From an uncultured Pelagibacteraceae bacterium (GTDB taxonomy: Bacteria; Pseudomonadota; Alphaproteobacteria; Pelagibacterales; Pelagibacteraceae), in NCBI GenBank assembly GCA_902584685.1, contig CACIAP010000006.1:1-49159 (forward strand): a stretch of DNA of 49,159 nucleotides, in the 5' to 3' direction. This document shows positions 1 through 49,159 of the stretch, piece by piece. A program made the position numbers and the translations under genes. Below the pieces are notes generated by a model. That model had not been told where the DNA came from. It was given only the letters and a program-made list of their open reading frames with translations, and ran no database searches. The number at the start of each line of letters is the position of its first letter. The first letter of the stretch is position 1.

Positions 1-1
1 T

Positions 2-661
2 TCGGGTTTAGTTGCTGGTAAAGGTTATCCAAATCCAGTGGAGCATGCTGACGTTGTTACTTCAACAACTCATAAAGTTTTTAGAAGTGCACGTGGTGGA
101 ATTATTTTAACAAATAATGAAGCTCTGTCTAAAAAATTTAATTCAGCAGTTTTCCCAGGTTATCAAGGTGGACCTTTGATGCACATAATTGCTGCAAAAG
201 CAGTTGGGTTCCTTGAGGCATTAAAACCAGAATTTAGAAATTATATTTCAAATGTAATGGCTAATGCAAAAATTTTAGCTGAGACATTAAAAAACAATGG
301 TTTTAAAATATATTCAGGCGGGACTGATACTCATTTAATGTTGGTAGACTTAAGACCATTCAATGTAAAAGGAAATATTGCAGCAGATAGTTTATGTAGA
401 GCTAACATAACATGTAATAAAAATGGAATTCCATATGATACAGAAAGTCCAATGATAACATCTGGGATAAGATTAGGAACACAAGCTGCAACCACGAGAG
501 GTTTCGGCTTAGATGAATTTAAAAAAGTAGGTGAACTAATAACTAAAACAATAAAAGGTTTATCAGCAAATCCAGAAGATAATACGAAAGTTGAAGCAGA
601 AGTAAGAGAAGAAGTAATTTCACTATGCTCAAAATTTCCGATTTATAAAAATTTAAAATAG
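2..661 (+). CDS. glyA: Serine hydroxymethyltransferase, C-terminal part (5' end outside window)
   Basis: This is the last 219 residues of a PLP enzyme that interconverts serine and glycine with transfer of a one-carbon unit to tetrahydrofolate in the cytosol. The reading frame is open from base 2, before the first internal ATG at 38, so the gene is cut by the window edge. The motif [17 protein letters not shown] contains the PLP-binding lysine, followed by ARGG, and QGGPLMH and [14 protein letters not shown] are family signatures. It sits 3 bp before nrdR on the same strand, and glyA-nrdR-rib is a common alphaproteobacterial order. Confidence 0.95.
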
Positions 662-664
662 TAA

Positions 665-1123
665 ATGATTTGTCCATGTGAAAAAAAAGGTGAAACATCG
701 GTTGTGGATTCACGTCCAACCGAAGATGGTACTGCTATAAGAAGAAGGAGACTTTGCACATGTGGAGAAAGATTTACTACATTTGAAAGAATCCAATTCA
801 GAGAATTAATGGTTGTTAAAAAGAGTGGAAGAAAATCACCATTTGATAGAGATAAATTATCAAAGTCAATTTACATTGCTCTAAAAAAAAGACCCATTGA
901 TACTGAAACTGTCGAAAAATTTATTACTAATATTTCAAGATCACTTGAAGAGTTAGGACAAAATGAAATTTCATCCAATGCAATTGGAAAAATGGTTATG
1001 GATGGTTTAAAAAATTTAGACCCAGTAGCTTATGTTAGATTTGCATCTGTTTATAGAAATTTTAGAGAAGAAAAAGACTTTGTACAATTTGTAGACAAAA
1101 TAGATGTCTTCAAAAAAAGATAA
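665..1123 (+). CDS. nrdR: Transcriptional repressor NrdR (variant zinc knuckles)
   Basis: NrdR senses ATP/dATP through an ATP-cone and represses ribonucleotide reductase genes. The protein is 152 aa, the usual length. An N-terminal zinc ribbon (about residues 1-42, with VVDSR, IRRRR and ERFTTFER) is followed by an ATP-cone (about 48-138). The odd point is the metal site. Family members normally carry two CxxC pairs (C3/C6 and C31/C34); here they read C3-P-C5 and C31-T-C33, so both knuckles are CxC and the second is one residue shorter. The rest of the family signature is intact. Its end overlaps the ribD start by 20 bp. Confidence 0.93.
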
Positions 1124-2186
1124 GCTCTATTTAAATTTAGCTTTGAATTTAGCAAAAAATATGGAGGGTTTAACTGGGACAAATCCTTCTGTTGGAAGTG
1201 TTCTTGTTAAAAAAGATGAGATTATTTCTTTAGCTTCCACAGGTTATAATGGAATACCTCATTCTGAGTTTAGTTTATTAAATAAAATTGACAAAAAAAA
1301 AACCAAGGGTTCATCTCTATATGTTACTTTAGAGCCTTGTAGCCATTATGGTAAAACACCACCGTGTACTAATATTATAATAGATAAAAAGATTTCTAGA
1401 CTTGTTTTTGGTGCGCATGACATTGATGAAAGATCCTCAAAAAGAGCTAAACAAATTCTGAAATCAAAAAAAATCAAAGTTAAACATGTTAATGTAGCTA
1501 AGATAAATGAATTTTATAAACCTTATATTTTTCAAAGAAAATATAAACAGCCTTATGTAGTAGGAAAAATAGCATGCTCAAAAGATTTTTTTATTAAAAG
1601 TTCTAAATCAAAATATATTTCTAATACATATACTCAATCTTTCTCTCATCATCTTAGATATAAAAATCAAGCTATATTAGTAACCTACAAGACAATTAAT
1701 GAAGATAATCCATTATTGGATTGTAGATTACCTGGCTTAAATGAGTATTCACCAATAAAAGTTATTATAGATAAAAAACTAAAAGTAAAAAAAAACGCCA
1801 ATATTTTCAAATCAAAGAATACTAAAATAATTATTTTTTATAACTCAGGTGATAAAAAAAAGATAAAGTTTCTGAAGAGTAAAAAAACAAAACTAATCAA
1901 TGTTAAACTCAAAAAAAATGGTGAATTTGACTTAAAAAAAGTTATGTCAATTTTATACCAAAACAATATTCGTTTTTTATTAGTTGAGGGTGGAAATCAT
2001 TTTACAAACAAAATGTTGGATAAAAGTTTATTTAATGAATTTTATTTAATAAAAACAGATAATAAATTGGGACAATCTGGTAAATTAAACATTAAAAAAA
2101 TAGTTTATAAATTATCAAAAAAATTTAAAATTAAGAGTAATATCAATCAATATTTTGATAAAAACAGAATTACAAGATTTATTTAA
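1104..2186 (+). CDS. ribD: Riboflavin biosynthesis protein RibD (deaminase/reductase)
   Basis: This is a bifunctional riboflavin enzyme. The N-terminal cytidine-deaminase-like domain (about residues 5-145) deaminates the pyrimidine made by GTP cyclohydrolase II, and the C-terminal reductase domain (about 150-360) reduces the ribosyl chain with NADPH. The zinc site is visible as HSE (usually HAE) and [12 protein letters not shown]. The reductase half is lysine-rich and poorly conserved but keeps LLVEGG. The 360-aa length is normal. It overlaps nrdR and lies 3 bp before ribE, so the operon is probably translationally coupled. Confidence 0.93.
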
Positions 2187-2189
2187 AAA

Positions 2190-2786
2190 ATGTTTAACGG
2201 AATTATATATCAACAGGGAATTGTATCTAAATTTTCGAAATTAAATGCAGGGACCAAAATATTTGTAAAGAGCAAGCTTAAATTAGACAAAAAAAATATT
2301 GGTTCATCCATTGCATGTGATGGTGTTTGTCTTACATTGATTTCAAAAAGAAAAGACTTATTAGAATTTTATCTATCTAAAGAAAGTATTAACAAATCAA
2401 AATTTAAGCATCTTAAAATTGGTCAAAAGATAAATCTTGAGTTGCCTTTAAAATATGGTCAAGATATTTCAGGTCATATATGCCAAGGACATGTTGATTG
2501 TACTTCTTTACTTAAAAAAATTAAAAAAGCAGGTAAATCAATTGTATTTGAATTTAAAATTGAAAATAAATTTTCAAAATATTTAATACCTAAAGCTTCA
2601 ATACTTATAAACGGTGTTTCGCTTACAATTTCAAAAATAAAAGGTAATAACTTTCAAATATGGTGCATTCCGCATACCTTAAAACTTACTAATTTATCAA
2701 GTTTAAAGGTTAATGATATTGTTAATATTGAAATAGATATTCTCTCAAAATATGTAAAAAAATTTTATGAAAACAAAAAAGTTTAG
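2190..2786 (+). CDS. ribE: Riboflavin synthase, alpha subunit type
   Basis: Riboflavin synthase dismutates two 6,7-dimethyl-8-ribityllumazine molecules to riboflavin. The 198-aa protein shows the expected internal duplication. The first barrel begins MFNGIIYQQGIV and holds SIACDGVCLTLI; the second (from about residue 98) begins GHICQGHVDCT and holds ILINGVSLTISKI. It is third in the rib operon, starts 3 bp after ribD and overlaps ribB by 20 bp. Confidence 0.94.
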   Translation: MFNGIIYQQGIVSKFSKLNAGTKIFVKSKLKLDKKNIGSSIACDGVCLTLISKRKDLLEFYLSKESINKSKFKHLKIGQKINLELPLKYGQDISGHICQGHVDCTSLLKKIKKAGKSIVFEFKIENKFSKYLIPKASILINGVSLTISKIKGNNFQIWCIPHTLKLTNLSSLKVNDIVNIEIDILSKYVKKFYENKKV

Positions 2787-3870
2787 TTCTGTAGAAAATA
2801 TTATTCGTAAAGCCAAAAGAGGTGAAATGTATATTCTTGTAGATGATGAACATAGAGAAAATGAAGGAGATTTAGTAATACCAGCTTCAAATGTTTCTCC
2901 AAAGAAAATTAATTTCATGGCTAAGTATGGAAGAGGATTAATTTGTTTAGCGTTAACAAATAAACAGGCTAGAAGATTAAATCTTTCTCTCATGTCACCA
3001 ATAAATAAATCAAGAAACCAAACAGCCTTCACAGTTTCAATAGAGGCAAGAAGGGGAGTTACAACTGGTATTTCTGCTAAAGATAGGTCTTTAACTATTA
3101 GAACAGCAATAAAAACAAATGTTAAAAAAAAGGATATAGTTTCTCCAGGACATATATTTCCAATCATCTCAAAAGATGGTGGAGTTTTAGTAAGGGCAGG
3201 TCATACAGAAGCATCAGTTGATATTTCAAAACTAGCCAAAAAAAATCCTTCGGCAGTTATTTGTGAAATAATGAACGATAAAGGGGTAATGACGAAAGGC
3301 AAAGAACTTTTTGAATTTGCAAATAAACATAAATTGTCGATAGCAAAAATAGAAGATTTAATTTCTTATAGATTAAAGAATGAAAAACTAGTTAAGCTTA
3401 AGAAAACTGATAAAATTATAATTAAAAATAAAAAATATCAAATTAAAATTTTTGAAAATCAACTTGATGGTTCTGAGCATTTTGCATTAATAAAAGGTAA
3501 AATCAGCCCCAGTAAAAATACTAGAGTACGAGTTATATCTTCTAATTTGTTTGAAAGTTACTTACTAGGAAAGAGTTTGCCTAATTCATTTAATAATACA
3601 TTAGATTATTTTAAAGATTATAATAATTGTATACTAGTTTTTATTAGAGACTCTAATTTAAAATCTGTATCTTCTACTTTAAGAGACTTTAAATCTGATA
3701 AGAAAAATAAAATAGGCACTGACAAATTAATTAGAAACTATGGTATTGGTGCACAAATAATTAAAGCTTTAAGAGTTAAAAATATGATATTAGTTACTAG
3801 ATCGCCAAAAAAAGTTATTGGTCTAGAAGGTTTTGGAATAAAAATTACTAAACAAGAAATAATAAAATGA
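2767..3870 (+). CDS. ribB: 3,4-dihydroxy-2-butanone-4-phosphate synthase with degenerate GTP cyclohydrolase II-like domain
   Basis: The N-terminal 200 residues form the DHBP synthase that makes the four-carbon unit of riboflavin from ribulose 5-phosphate; the acidic motif DDEHRENEGD and GHTEASVD are present. The C-terminal part (about residues 208-367) aligns with GTP cyclohydrolase II by its RNYGIGAQII block. It lacks the zinc-binding cysteine cluster (normally C-x10-C-x-C after a VRVHSE-like strand; here VRVISSNLFES), so it is unlikely to hydrolyse GTP. RibBA-like proteins with a dead RibA half are known in proteobacteria. A true RibA should be encoded outside this window. Its stop overlaps ribH (ATGA). 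Confidence 0.92.
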   Translation: MKTKKFSSVENIIRKAKRGEMYILVDDEHRENEGDLVIPASNVSPKKINFMAKYGRGLICLALTNKQARRLNLSLMSPINKSRNQTAFTVSIEARRGVTTGISAKDRSLTIRTAIKTNVKKKDIVSPGHIFPIISKDGGVLVRAGHTEASVDISKLAKKNPSAVICEIMNDKGVMTKGKELFEFANKHKLSIAKIEDLISYRLKNEKLVKLKKTDKIIIKNKKYQIKIFENQLDGSEHFALIKGKISPSKNTRVRVISSNLFESYLLGKSLPNSFNNTLDYFKDYNNCILVFIRDSNLKSVSSTLRDFKSDKKNKIGTDKLIRNYGIGAQIIKALRVKNMILVTRSPKKVIGLEGFGIKITKQEIIK

Positions 3871-4280
3871 AAAAAATTTGTATAGTAGCATCAAAATATT
3901 ATGAAGATATTATCAATATGTTAGTTGATGGTGCAAATGATGTTCTAAGCAATCATAAAAAAAAAATTAAAATGAAAATTATTTATGTTCCAGGTGTTTT
4001 CGAAATACCATATGCCATATCAAAAAATTTGAAAAAATATGATGCATTTATAGCCTTAGGATGTGTAATCAAGGGTGAAACGCCTCATTTTGACTTTATC
4101 AGCAAATCTTCAATAGACGCAATAATGAAATTATCAATTGAATATAAAAAGCCTATTGGAAATGGAATTTTAACTTGCTTGAATAAAGACCAAGCAATTG
4201 AACGTGCTGATAAATCAAATAAAAACAAAGGTAAAGAAGCTGCAAATGCAGCAATTGAACTTTTGATTAGTGATAAATAG
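3867..4280 (+). CDS. ribH: 6,7-dimethyl-8-ribityllumazine synthase
   Basis: Lumazine synthase condenses the DHBP and pyrimidine intermediates, giving the substrate of RibE. The 137-aa protein has VPGVFEIPYAI, the substrate-binding ALGCVIKGETPHFDFIS with the catalytic histidine, and a C-terminal RADKSNKNKGKEAANAA helix, all typical. The start overlaps the ribB stop in an ATGA. The nusB start lies near its stop, so ribD-ribE-ribB-ribH-nusB-thiL reads as one transcription unit. Confidence 0.95.
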   Translation: MKKICIVASKYYEDIINMLVDGANDVLSNHKKKIKMKIIYVPGVFEIPYAISKNLKKYDAFIALGCVIKGETPHFDFISKSSIDAIMKLSIEYKKPIGNGILTCLNKDQAIERADKSNKNKGKEAANAAIELLISDK

Positions 4281-4284
4281 AAAG

Positions 4285-4680
4285 ATGCAGCCACAATATA
4301 GTCCAAAAAACAATCCAAGAGTAATTATAATTCAAAAATTATATGGAAAATATTTTAATAAAGAAGAAGAATTAACGTTTCCTAAACACAGATTTAAAAA
4401 ATTTATAAAGGATGTTGTAAATGGTACAATTGAACGAAACGAAGTAATTGATAATGAAATTCAAATACATTTAGAAAATGACATTAAACTAAAAAAACTT
4501 GATAAAATTTTTATAATAATAATTAAAAGTGCTATTTTTGAATTTTTATATAAACCGAATGTTTCCTCAAAAATAATTATCAAAGAATATCTAAATGCAT
4601 CTAATTATTTTATAGATTTATCACAAACAAAATATCTTAATGCATTATTAGATAAAATATCAAATAAAATCAGAGCTTAA
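4285..4680 (+). CDS. nusB: Transcription antitermination factor NusB
   Basis: NusB binds boxA RNA with NusE/S10 and supports antitermination of rRNA transcription. The 131-aa all-helical protein is recognised by the N-terminal RVIIIQKLYGKYF region, the C-terminal helix with IIIKEYLNASNYF, and its place between ribH and thiL, a conserved order. A GTG at 4270 in the same frame would add five residues and overlap ribH; ATG 4285 is preferred because it leaves the usual ten or so residues before the first helix. Sequence divergence is high, so context carries part of the call. Confidence 0.85.
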   Translation: MQPQYSPKNNPRVIIIQKLYGKYFNKEEELTFPKHRFKKFIKDVVNGTIERNEVIDNEIQIHLENDIKLKKLDKIFIIIIKSAIFEFLYKPNVSSKIIIKEYLNASNYFIDLSQTKYLNALLDKISNKIRA

Positions 4681-5643
4681 ATGAATGAAGTTCAATTAAT
4701 TGACAAATTTCTTAAAAGATTAACCAAAAAAAAAAGTTCATCTCAAGGTCTAAACGATGATATTTTTTTTGATAAATCCAATAAACTAGCAGTATCAGTT
4801 GATACCTATGTTGAAAAAGTACACTTTCCTAATTTTAAAACACCTGATCTTGTAATTAAAAAGATTTTAAGATCATCACTATCAGATTTAATTTGTAAGG
4901 GTGTTAAACCAAAATATTATTTTATATCAGCGAGTGGTAACTCAAAATCTTTCTCAAACAATAATTTAAAAAAGATTTCAAACTCTTTATTGCTTGAACA
5001 AAAACGATTTGATATTGAATTATCTGGTGGTGATACCGTTTACTCAAATACAAACTCTTTTACATGTTGTGTGATAGGATTTTCCAATAAGATAATCAAA
5101 AGACATAATTCAATTGTTGGAGACGATATATATATTACAGGTCATTTAGGTGATAGTTTCATAGGTCTTCAAATTTTAAAAAAAAAAATTTCAATACCAA
5201 AACTATTAAAAAAATACTTCATTTCTAAATTTTATTTGCCATCTATAAATTTAAAGATGGTAAATTTCTTACAAAAATTCGCAAATACTTCTATTGATAT
5301 ATCCGATGGTTTATTGATCGACTTGAAAAAAATGATAAGACAACAGAAACACGGTTTTTCGATTAGATTGGATGACATTAAATTATCAAATCAACTCAAA
5401 AAAGTTTTAAGTAAAAATAAAAGAATTAAAATTGAAAATACAGTTTTTAACGGTGATGATTATGAAATTATTTTTACTTCTCATAAAAAAAACCGATCCT
5501 TAATCGATAAGTACGCTAAAAATAAAAATCTTAAAATTCAAAGAATCGGCAAAATCTTAAAAAAACACCAAGATTCTTGTATTTTAAAAGGAAATAAGAA
5601 GTTTAGAGTAAATAAAAACCTTGGTTATACTCATCAATTTTAA
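4681..5643 (+). CDS. thiL: Thiamine-monophosphate kinase
   Basis: ThiL phosphorylates thiamine monophosphate to thiamine diphosphate. The 320-aa protein keeps the Mg/ATP acidic motifs of the PurM-like fold: NDD near residue 26, SVDTYVEKVHF, SDLICKG, LSGGDT, DISDGL and NGDDYEI. It begins directly after the nusB stop, as in many proteobacteria. Long poly-A runs and lysine-rich stretches reflect the base composition rather than decay; no key residue seems lost. Confidence 0.9.
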   Translation: MNEVQLIDKFLKRLTKKKSSSQGLNDDIFFDKSNKLAVSVDTYVEKVHFPNFKTPDLVIKKILRSSLSDLICKGVKPKYYFISASGNSKSFSNNNLKKISNSLLLEQKRFDIELSGGDTVYSNTNSFTCCVIGFSNKIIKRHNSIVGDDIYITGHLGDSFIGLQILKKKISIPKLLKKYFISKFYLPSINLKMVNFLQKFANTSIDISDGLLIDLKKMIRQQKHGFSIRLDDIKLSNQLKKVLSKNKRIKIENTVFNGDDYEIIFTSHKKNRSLIDKYAKNKNLKIQRIGKILKKHQDSCILKGNKKFRVNKNLGYTHQF

Positions 5644-5723
5644 ATAATATTATATTGCCTTTTATACTTATTTTTGTAATGTCCATTTTTTTTAAATAGA
5701 AACATTTAATACATAAGGAATTT

Positions 5724-7829
5724 ATGAACTATAATGTCGAAACAATATTAATCTACACAATTCTAGCAGGTATCTTATCAATAGTTTACGGATATTTTAC
5801 AGGAAAAAATATTTTAGCTTCAAGTACAGGAAACTCCAAGATGCAAGAAATTGCATCTGCTATTCAAATTGGTGCAAAAGCGTATTTAAATAGACAGTAT
5901 AAAACCATCGCAATAGTTGGTTTAGTAGTTCTTGTTATTATAAGTTTCTCATTCAGTTTTTTAGTGGGTCTAGGTTACTTGATTGGTGCTGCATTATCAG
6001 GTATCGCCGGTTATGTAGGAATGTTGGTTTCAGTTCAGGCCAATGTAAGAACTGCTGAAGCATCTAGAAAAGGTTTATCGAAAGGTTTATCAATTGCATT
6101 CAGGTCTGGTGCAGTTACTGGAATGTTAGTTGCTGGATTAGCTTTATTATCAATAGCAGTTTACTATTATTTACTTTTAAAATTTAATGTTGATAAAAGA
6201 GAATTAATCAATGCACTTATTGCATTAGGATTTGGTGCTTCACTTATTTCTATATTTGCAAGATTAGGTGGTGGAATTTTTACAAAAGGAGCTGATGTCG
6301 GTGCAGATCTAGTTGGAAAAGTAGAGGCAGGAATTCCAGAAGACGATCCAAGAAACCCAGCCGTAATTGCTGACAATGTCGGTGATAATGTTGGTGATTG
6401 TGCTGGTATGGCAGCTGATTTATTTGAAACATATGCAGTAACTATTGTTGCTACAATGGTTTTATCCTCAATTTTTTTCCAAAATGATTTAATGATGATG
6501 GTCTATCCTCTTACTATTGGAGGTGCTTGTATAATAACTTCAATTCTTGGCACATTTTTTGTAAGGTTAGGTTCATCAAAAAATATAATGCTTGCTCTCT
6601 ATAAAGGGTTCATTGTTACAGCAATTACATCTTTACTAGTTTTATATCCACTTACTGATTATGTTTTAGGTTTAGATAAAGTATATTCAATAGAGGATAA
6701 AAAATTTTCTGGTTTAAGTCTTTATTACTGCAGTGTAATTGGATTAGTAATAACAGGTCTACTTATATGGGTAACAGAATATTATACTGGTACAAATTAT
6801 AGACCAGTAAAAAGTGTTGCATCTTCATCTACTACTGGCCATGGTACAAATGTAATTCAAGGACTTGCCGTTTCAATGGAAGCTACAGCAATACCAGCAT
6901 TAATTATTGTTGGTGGAATTTTATTAACAAATTATATAGCGGGCCTTTATGGTATAGCAATTGCGGTGACTGCAATGTTAGCTCTTGCAGGAATGGTGGT
7001 AGCATTAGATGCATACGGACCAGTAACAGATAATGCTGGTGGAATAGCTGAAATGTCAAATTTACCGAAAAATGTTAGAAAGACTACAGACGCATTGGAT
7101 GCAGTTGGTAATACTACAAAAGCTGTAACTAAAGGTTATGCTATTGGTTCTGCTGGACTAGGAGCTTTAGTTTTATTTGCAGCATACACAGAAGATATTA
7201 AATTTTTCTCAGATCTGCCAGGGTCAAAATTAGAAAATGTTGTTGTAAGCTTTGATCTCTCTAACCCATTTGTTGTTGTAGGTCTTTTGGTTGGTGGTAT
7301 GTTGCCTTACCTCTTTGGATCTATGGGTATGCAAGCTGTTGGAAGAGCAGGGGGCGCAGTTGTAATTGAAGTTAGAAGACAATTTAAAAAAATACCCGGA
7401 ATAATGAAAAGAAAAGCAAAACCAGATTATGGAAAATTAGTAGACTTATTAACTAAAGCAGCAATAAAAGAAATGATTATACCATCTCTCTTACCTGTTT
7501 TATCTCCAATTGTTTTATATCTAATTATTTATCAAATTGGTGGTCAAGTGGCGGCTTTATCTTCTGTAGGTGCAATGTTACTGGGAGTAATAATTACTGG
7601 CTTGTTTGTCGCTATATCTATGACAGCGGGAGGTGGTGCATGGGATAACGCAAAAAAATATATAGAAGATGGTAATCATGGTGGAAAAGGGTCTGAAGCC
7701 CATAAAGCAGCGGTTACTGGTGACACCGTAGGAGATCCTTATAAAGATACAGCAGGTCCAGCTGTAAACCCAATGATAAAGATCACAAACATCGTAGCAC
7801 TATTACTTCTAGCAGTTATAGCTGGATAA
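5724..7829 (+). CDS. hppA: Membrane-bound H+-translocating pyrophosphatase, K+-independent type
   Basis: This 701-aa integral membrane protein with about 15-16 transmembrane helices hydrolyses pyrophosphate and pumps protons out of the cytoplasm. The substrate motif [11 protein letters not shown] is at residues 191-201, followed by [20 protein letters not shown], and the C-terminal [14 protein letters not shown] block is intact. In [16 protein letters not shown], a lysine (about residue 466) stands where K+-dependent enzymes have alanine, which predicts K+ independence. ATG 5724 follows an AAGGA ribosome-binding site. The 80-bp gap upstream holds a TATACT box at 5663 but no convincing -35. 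It converges on bamE with a 5-bp gap. Confidence 0.96.
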
Positions 7830-7834
7830 TAAAA

Positions 7835-8305
7835 TTAGTCACCTTGTTCTCTTTTTTTTTTTCTAACACCTAATGGATCGTTAATTTTTTGTCTCATACT
7901 TGATAGAAAATCATATACAAAGTTTCTTTTTCCATAAGATATTTCGGTTACACTCTTTTCAAAATTAATTTTATTCATATCCTCAATGTTATAAAAGTCC
8001 ATTTTAGCTAACAAACCTCTGTCATCAATTTCGAGGACAAGGACATTGTTGACAATCAATTCTCTTTTTCCAAAGAAATGAGTATTTGTTATTTTTCTCT
8101 CTATATATATCCACACATCATTATCAAAAGTGCTTTTAGTCGATGGTTCACCAAAAATGTCGACTATATCATTTTTATTGGTTGCATTAACTTCTATTTT
8201 TTTCATTTTTTTTTCTATAAAGTAAACACCGTGATGATCGTCGACTAGATTTAAAGAACAATTTGTAATAATTAAAAATAAAGATATAAGAAATATATTT
8301 CTCAT
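7835..8305 (-). CDS. bamE: Outer membrane assembly lipoprotein BamE (SmpA/OmlA family)
   Basis: BamE is a small lipoprotein of the BAM complex that inserts outer-membrane beta-barrel proteins. The chosen start at 8305 gives MRNIFLISLFLIITNCS, a lipoprotein signal with a plausible lipobox (ITNC). A longer frame upstream would bury this signal and run into the divergent neighbour. The mature part has the family pattern: a short helix, then VDIFGEPSTKSTFDNDVWIYI. The start codon overlaps that of the divergent gene at 8304 by 2 bp, so the two genes share start sequence and any promoter for each must lie inside the other's coding region. Confidence 0.85.
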   Translation of the reverse strand: MRNIFLISLFLIITNCSLNLVDDHHGVYFIEKKMKKIEVNATNKNDIVDIFGEPSTKSTFDNDVWIYIERKITNTHFFGKRELIVNNVLVLEIDDRGLLAKMDFYNIEDMNKINFEKSVTEISYGKRNFVYDFLSSMRQKINDPLGVRKKKREQGD

Positions 8306-8777
8306 GATTAAAGAATTTGTAATTTTATATAACACTTTAGTAAATCTCTCTAGAAATAAAAGCCTTTTTTCTATTTTTACAGATAAAGACACTTTTTCTG
8401 ACAGGATTCTTATTTTGCTATTTCATTTCGCCTTCTTTTTACGTGCGTACAAAAATAATACGGATAAAGAATATCTTCAAAAATTTTTTGACTATTTCTT
8501 CAGACAAATTGAACTTAGTTTAAGAGAAATTGGTTATGGTGATGTATCAATTAATAAAAAAATGAAAGATTATATAAATATTTTTTACTCAATTTTAGAT
8601 AAAATTAATGATTGGGCAAATTTAGATAATCAAAAAAAAGGTGAAATTTTAGGTTTTTATTACAAATTAAAAGATAATCATCTAAAAATCGTTAATTATT
8701 TTAACAACTTTGAGATATATTTATCGAAAACCTCTTTAAAATCATTTACAAAGAGTGTAATAAATCATAAATTTTAA
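8304..8777 (+). CDS. Ubiquinol-cytochrome c chaperone family protein (CBP3-like)
   Basis: This 157-aa protein belongs to the family related to mitochondrial CBP3/UQCC1, which assists assembly of the cytochrome bc1 complex. Recognition rests on the central helix pattern FFRQIELSLREIGYGDVSINKKMK (split here as FFRQIELSLREIG and YGDVSINKKMK) and the N-terminal DKDTFSDRILILLFHFAFFLR. It lies between bamE (divergent) and rpmF, the arrangement seen in other alphaproteobacteria. No signal peptide is visible. The function is by family membership. Confidence 0.8.
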   Translation: MIKEFVILYNTLVNLSRNKSLFSIFTDKDTFSDRILILLFHFAFFLRAYKNNTDKEYLQKFFDYFFRQIELSLREIGYGDVSINKKMKDYINIFYSILDKINDWANLDNQKKGEILGFYYKLKDNHLKIVNYFNNFEIYLSKTSLKSFTKSVINHKF

Positions 8778-8780
8778 ATT

Positions 8781-8960
8781 ATGGCTGTACCAAAACGCAA
8801 AACTACTAAATCGAGAGCTGGAAAAAGAAGGTCTCATTTACAATTCATTACTAAAAACGTAATTGAAGATAAAAAATCAGGCGAGTATCGTCTATCCCAT
8901 CATTTAGATCTTAAAACTGGTACCTATAAAGGTAGACAGGTACTAGATCCCAAGGAATAA
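8781..8960 (+). CDS. rpmF: Large ribosomal subunit protein bL32
   Basis: A 59-aa ribosomal protein starting [19 protein letters not shown], the universal L32 N-terminus, and ending in [15 protein letters not shown]. It begins 3 bp after the bc1-chaperone gene and lies 9 bp before plsX, a conserved rpmF-plsX pairing that links ribosome and phospholipid synthesis. The metal-binding cysteines of some L32 forms are absent, as in most alphaproteobacterial versions. Confidence 0.95.
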
Positions 8961-8969
8961 ATTTTCTAT

Positions 8970-9974
8970 ATGACCAAAATCCTAAATATTGCAGTTGATG
9001 CAATGGGTGGGGAGGGTTCACCAAAAAAAACTTTAGATGGAATAATTAATCATTCTAAGACTACAGAAAATGTTAACTACAACATATTTGGGAATAAAAA
9101 TGAAATTAAAAATCTTATTAAAGATTTAGGAAAAAACTCCTTTAAAATTTTTGATACAAAAGATCAAATACTTGATTCAGACTCTCCGTTAACTGCCGCT
9201 AGAAAAGGTAAAAATTCTAGTATGTGGAAAGCAATCGAAAGTGTTAAAATAAGAGAGTCAGATATAATAATATCTGCTGGTAATACAGGTGCATTGTTTG
9301 TTATTGCGAAGATGAATTTAGAAATGATCGAAAATATTGATAAGCCCGCATTATCTGCCTTATGGCCAAATAAATTTGGAATGAATGTTGTGCTTGACCT
9401 CGGTGCAAATATAGAATGTAGCGAAAAAAATCTAACTGATTTTGCAATAATGGGCTCATCTTTGTTTAAATCTCTTTTTCCTAAAGAACAGCCAAAGGTA
9501 GCTTTATTAAACATTGGATCTGAAGATATAAAAGGTAATGAAACAATAAAAAGTGCCTACAAAATTTTAAGTGAAAAAAAGAGTGATGAATTTAATTTTG
9601 CTGGTTACATTGAAGGTAATAACATTATGTCTGGGGATGTGAATGTTATTGTTACTGACGGTTTTACTGGAAACATTGCACTTAAAACAGCAGAGGGGAC
9701 TGCAAATTTTATAATGAAGGAAGTAAAGAATTCAATGACATCCAATTTATATGGAAAAGTTCTCTCATTTTTAAATATAAAGAATTTAAAAAAAGTTAAA
9801 GACAAATTAGATCCCAGACTATATAATGGAGCAATCCTTATAGGTCTCAACTCTCCTGTAGTTAAAAGTCATGGGTCCACTGATTATATTGGGTTTTCTA
9901 ATTCACTAAAAGTTTGTGAAAAAATAGTTAATGGAAACTTAATAAAAAAAATAAAACAGAATATCATTACTTAA
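8970..9974 (+). CDS. plsX: Phosphate acyltransferase PlsX
   Basis: PlsX makes acyl-phosphate from acyl-ACP for the first step of phosphatidic acid synthesis, working peripherally at the membrane. The 334-aa sequence has the N-terminal IAVDAMGGEGSP, ISAGNTGAL, VLDLGANIEC and the C-terminal DGFTGNIALKTAEG and HGSTDYIGF motifs. ATG 8970 lies 9 bp after rpmF. The usual partner fabH does not follow: ihfA starts 4 bp downstream. Confidence 0.95.
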   Translation: MTKILNIAVDAMGGEGSPKKTLDGIINHSKTTENVNYNIFGNKNEIKNLIKDLGKNSFKIFDTKDQILDSDSPLTAARKGKNSSMWKAIESVKIRESDIIISAGNTGALFVIAKMNLEMIENIDKPALSALWPNKFGMNVVLDLGANIECSEKNLTDFAIMGSSLFKSLFPKEQPKVALLNIGSEDIKGNETIKSAYKILSEKKSDEFNFAGYIEGNNIMSGDVNVIVTDGFTGNIALKTAEGTANFIMKEVKNSMTSNLYGKVLSFLNIKNLKKVKDKLDPRLYNGAILIGLNSPVVKSHGSTDYIGFSNSLKVCEKIVNGNLIKKIKQNIIT

Positions 9975-9978
9975 ATTT

Positions 9979-10293
9979 ATGAGAGTAAATCTAACTAAAA
10001 AAGAAATTATTAATTCTGTATTTATGCAAATAGGTTTCTCAAAAAAAATGTCTGAAAGTATCCTTGAAGATATTTTATCTGACATTGTTAAGAGCCTTAA
10101 AAAACATAAAGTTGTTAAGATATCTAGTTTTGGAACTTTTCATATACGTTTTAAAAAAAGTCGTGTTGGAAGGAACCCGAAGACAAAAGAAGAAAAAATT
10201 ATTAAAGAAAGAAGTGTAGTATTATTCAAACCATCTAAGGATTTTAAAAAGTTTATAAATAAGAATAATGAAAAAAAGTTTAAAAGCCTATAA
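9979..10293 (+). CDS. ihfA: Integration host factor alpha subunit
   Basis: IHF is a heterodimeric DNA-bending protein; this is the alpha-like subunit by position and sequence (104 aa). It starts with the LTKKEIINSVF helix, has the ISSFGTFHIRFKKSRVGRNPKT hairpin (read as ISSFGTFHIRFKKSR plus VGRNPKT) with the intercalating proline, and a lysine-rich tail. Downstream it overlaps the MerR-like gene by 26 bp, a common ihfA-merR couple in alphaproteobacteria. Confidence 0.9.
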   Translation: MRVNLTKKEIINSVFMQIGFSKKMSESILEDILSDIVKSLKKHKVVKISSFGTFHIRFKKSRVGRNPKTKEEKIIKERSVVLFKPSKDFKKFINKNNEKKFKSL

Positions 10294-10648
10294 AACAATT
10301 GGTGAAGTTGCAGAAATACTAGAATTAGAATCTACTAGAAATAAAAAGAATACCCATACAATTCGTTATTGGGAAAGTGAGTTTAAACAATTAAAACCAC
10401 TTATAATAAACAAAAGAAGACATTATGATGATAAAAACATAAATCTTCTTAAGAAAATAAAGTTTTTGCTTAAAGATAAAGGGATGACTATATCTGGAGT
10501 AAAAAAACAATTAAATGATGATTTTTTTGATATTGACGCTAATGAAAATAAAACTATAAATGCTTTAGATTTAAAAGAAAAGCTGAACAAAATTAAAAAA
10601 TTAATTAAGGATTTAAAACCCTCAAATGGCAAAAAAAACCCACGTTAA
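10268..10648 (+). CDS. MerR family transcriptional regulator
   Basis: A 126-aa regulator with a MerR winged-helix domain at residues 8-80: KTIGEVAEIL, then HTIRYWESEF, RRHYDDKNINLL and LKDKGMTISGVKKQL. A short lysine-rich tail follows with no cysteines that would suggest a metal sensor. This is the widespread ihfA-linked MerR of alphaproteobacteria, whose signal is not known to me. It overlaps ihfA upstream by 26 bp and rpmG downstream by 23 bp. Confidence 0.85.
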   Translation: MKKSLKAYKTIGEVAEILELESTRNKKNTHTIRYWESEFKQLKPLIINKRRHYDDKNINLLKKIKFLLKDKGMTISGVKKQLNDDFFDIDANENKTINALDLKEKLNKIKKLIKDLKPSNGKKNPR

Positions 10649-10816
10649 AGTAAGATTAGTTCCAGAGACTAAACCTGATAGTCCATTTTTTTATTATGTG
10701 AAAAAACCAGCTGGTGGTGAAAAGGCTAAGATCAAGCTAAAAGCAAAAAATATAATCCCTCTACAAGAAAGCATGAAGTTTTTGTTGAAAAAAAACTACC
10801 ACCACATAGTAAATAA
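10626..10816 (+). CDS. rpmG: Large ribosomal subunit protein bL33, interrupted by an apparent -1 frameshift in a poly-A run
   Basis: The first 41 residues (MAKKTHVKVRLVPETK, then FFYYVKKPAGGEKAKIKLKAK) are a normal alphaproteobacterial L33. At the six-A run 10745-10750 the frame is lost. Shifting by one base immediately restores YNPSTRKHEVFVEKKLPPHSK-type sequence (YNPSTRKHEVF, VEKKLPPHSK), with a stop at 10814-10816. One extra A would give a perfect 63-aa L33. Without it, translation runs to 10892 as an 88-aa hybrid that would overlap the convergent chorismate mutase gene. This is a sequencing or assembly error, a real one-base deletion, or a slippage-corrected gene. It overlaps merR upstream. 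Confidence 0.88.
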
Positions 10817-10832
10817 TAGCTTATTTTTTTTT
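10811..10832 (+). terminator. Weak AT-only hairpin with T-run after rpmG
   Basis: AAATAA (10811-10816) and TTATTT (10821-10826) can pair around a TAGC loop, followed by a run of T to 10832. It overlaps the rpmG stop in the corrected frame and sits between convergent genes. There is hardly any GC in the stem, so termination strength is doubtful. Confidence 0.35.
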
Positions 10833-11114
10833 CTTAAAATTTCTAAATTCGTATTGAATAAAAGCGTTAATCATACTTTTCCACACCTTTAGAGTAATCC
10901 TAGTATCTATATTATTCTTTTTAGATTTTTTCTTAATATTATTTAAAATTACATTAATTCTTTTTCTATCAATTATGTCACTCTTTTTTTCTTTAAGCTT
11001 CAAGACGTTTTGAACCACATTAAATCTTTTTTTTAATATTTTGATTAGTTGATTATCAAGTAAATCTAGTTTTTTTCTTAAAACAATTAATTTTTTTTTG
11101 TTATTAGGCGACAT
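10821..11114 (-). CDS. Chorismate mutase, AroQ type
   Basis: This short helical protein (97 aa) matches the stand-alone AroQ fold: LRKKLDLLDNQLIKILKKRF, a second helix with VLKLKEKKSDIIDRKR, and a third ending in VWKSMINAFIQYEF. Basic residues expected in the active site (the first-helix arginine, K in LKEKK and the R of DRKR) are visible. Chorismate mutase converts chorismate to prephenate for tyrosine and phenylalanine. It converges on rpmG and is divergent from ctaA with a 43-bp gap. Confidence 0.82.
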   Translation of the reverse strand: MSPNNKKKLIVLRKKLDLLDNQLIKILKKRFNVVQNVLKLKEKKSDIIDRKRINVILNNIKKKSKKNNIDTRITLKVWKSMINAFIQYEFRNFKKKK

Positions 11115-11157
11115 TTAATCTTTTGGATTTAACTATAATTATTATATCTATTTATAT

Positions 11158-12174
11158 ATGTACATAAATAAAAATATCGAAAATTTACTATCTTTTTGGT
11201 TAATTATTATGTTTGTTTTAGTCTCATCAATAATAGTTGTTGGCGGACTAACTCGATTAACTGATTCCGGTTTATCGATTACTGAATGGGAATTATTCAA
11301 AGGATTTTTACCACCTTTTTCAAATATTGAATGGGTTGCTTATTTTAATTTATATAAGGAAATACCTGAGTATAAGATACAAAACTTTAATATGACATTA
11401 GATGAATTCAAAATAATCTTCTGGTGGGAGTGGGCGCATAGATTTTTAGGAAGAATAATAGGTTTATTTTTCCTAATACCATTAATATATTTTATATTCA
11501 AACTTGGTCTTAAAAAGACTAAACCATATTTATTTATATTCGCCTTGATATGTATTCAGGGATTTATAGGTTGGTATATGGTTATGAGTGGATTAGTCAA
11601 TAAAGTTGATGTAAGCCATTTCAGATTATCTCTTCATTTAACAACTGCTTTTATTATCTTAACACTTATACTTTGGCAAATTTTCAATCTTAAAATAAGA
11701 TTAAATTCAAACTATGGGTTTATAAAATTTAGATTACCTGAGATCTTTATTTTATTAATTTTTTTACAAATAGTTGTTGGTGCTTTTGTTTCGGGTATGG
11801 ACGCTGGAAAAATTTATAATTCATGGCCATTAATGGGATCAACGTTTTTTCCAAATGACAATAATCTCTACAACTTGTTTAAGATTTCAGCTTTTAGCGA
11901 ACCGTCTCTAGTTCAATTTATGCATAGAAATTTAGCTTATATTATAATGTCTGTATATTTGATTACTCTTTATTTGGTAATTTCAAATAAATTAATAAAG
12001 TTTAATAAAATAGTTATAGCTTTAGGTTTAATATTACTGCTTCAAATAGTGTTAGGAATTTTAACAGTAACTAGTGGTGCACAAATGTTTATTGCATCTA
12101 TGCACCAAATTAGTTCAATTTTACTTGTAAGCTTCAGTGTTTATTTTTTATTTATAAACACAAAAAAAAATTAA
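11158..12174 (+). CDS. ctaA: Heme A synthase (COX15/CtaA type 2)
   Basis: This integral membrane enzyme oxidises the C8 methyl of heme O to give heme A for the aa3-type terminal oxidase. The 338-aa sequence has about eight transmembrane helices in two four-helix halves. Heme-ligand histidines stand in EWAHRFLGR and HLTTAF of the first half and MHRNLAY and MHQISSILL of the second. The GGLTRLTDSGLSITEW signature follows the first helix. It ends in a 4-bp overlap with the convergent metY. Confidence 0.94.
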   Translation: MYINKNIENLLSFWLIIMFVLVSSIIVVGGLTRLTDSGLSITEWELFKGFLPPFSNIEWVAYFNLYKEIPEYKIQNFNMTLDEFKIIFWWEWAHRFLGRIIGLFFLIPLIYFIFKLGLKKTKPYLFIFALICIQGFIGWYMVMSGLVNKVDVSHFRLSLHLTTAFIILTLILWQIFNLKIRLNSNYGFIKFRLPEIFILLIFLQIVVGAFVSGMDAGKIYNSWPLMGSTFFPNDNNLYNLFKISAFSEPSLVQFMHRNLAYIIMSVYLITLYLVISNKLIKFNKIVIALGLILLLQIVLGILTVTSGAQMFIASMHQISSILLVSFSVYFLFINTKKN

Positions 12175-13496
12175 CTTACAGCTTTAAGACTTGGTTTTCC
12201 TGAAGCATCAAGTGCTTGTTTCAAGTCTGCAATAATATCATCTGGATGCTCTATACCAATTGATAGTCTTATGTATCCAGGTGTAACACCAGCTGCTAAT
12301 AATTCTTCTTCAGTAAGCTGACTATGTGTAGTTGTAGCAGGGTGGATAGCTAAACTTCTAGCGTCCCCAATATTTGCTACATGGTAAAACATTTTTAATG
12401 CCTCAATAAACTTTTTACCAGCTTCTACACCGCCTTTAACTTCAATACCTACTAGAGCACCGTTACCTCCAGAAAAATATTTCTTAGTTCTATCTCCAAC
12501 TGCTCCCTTGTGAAGTGTTGGGTATATAACTCTTTCAACATTTTTGTGCTTAGTTAAAAAATCAACAGCCTTTTCTGCATTTGAACAATGTTGTTTCATT
12601 CTTAAAGGTGCTGTCTCTAACCCTTGTATAATACCCCATGCATTGTCAGGTGCTAAAGGTGCTCCTAAGTCCCTTAATAAACATACCCTTGCTCTTACGG
12701 CAAAAGATACATTGGCTCCAGTCAATTGAGGTACAACTTCCCCCCATTTTGCTCCACCATAACTCATATCTGGTTCATTAAATAATGGTTGTCTTTTTGG
12801 ATCAGCTGTCCAGTCAAAATTTCCTCCATCAACTAAACATCCACCAATTACTGTGCCATGACCTCCTATGAATTTAGTTAAAGAATGAACAACAACAGCT
12901 GCGCCATGGTCTAATGGCTTACATATTACTGGTGCTGCAGTATTATCCATTATTAAAGGTATATTGTGCTTTCTTCCAATATCTGAAACTTCTTTAATTG
13001 GAAAAACTCTTAAAGCAGGATTAGGTAATGTTTCTGCATAGAAACATCTTGTTCTTTCATCTACTGCTTTTTCAAAATTTTTTGGATCAGAAGGATCAGC
13101 GTACCTTACTTCAATACCAAGTTTTTTTAATGTATGTGTAAATAAATTTACTGTTCCACCATATAGATCTGTTGAACTAACAAAGTTATCGCCTGACTGA
13201 CATACGTTTAAAATTGCAAAGGTAGAGGCTGCTTGACCCGAACCAACAGTCACACAAGCTAGTCCATTTTCAATTGCTGCAACTCTTTTTTCTAAAACAT
13301 CATTTGTTGGATTCATAATCCTTGTATAGATATTTCCAAACTCTTTAAGCGCAAATAGGTTTGCCGCATGTCCAGTATTATTAAACTGATATGATGTTGT
13401 TCTATAAATCGGCACAGCAACAGCAGTTGTTGCTGGATCACTTCTATATTCACCACCATGTAGAGCAATAGTCTCTGGATTCTTTGATTTACTCAT
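12171..13496 (-). CDS. metY: O-acetylhomoserine sulfhydrylase (PLP-dependent)
   Basis: MetY makes homocysteine directly from O-acetylhomoserine and sulfide. The 441-aa protein shows the Cys/Met-metabolism PLP fold: ETIALHGGEYR at the N-terminus, YTRIMNPTNDVLEKR, VGSGQAA, DNTAAP, and the PLP lysine in VVHSLTKFIGGHG. The gene is monocistronic, its start 164 bp from the divergent rplM, and has a strong AGGGGGA ribosome-binding site at about 13503-13508. In cultured SAR11 this step is tied to dependence on reduced sulfur and is riboswitch-controlled; see the leader entry. Confidence 0.94.
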   Translation of the reverse strand: MSKSKNPETIALHGGEYRSDPATTAVAVPIYRTTSYQFNNTGHAANLFALKEFGNIYTRIMNPTNDVLEKRVAAIENGLACVTVGSGQAASTFAILNVCQSGDNFVSSTDLYGGTVNLFTHTLKKLGIEVRYADPSDPKNFEKAVDERTRCFYAETLPNPALRVFPIKEVSDIGRKHNIPLIMDNTAAPVICKPLDHGAAVVVHSLTKFIGGHGTVIGGCLVDGGNFDWTADPKRQPLFNEPDMSYGGAKWGEVVPQLTGANVSFAVRARVCLLRDLGAPLAPDNAWGIIQGLETAPLRMKQHCSNAEKAVDFLTKHKNVERVIYPTLHKGAVGDRTKKYFSGGNGALVGIEVKGGVEAGKKFIEALKMFYHVANIGDARSLAIHPATTTHSQLTEEELLAAGVTPGYIRLSIGIEHPDDIIADLKQALDASGKPSLKAVS

Positions 13497-13620
13497 TTTT
13501 TTCCCCCTTCGTTGATGATTTGTGTTTTTTGATTAGTAGAAATTGTGAATTATGCACTACTTTCATATAATTATTTAGGCTATCATAAGATAATTAGAAA
13601 AAACAAGATAAATATAATAA
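13497..13620 (-). promoter_or_regulatory. metY 5' leader with a small hairpin; possible riboswitch, class not resolved
   Basis: The minus-strand leader contains a five-base-pair hairpin AGUAG/CUACU (13535-13539 with 13557-13561, 17-nt loop), then about 25 A/C/U-rich nt and the G-run ribosome-binding site at 13501-13510. SAM-responsive riboswitches precede methionine genes in SAR11, so a regulatory leader is plausible. I could not build the SAM-II/SAM-V pseudoknot, because the loop has no C-rich segment to pair with the G-run. Confidence 0.3.
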
Positions 13621-13621
13621 T

Positions 13622-13649
13622 TTGACAATAGGCCATTTCTAAGTATTAA
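13622..13649 (+). promoter_or_regulatory. Candidate rplM-rpsI promoter (perfect -35, very short leader)
   Basis: TTGACA at 13622-13627 matches the -35 consensus exactly; 16 nt later TATTAA (13644-13649) is a four-of-six -10. Transcription would begin about 5 nt before the rplM ATG at 13661. No purine-rich ribosome-binding site is present (the bases before ATG are CCCCGCAAAC), so the mRNA could be nearly leaderless. Confidence 0.4.
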
Positions 13650-13660
13650 TCCCCGCAAAC

Positions 13661-14119
13661 ATGACTAAATTCGTTAAAAAAAGTGATATAAACTGTAAGT
13701 GGTATGAAATTGATGCCAAAAACGCAGTTGTAGGTAGATTAGCAACTATAATTACAAAAATAATTAGAGGTAAAAATAGCCCTAAATTCTCACCTCACAT
13801 GGATCATGGTGATTTTGTAGTGGTAAAAAATATAGAACATATAAAATTTACAGGAAATAAATTTGAAAATAAAAAGTATTACCGACATACAGGTTATCCA
13901 GGTGGTATTAAAGTAACAACACCTGAAAAACTACATAAAAAAAAACCAGAAGAAGTTTTAAAATTAGCAGTAAAAAGAATGTTACCAGGTGGACCTTTAG
14001 GAAAAAAACAGCTATCAAAACTAAAAGTTTATGTTGGTGAAAAGCATCCTCATGAGTCACAAAACCCAGTATTAATTGATGTGTCGAAGTTAAATAACAA
14101 AAATACCGTCAGAAATTAA
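13661..14119 (+). CDS. rplM: Large ribosomal subunit protein uL13
   Basis: A 152-aa ribosomal protein identified by WYEIDAKNAVVGRLAT, the GDFVVVKNIEHIKFTGNK strand and the RMLPGGPLGKKQLSKLKVYVG region (MLPGGPLGK core). It is the first gene of the universal rplM-rpsI pair, with rpsI 2 bp downstream. The upstream sequence lacks a Shine-Dalgarno motif. Confidence 0.97.
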   Translation: MTKFVKKSDINCKWYEIDAKNAVVGRLATIITKIIRGKNSPKFSPHMDHGDFVVVKNIEHIKFTGNKFENKKYYRHTGYPGGIKVTTPEKLHKKKPEEVLKLAVKRMLPGGPLGKKQLSKLKVYVGEKHPHESQNPVLIDVSKLNNKNTVRN

Positions 14120-14121
14120 TT

Positions 14122-14544
14122 ATGGCTACAGAAAATATACAAAATATGGGTAACTTCACAGACGGTAAATACGCTACTGGAAGAAGAAAAAAGTCAATTG
14201 CTAAAGTTTGGCTCAAAAAGGGTAGTGGAAATATCTTTGTTAATGGTAAAAAATACGATGAATATTTTAAAAGATCTAATCATATAAACCAATTATTACG
14301 ACCATTTGAACTTATTGAACAATCAACATCATATGATGTGAGATGTTCTGTGAAGGGTGGTGGACATAGTGGACAAGTTGGAGCTATGATACATGGTATT
14401 TCTAAAGCTTTATTGTTATTCGATTCTTCATTCAAAGCTCCTTTAAAAAAAGAAAAACTTACCACGAGAGATTCTCGTTCTGTTGAGCGTAAAAAATACG
14501 GTCATAGAAAAGCAAGAAGAAGCTTTCAGTTTTCTAAAAGATAA
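14122..14544 (+). CDS. rpsI: Small ribosomal subunit protein uS9
   Basis: A 140-aa protein of the 30S head with the conserved YATGRRKKSIAKVWLKKGSG start, VKGGGHSGQVGAMIHGISKAL core and basic RKKYGHRKARRSFQFSKR tail whose last residues reach the P-site tRNA. A roughly 15-residue N-terminal extension is normal for alphaproteobacteria. It is cotranscribed with rplM. Confidence 0.97.
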   Translation: MATENIQNMGNFTDGKYATGRRKKSIAKVWLKKGSGNIFVNGKKYDEYFKRSNHINQLLRPFELIEQSTSYDVRCSVKGGGHSGQVGAMIHGISKALLLFDSSFKAPLKKEKLTTRDSRSVERKKYGHRKARRSFQFSKR

Positions 14545-14577
14545 TTACTTTTTTACAATCAACTGTTATAATAATTT

Positions 14578-15594
14578 ATGGACAAACTTAATGTATTAAT
14601 TGCAGGCTCAACGGGTTTTATCGGAACTCAGCTGGTGAAACTCCTATGTAAACACAAAAATGTTAAAATAAAATATCTTTGTGGCAATACATCAGTTGGT
14701 AAGAATATTTCTTTTTATGATAAAGATTTAAAAAAATATAAGCTACCCAAGATAATTAAGATTAATCATAAACTATTTAAAGATGTAGATGTTATATTTA
14801 CATCCTTACCCAATGGTGAGTCTCAAAAAATTGCTAACAAACTATTAAAAAAAAATATCATGATTGATCTATCAGCCGACTTTAGATTAAAGAATTCAAA
14901 AATATATAACAAATATTATGGGATTAAACATATATCTTTAAAAAATTTAAAGAAAAGTGTTTATGGGCTATCTGAAATTAATAAGAAAAATTTATCAAAA
15001 GCAAAAATTATAGCTTGTCCAGGCTGTTATCCTACATCTATACTTCTACCGTTATTTCCTTTAATAAAAAAAAATTTAATTGATTTTAAGAATATTATTA
15101 TTGACTCAAAATCAGGCTTTTCTGGAGCTGGTCGGGGCGTTCATAAGAAATTCATGAATAAAAATTTATATGGCTCAACAAGCGCTTACGGAATAAGTTC
15201 TCATAGACATAACGCAGAAATTCAGCAGGAATTGAGCTATATTAAAAAGAACATAGAATTTACTTTTACTCCCCATATATTACCTATGTTCCGAGGAATT
15301 TTATCTACTATTTATTTAAACTATAAAAGCAAAGCAAATTTGAATAAGATATACAATGAATTAAGAAGATTTTATATGAAACATAAATTTATAAAAATAT
15401 TGAAGAATAAAGCTTTAAGTACGAATGATGTCATTAACACAAATAATTGTCAGATATCAGTTTGTAAATCTAAAGATAAAAGAAAATTAATTATTTTAAG
15501 CAGCATAGATAATTTGATAAAAGGTGGTGCAGGACAAGCTGTTCAAAATTTAAATCTTATCTTTAATTTTAAATTAAACGAGGGTTTAAAATGA
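14578..15594 (+). CDS. argC: N-acetyl-gamma-glutamyl-phosphate reductase
   Basis: ArgC reduces N-acetylglutamyl phosphate to the semialdehyde in arginine synthesis with NADPH. The 338-aa protein shows the GSTGFIGTQL dinucleotide loop at the N-terminus, LSADFRL, the active-site cysteine in ACPGCYPTS (about residue 147), SKSGFSGAGRG, and the substrate histidine in TPHILPMFRGI. It is 33 bp after rpsI, an order common in alphaproteobacteria, and overlaps the next small gene by ATGA. Confidence 0.95.
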   Translation: MDKLNVLIAGSTGFIGTQLVKLLCKHKNVKIKYLCGNTSVGKNISFYDKDLKKYKLPKIIKINHKLFKDVDVIFTSLPNGESQKIANKLLKKNIMIDLSADFRLKNSKIYNKYYGIKHISLKNLKKSVYGLSEINKKNLSKAKIIACPGCYPTSILLPLFPLIKKNLIDFKNIIIDSKSGFSGAGRGVHKKFMNKNLYGSTSAYGISSHRHNAEIQQELSYIKKNIEFTFTPHILPMFRGILSTIYLNYKSKANLNKIYNELRRFYMKHKFIKILKNKALSTNDVINTNNCQISVCKSKDKRKLIILSSIDNLIKGGAGQAVQNLNLIFNFKLNEGLK

Positions 15595-15752
15595 GATATT
15601 TTTTATTAATAATAATCTTTTTTTTAATTTCGTGTAGTAAACAGGACCTTAAGACAGAGAGAGTCAACATTAACAAGAAAATGACTTTTGAAGAATTTAG
15701 AGTTTTGATTGAAAATAATGGAAATATTAAAGAATACCCAAGTTTAGACTAA
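15591..15752 (+). CDS. Small predicted lipoprotein, 53 aa
   Basis: A short frame starting MRYFLLIIIFFLISCSKQD: two N-terminal basic/aromatic residues, a hydrophobic core and a lipobox LISC, so the mature lipoprotein would have only 39 residues (C15 onwards), mostly charged. The start overlaps the argC stop (ATGA) and the stop overlaps the hom start (TAATG), which argues strongly for a real, translationally coupled gene. The mature part has MTFEEFRVLIENNG. I do not recognise the family. Confidence 0.75.
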   Translation: MRYFLLIIIFFLISCSKQDLKTERVNINKKMTFEEFRVLIENNGNIKEYPSLD

Positions 15753-17041
15753 TGAAAAAAGAGTTTAACATAGCAATTGTAGGTTTAGGGCAAATAGGAA
15801 TTTTTCTATATAATGAATTAAAAAGAAATCAAAAAACTATTCAACTTTTAACGGGAAAGAAAATAAAAATTGTTGGTTTATCAGCAAGAAATAAAAATAA
15901 AAAAAGAAGGTATCCGATAAATAAAAAAATATTTTTTAAAGATCCAATTAAAATGCTTAAGGGTAAACATGTTGATATCTTGTTTGAATGTATTGGATTA
16001 TCAGATGGGATATCAAAGAGGTGTGTTGAGTTTGCTTTGAATAGGAAAATTCACGTTATAACACCCAACAAAGCCTTAATATCAAAACATGGTGACAAAC
16101 TTTCTTCAATTGCTGAGAGTAAAAGAGTAAATTTAGAGTTTGAAGCATCCGTTGGAGGTGGTATTCCAATTCTAAGAACAATCAAAGATAGTCTTGCAAC
16201 CAATCACATTACTAAAGTTTATGGAATATTGAACGGGACATGTAATTACATATTATCTGAGATGGAAAAAACAAAGGATAATTTTAAAAATGTTTTAACT
16301 AAAGCCCAAAAATTGGGATATGCTGAACCAGGTAATCCAAAACTAGATTTAAATGGATATGACGCCCTTGCTAAAGTTAAAATACTATCTGCTTTAGCAT
16401 TTAATAAACGTTTGTCAAATTCAGTTTCTTTGATGGAAGGAATAGAAAATGTGGAACCAAAAGATTTTGAAGTAGCAGATCAATTAAATCTGAGAATTAA
16501 ATTATTAGGTATTACAGAAATCATTAATAATAAGCTTTTTGAAAGAGTTCATCCGTGTTTAGTCAAAAAGAACACATATATTGGAAATGTAAGTGGTGTA
16601 ATGAACGCAGTAATATTAGAGGGAAAACCAGTTGGTGAAAGTGTTTTACAAGGTGAAGGGGCAGGGCCCGAACCCACATCATCGGCACTAATGTCAGATT
16701 TAATGTCAATTTTGAGAGGAAATATTAAATATCCTTTTGGCATTCCAAATACAAAACGGAATAAAATTAAAAGTTATGATCTTAATAATTATGAAAATTC
16801 TCTGTATATTCGATTTGAAGTAAAAGATAAACAGGGTGTATTATCTCAAATTACAAAAAACTTAGCTAATAATAAAATTTCTATTCAAAGATTAATACAA
16901 ATACCGAATAATAAAAACAAAACAGCTTCAATTGTTATTATTACACACGCAACTAAACAAATAAATTCAGATAAATGTTTAAGATCATTACAAAAAAACA
17001 AAAATGTGCTTAAAAAGCCTGTTTTATTAAGACTTTTCTAG
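15752..17041 (+). CDS. hom: Homoserine dehydrogenase with ACT domain
   Basis: This enzyme reduces aspartate semialdehyde to homoserine, the branch point to threonine and to methionine (and thus to metY). The 429-aa protein has the NAD(P) loop GLGQIG at residues 9-14, NKALIS, the catalytic domain with GILNGTCNYILSEM and GYAEPGNPKLDLNGYDA (core DLNGYDA), and a C-terminal ACT regulatory domain from about residue 350 (FEVKDKQGVLSQI). The start overlaps the stop of the lipoprotein gene by one base. The usual glpX-recJ neighbours are about 10.7 kb away on the opposite strand. Confidence 0.95.
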   Translation: MKKEFNIAIVGLGQIGIFLYNELKRNQKTIQLLTGKKIKIVGLSARNKNKKRRYPINKKIFFKDPIKMLKGKHVDILFECIGLSDGISKRCVEFALNRKIHVITPNKALISKHGDKLSSIAESKRVNLEFEASVGGGIPILRTIKDSLATNHITKVYGILNGTCNYILSEMEKTKDNFKNVLTKAQKLGYAEPGNPKLDLNGYDALAKVKILSALAFNKRLSNSVSLMEGIENVEPKDFEVADQLNLRIKLLGITEIINNKLFERVHPCLVKKNTYIGNVSGVMNAVILEGKPVGESVLQGEGAGPEPTSSALMSDLMSILRGNIKYPFGIPNTKRNKIKSYDLNNYENSLYIRFEVKDKQGVLSQITKNLANNKISIQRLIQIPNNKNKTASIVIITHATKQINSDKCLRSLQKNKNVLKKPVLLRLF

Positions 17042-17043
17042 TA

Positions 17044-17940
17044 ATGGAAATATACATAAAGATATTTGAAGTTATTTTTCCAGTTTTTTTTGTCATAGGT
17101 ATTGGCTACTATTTAGGTAAAAAAAATCCAAAATTTGACACTAATTTTATAACAAATTTTGCAGGAAATATTGGTACTCCAGCAATGATTTTTTATACTG
17201 TTACGACAACAGGCATAACTCTAAGTATTTTTATTCATTACTTTGCATATGCTATTTTAATGATTGGTGGTTTTGTAATAGTCGGACTTATAGTACTTTT
17301 TTTTCTTAAAAAAGATCTTAGTATGGAACTCCCTCCATTAATTCTTCCAAATACTGGGAATATGGGTGTTCCAATTTGCTTATTTGCCTATGGAACTCAA
17401 GGTTTAGGAATTGCTTCGGCTGTTGCTTCTGTAATTATTCTATTTCATTTCACATTAGGTGTTTTTTTAGCTAAAAAAAAATTTTCATTCGATATATTAA
17501 TTAAAAGTCCACCTGTATACGCAATTATTGTGTCTGTTTTTTTTCTATTTTTTGAAATTAAAACACCCCTATTTCTTGAAAACACAACTTTTCTTCTCAC
17601 TTACGCAACTATTTTTTTGGTATTGATGTCTTTGGGTATTGCTTTAACAAGGTTTAAATTTTCTTTTCTAGACTCTATTATATTTTCGTTTTTAAGAGTT
17701 ATAATAGGTCCCATTATAGGCTTTGCTGTTATTTATTATTTTGATCTTTCGGGATTTCCTGCAGGTGTACTTTTAATACAAAGTGCTATGCCAAGTGCCA
17801 TATTAAATTATTTAGTTGGAAGCATGTATTCTCCTAAAAAAATTGTTGATAGTATTGCAAGTACAATTGTTACATCAACTTTAATGTCGTTTATAACTAT
17901 TCCTATTGTGGTATTCTTTGCTTTAAAATATTTCAATTAA
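17044..17940 (+). CDS. AEC-family transporter (auxin efflux carrier-like permease)
   Basis: A 298-aa membrane protein with about ten hydrophobic helices, GIGYYLGKK after the first, and the conserved LPNTGNMGVPICLFAYG and AMPSAILNYLVGSMY segments in helices 4 and 9. Related bacterial proteins are usually thought to export or exchange organic acids; the substrate is not readable. It starts 2 bp after hom. Confidence 0.85.
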   Translation: MEIYIKIFEVIFPVFFVIGIGYYLGKKNPKFDTNFITNFAGNIGTPAMIFYTVTTTGITLSIFIHYFAYAILMIGGFVIVGLIVLFFLKKDLSMELPPLILPNTGNMGVPICLFAYGTQGLGIASAVASVIILFHFTLGVFLAKKKFSFDILIKSPPVYAIIVSVFFLFFEIKTPLFLENTTFLLTYATIFLVLMSLGIALTRFKFSFLDSIIFSFLRVIIGPIIGFAVIYYFDLSGFPAGVLLIQSAMPSAILNYLVGSMYSPKKIVDSIASTIVTSTLMSFITIPIVVFFALKYFN

Positions 17941-17951
17941 ATTGAATATAA

Positions 17952-18803
17952 ATGAAAGCTATAACTTTTAATCTATTAGCGTGGGTAATGCTTCCCATAA
18001 TGGATGGTTTTGCTAAATATCTCAGCTCTGATCTTCCAGTTTTACAAATAACATGGGCGAGATACTTCTTCACAGTAGCATTCACATTACCAATAATGTT
18101 TTTCTTTTTTAGAAAAAAACTTGTTTGGACTGATAAACCTAAACTACAACTTATTAGAGGTTTAATTTTATTAACTGCAAATGTTTGTTTTTTTTATTCA
18201 ATTTCAATAATTTCTTTGGCAAAGGCTCTTACGTTAGCTTTCATTGCCCCTTTAATTGTTACAGCATTTTCTCCAATTTTTTTAGGTGAGAAAGTTGGTT
18301 TTAGAAGATGGTCTGCAGTTATAATTGGTTTTATTGGATCAATGGTAGTAATTAGACCAGGATTTGTAGAAATAAACTTAGCAAGTTTAGCAGCTTTAGG
18401 AACTGGGGTAATGTATGGTTTTTATTTAATAATTACACGAAAACTAAGTTCATCTGATAATCCATTATTAACTTTATTGTTAACTGGTGTAGTAGGGGCC
18501 ATAATAATCTCGTTTGTTATGCCTTTCGTATGGATTAAACCTACCTTAAATCAATGGTCTATGATGGCAGCTATTGGAATATTTGCATGTGTAGGTCATC
18601 TATTTATTATATTGTCTCTTAAATATGCAGATGCTTCGAAATTAGCTCCATTTAGTTACTTTGAGATAGTTACAAATATTATAATAGGATATTACTTCTT
18701 TAGTGATTTCCCAGATAAATGGACTTTCCTTGGTTTATTTATTATTATTCTAAGTGGTATCTATATATCAAGGCGAGAGAACATCGTTAAAAGACTTAAA
18801 TAA
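17952..18803 (+). CDS. DMT/EamA-family transporter
   Basis: A 283-aa protein with ten predicted transmembrane helices in two EamA repeats (about residues 3-130 and 143-278). The first repeat carries ITWARYFF and LAKALTLAFIAPLIVTAFSP, the second FSYFEIVTNIIIGY. Family members move metabolites, often as exporters; the substrate is unknown. It is followed by a 408-bp gene-free stretch, so it ends the hom-led run of genes. Confidence 0.88.
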   Translation: MKAITFNLLAWVMLPIMDGFAKYLSSDLPVLQITWARYFFTVAFTLPIMFFFFRKKLVWTDKPKLQLIRGLILLTANVCFFYSISIISLAKALTLAFIAPLIVTAFSPIFLGEKVGFRRWSAVIIGFIGSMVVIRPGFVEINLASLAALGTGVMYGFYLIITRKLSSSDNPLLTLLLTGVVGAIIISFVMPFVWIKPTLNQWSMMAAIGIFACVGHLFIILSLKYADASKLAPFSYFEIVTNIIIGYYFFSDFPDKWTFLGLFIIILSGIYISRRENIVKRLK

Positions 18804-19211
18804 ATAGGTAATATAAGTTTACTAATTAAATAAGTAATACTTTAATATATTATTCTAAACTATTGTTATTATTGAATATTATTAGTATCTTTAAAAGAAT
18901 ATTTTTGGTAAAAAACTAACAAAAAACCGTAATTTAATTATAAAAATGAAAAAACCTTTAAAATAGCCATTAATATTAGCTTAAAGACTGTGAAAAATCA
19001 AAAAAAAGGGGGTGTCTAAAACTATTGTTATTGCATAATTCTAGACCAATGCAGATATTGAATATGCTATTTAAACGGCCATAGAGGGGTCAATTTTAAG
19101 AATTGTCCTCAGAATGGTGCAACTGATCGTTGAATTTAAAAATAATATCAATTTATAGACTAAATATATAAAAAACGTTGATTTTATTGGGTTTTTGAGT
19201 GAAAAAAAGCT
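18804..19211. other. Gene-free 408-bp stretch with a repeated 14-mer and a hairpin
   Basis: No credible gene is seen in either direction, which is rare for this genome. AAACTATTGTTATT occurs at 18857-18870 and again at 19019-19032. Around 19084-19110 GAGG/CCTC and CAATT/AATTG can form an interrupted nine-pair hairpin inside a locally less AT-rich patch. A GGGGG tract lies near 19009-19013. It may be an island edge or hold an unrecognised small RNA. Confidence 0.4.
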
Positions 19212-19481
19212 CTAAATATCAACCTTTTCTGACCTCAACAATTTCAATTTTTGAGCAACTCCACCTCTTCCAGAATAACCTCCAAGGCCTCCATCGGACC
19301 TAATAACCCTATGACAAGGTATATTTGGAGCATAAGGGTTCTTAGCACAGGCATTAGCAACCGCACGAGCTGATTTTGGCTTGTTTATTGCTATAGCTAC
19401 CTGTTTATATGTTTTTACAGACCCTCTAGGGATCTTTTTTAGATAATTCCATACCTGTAATTGAAATTTAGTGCCTTTCAT
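19212..19481 (-). CDS. ogt: Minimal O6-methylguanine-DNA methyltransferase (C-terminal domain only)
   Basis: This 89-aa protein corresponds to the DNA-binding and active-site domain of Ogt/MGMT. It contains GTKFQLQVWNYLKKIPRG, SARAVANACAKNP, the alkyl-acceptor cysteine C56 in PCHRVI and GGLGGYSG. The cysteine separates it from alkyltransferase-like proteins, which have tryptophan there. The usual N-terminal domain (about 70-80 aa) is absent, and the frame starts exactly at the domain boundary. The start codon lies 6 nt after the last helix of a structured RNA on the same strand. Confidence 0.88.
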   Translation of the reverse strand: MKGTKFQLQVWNYLKKIPRGSVKTYKQVAIAINKPKSARAVANACAKNPYAPNIPCHRVIRSDGGLGGYSGRGGVAQKLKLLRSEKVDI

Positions 19482-19486
19482 GAAGA

Positions 19487-19670
19487 AAAACCCCTGTTAC
19501 CTTGCACTTTTTACGGTGCAAAGAACAGTAGTTTTGGCACGTCGTTGTATGCGCTACCGCCATGCCTTCCGCCCTACGATTTTAGCGCTACTCCGTAAGA
19601 CTTTCTGCCCCCTGGGCTTGGTCCTCTCGGCCTTTCCCCAGTCGGCCAGTTAAGGGTTGCCCCTTAATTC
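19487..19670 (-). ncRNA. GC-rich structured RNA (unidentified small RNA or long ogt leader)
   Basis: By hand count 19501-19660 is about 55% G+C in an otherwise strongly AT-rich window. On the minus strand it begins with a perfect hairpin UUAAGGG-GCAA-CCCUUAA (19650-19667) with a GNRA tetraloop. Next come possible GGCC/GGCC (19629-19632 with 19644-19647) and GCCC/GGGC (19607-19617) hairpins, and a GCGCU/AGCGC helix (19551-19555 with 19584-19588). It ends in three nested helices: UUGCAC/GUGCAA, CUGUU/AACAG and AAAAC/GUUUU (19487-19535). Signature motifs of RNase P, SRP, tmRNA, 5S or 6S RNA were not found. Confidence 0.65.
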
Positions 19671-19753
19671 ATCTCACAATAACAAACTACTTAGGTTGAA
19701 TGTATCACTTTTTAAGCGATTAAACATGATAGGTGTGAATAACGTTAATAACT

Positions 19754-19918
19754 CTAAAAGTATAATAATGAAACAATTCCAGCTAAGCTTAAAATTAATA
19801 CTGCTATCAAAATATATATAGATTTCTTTTTCTCAGGCTTATCCAATTTTTCAAATTTAAACAGCACAAAAAAAACTATTCCAATAAAAGCTAAAGCTAA
19901 AATAAAATATTTTAACAT
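19754..19918 (-). CDS. Small two-helix membrane protein, 54 aa
   Basis: A short frame encoding two hydrophobic helices (about residues 4-20 and 34-53) joined by the charged loop KFEKLDKPEKKK. Lysine-rich loops between two membrane spans suit an inner-membrane protein with a cytoplasmic turn. It is divergent from the recombinase gene and shares its short upstream region. No family is recognised; it could be an island-encoded regulator, toxin-like peptide or complex subunit. Confidence 0.5.
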   Translation of the reverse strand: MLKYFILALAFIGIVFFVLFKFEKLDKPEKKKSIYILIAVLILSLAGIVSLLYF

Positions 19919-19940
19919 AAAAACAAATTAACTTATTTAC

Positions 19941-19969
19941 TTGACATCTTAAATGACTTATATTATTAC
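19941..19969 (+). promoter_or_regulatory. Candidate promoter of the recombinase gene
   Basis: A perfect -35 TTGACA at 19941-19946 is followed after 17 nt by TATTAC (19964-19969), a four-of-six -10. A start near 19976 would place transcription inside the palindrome and about 25 nt before ATG 20001. Confidence 0.5.
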
Positions 19970-19999
19970 TAATGATAATTAATTGTTATCAATAGTAAT
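19965..19999. repeat. Imperfect palindrome overlapping the recombinase promoter (operator or core site)
   Basis: Arms ATTACTAATGATAA (19965-19978) and TTATCAATAGTAAT (19986-19999) are inverted repeats matching at 13 of 14 positions around a 7-nt spacer. It covers the -10 and likely start site, and ends one base before the ATG. Either an autoregulatory operator or a binding site of the tyrosine recombinase itself would look like this. Confidence 0.6.
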
Positions 20000-20000
20000 T

Positions 20001-20954
20001 ATGAATAAATTAACAACAGATCTTAAATTGCTTCATGAAGCAACTTTAAATAATCTTAAAAGTTCTAAAGCAAATAATACATTAAGGGCTTACAAATCCG
20101 ATTTTAAGGACTTCGGTGCTTTTTGTGCTAAGCATGGTCTTAATTCATTACCATCGGAGCCAAAAATAGTTTCAATTTACCTTACCCATTTGTCCAAAAA
20201 TTCTAAAATAAGCACCATACGAAGAAGATTGGTGTCTATAAGTATGGTTCATAAGCTTAAAGGGCACTATTTAGATACAAAACATCCAATCATAACTGAG
20301 AACTTATTAGGTATCAAAAGAGTAAAAGGAAGCATACAAAAAGGCAAAAAACCTATATTAATCAATCATTTAAAATCTATAGTTAATGTAATAGATGAAC
20401 AAAAGTGCGAGGAAATCAAAAAGTTAAGAGACAGATCAATAATACTTATTGGGTTTGGTGGTGGTTTCAGAAGAACTGAGCTAATCTCTATAGATCATGA
20501 GGACTTAGAGTTTGTGCCTGAAGGCCTTAAAATAGCTATCAAAAGATCAAAAACAGATCAATTTGGGGAAGGAATGATAAAAGGCCTACCCTATTTTTCA
20601 AATGAAATTTATTGTCCAGTTACCAGTCTTAAGAGATGGTTAGAAGTTTCAAAGATAAAGTCTGGACCTATTTTTAGAAGATTTTCTAAAGGTTCCTCAT
20701 TAACAGAAAAGAGATTAACAGATCAATCTGTAGTATTGTTAATGAAAGAGTATTTGAACTTAGCTGGTATAGAAAATAAAAACTTTGCAGGTCACAGTTT
20801 AAGAGCAGGATTTGCTACTGTAGCAGCAGAATCTGGTGCTGATGAAAGAAGTATAATGGCTATGACAGGACATAAAACAACGCAAATGGTAAGAAGATAT
20901 ATTAGAGAAGCTAACATATTTAAGAATAATGCACTGAACAAAATTAAGATATAA
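20001..20954 (+). CDS. Tyrosine recombinase / site-specific integrase
   Basis: This 317-aa protein has a SAM-like core-binding domain (about residues 5-110) and a catalytic domain with the complete active site: R157 (in FRRTELISI), H265-S-L-R268, H291 (GHKTT) and Y300 (RRYIR). ATG 20001 is preferred over a TTG at 19983, which lies inside the palindrome; the sequence after it (MNKLTTDLKLLHEA) starts a proper helix. It probably mobilises or once mobilised the adjacent island. It could instead act as an inversion or resolution enzyme. Confidence 0.9.
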   Translation: MNKLTTDLKLLHEATLNNLKSSKANNTLRAYKSDFKDFGAFCAKHGLNSLPSEPKIVSIYLTHLSKNSKISTIRRRLVSISMVHKLKGHYLDTKHPIITENLLGIKRVKGSIQKGKKPILINHLKSIVNVIDEQKCEEIKKLRDRSIILIGFGGGFRRTELISIDHEDLEFVPEGLKIAIKRSKTDQFGEGMIKGLPYFSNEIYCPVTSLKRWLEVSKIKSGPIFRRFSKGSSLTEKRLTDQSVVLLMKEYLNLAGIENKNFAGHSLRAGFATVAAESGADERSIMAMTGHKTTQMVRRYIREANIFKNNALNKIKI

Positions 20955-20968
20955 ATAAATATTTTTAA

Positions 20969-21826
20969 ATGAATAATTCATATAAAGAAGTTACAGTTGT
21001 TATAATATCTCATAGAAGTAAAAAAAAAGTTTTAAATTTAATAAAAAAAATATCAAACAATTTTAAGATAATAATAGTTGAAAATTCCTACGACAAATCA
21101 ATAGGAAATGAACTTTCTGATCTTCGTAAAAATATAGAAATTATATTTTCTGCTAATAATGGCTATGGTAGTGCAATCAATTTAGCAAGAACACATGTTA
21201 CTACAAAATACTTTTTTGTTTTAAATCCCGATATGCAAAAAATTGACGATAATTTAATAAATGTTTTTTATGAGTCAGCAAAAGAATTGAATAATAATTT
21301 TGGAGCATTAGGACCTAGATTTGAGAATGTAAATGAAAAGTCACATAAGCAGTCAAATATAAATGAAAAATTCGGGCAGATTGAATCAATAAGTGGATCT
21401 GCTATGTTCTTTTGCAGTGATGTATTTGATAAAAATAAAGGATTTGATGAAAATTTCTTTCTATATTTTGAAGAAACTGATTATTGTTACAGATCAAATA
21501 AGAATAACTTTAAAATTTATCAAGTAAACTCGCAAAAAGTATATCATGAGATTGGAACATCTGTTGAAACAACAAGTAAGGAAGATATTGATAAATTTAA
21601 AAACTTATATGCATGGCATTTTATTTGGTCAAAATTTTATTTTGTTAAAAAAAATAAAGGTTATCTTTACAGTTTAATTGTTTTTGCACCAATTATGATA
21701 AGAACAATTATTAGATTATTCTATTATAAAATATTAAAAGATATCACAAGAGAAGAACATTATAAAATAAGGTTAAATGGTTTATTATCAGCAATCAAAG
21801 GCTTAAAGTCTATCAAGAGACCATGA
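20969..21826 (+). CDS. Glycosyltransferase family 2 (rhamnosyltransferase-like)
   Basis: A 285-aa GT-A fold enzyme: VTVVIISHRSKKKV at the start, SANNGYGSAINLA, the metal-binding region FVLNPDMQ, SGSAMFF and FFLYFEETDYCYRS, which is typical of rhamnosyl- or other deoxyhexose-transferring GT2 proteins (NPD in place of DxD). A C-terminal hydrophobic stretch (about residues 225-250) suggests membrane association. It lies 14 bp after the recombinase on the same strand and is convergent with the rest of the glycan cluster. Confidence 0.88.
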   Translation: MNNSYKEVTVVIISHRSKKKVLNLIKKISNNFKIIIVENSYDKSIGNELSDLRKNIEIIFSANNGYGSAINLARTHVTTKYFFVLNPDMQKIDDNLINVFYESAKELNNNFGALGPRFENVNEKSHKQSNINEKFGQIESISGSAMFFCSDVFDKNKGFDENFFLYFEETDYCYRSNKNNFKIYQVNSQKVYHEIGTSVETTSKEDIDKFKNLYAWHFIWSKFYFVKKNKGYLYSLIVFAPIMIRTIIRLFYYKILKDITREEHYKIRLNGLLSAIKGLKSIKRP

Positions 21827-21828
21827 AA

Positions 21829-22593
21829 TTACTTTCGTTTGAAGAACTTTTTTTGAAAATTTAAGGTTTCAAAAGGAGTGGTAAAATGTTCTCCTTGAAT
21901 TGAACTTGAAGCATCATAACCTTCTTGTTGAAAAGCTATACCAAATAATCTTTCCATACACATTTGTTCTAGTTTATTTGTGGGAAGAATTTTATGAAAT
22001 TTTTTTTTATAAAGTTTTTTCATTACTGTTTTTTTACACATAAAAATTGGACCAAAAACACTCAGCCAAACTTTCGGCATAAAATAATCGGTTTTATTTA
22101 ATTTAGTTTTGCACCATTCAATCTGTTTTTCAAAATCAAATCCATAAATATCATGATTTTTGTATCCTTTTTTTCTTACGAATAAATCATGAATTCTATT
22201 TTGAATATTTTTTCTTGTTTTTTCAAATTTTCGACCACCTATTTTATTTAAAGATAGAAAATACCTAAAAGTGGTAAGATCGTTTTTTTCATATTTAGAT
22301 AGATTTTTTTTAAATATTACAGAATCTTGAAGAAAATAAAAAAAATTTACATTTTTAAACTTATTGTATGCATACCAATAAGCACCGGTGTCATAATTTG
22401 TATTTTTTGCATTATAAACAGTTACTTTTTTTTTTTTTAATTTTTTAAAATAGGACTTATTTGGTGAATTGCTGTCAATTACTGCAATTTGAGGGTATTT
22501 GTAGTATTTTTGAATAGATTTTACACATTCAAAAATTGAATTATTAGATCCGTCATAATAGCACGCTATTACAAATAACTTTTTTGTATTCAT
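21829..22593 (-). CDS. Glycosyltransferase-like protein of the surface-glycan cluster
   Basis: A 254-aa lysine- and tyrosine-rich protein. The first 90 residues look like the nucleotide-binding half of a GT-A enzyme (LFVIACYYDGSNNSIFECV, QIAVIDSNSPN, TNYDTGAYWYA), with FLQDSV at the usual DxD position. VFGPIFMCKKTVMKKL and the C-terminal EGEHFTTPF-like region (QGEHFTTPF) also fit a transferase acceptor domain. The donor and acceptor are unknown, and the family assignment is by pattern only. It is the last gene of a minus-strand cluster that begins at 27412 or upstream. Confidence 0.6.
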   Translation of the reverse strand: MNTKKLFVIACYYDGSNNSIFECVKSIQKYYKYPQIAVIDSNSPNKSYFKKLKKKKVTVYNAKNTNYDTGAYWYAYNKFKNVNFFYFLQDSVIFKKNLSKYEKNDLTTFRYFLSLNKIGGRKFEKTRKNIQNRIHDLFVRKKGYKNHDIYGFDFEKQIEWCKTKLNKTDYFMPKVWLSVFGPIFMCKKTVMKKLYKKKFHKILPTNKLEQMCMERLFGIAFQQEGYDASSSIQGEHFTTPFETLNFQKKFFKRK

Positions 22594-22597
22594 GAAA

Positions 22598-23983
22598 TTA
22601 ATTAACTAAATTTTTTTTGGTGATAAAATTTTTTAAATCATCAGGTGTTCCTAATCCATGCATTTCTGAAACTTTATCTATTACTATTTTTTTCCCCTCA
22701 CCTATAGCTTCATTGTAAACAGGGCATACATAAAATTCGTTATTTACACGAATATTCTTTTTAATCATTGTCTCGGCACAGTTTACATAATCACTCCCTT
22801 TTTTCCAATAATACACACCTACAGTAGCATTTTTAGAAATTACTTTTTTTTCTGCAACCTCTGAAACAAAATTATTATTATCAGTTTTAGCATAAGACCA
22901 TTTGGGATGAATTGCTTCAAATGTAAGAATACTTCCGTCAATTTTTTTTTGATTATAATTATACATGGACTTAATACTGTCCCATTTTATATATTGATCT
23001 GAATTAGCTATAATAAGTGGATCATTATTATTAATAAATTCTTTTGCAAGTAAAGTTGTGCACGCTGCACCTTCAGTGATATGATCTAATTCTATAATTT
23101 TACAATTAGGTTTTAATATTTTTAAAACACTATTAATGTTGTATTTTTCTTGGTGTTCTTTCTGCACTATAAAAATAAAATTACCCTCTAAATTTAGACT
23201 TTCTATAACCCATTGTATCATTGGTTTATTGTCTATTTCGATAAGAGGCTTTGGGAAAATATAACCAGCTTCTTTAAATCTACTACCAGCACCTGCCATT
23301 GGTATCAAGATATTTAAATTTGGGTCAGACCAATAGTTTGAATTATTAGTTTGTTTTTTATCTTTCTCAAGATTTTTCATAAAATTTAATATGTTATTAT
23401 AACTTATATCTGATAAATTTTTTACCGTAAATAAATGACAACCTGAGTCTTGAGCAGCCATAACACCATGTGAAGAGTCTTCAAAAATAAGAGTTTCATT
23501 AGGTTTGCAACCAATTTCAATAAGACACTTTAAATAGATTTCAGGATGTGGCTTGTTATTAATTACATCCTGATTAGAAAAAGATGAAAAAATAAATTTT
23601 TTAATTCTTAACTTTTTTAAACATACTTGAAGAGTTTTATTAACTGCGTTGGTAGCTATACATATTTTGTATTTTTTTGATAGCTTAGAAAATAGCTTAA
23701 AAATTTTTGGCTTATATTTAAGATTTTTATTTAAAAGTTTTTGTGTTTCAATTTGTTTTATTTTTTGAATTTTTCGAAAAAATTTTTTGTTTAAACTTTT
23801 TTTTTCTTTAAGAATTTTTAATTTTTCCAAAGTAGGTAACCCATCATAAATATTTACATGGTCTTTAAATGAAATTTGTTCAAATTTTATAGATTTAAGA
23901 GCAACATTTAACGCATCAAAATGTATTTTTTTGGTATCAACTAAAACACCATCTAAATCAAAAATAAGTCCTTTTATTTTCAT
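22598..23983 (-). CDS. Fusion: HAD-type phosphatase plus sugar-phosphate nucleotidyltransferase
   Basis: Residues 1-200 are a HAD hydrolase of the phosphoglucomutase/phosphatase-like class: FDLDGVLVDT (D9 and D11), IATNAV, NKPHPEIYLKC and IFEDSSHGVMAA. Residues 226-461 are a GT-A nucleotidyltransferase: LNILIPMAGAGSRF, PKPLIEIDNKPMIQWV, LIIANSDQYIKW. The two active sites suggest an enzyme that dephosphorylates one intermediate and makes an NDP-activated sugar or polyol. The start overlaps the GDPD-like gene by 4 bp, so the two are coupled. The actual substrate is not readable. Confidence 0.82.
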   Translation of the reverse strand: MKIKGLIFDLDGVLVDTKKIHFDALNVALKSIKFEQISFKDHVNIYDGLPTLEKLKILKEKKSLNKKFFRKIQKIKQIETQKLLNKNLKYKPKIFKLFSKLSKKYKICIATNAVNKTLQVCLKKLRIKKFIFSSFSNQDVINNKPHPEIYLKCLIEIGCKPNETLIFEDSSHGVMAAQDSGCHLFTVKNLSDISYNNILNFMKNLEKDKKQTNNSNYWSDPNLNILIPMAGAGSRFKEAGYIFPKPLIEIDNKPMIQWVIESLNLEGNFIFIVQKEHQEKYNINSVLKILKPNCKIIELDHITEGAACTTLLAKEFINNNDPLIIANSDQYIKWDSIKSMYNYNQKKIDGSILTFEAIHPKWSYAKTDNNNFVSEVAEKKVISKNATVGVYYWKKGSDYVNCAETMIKKNIRVNNEFYVCPVYNEAIGEGKKIVIDKVSEMHGLGTPDDLKNFITKKNLVN

Positions 23984-24414
23984 AAATCTTTATAATATTT
24001 TTTGATATTATCCGTACAAATTCCGTAACATACAGACAAATCTTGTTTGAATTTTTCTGGAAGTACAGCAATACAGTTTTTAATTAATGGTTTACCGGGA
24101 TATACCCAAACAAAACCTTTGCTTGTTAATGTATAATCGTCTTCTTGATGCCAAAAGTAATGGCATTCAACTTTTCTTATTTGATCTAATGTTTTGAAGT
24201 CTTTAGCATGACACCATAGATTTTTATGTTTTAAAAAATCATTACTGATTTTATATTTAGGTTCATCGTGTCCTAAATAAAAATTATCATTGTGATATCT
24301 TACGTCAATTTCCACATGTATATCCTTCTTTAAAAGATTGCTAATATTATCTGGATTATTCTCGAGCTTTTCGTCTATACCGTTTATATAACCTCTGTGT
24401 GAAATATATATCAT
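23980..24414 (-). CDS. GDPD-like phosphodiesterase-fold protein
   Basis: A 144-aa protein with the catalytic pattern of glycerophosphodiester phosphodiesterases: H6-R7-G in ISHRGY, E35-x-D37 in VEIDVRY and H49-D in LGHDEP. It is half the usual GDPD length and lacks the long C-terminal part of the barrel. In glycan clusters such proteins may act on a glycerophosphate or similar phosphodiester, or have a non-classical role. It sits between a GT2 gene and the HAD/nucleotidyltransferase fusion with 1-bp and -4-bp spacing. Confidence 0.72.
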   Translation of the reverse strand: MIYISHRGYINGIDEKLENNPDNISNLLKKDIHVEIDVRYHNDNFYLGHDEPKYKISNDFLKHKNLWCHAKDFKTLDQIRKVECHYFWHQEDDYTLTSKGFVWVYPGKPLIKNCIAVLPEKFKQDLSVCYGICTDNIKKYYKDL

Positions 24415-24415
24415 C

Positions 24416-25300
24416 TTACTGAAGTTCTATTTTGTTAAATTTCTTATAAATGAATCTTATATAAATATAATTTAATTTACATAAAAATAAATTTATGAGA
24501 TATGCCATTCCTATTTCAGGATTATTAAGCTCTCCTGTATATTTCGTATCAGATCTTAAATAAAACCTCTTAAAAAAATTTATTGATATTCCCCATTTTA
24601 ATATAAAAATTTTTGAACCTTTGCTTCCTGACTCTGTTTTAATTGTAGGGTGGTTTTTATAATTTCTAGTTACAATAGATCCAAAATGATAAACTTTACA
24701 ATTGTTAATACCTTTAAATATTCTAACACCCTCTTTCCAAAGTTTCATATTCAAATCTGGATCAGAACCTGTACCTGGATAATATTCTTCACTAAAACCA
24801 CCAATTTTATTCCACAAAGTTTTATGTATTAAATGAGGAGCCCAAGTAGAACCCTGAAAGTCATAATGATTAATACTTTGATAATTATCTAATAATTTGC
24901 TTTCATTAAAATTTTCTAGAGAATTTCCACAATCAAATTTTAATGGACCATTATTCATCATTATTCCGGATAAATAAAACTTATTATGACCAATTTTATC
25001 AATTTCATTTTTTAATGTGAGGTCCCACTTAGGACAAAAATAAAAATCGTCATGCGCATATAAAATAAAATCTTTTTTTGCTTTTTTTGAGGCCATATTC
25101 ATTCCCGCACAAATTCCAGCGTTATATTTTGTAAATGTATATTCAATTTTTTCTTTTTTTAGAAAATCTACAGTACCATCTTCACCTATATTAACATGAG
25201 GAATAATTTGATGACTATAACTTGAATTGTTTCTTAAACTTTTTATGCATAATCTTAAATATTCTAAATTATTTAATGTTGGTATAATGATTGAAAACAT
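24416..25300 (-). CDS. Glycosyltransferase family 2
   Basis: A 294-aa GT-A glycosyltransferase: FSIIIPTLNNLEYLRLCIKS at the N-terminus, the GICAGMNMASKKA loop, DDFYF at the metal site (YAHDDFYFCP), and the acceptor region GGFSEEYYPGTGSDPDLNMKLW with the catalytic acidic residues. The C-terminal 60 residues are hydrophobic and aromatic, probably membrane-contacting. It starts where the double glycosyltransferase gene ends. Confidence 0.88.
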   Translation of the reverse strand: MFSIIIPTLNNLEYLRLCIKSLRNNSSYSHQIIPHVNIGEDGTVDFLKKEKIEYTFTKYNAGICAGMNMASKKAKKDFILYAHDDFYFCPKWDLTLKNEIDKIGHNKFYLSGIMMNNGPLKFDCGNSLENFNESKLLDNYQSINHYDFQGSTWAPHLIHKTLWNKIGGFSEEYYPGTGSDPDLNMKLWKEGVRIFKGINNCKVYHFGSIVTRNYKNHPTIKTESGSKGSKIFILKWGISINFFKRFYLRSDTKYTGELNNPEIGMAYLINLFLCKLNYIYIRFIYKKFNKIELQ

Positions 25301-27412
25301 TTAAACGTTTTCCCAATAAAATTTCTTTTTAGACCCAAAAGTTTTGTTAATAATAAAATCGGCTACAACAGTTGAATTAAAGTATTTAAAATATTTGTCT
25401 CTCCCTTTTTTTGCAATTTTGCATCTTAATTTGTTATCGTTACTAAATTTGATGATTTTTGATGATAAATCTTTAATGTTTTTGTAAAGTACTATTTCAT
25501 CTTTATTAAAAAAATTTCCAATTTTTGTTTTTTCATCTACCATTACAAGTAATCCATTACCAATTAATTGAGCAAATCTATCACTAGAATAAAGTTCTGC
25601 TGGTTTTCCTTGACTCAAATTTAGACCAATTTTGGATTGAGAAATAGCTAATAGATAATTATCAGCCCAAACTGGCTGAACACCATTCATTCCATATAAA
25701 TCAAATCTTACATTTGGAGTAACCGAGATTAGTTTATTAATAAAATTTTCTCTTTGATCAAACTTACCTTTTTTCAACACTCCTCTGTGAACGCCATGAC
25801 TCATTGCAAAAAAAACGTCATTGTTAAAATTTTTATTTTTATAATTCTCTAGTTTTTCAAAAGATTCATCTACTGGATTTGGTATATAATAAACTTCATA
25901 CTTGGAAGGAATATTGAGAGATCTTGGTTCTGTAGTACAAAAACTTGCATCCATCATATCTATTTTATCTAAAAATCTTTTTTTATTACTCAACCACTGA
26001 GTATCCATTCTATCTAAAAACCATTGAGCTATTTTTATATTTGGATAGTTTTTTTTAATAAAAATTAAAGTTTCTTTTTTTATTAAGTCAGCATGACCAA
26101 GAATAATTATATCAGGAACGTAATTGCTTATTACTTCAATTAATTTATTATTTAACCTTTTTGAGCCATTAATATCATTTAAACTTCTATAATAACTGAC
26201 AATATCTCTATCGCTAAATTCTAAAACACTATGATTTAATCTTATAAGGCCATTATTAATTCTTTTTCCAGTATTATAAAATAACCTTCCATTATGTCTC
26301 TCATTAAAGTTGGTAACATGTAATATTTTTAATTTTTTAAGTTTAAACGAACCATTTAAAGTTAATTTAAAGTTTGCAATTTTTTCTCGGTAATTATCTA
26401 TTTTTTTACTAATGTATTCATCCGTTAAATAAAAGTTTTTTAGTGATGATTTTTGCAAAATAATTCTTTGTTTTTTATTTATTATTAATTTATTGATAGC
26501 ATTGTATAAATTTTTTATAGTTAGGTTTCTCACAATTATTCCATTTGTGATTGTCTCTGGAAGCCCTCCTCTATTTGATACAATTACAGCACAACCTCGA
26601 CTTGATGCCTCTAAACTTGTTCTGCCGAAGGGCTCTTCCCACCTTGAGCATGCAACTGCTATACTTGTTTTTTTGAAAACATTTAAAACTTTTGAATGAT
26701 TTTGAAAACCTAAAACTTTTAAATTTTTATGATTAAATATTAATTTTTCTCTTGGTTCGTCACCTATGACTATCGATTTCCAATCTTTGTGTTTATCTAA
26801 TATTTTAAGAATTGACCTTCCAAACAAATCATATCCTTTTGCTGAGTTAAGTTTTCCAACAAAAGTAATTAATTTTTCTTTTTTATGAATATTTACCTCA
26901 TCTTTATTTATAGATTGATGAATAACCTCTAATTTTTCTGATTTATGATAAAATTTATCAAGTTTTTTTAAAAATTGTTTCTTAGACCATTCGCTATTAA
27001 ATATTATTTTGGCACAATTTCTAATTAATTCTTTTCTTTCAAGAGGTGTTTTTGAACCTATCATCGATATAGGGTCATTATGAAAATATAAAACTTTTTT
27101 TGTGTTTAATGAATTGAGGAATTCAATATAATTTGGTCTATTATGTATTTCAATGATATCTGTATTTTGACTTATGTGTAATTGAACAAATTTATTAACA
27201 TAGTCTCGTGTTTGACTTTTTAAAAAACTTTTTTTTAATTCAATATTTACGTAGTTATCAGAAAATTTTTCTTTTAAATTGGTAGAACCATATACTGTGA
27301 TTTGTTTCTTATAACTACTTAATTTATTCATAGAGTTAATAAACAACGAGACTGCTCCTGGGTATAAAGGTGAAAAATTTTCCTTATAAGGTAAAAGAAT
27401 AGAAATTTTCAT
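25301..27412 (-). CDS. Double glycosyltransferase (GT4 domain fused to CgeB-like domain)
   Basis: This 703-aa protein joins two GT-B enzymes. The first (about residues 1-345) is GT4-like with FHNDPISMIGSKTPLER-type acceptor region, FVGKLNSAKGYDLF and the EEPFGRTSLEASSRG donor-binding motif. The second (about 365-700) starts KILHVTNFNERHNG and has PNPVDESF, the GVHRGVLKKG loop and SSDRFAQLIGNGLLVMVD, as in CgeB-type glycosyltransferases. One chain could add two successive sugars. It overlaps the GIY-YIG gene start-side by 29 bp. Confidence 0.85.
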   Translation of the reverse strand: MKISILLPYKENFSPLYPGAVSLFINSMNKLSSYKKQITVYGSTNLKEKFSDNYVNIELKKSFLKSQTRDYVNKFVQLHISQNTDIIEIHNRPNYIEFLNSLNTKKVLYFHNDPISMIGSKTPLERKELIRNCAKIIFNSEWSKKQFLKKLDKFYHKSEKLEVIHQSINKDEVNIHKKEKLITFVGKLNSAKGYDLFGRSILKILDKHKDWKSIVIGDEPREKLIFNHKNLKVLGFQNHSKVLNVFKKTSIAVACSRWEEPFGRTSLEASSRGCAVIVSNRGGLPETITNGIIVRNLTIKNLYNAINKLIINKKQRIILQKSSLKNFYLTDEYISKKIDNYREKIANFKLTLNGSFKLKKLKILHVTNFNERHNGRLFYNTGKRINNGLIRLNHSVLEFSDRDIVSYYRSLNDINGSKRLNNKLIEVISNYVPDIIILGHADLIKKETLIFIKKNYPNIKIAQWFLDRMDTQWLSNKKRFLDKIDMMDASFCTTEPRSLNIPSKYEVYYIPNPVDESFEKLENYKNKNFNNDVFFAMSHGVHRGVLKKGKFDQRENFINKLISVTPNVRFDLYGMNGVQPVWADNYLLAISQSKIGLNLSQGKPAELYSSDRFAQLIGNGLLVMVDEKTKIGNFFNKDEIVLYKNIKDLSSKIIKFSNDNKLRCKIAKKGRDKYFKYFNSTVVADFIINKTFGSKKKFYWENV

Positions 27413-27668
27413 TTTTTAAATTAAAATTTAATTTAATTTTCTCCCTTTTTTTTTTGTCTTTTTTGAGACGATATTCCTCTTTTAAGGCTTTTGATTTAGA
27501 ATTGTAAGATTTTTTATAAGCTAAAAACCATTTTTTTCCCCTCGTATATTTAGCTCCTTTTGATGAATTGTGAAGATTAATCCTTCTTTTAAGGTCATTT
27601 GTAATCCCAACATAAGAAAAAAGCTTACCGTATTTTTTGGATACTAATAAATAAACAAAATATTTCAT
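27384..27668 (-). CDS. GIY-YIG domain protein
   Basis: A 94-aa single-domain nuclease-like protein of the UPF0213/YhbQ type: FVYLLVSKKYG, YVGITNDLKRRINLHN with the catalytic tyrosine and arginine, AKYTRGKKWFLAYKK, and the glutamate in ALKEEYRLKKDKK. Such proteins are common near island ends and may act in DNA repair or recombination. The start codon is 2 nt after the encoded CCA of tRNA-Glu, leaving no room for a ribosome-binding site outside the tRNA. Its end overlaps the double glycosyltransferase by 29 bp. Confidence 0.88.
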   Translation of the reverse strand: MKYFVYLLVSKKYGKLFSYVGITNDLKRRINLHNSSKGAKYTRGKKWFLAYKKSYNSKSKALKEEYRLKKDKKKREKIKLNFNLKNENFYSFTL

Positions 27669-27670
27669 TG

Positions 27671-27745
27671 TGGCGGTCCCTAGGGGAATCGAACCCCTCT
27701 TTCATGGATGAAAACCATGTGTCCTAACCGATAGACGAAGGGACC
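27671..27745 (-). tRNA. tRNA-Glu (UUC)
   Basis: A full cloverleaf of 75 nt with encoded CCA. The acceptor stem GGUCCCU pairs with AGGGACC, the anticodon loop is UUUUCAU (anticodon UUC) between CAUGG and CCAUG, and the T-loop is GGGGUUCGAUUCCCC. It marks the boundary between the accessory island and recJ. Confidence 0.97.
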
Positions 27746-27758
27746 AAATTTTATTCCT

Positions 27759-27785
27759 TTTAGAGTAAAAAAAAAAATTAATCAA
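27759..27785 (-). promoter_or_regulatory. Candidate tRNA-Glu promoter
   Basis: On the minus strand TTGATT (27780-27785) and TCTAAA (27759-27764) are spaced by 15 nt and lie 14 nt before the tRNA, in the only gap between recJ and tRNA-Glu. The match is weak, but position supports it. Confidence 0.35.
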
Positions 27786-27789
27786 GTTT

Positions 27790-29472
27790 TTAAGACTTTA
27801 GAATTATATCAATTACTCTTAATTCTATTTTCTTCTTATTATTCCAATTATTTTCAATTATACAACCAATTAAATCAAATTCTTTTTTAAAATTTAATAA
27901 GTAATTACCAAGTTCAGAATTGACGCAGTCGAAACCAATACTTTTAATAGTTCTTCCACTTTTATTTTTAAAGATATTTTGAACATGACGGTCATTAACG
28001 ATTTCAGATTTAATTGATTTTAAATTTTTAAAATAAAAAATTGGTTCAGGGTTACTCTTTCCAAACGGTTCTAAAGATTTTAACTCGCTGATAATTGAGC
28101 TATTCTTTTTAGGTAAAACTGCAAAGGTATCAAAATAAGAATAATTTCTTATATCTAGACTCTCAAATTCTTTGTTAATAAACTCTTCTATATCCAAAAG
28201 TCGTTCTTTTTTAGCAGAAAACCCCCCTGCCTCTTCATGACCACCGCCAGAAATAATCAATTTATTTTCAATTAATTTATTAATAGTCTTGTTAATATTA
28301 ATATTATTTTGAGATCTAATTGAACATTTTAACAAATCATGTGACTCAGTTACTACAAAACATGGTTTACTGAATATTTGTGATAATTTTGATGCAATAA
28401 TACCTATTATACCCTCATGAAATTCTTTATTAAAAACAAATATAATATTTCTATTATTATACTTTTTTATATCTATTAAATCCAAGTTTTTTTGCTCAAT
28501 TTTTTTTCTGGTTAAATTATTGTTATTAATTTTGTTTATAATATTATTAATTTTTTTATCATCTTGTGTGAGGAATAGTTCAACCACATCATCTGCTTTA
28601 GCCATTCTCCCAGAAGAATTTATTAATGGTCCTATTCTAAATCCAATATCCTGGTAATTTAATTTTTTTTTAAGATTACCAATTAGCTTTTTTAATCCTT
28701 TATTTTTAATAAATAATTTTTTAAAGCCAATTGTTAAAATTTTTCTATTAAAACCTTTAAGTGGCATTACATCACAGATGGTAGATATTAAACAAAAAAT
28801 GAAATATTCATTCAAACTAAATTTAGAATTAATCTTTTTGTTAATTAAGTCGACTAAGAAAAAAGTTAAGGTTGCCGTACATACATTATTGTCATTAATT
28901 TGAGTCTTTTTTTTTAGAGGATTTATAAGTATATCTGATTTTGGTATATCAAAGTTATTTATGATGTGATGGTCTATTATAATTGTGTTTATATTCTTTG
29001 ACTTTAAATAAGTAATTACATCATGAGAGTTTGATCCACAATCTAAAAAAATTATATTATCTATTTCTTTTTCTAAATTTTGATCTATTAATCTTATATT
29101 TGGACCATAACCATCTATAAATCTGTCTGGAATTATATATTTAAATGGATGATTTAAGTATCTAAAGAAGCTTGATAAAATTGTTATTGAAGAAATTCCA
29201 TCGACATCATAATCACCAAATATTAAGGTTTTTTGTTTATTTCTTATGATATTAATAAGCATTTCAGACGCTGATAAAAAGTCTTTATCTTTAGAAAAGA
29301 TATTTAGATTATTATTGTTAGCTTCTTTAATCAAAATATCTTCTTTATTGAAATTGCGAGTTAAATAAAATTTCGATAAATTCTCTGAAATCTCAAAGTC
29401 GCTGGAATATTTATCTATCAAACGTTTGGGTATTTTGTATTCTTTCCACTCTTTACCGGAAATAGATATCAT
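27790..29472 (-). CDS. recJ: Single-stranded-DNA-specific exonuclease RecJ
   Basis: RecJ degrades ssDNA 5' to 3' in recombination and mismatch repair. The 560-aa protein carries the DHH-phosphoesterase motifs: LIFGDYDVDGISS (about residue 90), FLDCGSNS, IIIDHHII, and the DHHA1 motif SGGGHEEAGGFSA, plus RIGPLINSSGRM between them. Its start overlaps the end of glpX by 4 bp. glpX-recJ is a conserved alphaproteobacterial pair, usually preceded by hom. Confidence 0.95.
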   Translation of the reverse strand: MISISGKEWKEYKIPKRLIDKYSSDFEISENLSKFYLTRNFNKEDILIKEANNNNLNIFSKDKDFLSASEMLINIIRNKQKTLIFGDYDVDGISSITILSSFFRYLNHPFKYIIPDRFIDGYGPNIRLIDQNLEKEIDNIIFLDCGSNSHDVITYLKSKNINTIIIDHHIINNFDIPKSDILINPLKKKTQINDNNVCTATLTFFLVDLINKKINSKFSLNEYFIFCLISTICDVMPLKGFNRKILTIGFKKLFIKNKGLKKLIGNLKKKLNYQDIGFRIGPLINSSGRMAKADDVVELFLTQDDKKINNIINKINNNNLTRKKIEQKNLDLIDIKKYNNRNIIFVFNKEFHEGIIGIIASKLSQIFSKPCFVVTESHDLLKCSIRSQNNININKTINKLIENKLIISGGGHEEAGGFSAKKERLLDIEEFINKEFESLDIRNYSYFDTFAVLPKKNSSIISELKSLEPFGKSNPEPIFYFKNLKSIKSEIVNDRHVQNIFKNKSGRTIKSIGFDCVNSELGNYLLNFKKEFDLIGCIIENNWNNKKKIELRVIDIILKS

Positions 29473-30422
29473 TTTATTATATCTATTTCTCCAGTTACAA
29501 TTTTCTTCATGTTCTGACTTTTGTGAGTTATCAGGGTGTTTACAAACATTTTATTATTTCTTAAATCTAATCCATTGACTAGATCACCTTTTGTAATTCC
29601 AGATGCGCAAAATAAACTGTCTCCTTTTATAATTTCATCAAGCTTGTATTTCTTATCAAAATCCTTGATTCCCATTTTATTTGCCCTTTTTTTTAATTCG
29701 TCTGTATCAAATATAAATCTTCCCTGAAAACCACAATCATAAGCATCTAAAGCTGAAGCAGCTAATACTCCCTCAGGTCCTCCACCTGTGCCTATGAATA
29801 AATCAATATTATGTTTTTCCTCTGTCACCAATAAAGCTCCTGAAACATCTCCATCAGAAATAAGTTTTACATTTATATTTAAAGATTTTGCCTCATCAAT
29901 GATTTTTTTATGTCTTGGTCTATCTAGCACGCAAATTCTTAAACTTTCAAATTTTTTATTTTTTGAGTCAGCTAAATTTGATAAATTTTTCTTTAATGTA
30001 AAATCTAAATCGATTGCACTTTTATCAATGCCATGAGGGTATGAAATTTTTTCCATATACGATTCTGGAGCGTGAAATAAATCATTCTTATTCGAAATTG
30101 CTATTACTGAAATTGCCCCTGGTAAATTTTTTGCTGCAAAATTAGTTCCTTCGAGTGGATCGACTGCGATATCAAGCTCAGGTCCATTTTTAGTACCAAC
30201 TTTTTCTCCTATATATAACATCGGTGCTTCATCCATTTCGCCCTCACCAATTACAATATTTCCTTTGATATTCATTTTATTCAAGTTAGTTCTCATTGAA
30301 TTAGTTGCTGCTTCATCTGCAGCGATTTTATTATTTTTTCCTAAGTGAGGGTAAACAGATATAGCAGCTTCTTGTGTAATTTTTATTAATTGATCCTGAT
30401 AAAATTTATCAATATCCATCAA
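29469..30422 (-). CDS. glpX: Fructose-1,6-bisphosphatase, class II
   Basis: GlpX hydrolyses fructose 1,6-bisphosphate in gluconeogenesis. The 317-aa sequence has AADEAATNSMR, the metal site IGEGEMDEAPMLYIGEKVG (core GEGEMDEAPML), VDPLEGTNFAAKN, SDGDVSGAL and FIGTGGGPEGVLAA. It overlaps sbmA-like upstream and recJ downstream by 4 bp each, so the three are likely one operon. Confidence 0.95.
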   Translation of the reverse strand: MMDIDKFYQDQLIKITQEAAISVYPHLGKNNKIAADEAATNSMRTNLNKMNIKGNIVIGEGEMDEAPMLYIGEKVGTKNGPELDIAVDPLEGTNFAAKNLPGAISVIAISNKNDLFHAPESYMEKISYPHGIDKSAIDLDFTLKKNLSNLADSKNKKFESLRICVLDRPRHKKIIDEAKSLNINVKLISDGDVSGALLVTEEKHNIDLFIGTGGGPEGVLAASALDAYDCGFQGRFIFDTDELKKRANKMGIKDFDKKYKLDEIIKGDSLFCASGITKGDLVNGLDLRNNKMFVNTLITHKSQNMKKIVTGEIDIIK

Positions 30423-31411
30423 ATCTTTTCTTGTTCAATAGAGGCTCTTTCTAATTTACTTTCAAACTCAGATAATCTTCTTTGCACCGATATTAATTCT
30501 ACTATAATTGGCCAGCTTCTAACTAAATATTGCAGCGAATTCTCTACTTTATTAAAAGCCCTTGCGATTTGTTGCACAAAACCAAGAGTTATTGCACCAG
30601 TAACAATAGTAGGAGCCAAAGCTAAATAAGGAACAATAACCATACCTTGGAGGTAACTCCACTTAACAGCATTAAAATAAAGGTAATGAAAATACATTTT
30701 AAAATGTATTTTTCTAACGTTTCCATATAATGAGTCTACATTACTAATTCCTGCTCTTTTTACGTTATCTTCACCCAATACTAATTCTTTTCTGTATGCG
30801 GCTTCTTCTTTTTGAATATCATATTCAATTCCAGGTAATTTGAAGCCAACAGCGGCCAACAATACTGTTCCTCCTAGTGCAGAAATTATAGCCACCCAAA
30901 CTAAGGCATGATTAACTTCTCCAAAAAAAGGAAGCATTGTTATTTGTTTTGATAGGCCCCATAAAATTGGTAAAAAAGCAATTAACGTCATCAAACTTCT
31001 TAATAATTCAACTCCAAGTCCCTCCATTATTCTGGCAAACTTAAGAGTATCTTCTTGAACTCTTTGAGATGCGCCTTCAGTCAATCTAGCCTTTGACCAG
31101 TTCTCATGGTAATAATCAGCCATTGCTGTTCTCCATCTAAATGTCCAATGACTTGTGAAGTAATCAGTTGCAACAGAAATTACCATCCACACACCCGCAA
31201 TTTTAGCAAAGGTTAAGAGATATGATATAAATTCTTTTTCAGTAACTGAATTTGGTGTTGTTAAGGCCTTTTGCAAAGTATCATAAAATTCTCCAAACCA
31301 TTCATTTATCATAACATCAAGTTGTACTTGGTACCATGTAGAAACAAGGATCAATAAAGATCCAAAAATACTCCAAGATGACCATCTTTTATTTGTAAAA
31401 AATTTAAACAT
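30419..31411 (-). CDS. SbmA/BacA-like transporter, short form
   Basis: A 330-aa inner-membrane protein related to SbmA/BacA, peptide importers that use the proton gradient and lack an ATPase domain. FFTNKRWSSWSIFGS, VQVQLDVMINEWFGEFYD-like start (QLDVMINEWFGEFYD), RWRTAMADYYHENW, EGASQRVQEDTLKFA and PGIEYDIQKEEAAYRKELV are family signatures. It lacks roughly 70 N-terminal residues present in E. coli SbmA, so one helix is missing; short forms are frequent in alphaproteobacteria. It follows the NDUFS4-like gene without a gap. Confidence 0.85.
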   Translation of the reverse strand: MFKFFTNKRWSSWSIFGSLLILVSTWYQVQLDVMINEWFGEFYDTLQKALTTPNSVTEKEFISYLLTFAKIAGVWMVISVATDYFTSHWTFRWRTAMADYYHENWSKARLTEGASQRVQEDTLKFARIMEGLGVELLRSLMTLIAFLPILWGLSKQITMLPFFGEVNHALVWVAIISALGGTVLLAAVGFKLPGIEYDIQKEEAAYRKELVLGEDNVKRAGISNVDSLYGNVRKIHFKMYFHYLYFNAVKWSYLQGMVIVPYLALAPTIVTGAITLGFVQQIARAFNKVENSLQYLVRSWPIIVELISVQRRLSEFESKLERASIEQEKI

Positions 31412-31696
31412 TTATTTTAAAAAGTTATCTGCGTAAGATTTTTTAACAATCGATCTTTTATTTGGTTCAATTACTATATAATTTATCTTATTTTTCTTCG
31501 CATAATCTATTGCTTCATCTTTAGTAGTAAACGACATTTTAATCTCTGATAATGTGTTTGAAGAACTTTGCCAACCCATTAAGGGGTTTATTTGCTCATT
31601 ATGCACAATATATTCTAATACCCATTCTTTTGTATTCATAAACCCAGATTGCATAGAGCTTTTTGTTGGTTTGTAAATTTTAGCTTTTTTTTTCAT
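31412..31696 (-). CDS. NDUFS4-like NADH dehydrogenase (complex I) accessory subunit
   Basis: This 94-aa protein belongs to the ETC complex I subunit family, the bacterial relatives of mitochondrial NDUFS4, which stabilise the NADH-oxidising arm. It shows KIYKPTKSSMQSG, WVLEYI, NPLMGWQSSSNT, FTTKDEAIDYAKKNKI and a final KKSYADNFLK. ATG 31696 is chosen because upstream codons read into tRNA-Pro. The start is only 4 nt after the tRNA CCA, so the mRNA may be leaderless once the tRNA is cut out. Confidence 0.9.
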   Translation of the reverse strand: MKKKAKIYKPTKSSMQSGFMNTKEWVLEYIVHNEQINPLMGWQSSSNTLSEIKMSFTTKDEAIDYAKKNKINYIVIEPNKRSIVKKSYADNFLK

Positions 31697-31700
31697 AATA

Positions 31701-31777
<77 letters not shown>

Positions 31778-31787
31778 AATTTGAATA

Positions 31788-31815
31788 CTATTACAGTAGA
31801 TATTAGCTTTTTCAA
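31788..31815 (-). promoter_or_regulatory. Candidate tRNA-Pro promoter
   Basis: On the minus strand TTGAAA (31810-31815) and TAATAG (31788-31793) are 16 nt apart and end 11 bp before the tRNA. It would also drive the downstream NDUFS4-like, sbmA-like, glpX and recJ genes if transcription continues. Confidence 0.4.
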
Positions 31816-31872
31816 AGGATAAAGGAGCGCAAATTTAAAAGAAATTTAATAAAAATCTGGTATATAAGAGTT

Positions 31873-32337
31873 ATGATTATTGTTTGTCCCTCATGTGGTA
31901 AAAATTTTAACGTAAGAGAGGATCAAATTCCTGATAAAGGAAGACTATTGCAGTGTAGTAACTGTAAACATGAATGGTTTTACACCAAAAATACATTTCC
32001 CGTTGATGATAAAAAAGATGAACTATCTAATGATGAATTAACGCAAGAGTCTTTTGGTATTTTAGACGAGGAAGAGGTTCAGTATGATGAAGAAATTGTT
32101 GAAGATAAAACAATTGAATTAGAAAAACCTAAAACTAGTAAAAAACAGAAAGGCAAATCATTTAATTTCTTTAAGCTTCTTTTGGTATTTATTATTTCTT
32201 TTGTTGCTTTCATTTTGATAGTAGATACTTTTATAGTACAAATTTCTGAATACGTACCCTTTGCAGAAAAATATTTAGACAATTTGTATCAGTCTTTAAT
32301 AGATATTTCTCTTTTTTTTCAAAATTTGATAAAATAA
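31873..32337 (+). CDS. MJ0042-type zinc-ribbon membrane protein
   Basis: A 154-aa protein with an N-terminal zinc ribbon CPSCGKNF...CSNCKHEW (C5, C8, C28, C31), an acidic middle region rich in Glu and Asp (about residues 45-90), and one transmembrane helix (about 104-125: LLLVFIISFVAFILIV) before a short C-terminal tail. Proteins of this build are common in alphaproteobacteria, but their role is not known. It lies 3 bp before nhaA. Confidence 0.82.
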   Translation: MIIVCPSCGKNFNVREDQIPDKGRLLQCSNCKHEWFYTKNTFPVDDKKDELSNDELTQESFGILDEEEVQYDEEIVEDKTIELEKPKTSKKQKGKSFNFFKLLLVFIISFVAFILIVDTFIVQISEYVPFAEKYLDNLYQSLIDISLFFQNLIK

Positions 32338-32340
32338 TTT

Positions 32341-33516
32341 ATGCTTAAATATATTTCCTCACCATTTAAGTGGTTTTTTAAATTAGAAGCCGCAAGCGGT
32401 CTGGTCTTGCTTATTAGTGCAATCTTAGCACTAATTATAAGCAATTCTGATTTATCTAGTCTTTATTTTGAAATATTAAACAAATATCTATTTGTTGGTA
32501 TAAATAATTTTGGACTAAAATTATCTGTCTTGCATTGGATTAATGATGCTTTAATGGCAATCTTCTTTTTTTTCGTAACACTTGAAATAAAAAGAGAATT
32601 TTTACAAGGAGAACTTTCAAATATCAAACAAGCATTGCTACCGATAATAGCCGCTGTAGGTGGAATGGTTGTTCCTGCATTATTCTATGTAGTAATAAAT
32701 TTTGGAGATCCTGAAACTATTAATGGTTGGGCTATACCTTCGGCAACAGATATTGCTTTTTCATTAGGTGTTTTATCTCTTTTAGGTAAAAGAGTTCCTT
32801 TATCATTAAAAGTTTTTCTTACAGCATTAGCAATCATAGATGATTTAGGCGCAATATTAATTATAGCTTTATTTTATTCTGGTGACTTAAATATAATGTA
32901 TTTATCTCTAATGCTAGTAGCATTTATAATTTTATTAGTAATAAATAAATTTAACATAAAAGTATTCTTCCCATATTTACTAATTGGACTTTTGTTGTGG
33001 GATTTTACTCATAATTCAGGAATACACGCTACTATAGCTGGTGTTTTACTTGCAATGACTATTCCACACAGAAAAAAAGAGAAAGACTTTTCATTATTAA
33101 TAAAGATTGAGCATGCAATTAGTCCTTATGTTGCATTTGGGATAATGCCTTTGTTTGCTTTTGCTAATGCTGGAGTGTCTTTAGAAGGATTATCTCTTTC
33201 ATCTTTATTAGACAAAGTACCATTAGGTATAGTATTAGGTTTATTTGTTGGTAAACAATTAGGAGTTTTTGTTTTTTCTTATGTATCTATTAAATTAAAG
33301 ATAGCTCAAATGCCAGGTAACTCGAGCTGGTATAATTTTTATGGTGTTGGCATACTAACTGGAATTGGATTTACTATGAGTTTATTTGTTGGAAATTTAG
33401 CATTCGTTGAAAATGCTCAATATATGGATGGAGTAAAGATTGGTGTTTTAACAGGATCTTTACTTTCGACATTGGCAGGATATTTTTTAATATTACTTAC
33501 ACCTGATAAAAGGTAA
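32341..33516 (+). CDS. nhaA: Na+/H+ antiporter NhaA
   Basis: NhaA exports sodium in exchange for protons across the inner membrane, apt for a marine cell. The 391-aa protein has about 12 helices. The ion-binding aspartate pair is in LAIIDDLGAILI, and ATDIAFSLGVLSLLG, HATIAGVLLAMTIPH and GIGFTMSLFVGNLAF are family signatures. It starts 3 bp after the zinc-ribbon gene and 4 bp before the peroxidase gene. Confidence 0.95.
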   Translation: MLKYISSPFKWFFKLEAASGLVLLISAILALIISNSDLSSLYFEILNKYLFVGINNFGLKLSVLHWINDALMAIFFFFVTLEIKREFLQGELSNIKQALLPIIAAVGGMVVPALFYVVINFGDPETINGWAIPSATDIAFSLGVLSLLGKRVPLSLKVFLTALAIIDDLGAILIIALFYSGDLNIMYLSLMLVAFIILLVINKFNIKVFFPYLLIGLLLWDFTHNSGIHATIAGVLLAMTIPHRKKEKDFSLLIKIEHAISPYVAFGIMPLFAFANAGVSLEGLSLSSLLDKVPLGIVLGLFVGKQLGVFVFSYVSIKLKIAQMPGNSSWYNFYGVGILTGIGFTMSLFVGNLAFVENAQYMDGVKIGVLTGSLLSTLAGYFLILLTPDKR

Positions 33517-33520
33517 CATT

Positions 33521-34066
33521 GTGAAGAAAATAACATTACTTATAATATTTTTTATGATTTTTTTTTCTAAGAACAATGTATTAGCTAATTACGATAAAGT
33601 ATTTTTTGACTTTAAAATAAATAGTATTTCAGGTGAACAAATCGACCTAGGAAACTACAAGGATAAAGTGATATTGGTAGTAAACACTGCAAGCTATTGT
33701 GGATTTACAAATCAATATAATGATTTACAGTTATTGTGGGAAAAGTACAAATCTGAAGGTTTAATCGTCTTGGGTGTACCGTCAAATTCATTCAATCAAG
33801 AAAAAAAAGAAGATTCTGATGTTAAGGAATTTTGTGAAGTTAATTTTAATATAAATTTTCCAATGACAACAATTACTGAAGTTAAAGGTGAAAATTCTCA
33901 TGAATTATTTAAATGGGCAGAAAAAAATTATGGTAAATCTGCCGTTCCTAAGTGGAACTTTCACAAAATTTTGATTAATAAAGAAGGCAAGATTGAAGAA
34001 ACGTATAATTCTTTTACAAAGCCTATGTCAAAAAAGATTACTTCTAAAATTGAGAGTCTTTTATAA
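33521..34066 (+). CDS. Glutathione peroxidase family protein, exported
   Basis: A 181-aa thiol peroxidase with a signal-like N-terminus (MKKITLLIIFFMIFFSKNNVLA), so probably periplasmic. The peroxidatic cysteine is in NTASYCGFTNQY, and WNFHKILI supplies the conserved Trp-Asn. The usual NQF glutamine segment reads VPSNSFNQE, so the third tetrad residue is replaced, as in some bacterial variants. The start is GTG at 33521. The end overlaps the convergent MBL gene by 6 bp. Confidence 0.9.
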   Translation: MKKITLLIIFFMIFFSKNNVLANYDKVFFDFKINSISGEQIDLGNYKDKVILVVNTASYCGFTNQYNDLQLLWEKYKSEGLIVLGVPSNSFNQEKKEDSDVKEFCEVNFNINFPMTTITEVKGENSHELFKWAEKNYGKSAVPKWNFHKILINKEGKIEETYNSFTKPMSKKITSKIESLL

Positions 34067-34831
34067 ATTTATTTTCATTCCATCATAAGCTGGAACAATA
34101 TTTCTCTTAAGCTTCTTTTTAAGTTCATTATAATCTAAATCAGAATGTAGATTAGTTAAAATTGCTTTTTTTGGTGAAAGAGTATCAATTAATCTTAAAG
34201 ATTTATCTAAATTTAAATGTGATGGGTGTTCTCTATACCACAAACAATCAATTACTAAATATTTCAAATTTTTTAAGAATTTAAAGTCTTTTTCTTTTAT
34301 ATCACTTACATCACTTATGTAGGCCAATTTTTTGTCAACTATATAACAAGTGCAGTCCACATTTCCATGTTTTACTTTTAGAGATCTAATGTGAATTTTT
34401 TTTTGACCATCTTTAAAATAGAGATTTTTCTTAACAGAATTCATTTTTAAAGTAGCAGGATATTCACGAGAATTGTTTTTAAAACAATAAGAAAAAGTTT
34501 TATTTAAATATTTTTGCGTGGGTAAATCAGCATAAATATCGACCGGTTTTCTATTTTTTAAAAAGAAGACTCTAAGATCGTTAATTCCATGAGTTTGATC
34601 AGCATGCATATGAGAAAATAAAACTTTATCAATATTAGTGATCTTGTTATTTATTAATTGTTGTCTCATATCTGGAGAGGTGTCTATGATTATATTTAAA
34701 GACTTACCCTCAATTACTGCAGAACATCTTGTTCTAATATTTTTTTTATTATTAGGATTGCAATTTCCAAAGTTACCGTCAGGTCTTGGTACTCCCATTG
34801 AACTTCCACATCCTAAAATTGTAAATCTCAT
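34061..34831 (-). CDS. MBL-fold metallo-hydrolase (PhnP-like)
   Basis: A 256-aa metallo-beta-lactamase-fold enzyme: FTILGCGSSMGVPRPDG, IIIDTSPDMRQQL, the metal motif SHMHADQTHGINDLR, and AYISDVSD and NLHSDLDY near the end. The HxHxDH motif has Gln in place of its last His, which may alter the second metal site. Family members cleave cyclic nucleotides or phosphodiesters. It follows tatD by 3 bp, as in many alphaproteobacteria. Confidence 0.85.
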   Translation of the reverse strand: MRFTILGCGSSMGVPRPDGNFGNCNPNNKKNIRTRCSAVIEGKSLNIIIDTSPDMRQQLINNKITNIDKVLFSHMHADQTHGINDLRVFFLKNRKPVDIYADLPTQKYLNKTFSYCFKNNSREYPATLKMNSVKKNLYFKDGQKKIHIRSLKVKHGNVDCTCYIVDKKLAYISDVSDIKEKDFKFLKNLKYLVIDCLWYREHPSHLNLDKSLRLIDTLSPKKAILTNLHSDLDYNELKKKLKRNIVPAYDGMKINL

Positions 34832-34834
34832 GAA

Positions 34835-35596
34835 TTATTTAGAAAATAAAGTATTAAAATTATTAGTAGTAAGTAATATTAGCTTATCTACCTCAATATT
34901 TCGAAGATTAGCAAGTTTTTGTGCAGTAAATTTGATGAATGAAGGTTCATTTTTTTTGCCTCTATTTGGCTCTGGAGATAAAAAAGGACTGTCTGTTTCT
35001 ATTAAAAGTTTATCTTCAGGAATTTTTTTAAAAGTTTCCTGTAACTCTGTTGACTTTTTAAAGGTAATTATGCCGCTTGCAGAAAAATAAGCGTTTAATG
35101 GAACCAAATTTAAAGCAAAATCAGTTGATCCAGTAAAACAATGCATAAGAATTTTTAGATTTTTCTGATAATTTTTTTTAAGGATATCATAAGTTTCATT
35201 CTCTGCATTTCTTGAATGAATGATTAGAGGAATGTTAAGATCCATTGCAGCTTCGATATGATTTTGAAAACTCCTTAATTGTGTATCTTTATCACTATTA
35301 TTATAATAAAAATCTAATCCAGTCTCTCCTACTCCAATAATTTTGCTATTCATCTTTACTTTTTTTATAATTTCATCTCTTTCGATAAAATAATTTTTTG
35401 TTTCATGAGGGTGAATTCCAAAAGTTCCATATATCATTGGATCTTTAGACACAATATCAAGAATATTATTGTATCCACTACTAGTAGTGCAAATAGTTAA
35501 TAATTTTTCAAGACCTACATCTTTTGCTCTAGTCAAAACTTGACTTAAATTAGATATAAGAGGTTCTCGATCTAAATGGCAATGTGAATCTATCAT
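34835..35596 (-). CDS. tatD: TatD-family metal-dependent DNase
   Basis: A 253-aa TIM-barrel hydrolase: IDSHCHLD, GVGETGLDFYY, LIIHSRNAENE, LMHCFTGS and LIETDSPFLSPEP supply all metal ligands. TatD proteins are 3'-5' DNases linked to repair. It overlaps metG by 4 bp, and holB-metG-tatD is a conserved order. Confidence 0.93.
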   Translation of the reverse strand: MIDSHCHLDREPLISNLSQVLTRAKDVGLEKLLTICTTSSGYNNILDIVSKDPMIYGTFGIHPHETKNYFIERDEIIKKVKMNSKIIGVGETGLDFYYNNSDKDTQLRSFQNHIEAAMDLNIPLIIHSRNAENETYDILKKNYQKNLKILMHCFTGSTDFALNLVPLNAYFSASGIITFKKSTELQETFKKIPEDKLLIETDSPFLSPEPNRGKKNEPSFIKFTAQKLANLRNIEVDKLILLTTNNFNTLFSK

Positions 35597-37125
35597 TTTT
35601 TTATTTTTTCAAACAAAATACCAAGCTTTATAATTTCTTTTTTATCTTTTAAATATTCGTTATTACTTATAGTGTCAAATTTTACGTCATTTTCCTTCAT
35701 GGAAAAAATATTTAGGACTTTTAAAGCAGTATTAGGAATAATTGGATATAGTAAAATTGAAATTTTTCTAATTAATTCAAGAGATACAAACACAATTGTG
35801 TTCAATCTTAAACTATCATCTTTTTTAGTCCAAGGTGCTTGATCATTGAAGTATTTATTAGCTTTAAATAATTGATTTACAACATACTCAACATAGTAAT
35901 TTATATTTTGATCATTAATTTGTTTTTCTATATCTTTTATATTTTCTTTAAAGTCATTAAGAATTGATAGATCTTCTTTCGTAAAATTATATTTTCCTGA
36001 AACTTTAAGACCAAGATTTTTTTCACAAAACAAAATAACTCTTTGACATAAATTTCCATAATTATTCGCCAAATCACTATTTATACAACTTTCTAATTTT
36101 TCCTTTGAAATATTCCCATCATTTCCAAAAGATACTTCTTTAAGTAAATAATATCTCAATGCATCTAATCCATAGATATCAATTATTTCAATAGGATCTA
36201 AAATATTACCTTTAGACTTTGACATTTTTTCATCACCTGAGAGTATCCATCCGTGACCGTATACTCTCTGTGGAGGTTTAATACCTGCTGCCAATAAAAA
36301 GGCTGGCCAATACACTGCGTGAAATCTTAAAATATCTTTTCCTATAATATGAATATTAGCAGGCCAAAAGTCTTTATATAATTTTTCAGTTTCTTTTGGA
36401 TAATTTAAGGCCGAAAGATAATTTGTTAAAGCATCAAGCCATACGTATATTACATGGTCTTTGTTTGATGGAACTTTAATCCCCCAAGAAAAAGATTTCC
36501 TACTAACCGATAAATCTTTTAATCCACTTTTCACAAAACTAATTACCTCATTTTTTCGGCTCTCTGGTAATATAAATTTTGGATTTTCAGAATAAAATTT
36601 TAAAAGCGGTTCTTGCCATTTGGATAATTTAAAAAAATAAGACTCTTCTTCAACCCACTCTACCGGAGATCCAGATGATTTTGATATTTTTTTTCCATTT
36701 AAATCTTCAATTTCATCCTCATTATAAAAAGCTTCATCAGAAACGGAATACCAACCTGAATATTTTGAGAGATAAATTTCCTTTTTTTTTTCTAAAATAT
36801 TCCAAAGATTAGTTACAGCTGACGCATGCCTTTTTTCTGTGGTTCTTATAAAATCATCATTAGATAAATTAAGTAATGAAGATAAGTTTCTAAAAGTCTT
36901 ACTTATTTCATCACAGAACTTTAAAGGATCTTTGTTAGATTTCTCAGCGGCTCTTTGTATTTTTTGACCATGTTCATCAGTTCCAGTTAAAAAAAAGACT
37001 TTATGGCCTTGAATTCTTTTTAAACGTGCAAAAAAATCAGCTACTATACTTGAATAAGCATGTCCCATGTGAGGTTTTGCTGAAGGGTAATAAATTGGTG
37101 TAGTAATATAAAAATTATCTTTCAT
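35593..37125 (-). CDS. metG: Methionyl-tRNA synthetase
   Basis: A class I synthetase of 510 aa that charges tRNA-Met. It has YYPSAKPHMGHAYSS (HIGH-type), TGTDEHGQKIQRAA, the WLDALTNYLSAL block and KMSKSKGN. There is no C-terminal tRNA-binding extension, and the zinc-knuckle insert is absent, as in the short alphaproteobacterial form. It overlaps holB by 11 bp. Confidence 0.95.
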   Translation of the reverse strand: MKDNFYITTPIYYPSAKPHMGHAYSSIVADFFARLKRIQGHKVFFLTGTDEHGQKIQRAAEKSNKDPLKFCDEISKTFRNLSSLLNLSNDDFIRTTEKRHASAVTNLWNILEKKKEIYLSKYSGWYSVSDEAFYNEDEIEDLNGKKISKSSGSPVEWVEEESYFFKLSKWQEPLLKFYSENPKFILPESRKNEVISFVKSGLKDLSVSRKSFSWGIKVPSNKDHVIYVWLDALTNYLSALNYPKETEKLYKDFWPANIHIIGKDILRFHAVYWPAFLLAAGIKPPQRVYGHGWILSGDEKMSKSKGNILDPIEIIDIYGLDALRYYLLKEVSFGNDGNISKEKLESCINSDLANNYGNLCQRVILFCEKNLGLKVSGKYNFTKEDLSILNDFKENIKDIEKQINDQNINYYVEYVVNQLFKANKYFNDQAPWTKKDDSLRLNTIVFVSLELIRKISILLYPIIPNTALKVLNIFSMKENDVKFDTISNNEYLKDKKEIIKLGILFEKIKK

Positions 37126-38047
37126 TTATAATTATATTTTTAATTTCTAATAAAGATGAGTCTTTATCTAAATTAAACTTATTCATATTGTTAATTTTAT
37201 TCATCGTTTGTTTAAATGATTTATAGTCATTTTCAAAATTGTTCTGTGAAATAATCTTATTATAGAAATATATTTCAATAAGGATTTGCAAATTTTCAAT
37301 TATAAATTCATCCTTAAGATAATTTCGTTTATTAAATATATAATTTAACAAAAAGTTAATATCCAAATCATTTAATTCAATTTTTTCTTTATTTATAAAA
37401 TCATATAAATCAATATAAAATTTTGGTGAAAGATATCTAATCTTAAAATCAGACGATAGACTCTCATAAAAATCATTATCTATTACATTATTAATAATTT
37501 TTTCTATTTCAGATTCAGTTATAAAAAAATTAAACTTTATACATCTTGAATTTATAGTGCTGATTAGCTTTTTATGAGAATTATGAATTAGAATAAAAAA
37601 CAAATTTGTTGATGGTTCCTCCAAAATCTTAAGTAAAGCATTTGAGGCGTTGATATTCATTTTTTCAACATTATTAATAAGCACAATTTTTTTTTTATTT
37701 GAAAAAGATGTTTTTGACGAAAAATTTAATATTTCTCTTATTTTTGAAACTTCTATAAATTTTTTATCAATACTGTCTATTAAAAGTAAATTTGGATGTG
37801 TATTGTTTGAAACAAGCTTATAAGACTTGTTATTAATATTTATCTCATTATCCTCAAGATTATAACTGTCCTGTTCATCCTGTGAAAATAAGTAATTTAT
37901 TAAATGAAAAGCAAAAGTGCATTTACCTATCCCTTTATTACCAGAGAAGATCAATTTATTTGGTAGTTTATTTCTCAATGAAAGGTTAACCAATTCTTTA
38001 AAATTGTCCTTAAAAGATAGTAATTTAATTTGAGTTAAAGGTGTCAT
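37115..38047 (-). CDS. holB: DNA polymerase III subunit delta'
   Basis: A 310-aa clamp-loader subunit. KLIFSGNKGIGKCTFA is a P-loop, and KKIVLINNVEKMNINASNALLKILEEPS holds the Walker B-like and sensor region (core NASNALLKILEEP). SRCIKFNF follows. The C-terminal domain is poorly conserved and Asn/Lys-rich. It sits between tmk and metG with 4- and 11-bp overlaps, a classic arrangement. Confidence 0.9.
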   Translation of the reverse strand: MTPLTQIKLLSFKDNFKELVNLSLRNKLPNKLIFSGNKGIGKCTFAFHLINYLFSQDEQDSYNLEDNEININNKSYKLVSNNTHPNLLLIDSIDKKFIEVSKIREILNFSSKTSFSNKKKIVLINNVEKMNINASNALLKILEEPSTNLFFILIHNSHKKLISTINSRCIKFNFFITESEIEKIINNVIDNDFYESLSSDFKIRYLSPKFYIDLYDFINKEKIELNDLDINFLLNYIFNKRNYLKDEFIIENLQILIEIYFYNKIISQNNFENDYKSFKQTMNKINNMNKFNLDKDSSLLEIKNIIINER

Positions 38048-38655
38048 TTTATTTTAATCAAAGAATTGAATTTTTTTTGTATAATTTGTTTATTTCTATC
38101 TTTTGTCTCATCAGAGTAGATCTTTAGATAATTTTTTTTCTTATTTGATAATTTCAAAAAACCATTTTGTGCTTTAAGATAGAAATTTTTATTAAATTTG
38201 TCGTATCTATTTTTTTTAGTCTTAATCTTTTTACGAATATCTTTTTTTTTAACAATATGTAGAAACGTAAAATCTACCTTAAAGTTTCCTAATATAAATC
38301 TATTTAACGAATTAATAATATTTCTATTTATGCCAAAACCATAGTGTTGATATGCAATCGTGGAATCAACAAATCTATCAATCAGGATTACTTTTTTCTT
38401 AAGATTAGGTTTAATTATTTTATAAAAATTTTCAGATCTAGCAGATAAATATATAAGTAAATCAGTTTTTTTTTCAAAGTCAGATTTATTTGATAACAAC
38501 AATTTTCTTAATTTTTCTGAATTTTTAGATCCACCCGGCTCTCTAAGTTTAATATGCTTTATTTTTTTCTTTTTTAAATAATTAGATGCAGCATTTAAAT
38601 GAAAACTTTTTCCTGATCCATCAATACCTTCGAAAACAATGACTTTATTATACAT
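38044..38655 (-). CDS. tmk: Thymidylate kinase
   Basis: A 203-aa kinase that makes dTDP from dTMP. It has the P-loop FEGIDGSGKSFH (residues 8-19), LREPGGSKNSE, and the DRFVDSTIAYQHYG motif. The LID region is basic (KKNRYDKFNK). It overlaps dac by 8 bp and holB by 4 bp, inside the cell-wall/replication operon. Confidence 0.94.
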   Translation of the reverse strand: MYNKVIVFEGIDGSGKSFHLNAASNYLKKKKIKHIKLREPGGSKNSEKLRKLLLSNKSDFEKKTDLLIYLSARSENFYKIIKPNLKKKVILIDRFVDSTIAYQHYGFGINRNIINSLNRFILGNFKVDFTFLHIVKKKDIRKKIKTKKNRYDKFNKNFYLKAQNGFLKLSNKKKNYLKIYSDETKDRNKQIIQKKFNSLIKIK

Positions 38656-39802
38656 CGCCCCATATCAAATAATTTATAGAGTGAATTATTCTAGAGAAAA
38701 TGTTGACTTTTTTTACTTTTTCAACTGCATAAACTGGGTACTCATCAATTAAATCCCCTTTATAAGAAATCTTTAATAAGCCAATTTCTTGGTCTTTTTT
38801 GATAGGTGCTTTAATAGGACCATTATATTCTACAATTGCTGACAAGAATTTTTTTCTGGCTTTAGGAAAAGTTTTGTAGATGTCTTCTTTTACATAACCA
38901 CCAACAATATCTTTTTTTCCAAGCCAAACATCTAAATCTATAAAATTTTCGTCTTTTTTTGCAATTTCAACTGTATCAAAATTTGTCAAACCCCAAGTTA
39001 ATAATCGGGTCGATTGTCTAGATCTTTCATTTTTAGTTTCAAAACCACTTCCAACAGCAATAAGTCTTCTTTCTCCTCTTTGAACTGAGCTTGCTAAAGA
39101 ATATTTTTCTACAGCTAAATAACCAGTTTTAATACCATCGGCTCCTAAATTTTTGTAAAGCAGAGGATTTCTATTACCTTGTGTAATTGGATCTCCACCC
39201 GTTCTATCCCATGTAAATTCTTTCTCCTTAAAATATTCATAATAAACAGGATAATTTTTAATAAGATAATTAGACATTATTAAAATATCCTTAACAGTAG
39301 AATAATTATCTGGATCATTAATGCCTGATGAATTTGAAAAATTTGAATTGATCATTCCAATTTCAGATGCTTTTGCATTCATTAAAATAGCAAATTCCTC
39401 TTCACTACCCGCAACACCTTCGGCTAATGCAACGCAAGCATCGTTGCCTGATGCAATTATTATTCCTTTTAACAGATCTTCCACACTCACTTCATCTCCA
39501 ACCATAATAAACATTGATGAATATCCAGATTGAGATAGTCTCCAAGCGTTCTCAGATACCATTACCTTATCATCAAGAGAAAGATCTCCGCTCTTTAATA
39601 AATCAAACACTACAATTGATGTCATAATTTTCGTCATTGAGGCTGGATAAATAACGCTATCTACTTCTTTTTCATAAAGTATTTCTCCAGATAGGAAATC
39701 TTGTAAAATAGCAGTCCTAGCATTTATATCAAAGGCTGCCTTAGAGGGCACAGCTAAAAAAGCAAAAAGTAAATTAAAGACTATAATAAATTTTTTAATC
39801 AT
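38648..39802 (-). CDS. D-alanyl-D-alanine carboxypeptidase (PBP5/6 family)
   Basis: A periplasmic penicillin-binding protein of 384 aa that trims the terminal D-Ala of peptidoglycan. Signal peptide is about residues 1-22. Catalytic S55-x-x-K58 (PASMTKIMT), IIIASGNDACVALAE with SGN and DGIKTGYL with KTG are all intact. A C-terminal beta-domain (about 290-370) follows, ending in a short amphipathic stretch. Overlaps the RlpA-like gene by 8 bp. Confidence 0.93.
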   Translation of the reverse strand: MIKKFIIVFNLLFAFLAVPSKAAFDINARTAILQDFLSGEILYEKEVDSVIYPASMTKIMTSIVVFDLLKSGDLSLDDKVMVSENAWRLSQSGYSSMFIMVGDEVSVEDLLKGIIIASGNDACVALAEGVAGSEEEFAILMNAKASEIGMINSNFSNSSGINDPDNYSTVKDILIMSNYLIKNYPVYYEYFKEKEFTWDRTGGDPITQGNRNPLLYKNLGADGIKTGYLAVEKYSLASSVQRGERRLIAVGSGFETKNERSRQSTRLLTWGLTNFDTVEIAKKDENFIDLDVWLGKKDIVGGYVKEDIYKTFPKARKKFLSAIVEYNGPIKAPIKKDQEIGLLKISYKGDLIDEYPVYAVEKVKKVNIFSRIIHSINYLIWGDV

Positions 39803-40526
39803 TTCTAATTAATTCAATATTTTCAAAATTTAAATTATTTATACTATTATAAGCTGATTGTAGAGTATTAATATTAGAATAAGGGCCCAATAATACTTGG
39901 TGCTTAGTGTCATTTATTGAAAATATATTGACATTTTTAAGTGAAGTCTCTTTTTCGATTCTTTTTTTGAGCTCTTTAGCATTTTTTAAAAAATAAAATT
40001 CAGTGATTTTTATTGAATAATTAAAAGATCTTCTATCATCTAATTCTTTTGACTTAGGTGTTCCAATTTCATTTATGCTTATTGACTTAACTGGAGCTTT
40101 ATTAGCAACTTTTTTTTCTTCATCAAAAGTTTTTGATTTTTTGGCAATAAAAGTTTTATTTTCTCTAATTTTACTAATTTCAACATATGGTTCTTTAAGT
40201 GAGATGTCGAGTTCATCAAAAATTCTTTTTGAAAAAATTGAATTATAAAAAAATAGATTTTTATTTTTTGTTTTTACTGTTGCATTTGTGCTTTTGTTAT
40301 TTAAAAGATTAATAATTCTAACTTTTGTACCTTTTGACAAAGTATTATGGACTATCTCAAGGCTCCTATCATCAAGGGGTTTCCTTATTAATTTTTTTTC
40401 AATTAAAGACTCATCATATAAAAGAACAAATCCTTTGTTTGAAAATATGTTTTCACTATATTGAGTAGTTTGAACTGTACAACTTGCCAAAAAAAACAAG
40501 ATCAACAATAAATTTTTATAATTCAT
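39795..40526 (-). CDS. RlpA-like lipoprotein with degenerate DPBB domain and SPOR domain
   Basis: A 243-aa lipoprotein (signal with LASC lipobox at about residue 16). Residues 50-125 resemble the double-psi barrel of RlpA lytic transglycosylases (HNTLSKGTKVRIINLLNNKS, FSKRIFDELDIS), but the catalytic NDRGP-like loop is replaced by TKNKN, so enzyme activity is doubtful. The C-terminal 75 residues look like a SPOR peptidoglycan-binding domain (IKITEFYFLKNAKEL, HQVLLGPYSN). Its place between mltB and dac matches rlpA. Confidence 0.75.
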   Translation of the reverse strand: MNYKNLLLILFFLASCTVQTTQYSENIFSNKGFVLLYDESLIEKKLIRKPLDDRSLEIVHNTLSKGTKVRIINLLNNKSTNATVKTKNKNLFFYNSIFSKRIFDELDISLKEPYVEISKIRENKTFIAKKSKTFDEEKKVANKAPVKSISINEIGTPKSKELDDRRSFNYSIKITEFYFLKNAKELKKRIEKETSLKNVNIFSINDTKHQVLLGPYSNINTLQSAYNSINNLNFENIELIRND

Positions 40527-41514
40527 CTTTAAATTTATCCTTCAAAGTGCAAACAGCTAAAGCAAATCTTAATGACCTATTCCACTTCAAAATTTTTTCA
40601 TAATTAGAGAAAACAATATAGGCAGGATTAAGAGTTTGACTTCCAGGAATTATATCTACATCTGGTGTAATTATAGCAACTTTTTCCTTATCATTTACAA
40701 TATCAGTTAGATCGTTCTTAATAAATTTTTTGTAAAATCTGAAATTCTTTTTATGTTTAATATTTCTTGCGGAAGAATTAAGAAATTTTGAAGGAATATT
40801 ATTCTTTAGTTCAACACGGTAAAAACAATGATTATTTTTTTTCCAACCAATTTTTTTCATATAGTTTGCTGCTGAAGCAAATGAATCTTCTACATTTTTA
40901 AGTTCAATTACACTATTTTGATTATAATCAATTGCATAATTAGAAATAGTTGACGGCATAAACTGAAAATTTCCGAATGCACCAGCCCAAGATCCATACA
41001 AAATATCTTTATTGATTTTTTTATTATCAATTAATCTTAATGCTGTGATTAATTCTTTAGAAAAAAATTCACTTCTTCTCTTATCGTAGCTTAAAGTTGC
41101 AAGAGACGAAATGATATCCATTTTACCAAGATAAGTACCAAAGTTTGTCTCAATTCCCATTAGAGCAAGTAAAAGTTCTTTTTCTACTAAAAATTCTTGA
41201 TCAACTTTTTCTATAAGTTTAGAATTTTTTTTATATATTCTTTTACCCTTAACTACCTTTTTTTTATTTGATCTCTTCCCAACATAAGTTTTGGTATCCT
41301 CATAAAATTCAGGTTGGTATCTGTCGTATTCAATAACCTTGGGTAAAAAAATTGCTTTATCCATGACAAGATCAACTGTTTCTTTGCTTACACCAGATTT
41401 TACAGCTCTTACCTTAAAATTATCCAACCACTGATTAAAAGATTCATCTGCAATAACAATTTTAAAATTTACAAGAGAGATAAGTATTAAAAGAATAAAT
41501 TTAGTATTTTTCAT
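40516..41514 (-). CDS. Lytic murein transglycosylase, MltB family
   Basis: A periplasmic peptidoglycan-cleaving enzyme of about 332 aa. A signal peptide (MKNTKFILLILISLVNFKIVIA) precedes FNQWLDNFKVRAVKSGVS. The catalytic glutamate is in LMGIETNFG, and SWAGAFGNFQFMPSTISNYAIDYN (core GAFGNFQFMPST) is diagnostic. An ATG three codons upstream (41523) is possible and would deepen the overlap with rarD. It overlaps the RlpA-like gene by 11 bp. Confidence 0.9.
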   Translation of the reverse strand: MKNTKFILLILISLVNFKIVIADESFNQWLDNFKVRAVKSGVSKETVDLVMDKAIFLPKVIEYDRYQPEFYEDTKTYVGKRSNKKKVVKGKRIYKKNSKLIEKVDQEFLVEKELLLALMGIETNFGTYLGKMDIISSLATLSYDKRRSEFFSKELITALRLIDNKKINKDILYGSWAGAFGNFQFMPSTISNYAIDYNQNSVIELKNVEDSFASAANYMKKIGWKKNNHCFYRVELKNNIPSKFLNSSARNIKHKKNFRFYKKFIKNDLTDIVNDKEKVAIITPDVDIIPGSQTLNPAYIVFSNYEKILKWNRSLRFALAVCTLKDKFKDEL

Positions 41515-42379
41515 ATAAATCATTTAGATAAATTATTACAGCAATCCATATAATAGTGAAACTAAAGAATTTTTCATAAGAAAAAAGCTCATTATAGTAA
41601 AAATAACCCAAAAGGAACTGAAGGGTGGGTGTAATATAGAATATCATTCCACTTGGGCCTAAACCAGAAAGTTCAACTCCTCTAACATAAAGGAACAAGG
41701 GAATTACTGTCATTGGTCCCGCTAATAAAAGCATAAACATCAAATTTAAATTTTCTAATGAAAAATCGTTTTGACCATTTTTAAAAATAAAATAAAAAAC
41801 TATTAAGGACATTGGAAGAATGTACAAACTTTCTATTAATAGACCAATATCTGTATCAACGTTTATTAATTTTCTTAGAACATTATAAAAAGCCCACGAA
41901 AAAGCTACTATCAGACCAACCCAAGGAACATTATTAAAATTTCTTAGTAGAATAAAAATAGCAACACAAACAAGAAAAATAGAAATTTTACTTTTAAAAC
42001 TTATTTTTTCTCTAAAAAAGATATTTCCGCATAAAACACTTACAATTGGCATTATAAAATATCCAAATGATGCATCAATGATTTGGTCATTTGATACAGC
42101 ATAGATCCAAACTGCCCAATTAATAAATATTAATAATCCAGAGAAAAAAAGGACTAAAAGATTTTTTTTATTTTTTAAAATTTTGAAAAAAATATTCCAT
42201 TTTGAAAAAAATTGAGTAGTTATAATAAGCATGACTGCAGTCCAAATACATCTATGTATGACTAATTCTATATGGCCTATAAAAGAAAAATAGCTAAAAT
42301 AAATTACTCCAATAGCACCCCACCAAAACGATCCTAAGCTACTAAATAAAATTCCTTTATTAAATTCTTTTAAGTTCAT
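41501..42379 (-). CDS. rarD: RarD-like EamA transporter
   Basis: A 292-aa membrane protein with ten helices. The N-terminus KGILFSSLGSFWWGAIGVIYFS, HRCIWTAVM, NWAVWIYAVSNDQIIDASFGYFIMP (core NWAVWIYAVSN) and GPSGMIFYITPTLQFLLGY mark the RarD branch of the drug/metabolite superfamily. The substrate is unknown. It heads the minus-strand run that continues through mltB and the tmk operon. Confidence 0.9.
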   Translation of the reverse strand: MNLKEFNKGILFSSLGSFWWGAIGVIYFSYFSFIGHIELVIHRCIWTAVMLIITTQFFSKWNIFFKILKNKKNLLVLFFSGLLIFINWAVWIYAVSNDQIIDASFGYFIMPIVSVLCGNIFFREKISFKSKISIFLVCVAIFILLRNFNNVPWVGLIVAFSWAFYNVLRKLINVDTDIGLLIESLYILPMSLIVFYFIFKNGQNDFSLENLNLMFMLLLAGPMTVIPLFLYVRGVELSGLGPSGMIFYITPTLQFLLGYFYYNELFSYEKFFSFTIIWIAVIIYLNDLYEKY

Positions 42380-42466
42380 AAAAAAGGAAATTTATATTCC
42401 ATTATTGATAAAATAACCCCATTTAATTCTTGAATTTTAATATTATACTTATAAAAACTAGCTCAC

Positions 42467-42556
42467 GGAGAGATGGCTGAGCGGTTGAAAGCACCGGTCT
42501 TGAAAACCGGCAAAGGGGCAACTCTTTCCTGGGTTCGAATCCCAGTCTCTCCGCCA
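42467..42556 (+). tRNA. tRNA-Ser (UGA)
   Basis: A 90-nt class II tRNA with encoded CCA. Acceptor GGAGAGA pairs with UCUCUCC, anticodon loop CUUGAAA (anticodon UGA) between CCGGU and ACCGG, a long variable arm, and T-loop GGGUUCGAAUCCC. TATACT at 42444 and TATAAA at 42450 lie just upstream, without a good -35. Its 3' end abuts the stop codon of convergent sdhE with no gap. Confidence 0.97.
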
Positions 42557-42817
42557 CTAATTAAACTTTTGAAATTTATCTATAATGTGGAGCATTCTTT
42601 CATCTTTATATTCGTTCTTTGATTCCTTTTTTTTTAAAGAAATTAATGTTTCATCATCCATATTAACAAACGAGTCTAAGGTTTTTAGGTAATTCTCATC
42701 CAAATCGTTGATTAACGATTTTACAAAAGCAATCATCAGTATATCCATTTCTTTTGTTCCTCTATAGGAAGCCCTGTATATAATTTTATTTTTAAGATCT
42801 TCTTTATTAAGAGTCAT
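42557..42817 (-). CDS. sdhE: FAD assembly factor SdhE
   Basis: SdhE attaches FAD covalently to the succinate dehydrogenase flavoprotein. The 86-aa protein has RASYRGTKEMDIL, containing the RGxxE motif, then VKSLINDLDENYL and LDSFVNMDDETL, as usual. The divergent neighbour is recG, 17 bp away, a typical alphaproteobacterial pair. Confidence 0.92.
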   Translation of the reverse strand: MTLNKEDLKNKIIYRASYRGTKEMDILMIAFVKSLINDLDENYLKTLDSFVNMDDETLISLKKKESKNEYKDERMLHIIDKFQKFN

Positions 42818-42834
42818 GATATTATAACTAAACT

Positions 42835-44874
42835 ATGTCTTCATATGAATATTTGCTATCCGATATAAGTACCATAAAAGGTATAGGAACCAAAATAGGA
42901 AAATTATTTCGAAAAAAAAATATTAACACAATATTTGATCTTCTGTGGAATTTGCCTAGAGATTTTGTGGATAGATCAAATGTTTATCCAATTAATGAAT
43001 TGCAAGTAGGAAAAATACAAACCGTAACAGTTGTTGTAAAAAAATATAACTTTCCACGTATCAGAAACTTGCCTAACAAAGTAATATGTGAAGATGAAAC
43101 TGGAAAGCTAGATTGCATCTTTTTTAATAGTTATGAGGGATATATTAGAAAAATACTGCCACTAAACGCAAAAGTAACTATCAGTGGTAAGATTGGTTAT
43201 TATAATAAGAAATATCAAATAACTAACCCTACTCATTTATCTGAGGATCCTAATTCTGTTAAAAAAATTGATAAAAGTTATAGTTTAACTGAAGGCCTTA
43301 ATAACAAACTTTATAACAAAATCATTCAAGAAGTACTAAAAAATATACCGAATTTAGATGAATGGTTGGATAAAGAAACTCTTAAAAAATTTGACAATAT
43401 TTCGTGGAAAAAAGCAGTTTTAGAACTTCATGATCCCAATAATATTAACAAGAAGGGTAATTTTTTAAAAAGATTAATTTTTGATGAAATTCTCTCTACT
43501 TTTTTAATTAATTCAAAAATAAGAAAAACTATTAAAAAATTTAAAAAAGAAAAAAAAATATTTAATGACGATTTTTCAAACAATATAAAAAAAGAATTGA
43601 GTTATGAGCTTACCTCCGATCAAAAAAACGCATTAAATGAGATAAACAATGATTTAAAATCTGAAGAAAAAATGTTCAGACTTTTACAAGGAGATGTTGG
43701 AAGTGGTAAAACTATTATAGCATTAATTTCTTGTTTTAACGTTGTTAATAGTGGTTACCAGGTTGCTTTTATGGCACCAACTGAAATTTTGGCATATCAA
43801 CATTATAAGTTAGCCCAATCATTATTAAAAGATAAAATTAAAATCGATTTTTTAACTTCTAAAACTGATTATACTGAGAGGAAAAAGATAATTAAAGATT
43901 TAGAGGCTAACAAAATTAAAATACTTTTTGGAACTCACTCAGTCTTTCAAGAAAAAATAAATTATAACAAACTTGGACTTATCGTTATTGATGAACAACA
44001 TAAATTTGGAGTTAAGCAGAGAAAGAAACTATCTGATAAAGGCGGTAAAAATTGTGATGTATTAGTAATGTCAGCAACACCTATACCAAGAACTATGATT
44101 ATGACTATTTTTGGAGATATGGATGTTACTATCATCAAACAAAAACCTAAAAACAGAAAACCAGTAAAAACTTACAGTAAGGTTGATACTAAACTTAGTG
44201 AAATAATCGATTTTACAAAAAAACAAATTAAGAAAGGTAATCAAATTTTTTGGGTTTGCCCATTAATCGAAGAATCTAAAAAAGTTGATCATCAATCAGC
44301 AGTGCAAAGATATAATGGTCTTCAAAAAATTTTTAAAGATAGAGCTGGTCTTTTACATGGCTCACTTGATAAAGTTGATAAAGATAAGATATTAAATAAA
44401 TTTCTGAACAGAAAAATTGATATTTTGATCTCAACAACGGTTATTGAGGTTGGTATTGATTTTCCAAATGCAAACGTGATCATAATAGAAAATTCAAATA
44501 AATTTGGTTTATCGCAACTCCATCAACTTAGGGGTAGAGTTGGTAGAGGCAACAAAGAGTCATTTTGTATTTTAATGTTTAAAAAGAATTTAAGTAAAAA
44601 TGCTAGAAAACGGATAAATATTTTGAAGGAAAATAATGATGGATTTAAAATATCAGAGGAAGATATGAAATTAAGAGGTTATGGAGACTTATTAGGTTTT
44701 AAACAAAGTGGAGTTCAAAGTTTCCGTCTTGCTGATCCTGTTTTAAATGAAGATCTTTTTATATTAGCAGAGAAAGAGACTAAAAGAATTGAAAGGGACA
44801 ATATAAATTTAAATAAGTTTCAATCTTTACTCAAACTTTATGACAGAGCCGATATTTTGAATGATATTGTTTAA
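42835..44874 (+). CDS. recG: ATP-dependent DNA helicase RecG
   Basis: RecG remodels stalled replication forks and branched DNA. The 679-aa protein has an N-terminal wedge domain (about residues 1-230, with an OB-fold around VTVVVKKYNFPR) and two helicase domains: LLQGDVGSGKT (about 283-293), APTEILA, IDEQHKFGV, MSATPIPRTM, and ISTTVIEVGIDFPNA, QLRGRVGRG in the second. LRGYGDLLGFKQSG is the TRG-type C-terminal region. It overlaps DUF502 by 4 bp. Confidence 0.96.
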   Translation: MSSYEYLLSDISTIKGIGTKIGKLFRKKNINTIFDLLWNLPRDFVDRSNVYPINELQVGKIQTVTVVVKKYNFPRIRNLPNKVICEDETGKLDCIFFNSYEGYIRKILPLNAKVTISGKIGYYNKKYQITNPTHLSEDPNSVKKIDKSYSLTEGLNNKLYNKIIQEVLKNIPNLDEWLDKETLKKFDNISWKKAVLELHDPNNINKKGNFLKRLIFDEILSTFLINSKIRKTIKKFKKEKKIFNDDFSNNIKKELSYELTSDQKNALNEINNDLKSEEKMFRLLQGDVGSGKTIIALISCFNVVNSGYQVAFMAPTEILAYQHYKLAQSLLKDKIKIDFLTSKTDYTERKKIIKDLEANKIKILFGTHSVFQEKINYNKLGLIVIDEQHKFGVKQRKKLSDKGGKNCDVLVMSATPIPRTMIMTIFGDMDVTIIKQKPKNRKPVKTYSKVDTKLSEIIDFTKKQIKKGNQIFWVCPLIEESKKVDHQSAVQRYNGLQKIFKDRAGLLHGSLDKVDKDKILNKFLNRKIDILISTTVIEVGIDFPNANVIIIENSNKFGLSQLHQLRGRVGRGNKESFCILMFKKNLSKNARKRINILKENNDGFKISEEDMKLRGYGDLLGFKQSGVQSFRLADPVLNEDLFILAEKETKRIERDNINLNKFQSLLKLYDRADILNDIV

Positions 44875-45482
44875 TTGTCAGCAGGATCTGAAGTGCCAGC
44901 AGATACAATGAATTTTGAGGCTTCCTCAAAAGTCATATCAAGATAAATAACTTCATCTTTTGGAAACATTAATAAAAAACCACTTGTGGGATTAGGTGTT
45001 GTGGGAACGAATACATTGATTAAATCTTTGTTTGTTTTTTTACTGATTTCGCCTTTGTTTTCTTTAGTAGCAAAACCAACAGCCCATGATCCCTTTTTAG
45101 GGTATTCAATTAGAACAACACTTTTTTTATTATCCGATTTACTTGTGAAACTTTCTGTCATTTGGCCAATTGCAGAGTAAATAGTCCTTAAGATGGGAAT
45201 TCTTTTAAAAAGATCATTAATTAAATTTAAAATTTTTTTTCCAAAAAAAGATAAAGAAATACCTCCAACAATTGTAATAAAAATAACAGACAATAAAATT
45301 TCAAGTCCCGGTATAGAAAAAGGTAAATAATTATTTGGATTTATTTCGTTAGGAATTAATTTTGATGATATCTTTATTAAAAATAAAGTAAGATACAAAG
45401 TAAAACCAATTGGAACTAAAACTACAATGCCAGCTATAAAAGCATTTCTTAGTTTTGAAGTTATTGATGACTTTTTTTTCAT
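44871..45482 (-). CDS. DUF502 family membrane protein
   Basis: A 203-aa protein with two N-terminal transmembrane helices (about residues 11-35 and 55-80) and a C-terminal soluble part: IPILRTIYSAIGQMTES, VVLIEYPKKGSWAVGFAT and VFVPTTPNPTSGFLLMFPKDEVIYLDM (core VPTTPNPTSGF). The family is widespread, but the function is not established. It converges on recG, as in other alphaproteobacteria. Confidence 0.9.
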   Translation of the reverse strand: MKKKSSITSKLRNAFIAGIVVLVPIGFTLYLTLFLIKISSKLIPNEINPNNYLPFSIPGLEILLSVIFITIVGGISLSFFGKKILNLINDLFKRIPILRTIYSAIGQMTESFTSKSDNKKSVVLIEYPKKGSWAVGFATKENKGEISKKTNKDLINVFVPTTPNPTSGFLLMFPKDEVIYLDMTFEEASKFIVSAGTSDPADN

Positions 45483-45559
45483 TAATTATAAGATGAATAT
45501 ATTACAAAACATAAAGCAATTATGAATAAAAAAACTAATATTTTATTGTTTAAATTCAT
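45482..45559 (-). CDS. Possible 25-aa membrane micropeptide coupled to DUF502 gene
   Basis: A short frame MNLNNKILVFLFIIALCFV plus YSSYN: one hydrophobic helix with a positively charged N-terminal side. The stop codon overlaps the DUF502 ATG (TAATG), the spacing expected for coupled translation. AT-rich DNA readily gives hydrophobic short frames by chance, so this stays tentative. Confidence 0.3.
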   Translation of the reverse strand: MNLNNKILVFLFIIALCFVIYSSYN

Positions 45560-45597
45560 AAAAAAACTATTAAAACATAATACTTAAATTAATTTAA

Positions 45598-46422
45598 ATG
45601 AATAGAAGAAAATTCTTAAATATAGTCGGTTGTTGTGGTTGCAGTTATATTATTAATTCTTGTGCATCAGTGCCAATTACAGATAGAAAACAGCTTAACT
45701 TAATACCAGAGGCAAAACTAAATGCACAAGCAGCACAAATTTACGAAAAAGTAAAAAAGAAGGAAAAATTAATTACCGATGGACGTAATTTGAAAGAAAT
45801 TAAAGAAATTGGAAAAAAGATGGAATATGCGATTAGTGAATATTTTTATTTAAATAATATTAAAGATCCAACTGTTAATTTTCAATGGGAGTATATATTA
45901 ATTGATAATAAAAAAGTTACAAATGCATGGTGCATGCCTGGAGGCAAAATTGCTGTTTATACTGGAATGCTAGAGTTGACTAAAAATACAAATGCATTAG
46001 CTGCAGTTATGGGTCATGAAATTGCTCACGCAGTAGCAAAACATTCAGTTGAAAGAGCTAGTCGTAGTGCATTACTTCAAACAGGCACTCAACTCTTTGA
46101 TATATTTTCAGGAGGAAAACTTTCACAAGTAAATAGAGCAACTGGTATGGATACTGTTGGGTTATTACAACAAATCGGTATCATGAACCCCTTTACAAGA
46201 AAACAGGAAACTGAGGCTGATTATCTTGGTCTTATTTTTTCATCTTTATCTGGTTATGATATTAGAGAAACAACAAAATTTTGGGAACGAATGAAGGAAA
46301 AAAATAAAGGTAAAGAACCTCCAGCGTTTATGAATACTCATCCATCCTCTCAAAAAAGAATAGAAAATCTTGAAGGTTGGATGAATGAAATTATTCTAGA
46401 TTATCCACCAATAAAAACATAA
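45598..46422 (+). CDS. M48 family metalloprotease, predicted lipoprotein
   Basis: A 274-aa periplasmic or outer-membrane protease of the LoiP/YcaL type. MNRRKFLNIVGCCGCSYIINSC is an export signal with an RR-KFL (Tat-like) start and a lipobox-like INSC. The zinc motif H140-E-I-A-H144 lies in VMGHEIAHAVAKHS; the third ligand is in KQETEADYLGL. HPSSQKRIENL is a conserved C-terminal element. The last base of its stop codon abuts the encoded 3' end of convergent tRNA-Lys. Confidence 0.92.
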   Translation: MNRRKFLNIVGCCGCSYIINSCASVPITDRKQLNLIPEAKLNAQAAQIYEKVKKKEKLITDGRNLKEIKEIGKKMEYAISEYFYLNNIKDPTVNFQWEYILIDNKKVTNAWCMPGGKIAVYTGMLELTKNTNALAAVMGHEIAHAVAKHSVERASRSALLQTGTQLFDIFSGGKLSQVNRATGMDTVGLLQQIGIMNPFTRKQETEADYLGLIFSSLSGYDIRETTKFWERMKEKNKGKEPPAFMNTHPSSQKRIENLEGWMNEIILDYPPIKT

Positions 46423-46498
<76 letters not shown>

Positions 46499-46547
46499 AA
46501 AATAAAAATCTTATAGTTTTTTTTTTCAAATAATCAATATGTTATAA

Positions 46548-47660
46548 TTACAACTTAGCAATGTATTCATTAAAAAACTGGTCAAAAGTTCCATTATTTA
46601 TGTTAATTCTGATTTTATCCATGAGCTCATGATAAAAGTTTATATTATGGAGGGTAAGAAGCATAGACGCAAGTATTTCGTTGGTATTGAATAAATGATT
46701 TAGGTAATTTTTTGAATATTTATTCAAATTGAACTTTTCACATTTTTCATCAATGGGTTTTGTGTCATTCTGGTACTTGGCATTCTTAATATTTATTGGT
46801 CCATTCCATGTAAAGGCTAAACCAGTTCTCCCAGACCTAGAGGGTAACACACAATCAAACATATCAATCCCTCTTTTAACTGCTCCCAAGATATCTGAAG
46901 GTGTTCCAACACCCATTAAATATCTTGGTTTATCTTCAGGTAGGTGATTTTTTATACCGTCTAATACCTTAAACATTTCATTTTGTGTATCACCAACAGC
47001 TAGACCACCTAGGGCATATCCATCAAACCCAATATTAATTAGATCCTCTAAGGATTTTTTTCTTAAATCATCAAATAAACCACCTTGAACTATTCCGAAA
47101 AGACCTTTGTGAGGATTTTTCCCAAATGCATTTTTTGACCTTAATGCCCACTCAGTTGATAAATCTAAAGACTTTTCAATAGTTTTTTTATCTATAGTTT
47201 TTTTAGGGCATTCATCCATTACCATAACAATGTCTGAATTAAGTTTTTTTTGAATTCTTATACTTTCTTCCGGGCTAAGGATAAATTGTTTTCCATCAAT
47301 ATGAGAATTAAATATAGCTCCTTTCTCCTTATCAATTTTATTTAACTTTGATAGTGACATCACTTGATAACCGCCTGAGTCTGTCAAAATTGGTAAAGGA
47401 CAATTCATGAATTCGTGCAATCCTCCTTGAAGAGCAACTCTTTTTTCGCCAGGTCTTATCATTAAATGATACGTATTAGACAAGATTATTTGACTTCCAG
47501 CTTTAATTAGATCATCGATAAAAGTAGCTTTTACTGTTGCTTGAGTTCCAACAGGCATAAATACAGGAGTATCAATGTTACCTCTAGAAGTAATAATTGT
47601 TCCTGTTCGGGAAAATTTATCTTTATTTTTTACTTTAAAAGAAAAATTTTTTAAACTCAA
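46548..47660 (-). CDS. tgt: Queuine tRNA-ribosyltransferase, zinc site incomplete
   Basis: Tgt exchanges G34 of Asn, Asp, His and Tyr tRNAs for the queuosine precursor. The 370-aa protein keeps the TIM-barrel active site: PVFMPVGTQATVK, LTDSGGYQVMSL, GLFGIVQGG, YALGGLAVG, and MFDCVLPSRSGRTG. The zinc site is eroded. Where the family has CxCxxC, this protein has C307-E-K309-F-N-L312, so only one of three cysteines remains, together with H338 at the right distance. The structural zinc may be lost. It is 2 bp downstream of the cyclophilin gene. Confidence 0.93.
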   Translation of the reverse strand: MSLKNFSFKVKNKDKFSRTGTIITSRGNIDTPVFMPVGTQATVKATFIDDLIKAGSQIILSNTYHLMIRPGEKRVALQGGLHEFMNCPLPILTDSGGYQVMSLSKLNKIDKEKGAIFNSHIDGKQFILSPEESIRIQKKLNSDIVMVMDECPKKTIDKKTIEKSLDLSTEWALRSKNAFGKNPHKGLFGIVQGGLFDDLRKKSLEDLINIGFDGYALGGLAVGDTQNEMFKVLDGIKNHLPEDKPRYLMGVGTPSDILGAVKRGIDMFDCVLPSRSGRTGLAFTWNGPINIKNAKYQNDTKPIDEKCEKFNLNKYSKNYLNHLFNTNEILASMLLTLHNINFYHELMDKIRININNGTFDQFFNEYIAKL

Positions 47661-47661
47661 T

Positions 47662-48213
47662 TTATAGAGATTTGAAACTAATTATTTTGTCAGGGTTTGA
47701 AACTGAACCATTTGGTCCATCACCTTTTTTAATCTTATCTACAAATTCCATCCCTTCAACAACTCTACCAAAAACAGTGTATTGTCTATCAAGATGTGGA
47801 GCATCTTCAAAACATATAAAGAATTGACTATTAGCACTGTTTGGATCAGAAGATCTAGCCATAGATAAAATACCTTTTACATGGGGGATATCGTTAAATT
47901 CAGCTTTTAGATTTGGTAAATCTGAACCTCCTGTACCTGCTCTATTTAAATCAAAATTTTCTGAAGATGAGTTGCCAAATTGAACATCACCTACCTGAGC
48001 CATAAACCCATCTATTACTCTATGAAATACAACGTTATCATAAAGTCCTTTGTCAGCTAATTCCTTTATTCTTTTAACATGATTTGGTGCTTTGTCTTTG
48101 AATAGTTCTATTTTTACATCTCCATCTTTTAATTTAAGTATCATCATATTTTCCTCTGCGTTTAAGTTAAAATTAAATATTAAAAATAATATTAAAAAAA
48201 TTATTTTATTCAT
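47662..48213 (-). CDS. Peptidylprolyl isomerase, cyclophilin type, exported
   Basis: A 183-aa cyclophilin with an N-terminal signal peptide (MNKIIFLILFLIFNFNLNA), so periplasmic. VVFHRVIDGFMAQVGD has the catalytic arginine; LSMARSSDPNSANSQFFICFEDAPHLDRQYTVFGRVV (cores ARSSDPNSANSQFFI and HLDRQYTVFGRV) completes the site. It follows coaD with an 8-bp overlap. Confidence 0.94.
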   Translation of the reverse strand: MNKIIFLILFLIFNFNLNAEENMMILKLKDGDVKIELFKDKAPNHVKRIKELADKGLYDNVVFHRVIDGFMAQVGDVQFGNSSSENFDLNRAGTGGSDLPNLKAEFNDIPHVKGILSMARSSDPNSANSQFFICFEDAPHLDRQYTVFGRVVEGMEFVDKIKKGDGPNGSVSNPDKIISFKSL

Positions 48214-48700
48214 AAAATTTATCTTTTAAAGATTTTATTACTGTTTTAGTGGTAAATTTTCGTATGTCACCATTTAATTCAATAATTTCTTTAACAAATT
48301 TAGAAGAAATAATTTGATTTTCTGGATCAGACATTAAAAAAACAGTCTCAACTAAGTTATTTAACTTTTTATTCATTCCTGCCAATTGAAATTCATATTC
48401 AAAATCAGAAGTGGCACGTAAACCTCTAATAATAACGTTTGATTTTATATTTCTGCAAAAATCAGTGGTTAAAGTTTTAAATGATGTGACATCTATTTTT
48501 TTTTTACTAAATTTTAAATCTTTAAAAAGAGCTTTCTTAATTAAGTTCTCTCTCTCCTCTGCGCTAAAAAGATAATTTTTTGTATTTCCATCGGACACAG
48601 CAACAATTACTTTATCAAAAATATTTAAAGATTTTTTAATTAGATCAATATGTCCAAATGTAATTGGATCAAAAGTTCCAGGGTAAATAGCTTTTTTCAT
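48206..48700 (-). CDS. coaD: Phosphopantetheine adenylyltransferase
   Basis: CoaD catalyses the fourth step of coenzyme A synthesis. The 164-aa protein has YPGTFDPITFGHIDLIKKS with the TxGH nucleotidyltransferase motif, IIRGLRATSDFEYEFQLAGMN (core RGLRATSDFEYE) and ISSKFVKEI. The ATG overlaps the gyrA stop by one base (TAATG). gyrA-coaD-cyclophilin-tgt is a conserved alphaproteobacterial series. Confidence 0.96.
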   Translation of the reverse strand: MKKAIYPGTFDPITFGHIDLIKKSLNIFDKVIVAVSDGNTKNYLFSAEERENLIKKALFKDLKFSKKKIDVTSFKTLTTDFCRNIKSNVIIRGLRATSDFEYEFQLAGMNKKLNNLVETVFLMSDPENQIISSKFVKEIIELNGDIRKFTTKTVIKSLKDKFYE

Positions 48701-49159
48701 TATATTAAGTTATCATCAATTTTAATTGCTGAAACAACTTTTTCATCGCCAGATAACTTAATAATTCGTACCCCTTGAGTATTTCTTCCTGCAGTTCTTA
48801 TTTCTTTAACAGCTACCCTTATAACTCTTCCCTTATTAGTAGATATCAATATTTCGTCTCCATCAAAAACTAGAAAAGAAGAGGCAATATTTCCGTTCCT
48901 AGATGAGTTAACTATCCCAATAATTCCTTTCCCACCCCTATTTGTTGTTCTAAAATCTTTGTCATTTGTTCTTTTACCAAATCCATTTTCAGTTATTGAA
49001 AGTATGTATTTACCCTCAACTTTGCCATTTTTGTCAGATTTTTTCTCTATTTTTTCTATTATTGATAAAGATACAATTTTATCTTTATCACTTAAATTAA
49101 TCCCTTTAATTCCTTTAGAAGATCTACCTTTAAATAATCTTAATTTTTTAGATTCAAAT
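48700..49159 (-). CDS. gyrA: DNA gyrase subunit A, C-terminal part (5' end outside window)
   Basis: The last 152 residues of GyrA, part of the DNA-wrapping beta-pinwheel. GyrA-box-like blades are recognisable: RSSKGIKGINLSDKDKIVSL (core KGIKGINL), NGFGKRTNDKDFRTTNRGGKGII (core GFGKRT, NRGGKGII), FLVFDGDEILISTNKGRVIRV and TAGRNTQGVRIIKL. It ends NLI just inside the coaD start. The acidic C-terminal tail seen in E. coli is missing. Confidence 0.95.
   Translation of the reverse strand, partial: FESKKLRLFKGRSSKGIKGINLSDKDKIVSLSIIEKIEKKSDKNGKVEGKYILSITENGFGKRTNDKDFRTTNRGGKGIIGIVNSSRNGNIASSFLVFDGDEILISTNKGRVIRVAVKEIRTAGRNTQGVRIIKLSGDEKVVSAIKIDDNLI

What the first reader, a model, noticed from the sequence alone, without database searches (positions are those of the whole stretch)
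19487..19670. Unidentified GC-rich structured RNA next to a minimal ogt
About 55% G+C in an AT-rich genome, a GNRA-capped perfect hairpin and a triple nested terminal helix ending 6 nt before the ogt start codon. It fits either a free RNA with a terminator-like end (nested helix, then UUUUU) or a cis element that controls a DNA-repair gene by hiding its start. It lies beside a recombinase and lacks hallmarks of known housekeeping RNAs. Abundant unexplained structured RNAs (for example the IMES classes) are known from marine metagenomes, and this could be one.
Basis: partly seen in the sequence, partly recalled or inferred. Interest (0 to 1): 0.8.

Follow-up and report, generated by a model that had tools for sequence, protein, structure and literature searches.

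The report
Ocean IMES-2 RNA gene in SAR11
The odd GC-rich stretch is the gene for IMES-2, a known but functionally unexplained structured RNA of ocean bacteria; here it sits in a SAR11 genome with its own start and stop signals, and related genomes suggest that it works as a free RNA rather than as a switch for the neighbouring DNA-repair gene.

Summary
The genome is SAR11, family Pelagibacteraceae. Of 397 sampled genomes of the order, 200 carry it, once each. It looks like a free-standing gene: conserved upstream boxes and, beyond the Rfam model, a terminator hairpin in 123 of 129 distinct loci, giving about 186 nt. An ogt gene follows in 90 of 136 loci; 42 others clearly have different neighbours, so it is no dedicated ogt switch. 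Forty-nine diverse cores support the fold by covariation and add a kissing contact between the loops of P3 and P4 that is absent from the structure line printed for the Rfam model. Eleven relatives keep the recombinase and ogt but lack IMES-2. Most likely mechanism: a trans-acting RNA that binds a protein; that last step is inference. Function remains unknown in what I could read. The neighbouring recombinase is Xer-like with a dif-like site.

The parts
19487..19674 (-). IMES-2 RNA gene, full inferred transcript (about 186-188 nt)
   Evidence: Rfam match over the 141-nt core plus the terminator hairpin
19534..19674 (-). IMES-2 core as in Rfam RF02035
   Evidence: 157.3 bits, E 2e-41, model 1-141 of 141, not cut off
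19650..19667 (-). P1: perfect 7-bp hairpin with GCAA tetraloop
   Evidence: 100% of cells paired, 4 of 7 pairs with changes on both sides
19605..19649 (-). P2: long stem with bulge, GAAA internal loop and GAGA tetraloop
   Evidence: 9 of 11 outer pairs and 3 of 4 inner pairs with changes on both sides
19571..19601 (-). P3: hairpin whose loop kisses P4
   Evidence: all 8 stem pairs show changes on both sides
19536..19566 (-). P4: hairpin whose loop kisses P3
   Evidence: 5 of 9 pairs with changes on both sides, one position never pairs
19584..19589 (-). loop-3 arm of the kissing contact (AGCGCU)
19550..19555 (-). loop-4 arm of the kissing contact (AGCGCA; 5 standard pairs with loop 3 in the window)
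19486..19534 (-). P5 terminator hairpin (19487-19534) and U run (19486-19490)
   Evidence: hairpin plus T run in 123 of 129 distinct loci
19676..19684 (-). extended -10 like TGTTATTGT
   Evidence: conserved TGnTA context in the upstream sequences
19701..19713 (-). conserved -35-region box (AAGTGATAC)
   Evidence: 128 of 133 distinct upstreams within 4 mismatches of the 18-base consensus, which starts at -46 to -43 (5th-95th percentile)
19734..19751 (-). tandem DnaA-box-like repeat (here TTATTAACG + TTATTCACA; the first copy is poor in the window)
   Evidence: 116 of 133 distinct upstreams within 3 mismatches of the tandem consensus, against 0.2% of shuffles
19212..19481 (-). ogt, 89 aa, DNA-binding domain of O6-methylguanine methyltransferase (neighbour, not part of the RNA)
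   Evidence: PF01035 and TIGR00589
19754..19918 (-). 54-aa ORF between the recombinase and the RNA promoter
   Evidence: small ORFs also lie there in several relatives without IMES-2 (by eye)
19966..19998 (.). dif-like inverted repeat just upstream of the likely recombinase start
19983..20954 (+). Xer-like tyrosine recombinase, 323 aa from TTG (ATG probably at 20001)
   Evidence: PF00589; best NCBIfam match XerD, 72.7 bits, far under its cut-off of 329.6

Best explanation
The feature is a stand-alone gene for IMES-2 RNA in a Pelagibacteraceae (SAR11) genome. It is transcribed on the minus strand from about 19674, from its own promoter (extended -10, a conserved GTGATAC box at about -35, a tandem DnaA-box-like repeat at about -80), and ends at a terminator hairpin at about 19487, leaving an RNA of about 186 nt. 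The RNA folds into P1, P2, two side-by-side hairpins P3 and P4 whose loops kiss, and the terminator hairpin P5. It acts in trans, as judged from neighbours that change between genera while promoter, fold and terminator are kept. It most likely works by binding a protein rather than by a conserved antisense seed, because what is conserved lies in helices, tetraloops and the kissing contact (inference). The DnaA-like boxes suggest that expression is tied to the cell cycle or growth (inference). The confidence is for the free-standing trans-acting IMES-2 gene; for protein binding as the mode of action I would say about 0.5.
For: Rfam full-length match. 200 of 397 genomes of the order carry it, one match each; second matches found with looser limits are under the cut-off. 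Neighbours in 136 loci: 84 recombinase + ogt, 6 ogt only, 39 mnmA + convergent gene c11, 2 mnmA only, 3 opposite-facing SRAP gene, 1 recombinase only, 1 none of these (gene order). Terminator in 123 of 129 distinct loci. Upstream boxes kept across genera. Fold: 92.8% of cells paired, 32 of 45 pairs with changes on both sides, 0 of 500 shuffles as high. Kissing contact: 97.6% of cells paired, 14 cells with changes on both sides, 0 of 500 shuffles. Conserved unpaired runs of 3 or more columns at 90%: only GCAA, GAAA, AAA, AAA. Missing as a whole from 11 relatives that keep both neighbouring genes.
Against: No transcript data were available, so promoter, ends and abundance are predictions. The upstream consensus was drawn from the sequences it was counted on, so its shuffle control is not independent; the strict form of the -35 box is found at only 7 of the 18 IMES-2 genomes searched. 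In the window the first DnaA-like box is poor. Only 3 of the 5 kissing pairs vary, that number is not unusual against shuffles (67 of 500), and the number of further pair types is not either (443 of 500). Protein binding has no direct support; a base-pairing RNA whose seed changes with its target would also show no conserved seed. About half of the sampled relatives live without the RNA, so it is no universal housekeeping part.
Confidence: 0.8

Rival explanations
1. A trans-acting base-pairing sRNA: unpaired stretches (loops 3 and 4, the GAAA and AAA linkers) pair with mRNAs.
For: Free-standing gene with a terminator and U tail; loops 3 and 4 are strongly conserved.
Against: The conserved loops pair with each other and no conserved unpaired run longer than 4 is left. 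Targets were not searched.
Confidence: 0.25
2. A cis element of ogt: the leader or attenuator of the repair gene, with the terminator hairpin next to the start codon.
For: In 90 of 136 loci ogt follows (the ogt match begins 51-70 nt after the Rfam 3' end), right behind the terminator. In this arrangement ogt may be read by run-through from the IMES-2 promoter.
Against: 42 of 136 loci clearly have other neighbours (39 mnmA with the convergent gene c11, 3 an opposite-facing SRAP gene) and 2 more show mnmA. 11 of 11 IMES-2-free relatives searched keep ogt, directly behind another small gene as far as I could read by eye.
Confidence: 0.06
3. A replacement for 6S RNA: an RNA that binds RNA polymerase in a lineage without 6S.
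For: 6S (RF00013) is found in 0 of 20 SAR11 genomes, while the same search rings in 5 of 14 control genomes (4 over the cut-off), Caulobacter among them; length and single copy would fit.
Against: 6S is missing from the 10 genomes with and the 10 without IMES-2 in that set alike, so IMES-2 does not track the gap; the fold (short hairpins in a row) lacks the long bubbled helix of 6S (recalled definition).
Confidence: 0.12
4. A DNA element: part of the replication origin, of the dif region, or a recombination site.
For: DnaA-like boxes upstream; in this genus it lies next to a Xer-like gene with a dif-like repeat, near the GC-skew maximum in G015 (coarse).
Against: Compensatory changes between paired bases on the RNA strand; the locus is elsewhere in other genera (in G001 IMES-2 lies about 470 kb from the recombinase); single-contig genomes of 99-100% completeness lack it.
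Confidence: 0.03

Closest known systems
IMES-2 RNA (Rfam RF02035)
   Same: Full-length covariance-model match, same helices P1-P4, same conserved loops.
   Different: Rfam's model stops before the terminator hairpin P5, and the structure line printed for it carries no loop-loop pairing; here both are seen, with promoter boxes and SAR11 host genomes. Whether the original paper already drew the loop-loop pairing or named the host could not be checked (not held).
IMES-1 RNA (Rfam RF02034)
   Same: Same naming series.
   Different: 0 of 17 SAR11 genomes over its cut-off (15 of 17 have weak matches at E up to 1, as do 7 of 14 controls); another family.
6S RNA (RF00013)
   Same: Similar length, stand-alone gene.
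   Different: No match; different fold.
SAR11_0636 element and the other P. ubique motifs of Meyer et al. 2009 (PMC2704228)
   Same: GC-rich structured intergenic RNAs of SAR11; for one a separately transcribed ncRNA is proposed there.
   Different: In the window no Rfam family other than IMES-2 and tRNA reached its cut-off.

Membership tests
IMES-2 (RF02035) | Score over the curated gathering cut-off (54.7 bits), full length | tested here: met
   157.3 bits, model 1-141 of 141
IMES-2 (RF02035) | Consensus helices P1-P4 supported by covariation | tested here: met
   49 distinct relatives, 32 of 45 pairs with double changes, kissing pairs included
IMES-2 (RF02035) | Expressed as RNA in sea water (defined from marine environmental sequences, recalled) | not testable with these tools
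   no read data; promoter and terminator only predicted
ogt leader / riboswitch | Constant position upstream of the regulated gene | tested here: not met
   90 of 136 loci have ogt downstream, 42 clearly others
6S RNA | Match to the 6S covariance model | tested here: not met
   no match in the window, in its genome (70% complete) or in 20 relatives
Mobile element cargo | Recombinase that travels with the RNA | tested here: not met
   the recombinase gene is in 19 of 19 genomes searched, 11 of them without IMES-2, and is not beside IMES-2 in the 6 genomes of other genera in that set (coordinates)
Phage or plasmid RNA | Presence in phage, viral or plasmid records | tested here: not met
   the window's RNA has no blastn match in phages or plasmids at E 1e-5; an 18-base pattern gave one viral contig, a chance match inside a coding gene

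The most novel reading that the evidence does not exclude
IMES-2 is a growth- or cell-cycle-coupled RNA under DnaA control that binds and restrains a core machine (RNA polymerase or the ribosome) in SAR11 cells, which lack a detectable 6S RNA; the kissing pair of hairpins is its protein-docking module, and its patchy presence and changed locations reflect a dispensable growth-tuning function in one of the ocean's most abundant bacterial groups.
Probability: 0.12. Interest if true: 0.85.

Novelty: new member of a known kind. Interest (0 to 1): 0.5.

Why it matters
IMES RNAs are remembered as very abundant in sea-water transcript data with no known job (recalled). Placing IMES-2 in SAR11 genomes, with predicted start and end, a tertiary contact, a short upstream control region and close relatives that lack this gene between the same two neighbours, turns an orphan environmental RNA into one that can be tested by comparing strains.

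Tried and rejected
Rejected: dedicated ogt switch; replication origin (absent from single-contig genomes; position against GC skew); phage or plasmid RNA; mobile-element cargo; IMES-1 standing in for IMES-2 (0 of 17 over cut-off); a simple swap of 6S for IMES-2 (0 of 20 have 6S). A covariance model of my own (R1) found nothing further: 0 of 80 genomes that Rfam's model had missed (no positive control in that run, and only 80 of the 197 misses were sent) and 3 of 385 in the class, all SAR11 (at most 8 candidates shown as scored per genome, so distant relatives may be missed). The strict box CAAYNANNAAGTGATA has 13 sites in 11 of 30 genomes; 7 lie just upstream of IMES-2, the other 6 were not followed and are about what the reversed pattern gives (4 sites), so it yielded no regulon. 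Papers: on IMES-2 only one sentence in the giant squid genome paper (PMC6962438, passage read); searches. PMC2996960 was seen only as a listing. The two 2009 Nature papers that I recall on marine RNAs are not held. Meyer 2009 (PMC2704228): abstract, first part of one section and one section in full; PMC5069720, PMC6429828, PMC2864571: passages only. A likeness of the GUAGCGC loops to the D arm of the window's tRNA-Pro was noticed by eye and dropped, since the loops change to GUGC, GCAC or GUAC in relatives.

Rows dropped: of 120 named loci, 4 lay too near a contig end and 1 (L109) is a fusion, probably a chimera; the other 115, with the window and 20 fetched loci, make the 136.

Full report
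What is there. The minus strand of 19487-19674 is 52.7% G+C in a window of 27.7%, and the 184-base window at 19492 is the GC maximum of the whole window. Its fold is far more stable than shuffles (z = -4.95, 0 of 200). cmscan against all of Rfam identifies 19534-19674 (minus) as IMES-2, RF02035, 157.3 bits against a cut-off of 54.7, full length. The other matches over cut-off in the window are four tRNAs. So the element belongs to a described family whose function, in what I could read, is not known.

Whose genome. In the window's order, 200 of 397 genomes carry IMES-2 (75 of 151 among the near-complete ones), in 6 of 13 genera and all in one family, one match in each. With looser filters, 25 of 36 chosen genomes pass the cut-off; second matches there are under it, at a level that also rings in 4 of 14 controls. 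Of 53 genomes of the order's other family, none matched my own model. Two genera have strongly diverged copies (62-94 bits). In the class, 3 of 385 genomes matched, all of the same family, with the caveat that few candidates per genome were scored.

A free-standing gene. Behind the Rfam core, a hairpin of at least 9 pairs followed by at least 5 T in 7 bases is present in 123 of 129 distinct loci, giving a transcript of 173-200 nt, median 186; the six misses have hairpins with weaker T runs, by eye. In front, 133 distinct upstream sequences share three elements at fixed places: a tandem repeat close to TTATCCACA-NN-ATTCACA at about -80 (116 of 133 within 3 mismatches, 0.2% of shuffles), a CAA...GTGATA box starting about -45 (128 of 133 within 4 mismatches, 2.2% of shuffles), and TGnTA just before the RNA. 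The consensus was made from these sequences, so the shuffles are no independent test; but two 400-kb samples of genomes hold only 2 and 3 sites within 2 mismatches of the tandem repeat, one of them IMES-2's own, against 75 of 133 upstream regions. The repeat fits the DnaA box (TTATNCACA, recalled); binding by DnaA is inference. In the window the second copy is good (TTATTCACA) and the first poor.

Not an ogt switch. Of 136 loci (not freed of duplicates), 84 have the recombinase upstream and ogt downstream, 6 show ogt alone, 1 the recombinase alone, 39 lie between mnmA and c11, an opposite-facing gene without a Pfam match, 2 show mnmA alone, 3 lie before an opposite-facing SRAP gene, and 1 has none of these. 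One locus, L109, a fusion of half an IMES-2 with recombinase-like sequence, was dropped as a probable chimera, and 4 for lack of flank. Genus by genus the surroundings change while promoter, fold and terminator stay. In the window's genus ogt begins right behind the terminator, so run-through transcription of ogt is possible there, but it cannot be the RNA's general purpose.

Natural absence. Eleven genomes of the same genus without an IMES-2 match over cut-off (all at least 96% complete; one has a match at E 0.67, 12 bits) keep both ogt and the recombinase, 11 of 11, side by side and pointing away from each other as in the window, with about 264 to 1257 bases between the two matches. In the 850 bases before ogt that I printed, a small ORF or an acetyltransferase-like ORF runs into ogt, and neither a GC-rich RNA nor its promoter boxes are seen (by eye). 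On a quick tree of 71 recombinase sequences (60 from IMES-2 genomes, thinned from 106 distinct; 11 without) the trait needs at least 8 changes, though well-supported branches force only 2; the shuffled mean is 10.5, so the trait is somewhat clustered; 34 of 68 inner branches are unsupported and the recombinase has two deep lineages, so this may not be the species tree. Gain and loss are not separated by this count.

Structure. In an alignment of 49 distinct cores (picked at under about 93% identity), 92.8% of cells form standard pairs, 32 of 45 pairs show changes on both sides, and none of 500 shuffles reached any of the five measures; slid controls fall to 32-43% paired. RNAalifold recovers the same helices from the alignment on its own (36 pairs). 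Beyond the structure line printed for the Rfam model, the loops of P3 and P4 pair with each other. GCGC/GCGC in most becomes GUGC/GCAC (L069), GCAC/GUGC (L076-L078), GUAC/GUAC (L073, L081, L121, L176), and UCGCU/AGCGA in L075 and L131. Over five pairs, 97.6% of cells pair and 14 cells have both sides changed, 0 of 500 shuffles reaching either; but only three pairs vary, that number is not unusual (67 of 500), nor is the number of pair types (443 of 500), and six rows have a mismatch at the outer pair. A sixth, outermost pair that I first drew forms in only 6 of the 47 rows with letters there. Because some loop pairs are not self-complementary, P3-P4 pairing is favoured over P3-P3 dimers; pairing between two molecules is not excluded. 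Conserved unpaired runs are short: GCAA, GAAA, AAA, AAA.

How it most likely works. Shown by computation: the family, the fold, the covarying contact, conserved promoter-like and terminator-like signals, changing neighbours. Inferred: transcription as a discrete RNA; action in trans; binding of a protein, because the conserved letters sit in helices, tetraloops and the loop-loop contact and leave no free seed; expression tied to growth or the cell cycle through DnaA-like boxes. SAR11 genomes lack a detectable 6S RNA (0 of 20, with 5 of 14 controls ringing, 4 over cut-off), which leaves room for another RNA on RNA polymerase, but 6S is missing with and without IMES-2, so this is only a possibility.

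The recombinase. It is a phage-integrase-family protein (PF00589) closest to XerD and XerC but far under their cut-offs, with one strong match in each of 19 SAR11 genomes searched. A dif-like inverted repeat with core close to GATAATTAATNGTTATC was the best inverted repeat before its start in 20 of the 23 loci printed (of 133 scanned). In G015 the locus is near the GC-skew maximum; in G001 the recombinase, but not IMES-2, is (coarse sampling of about a third of each genome). A housekeeping role in chromosome resolution is likely but not shown; so being beside this recombinase is no sign of mobility.

Verdict. It is IMES-2: not new as a family, unexplained as a function, and here given host genomes, a gene structure and a tertiary contact.

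Noticed in passing
window 19966-20954: The recombinase beside IMES-2 is Xer-like and has a dif-like inverted repeat (TTACTAATGATAATTAATTGTTATCAATAGTAA) just before its likely start; coarse GC skew puts its relatives near the skew maximum in two genomes.
   Followed up: partly
L060, L063, L248, L250, L251 against L233-L241: Two lineages of this recombinase in SAR11 appear to go with two types of dif-like arms (CCGATAA against ACTAATGATAA and close variants).
   Followed up: partly
20 SAR11 genomes: No 6S RNA detectable in any of 20 SAR11 genomes, although the same search rings in Caulobacter and four other controls.
   Followed up: partly
L109, around 270-290: IMES-2 5' half fused to recombinase-like coding sequence in a single-cell assembly; probably a chimera (by eye).
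   Followed up: no
window 19754-19918 (-) and L220-L223: Small ORFs sit between the recombinase and IMES-2 or ogt; the one tested (72 aa, from L062) has no Pfam match.
   Followed up: partly
L226-L231: In some IMES-2-free genomes an acetyltransferase-like ORF fills the site between recombinase and ogt and runs into the ogt start (by eye).
   Followed up: no
recombinase side of the locus: window, L060, L074, L075: Glycosyltransferase-like and sugar-nucleotide genes lie beyond the recombinase and vary from genome to genome, as in a hypervariable region (by eye).
   Followed up: no
window 31701-31777: The tRNA-Pro D arm contains GUAGCGC twice, like the two IMES-2 loops; probably coincidence.
   Followed up: partly
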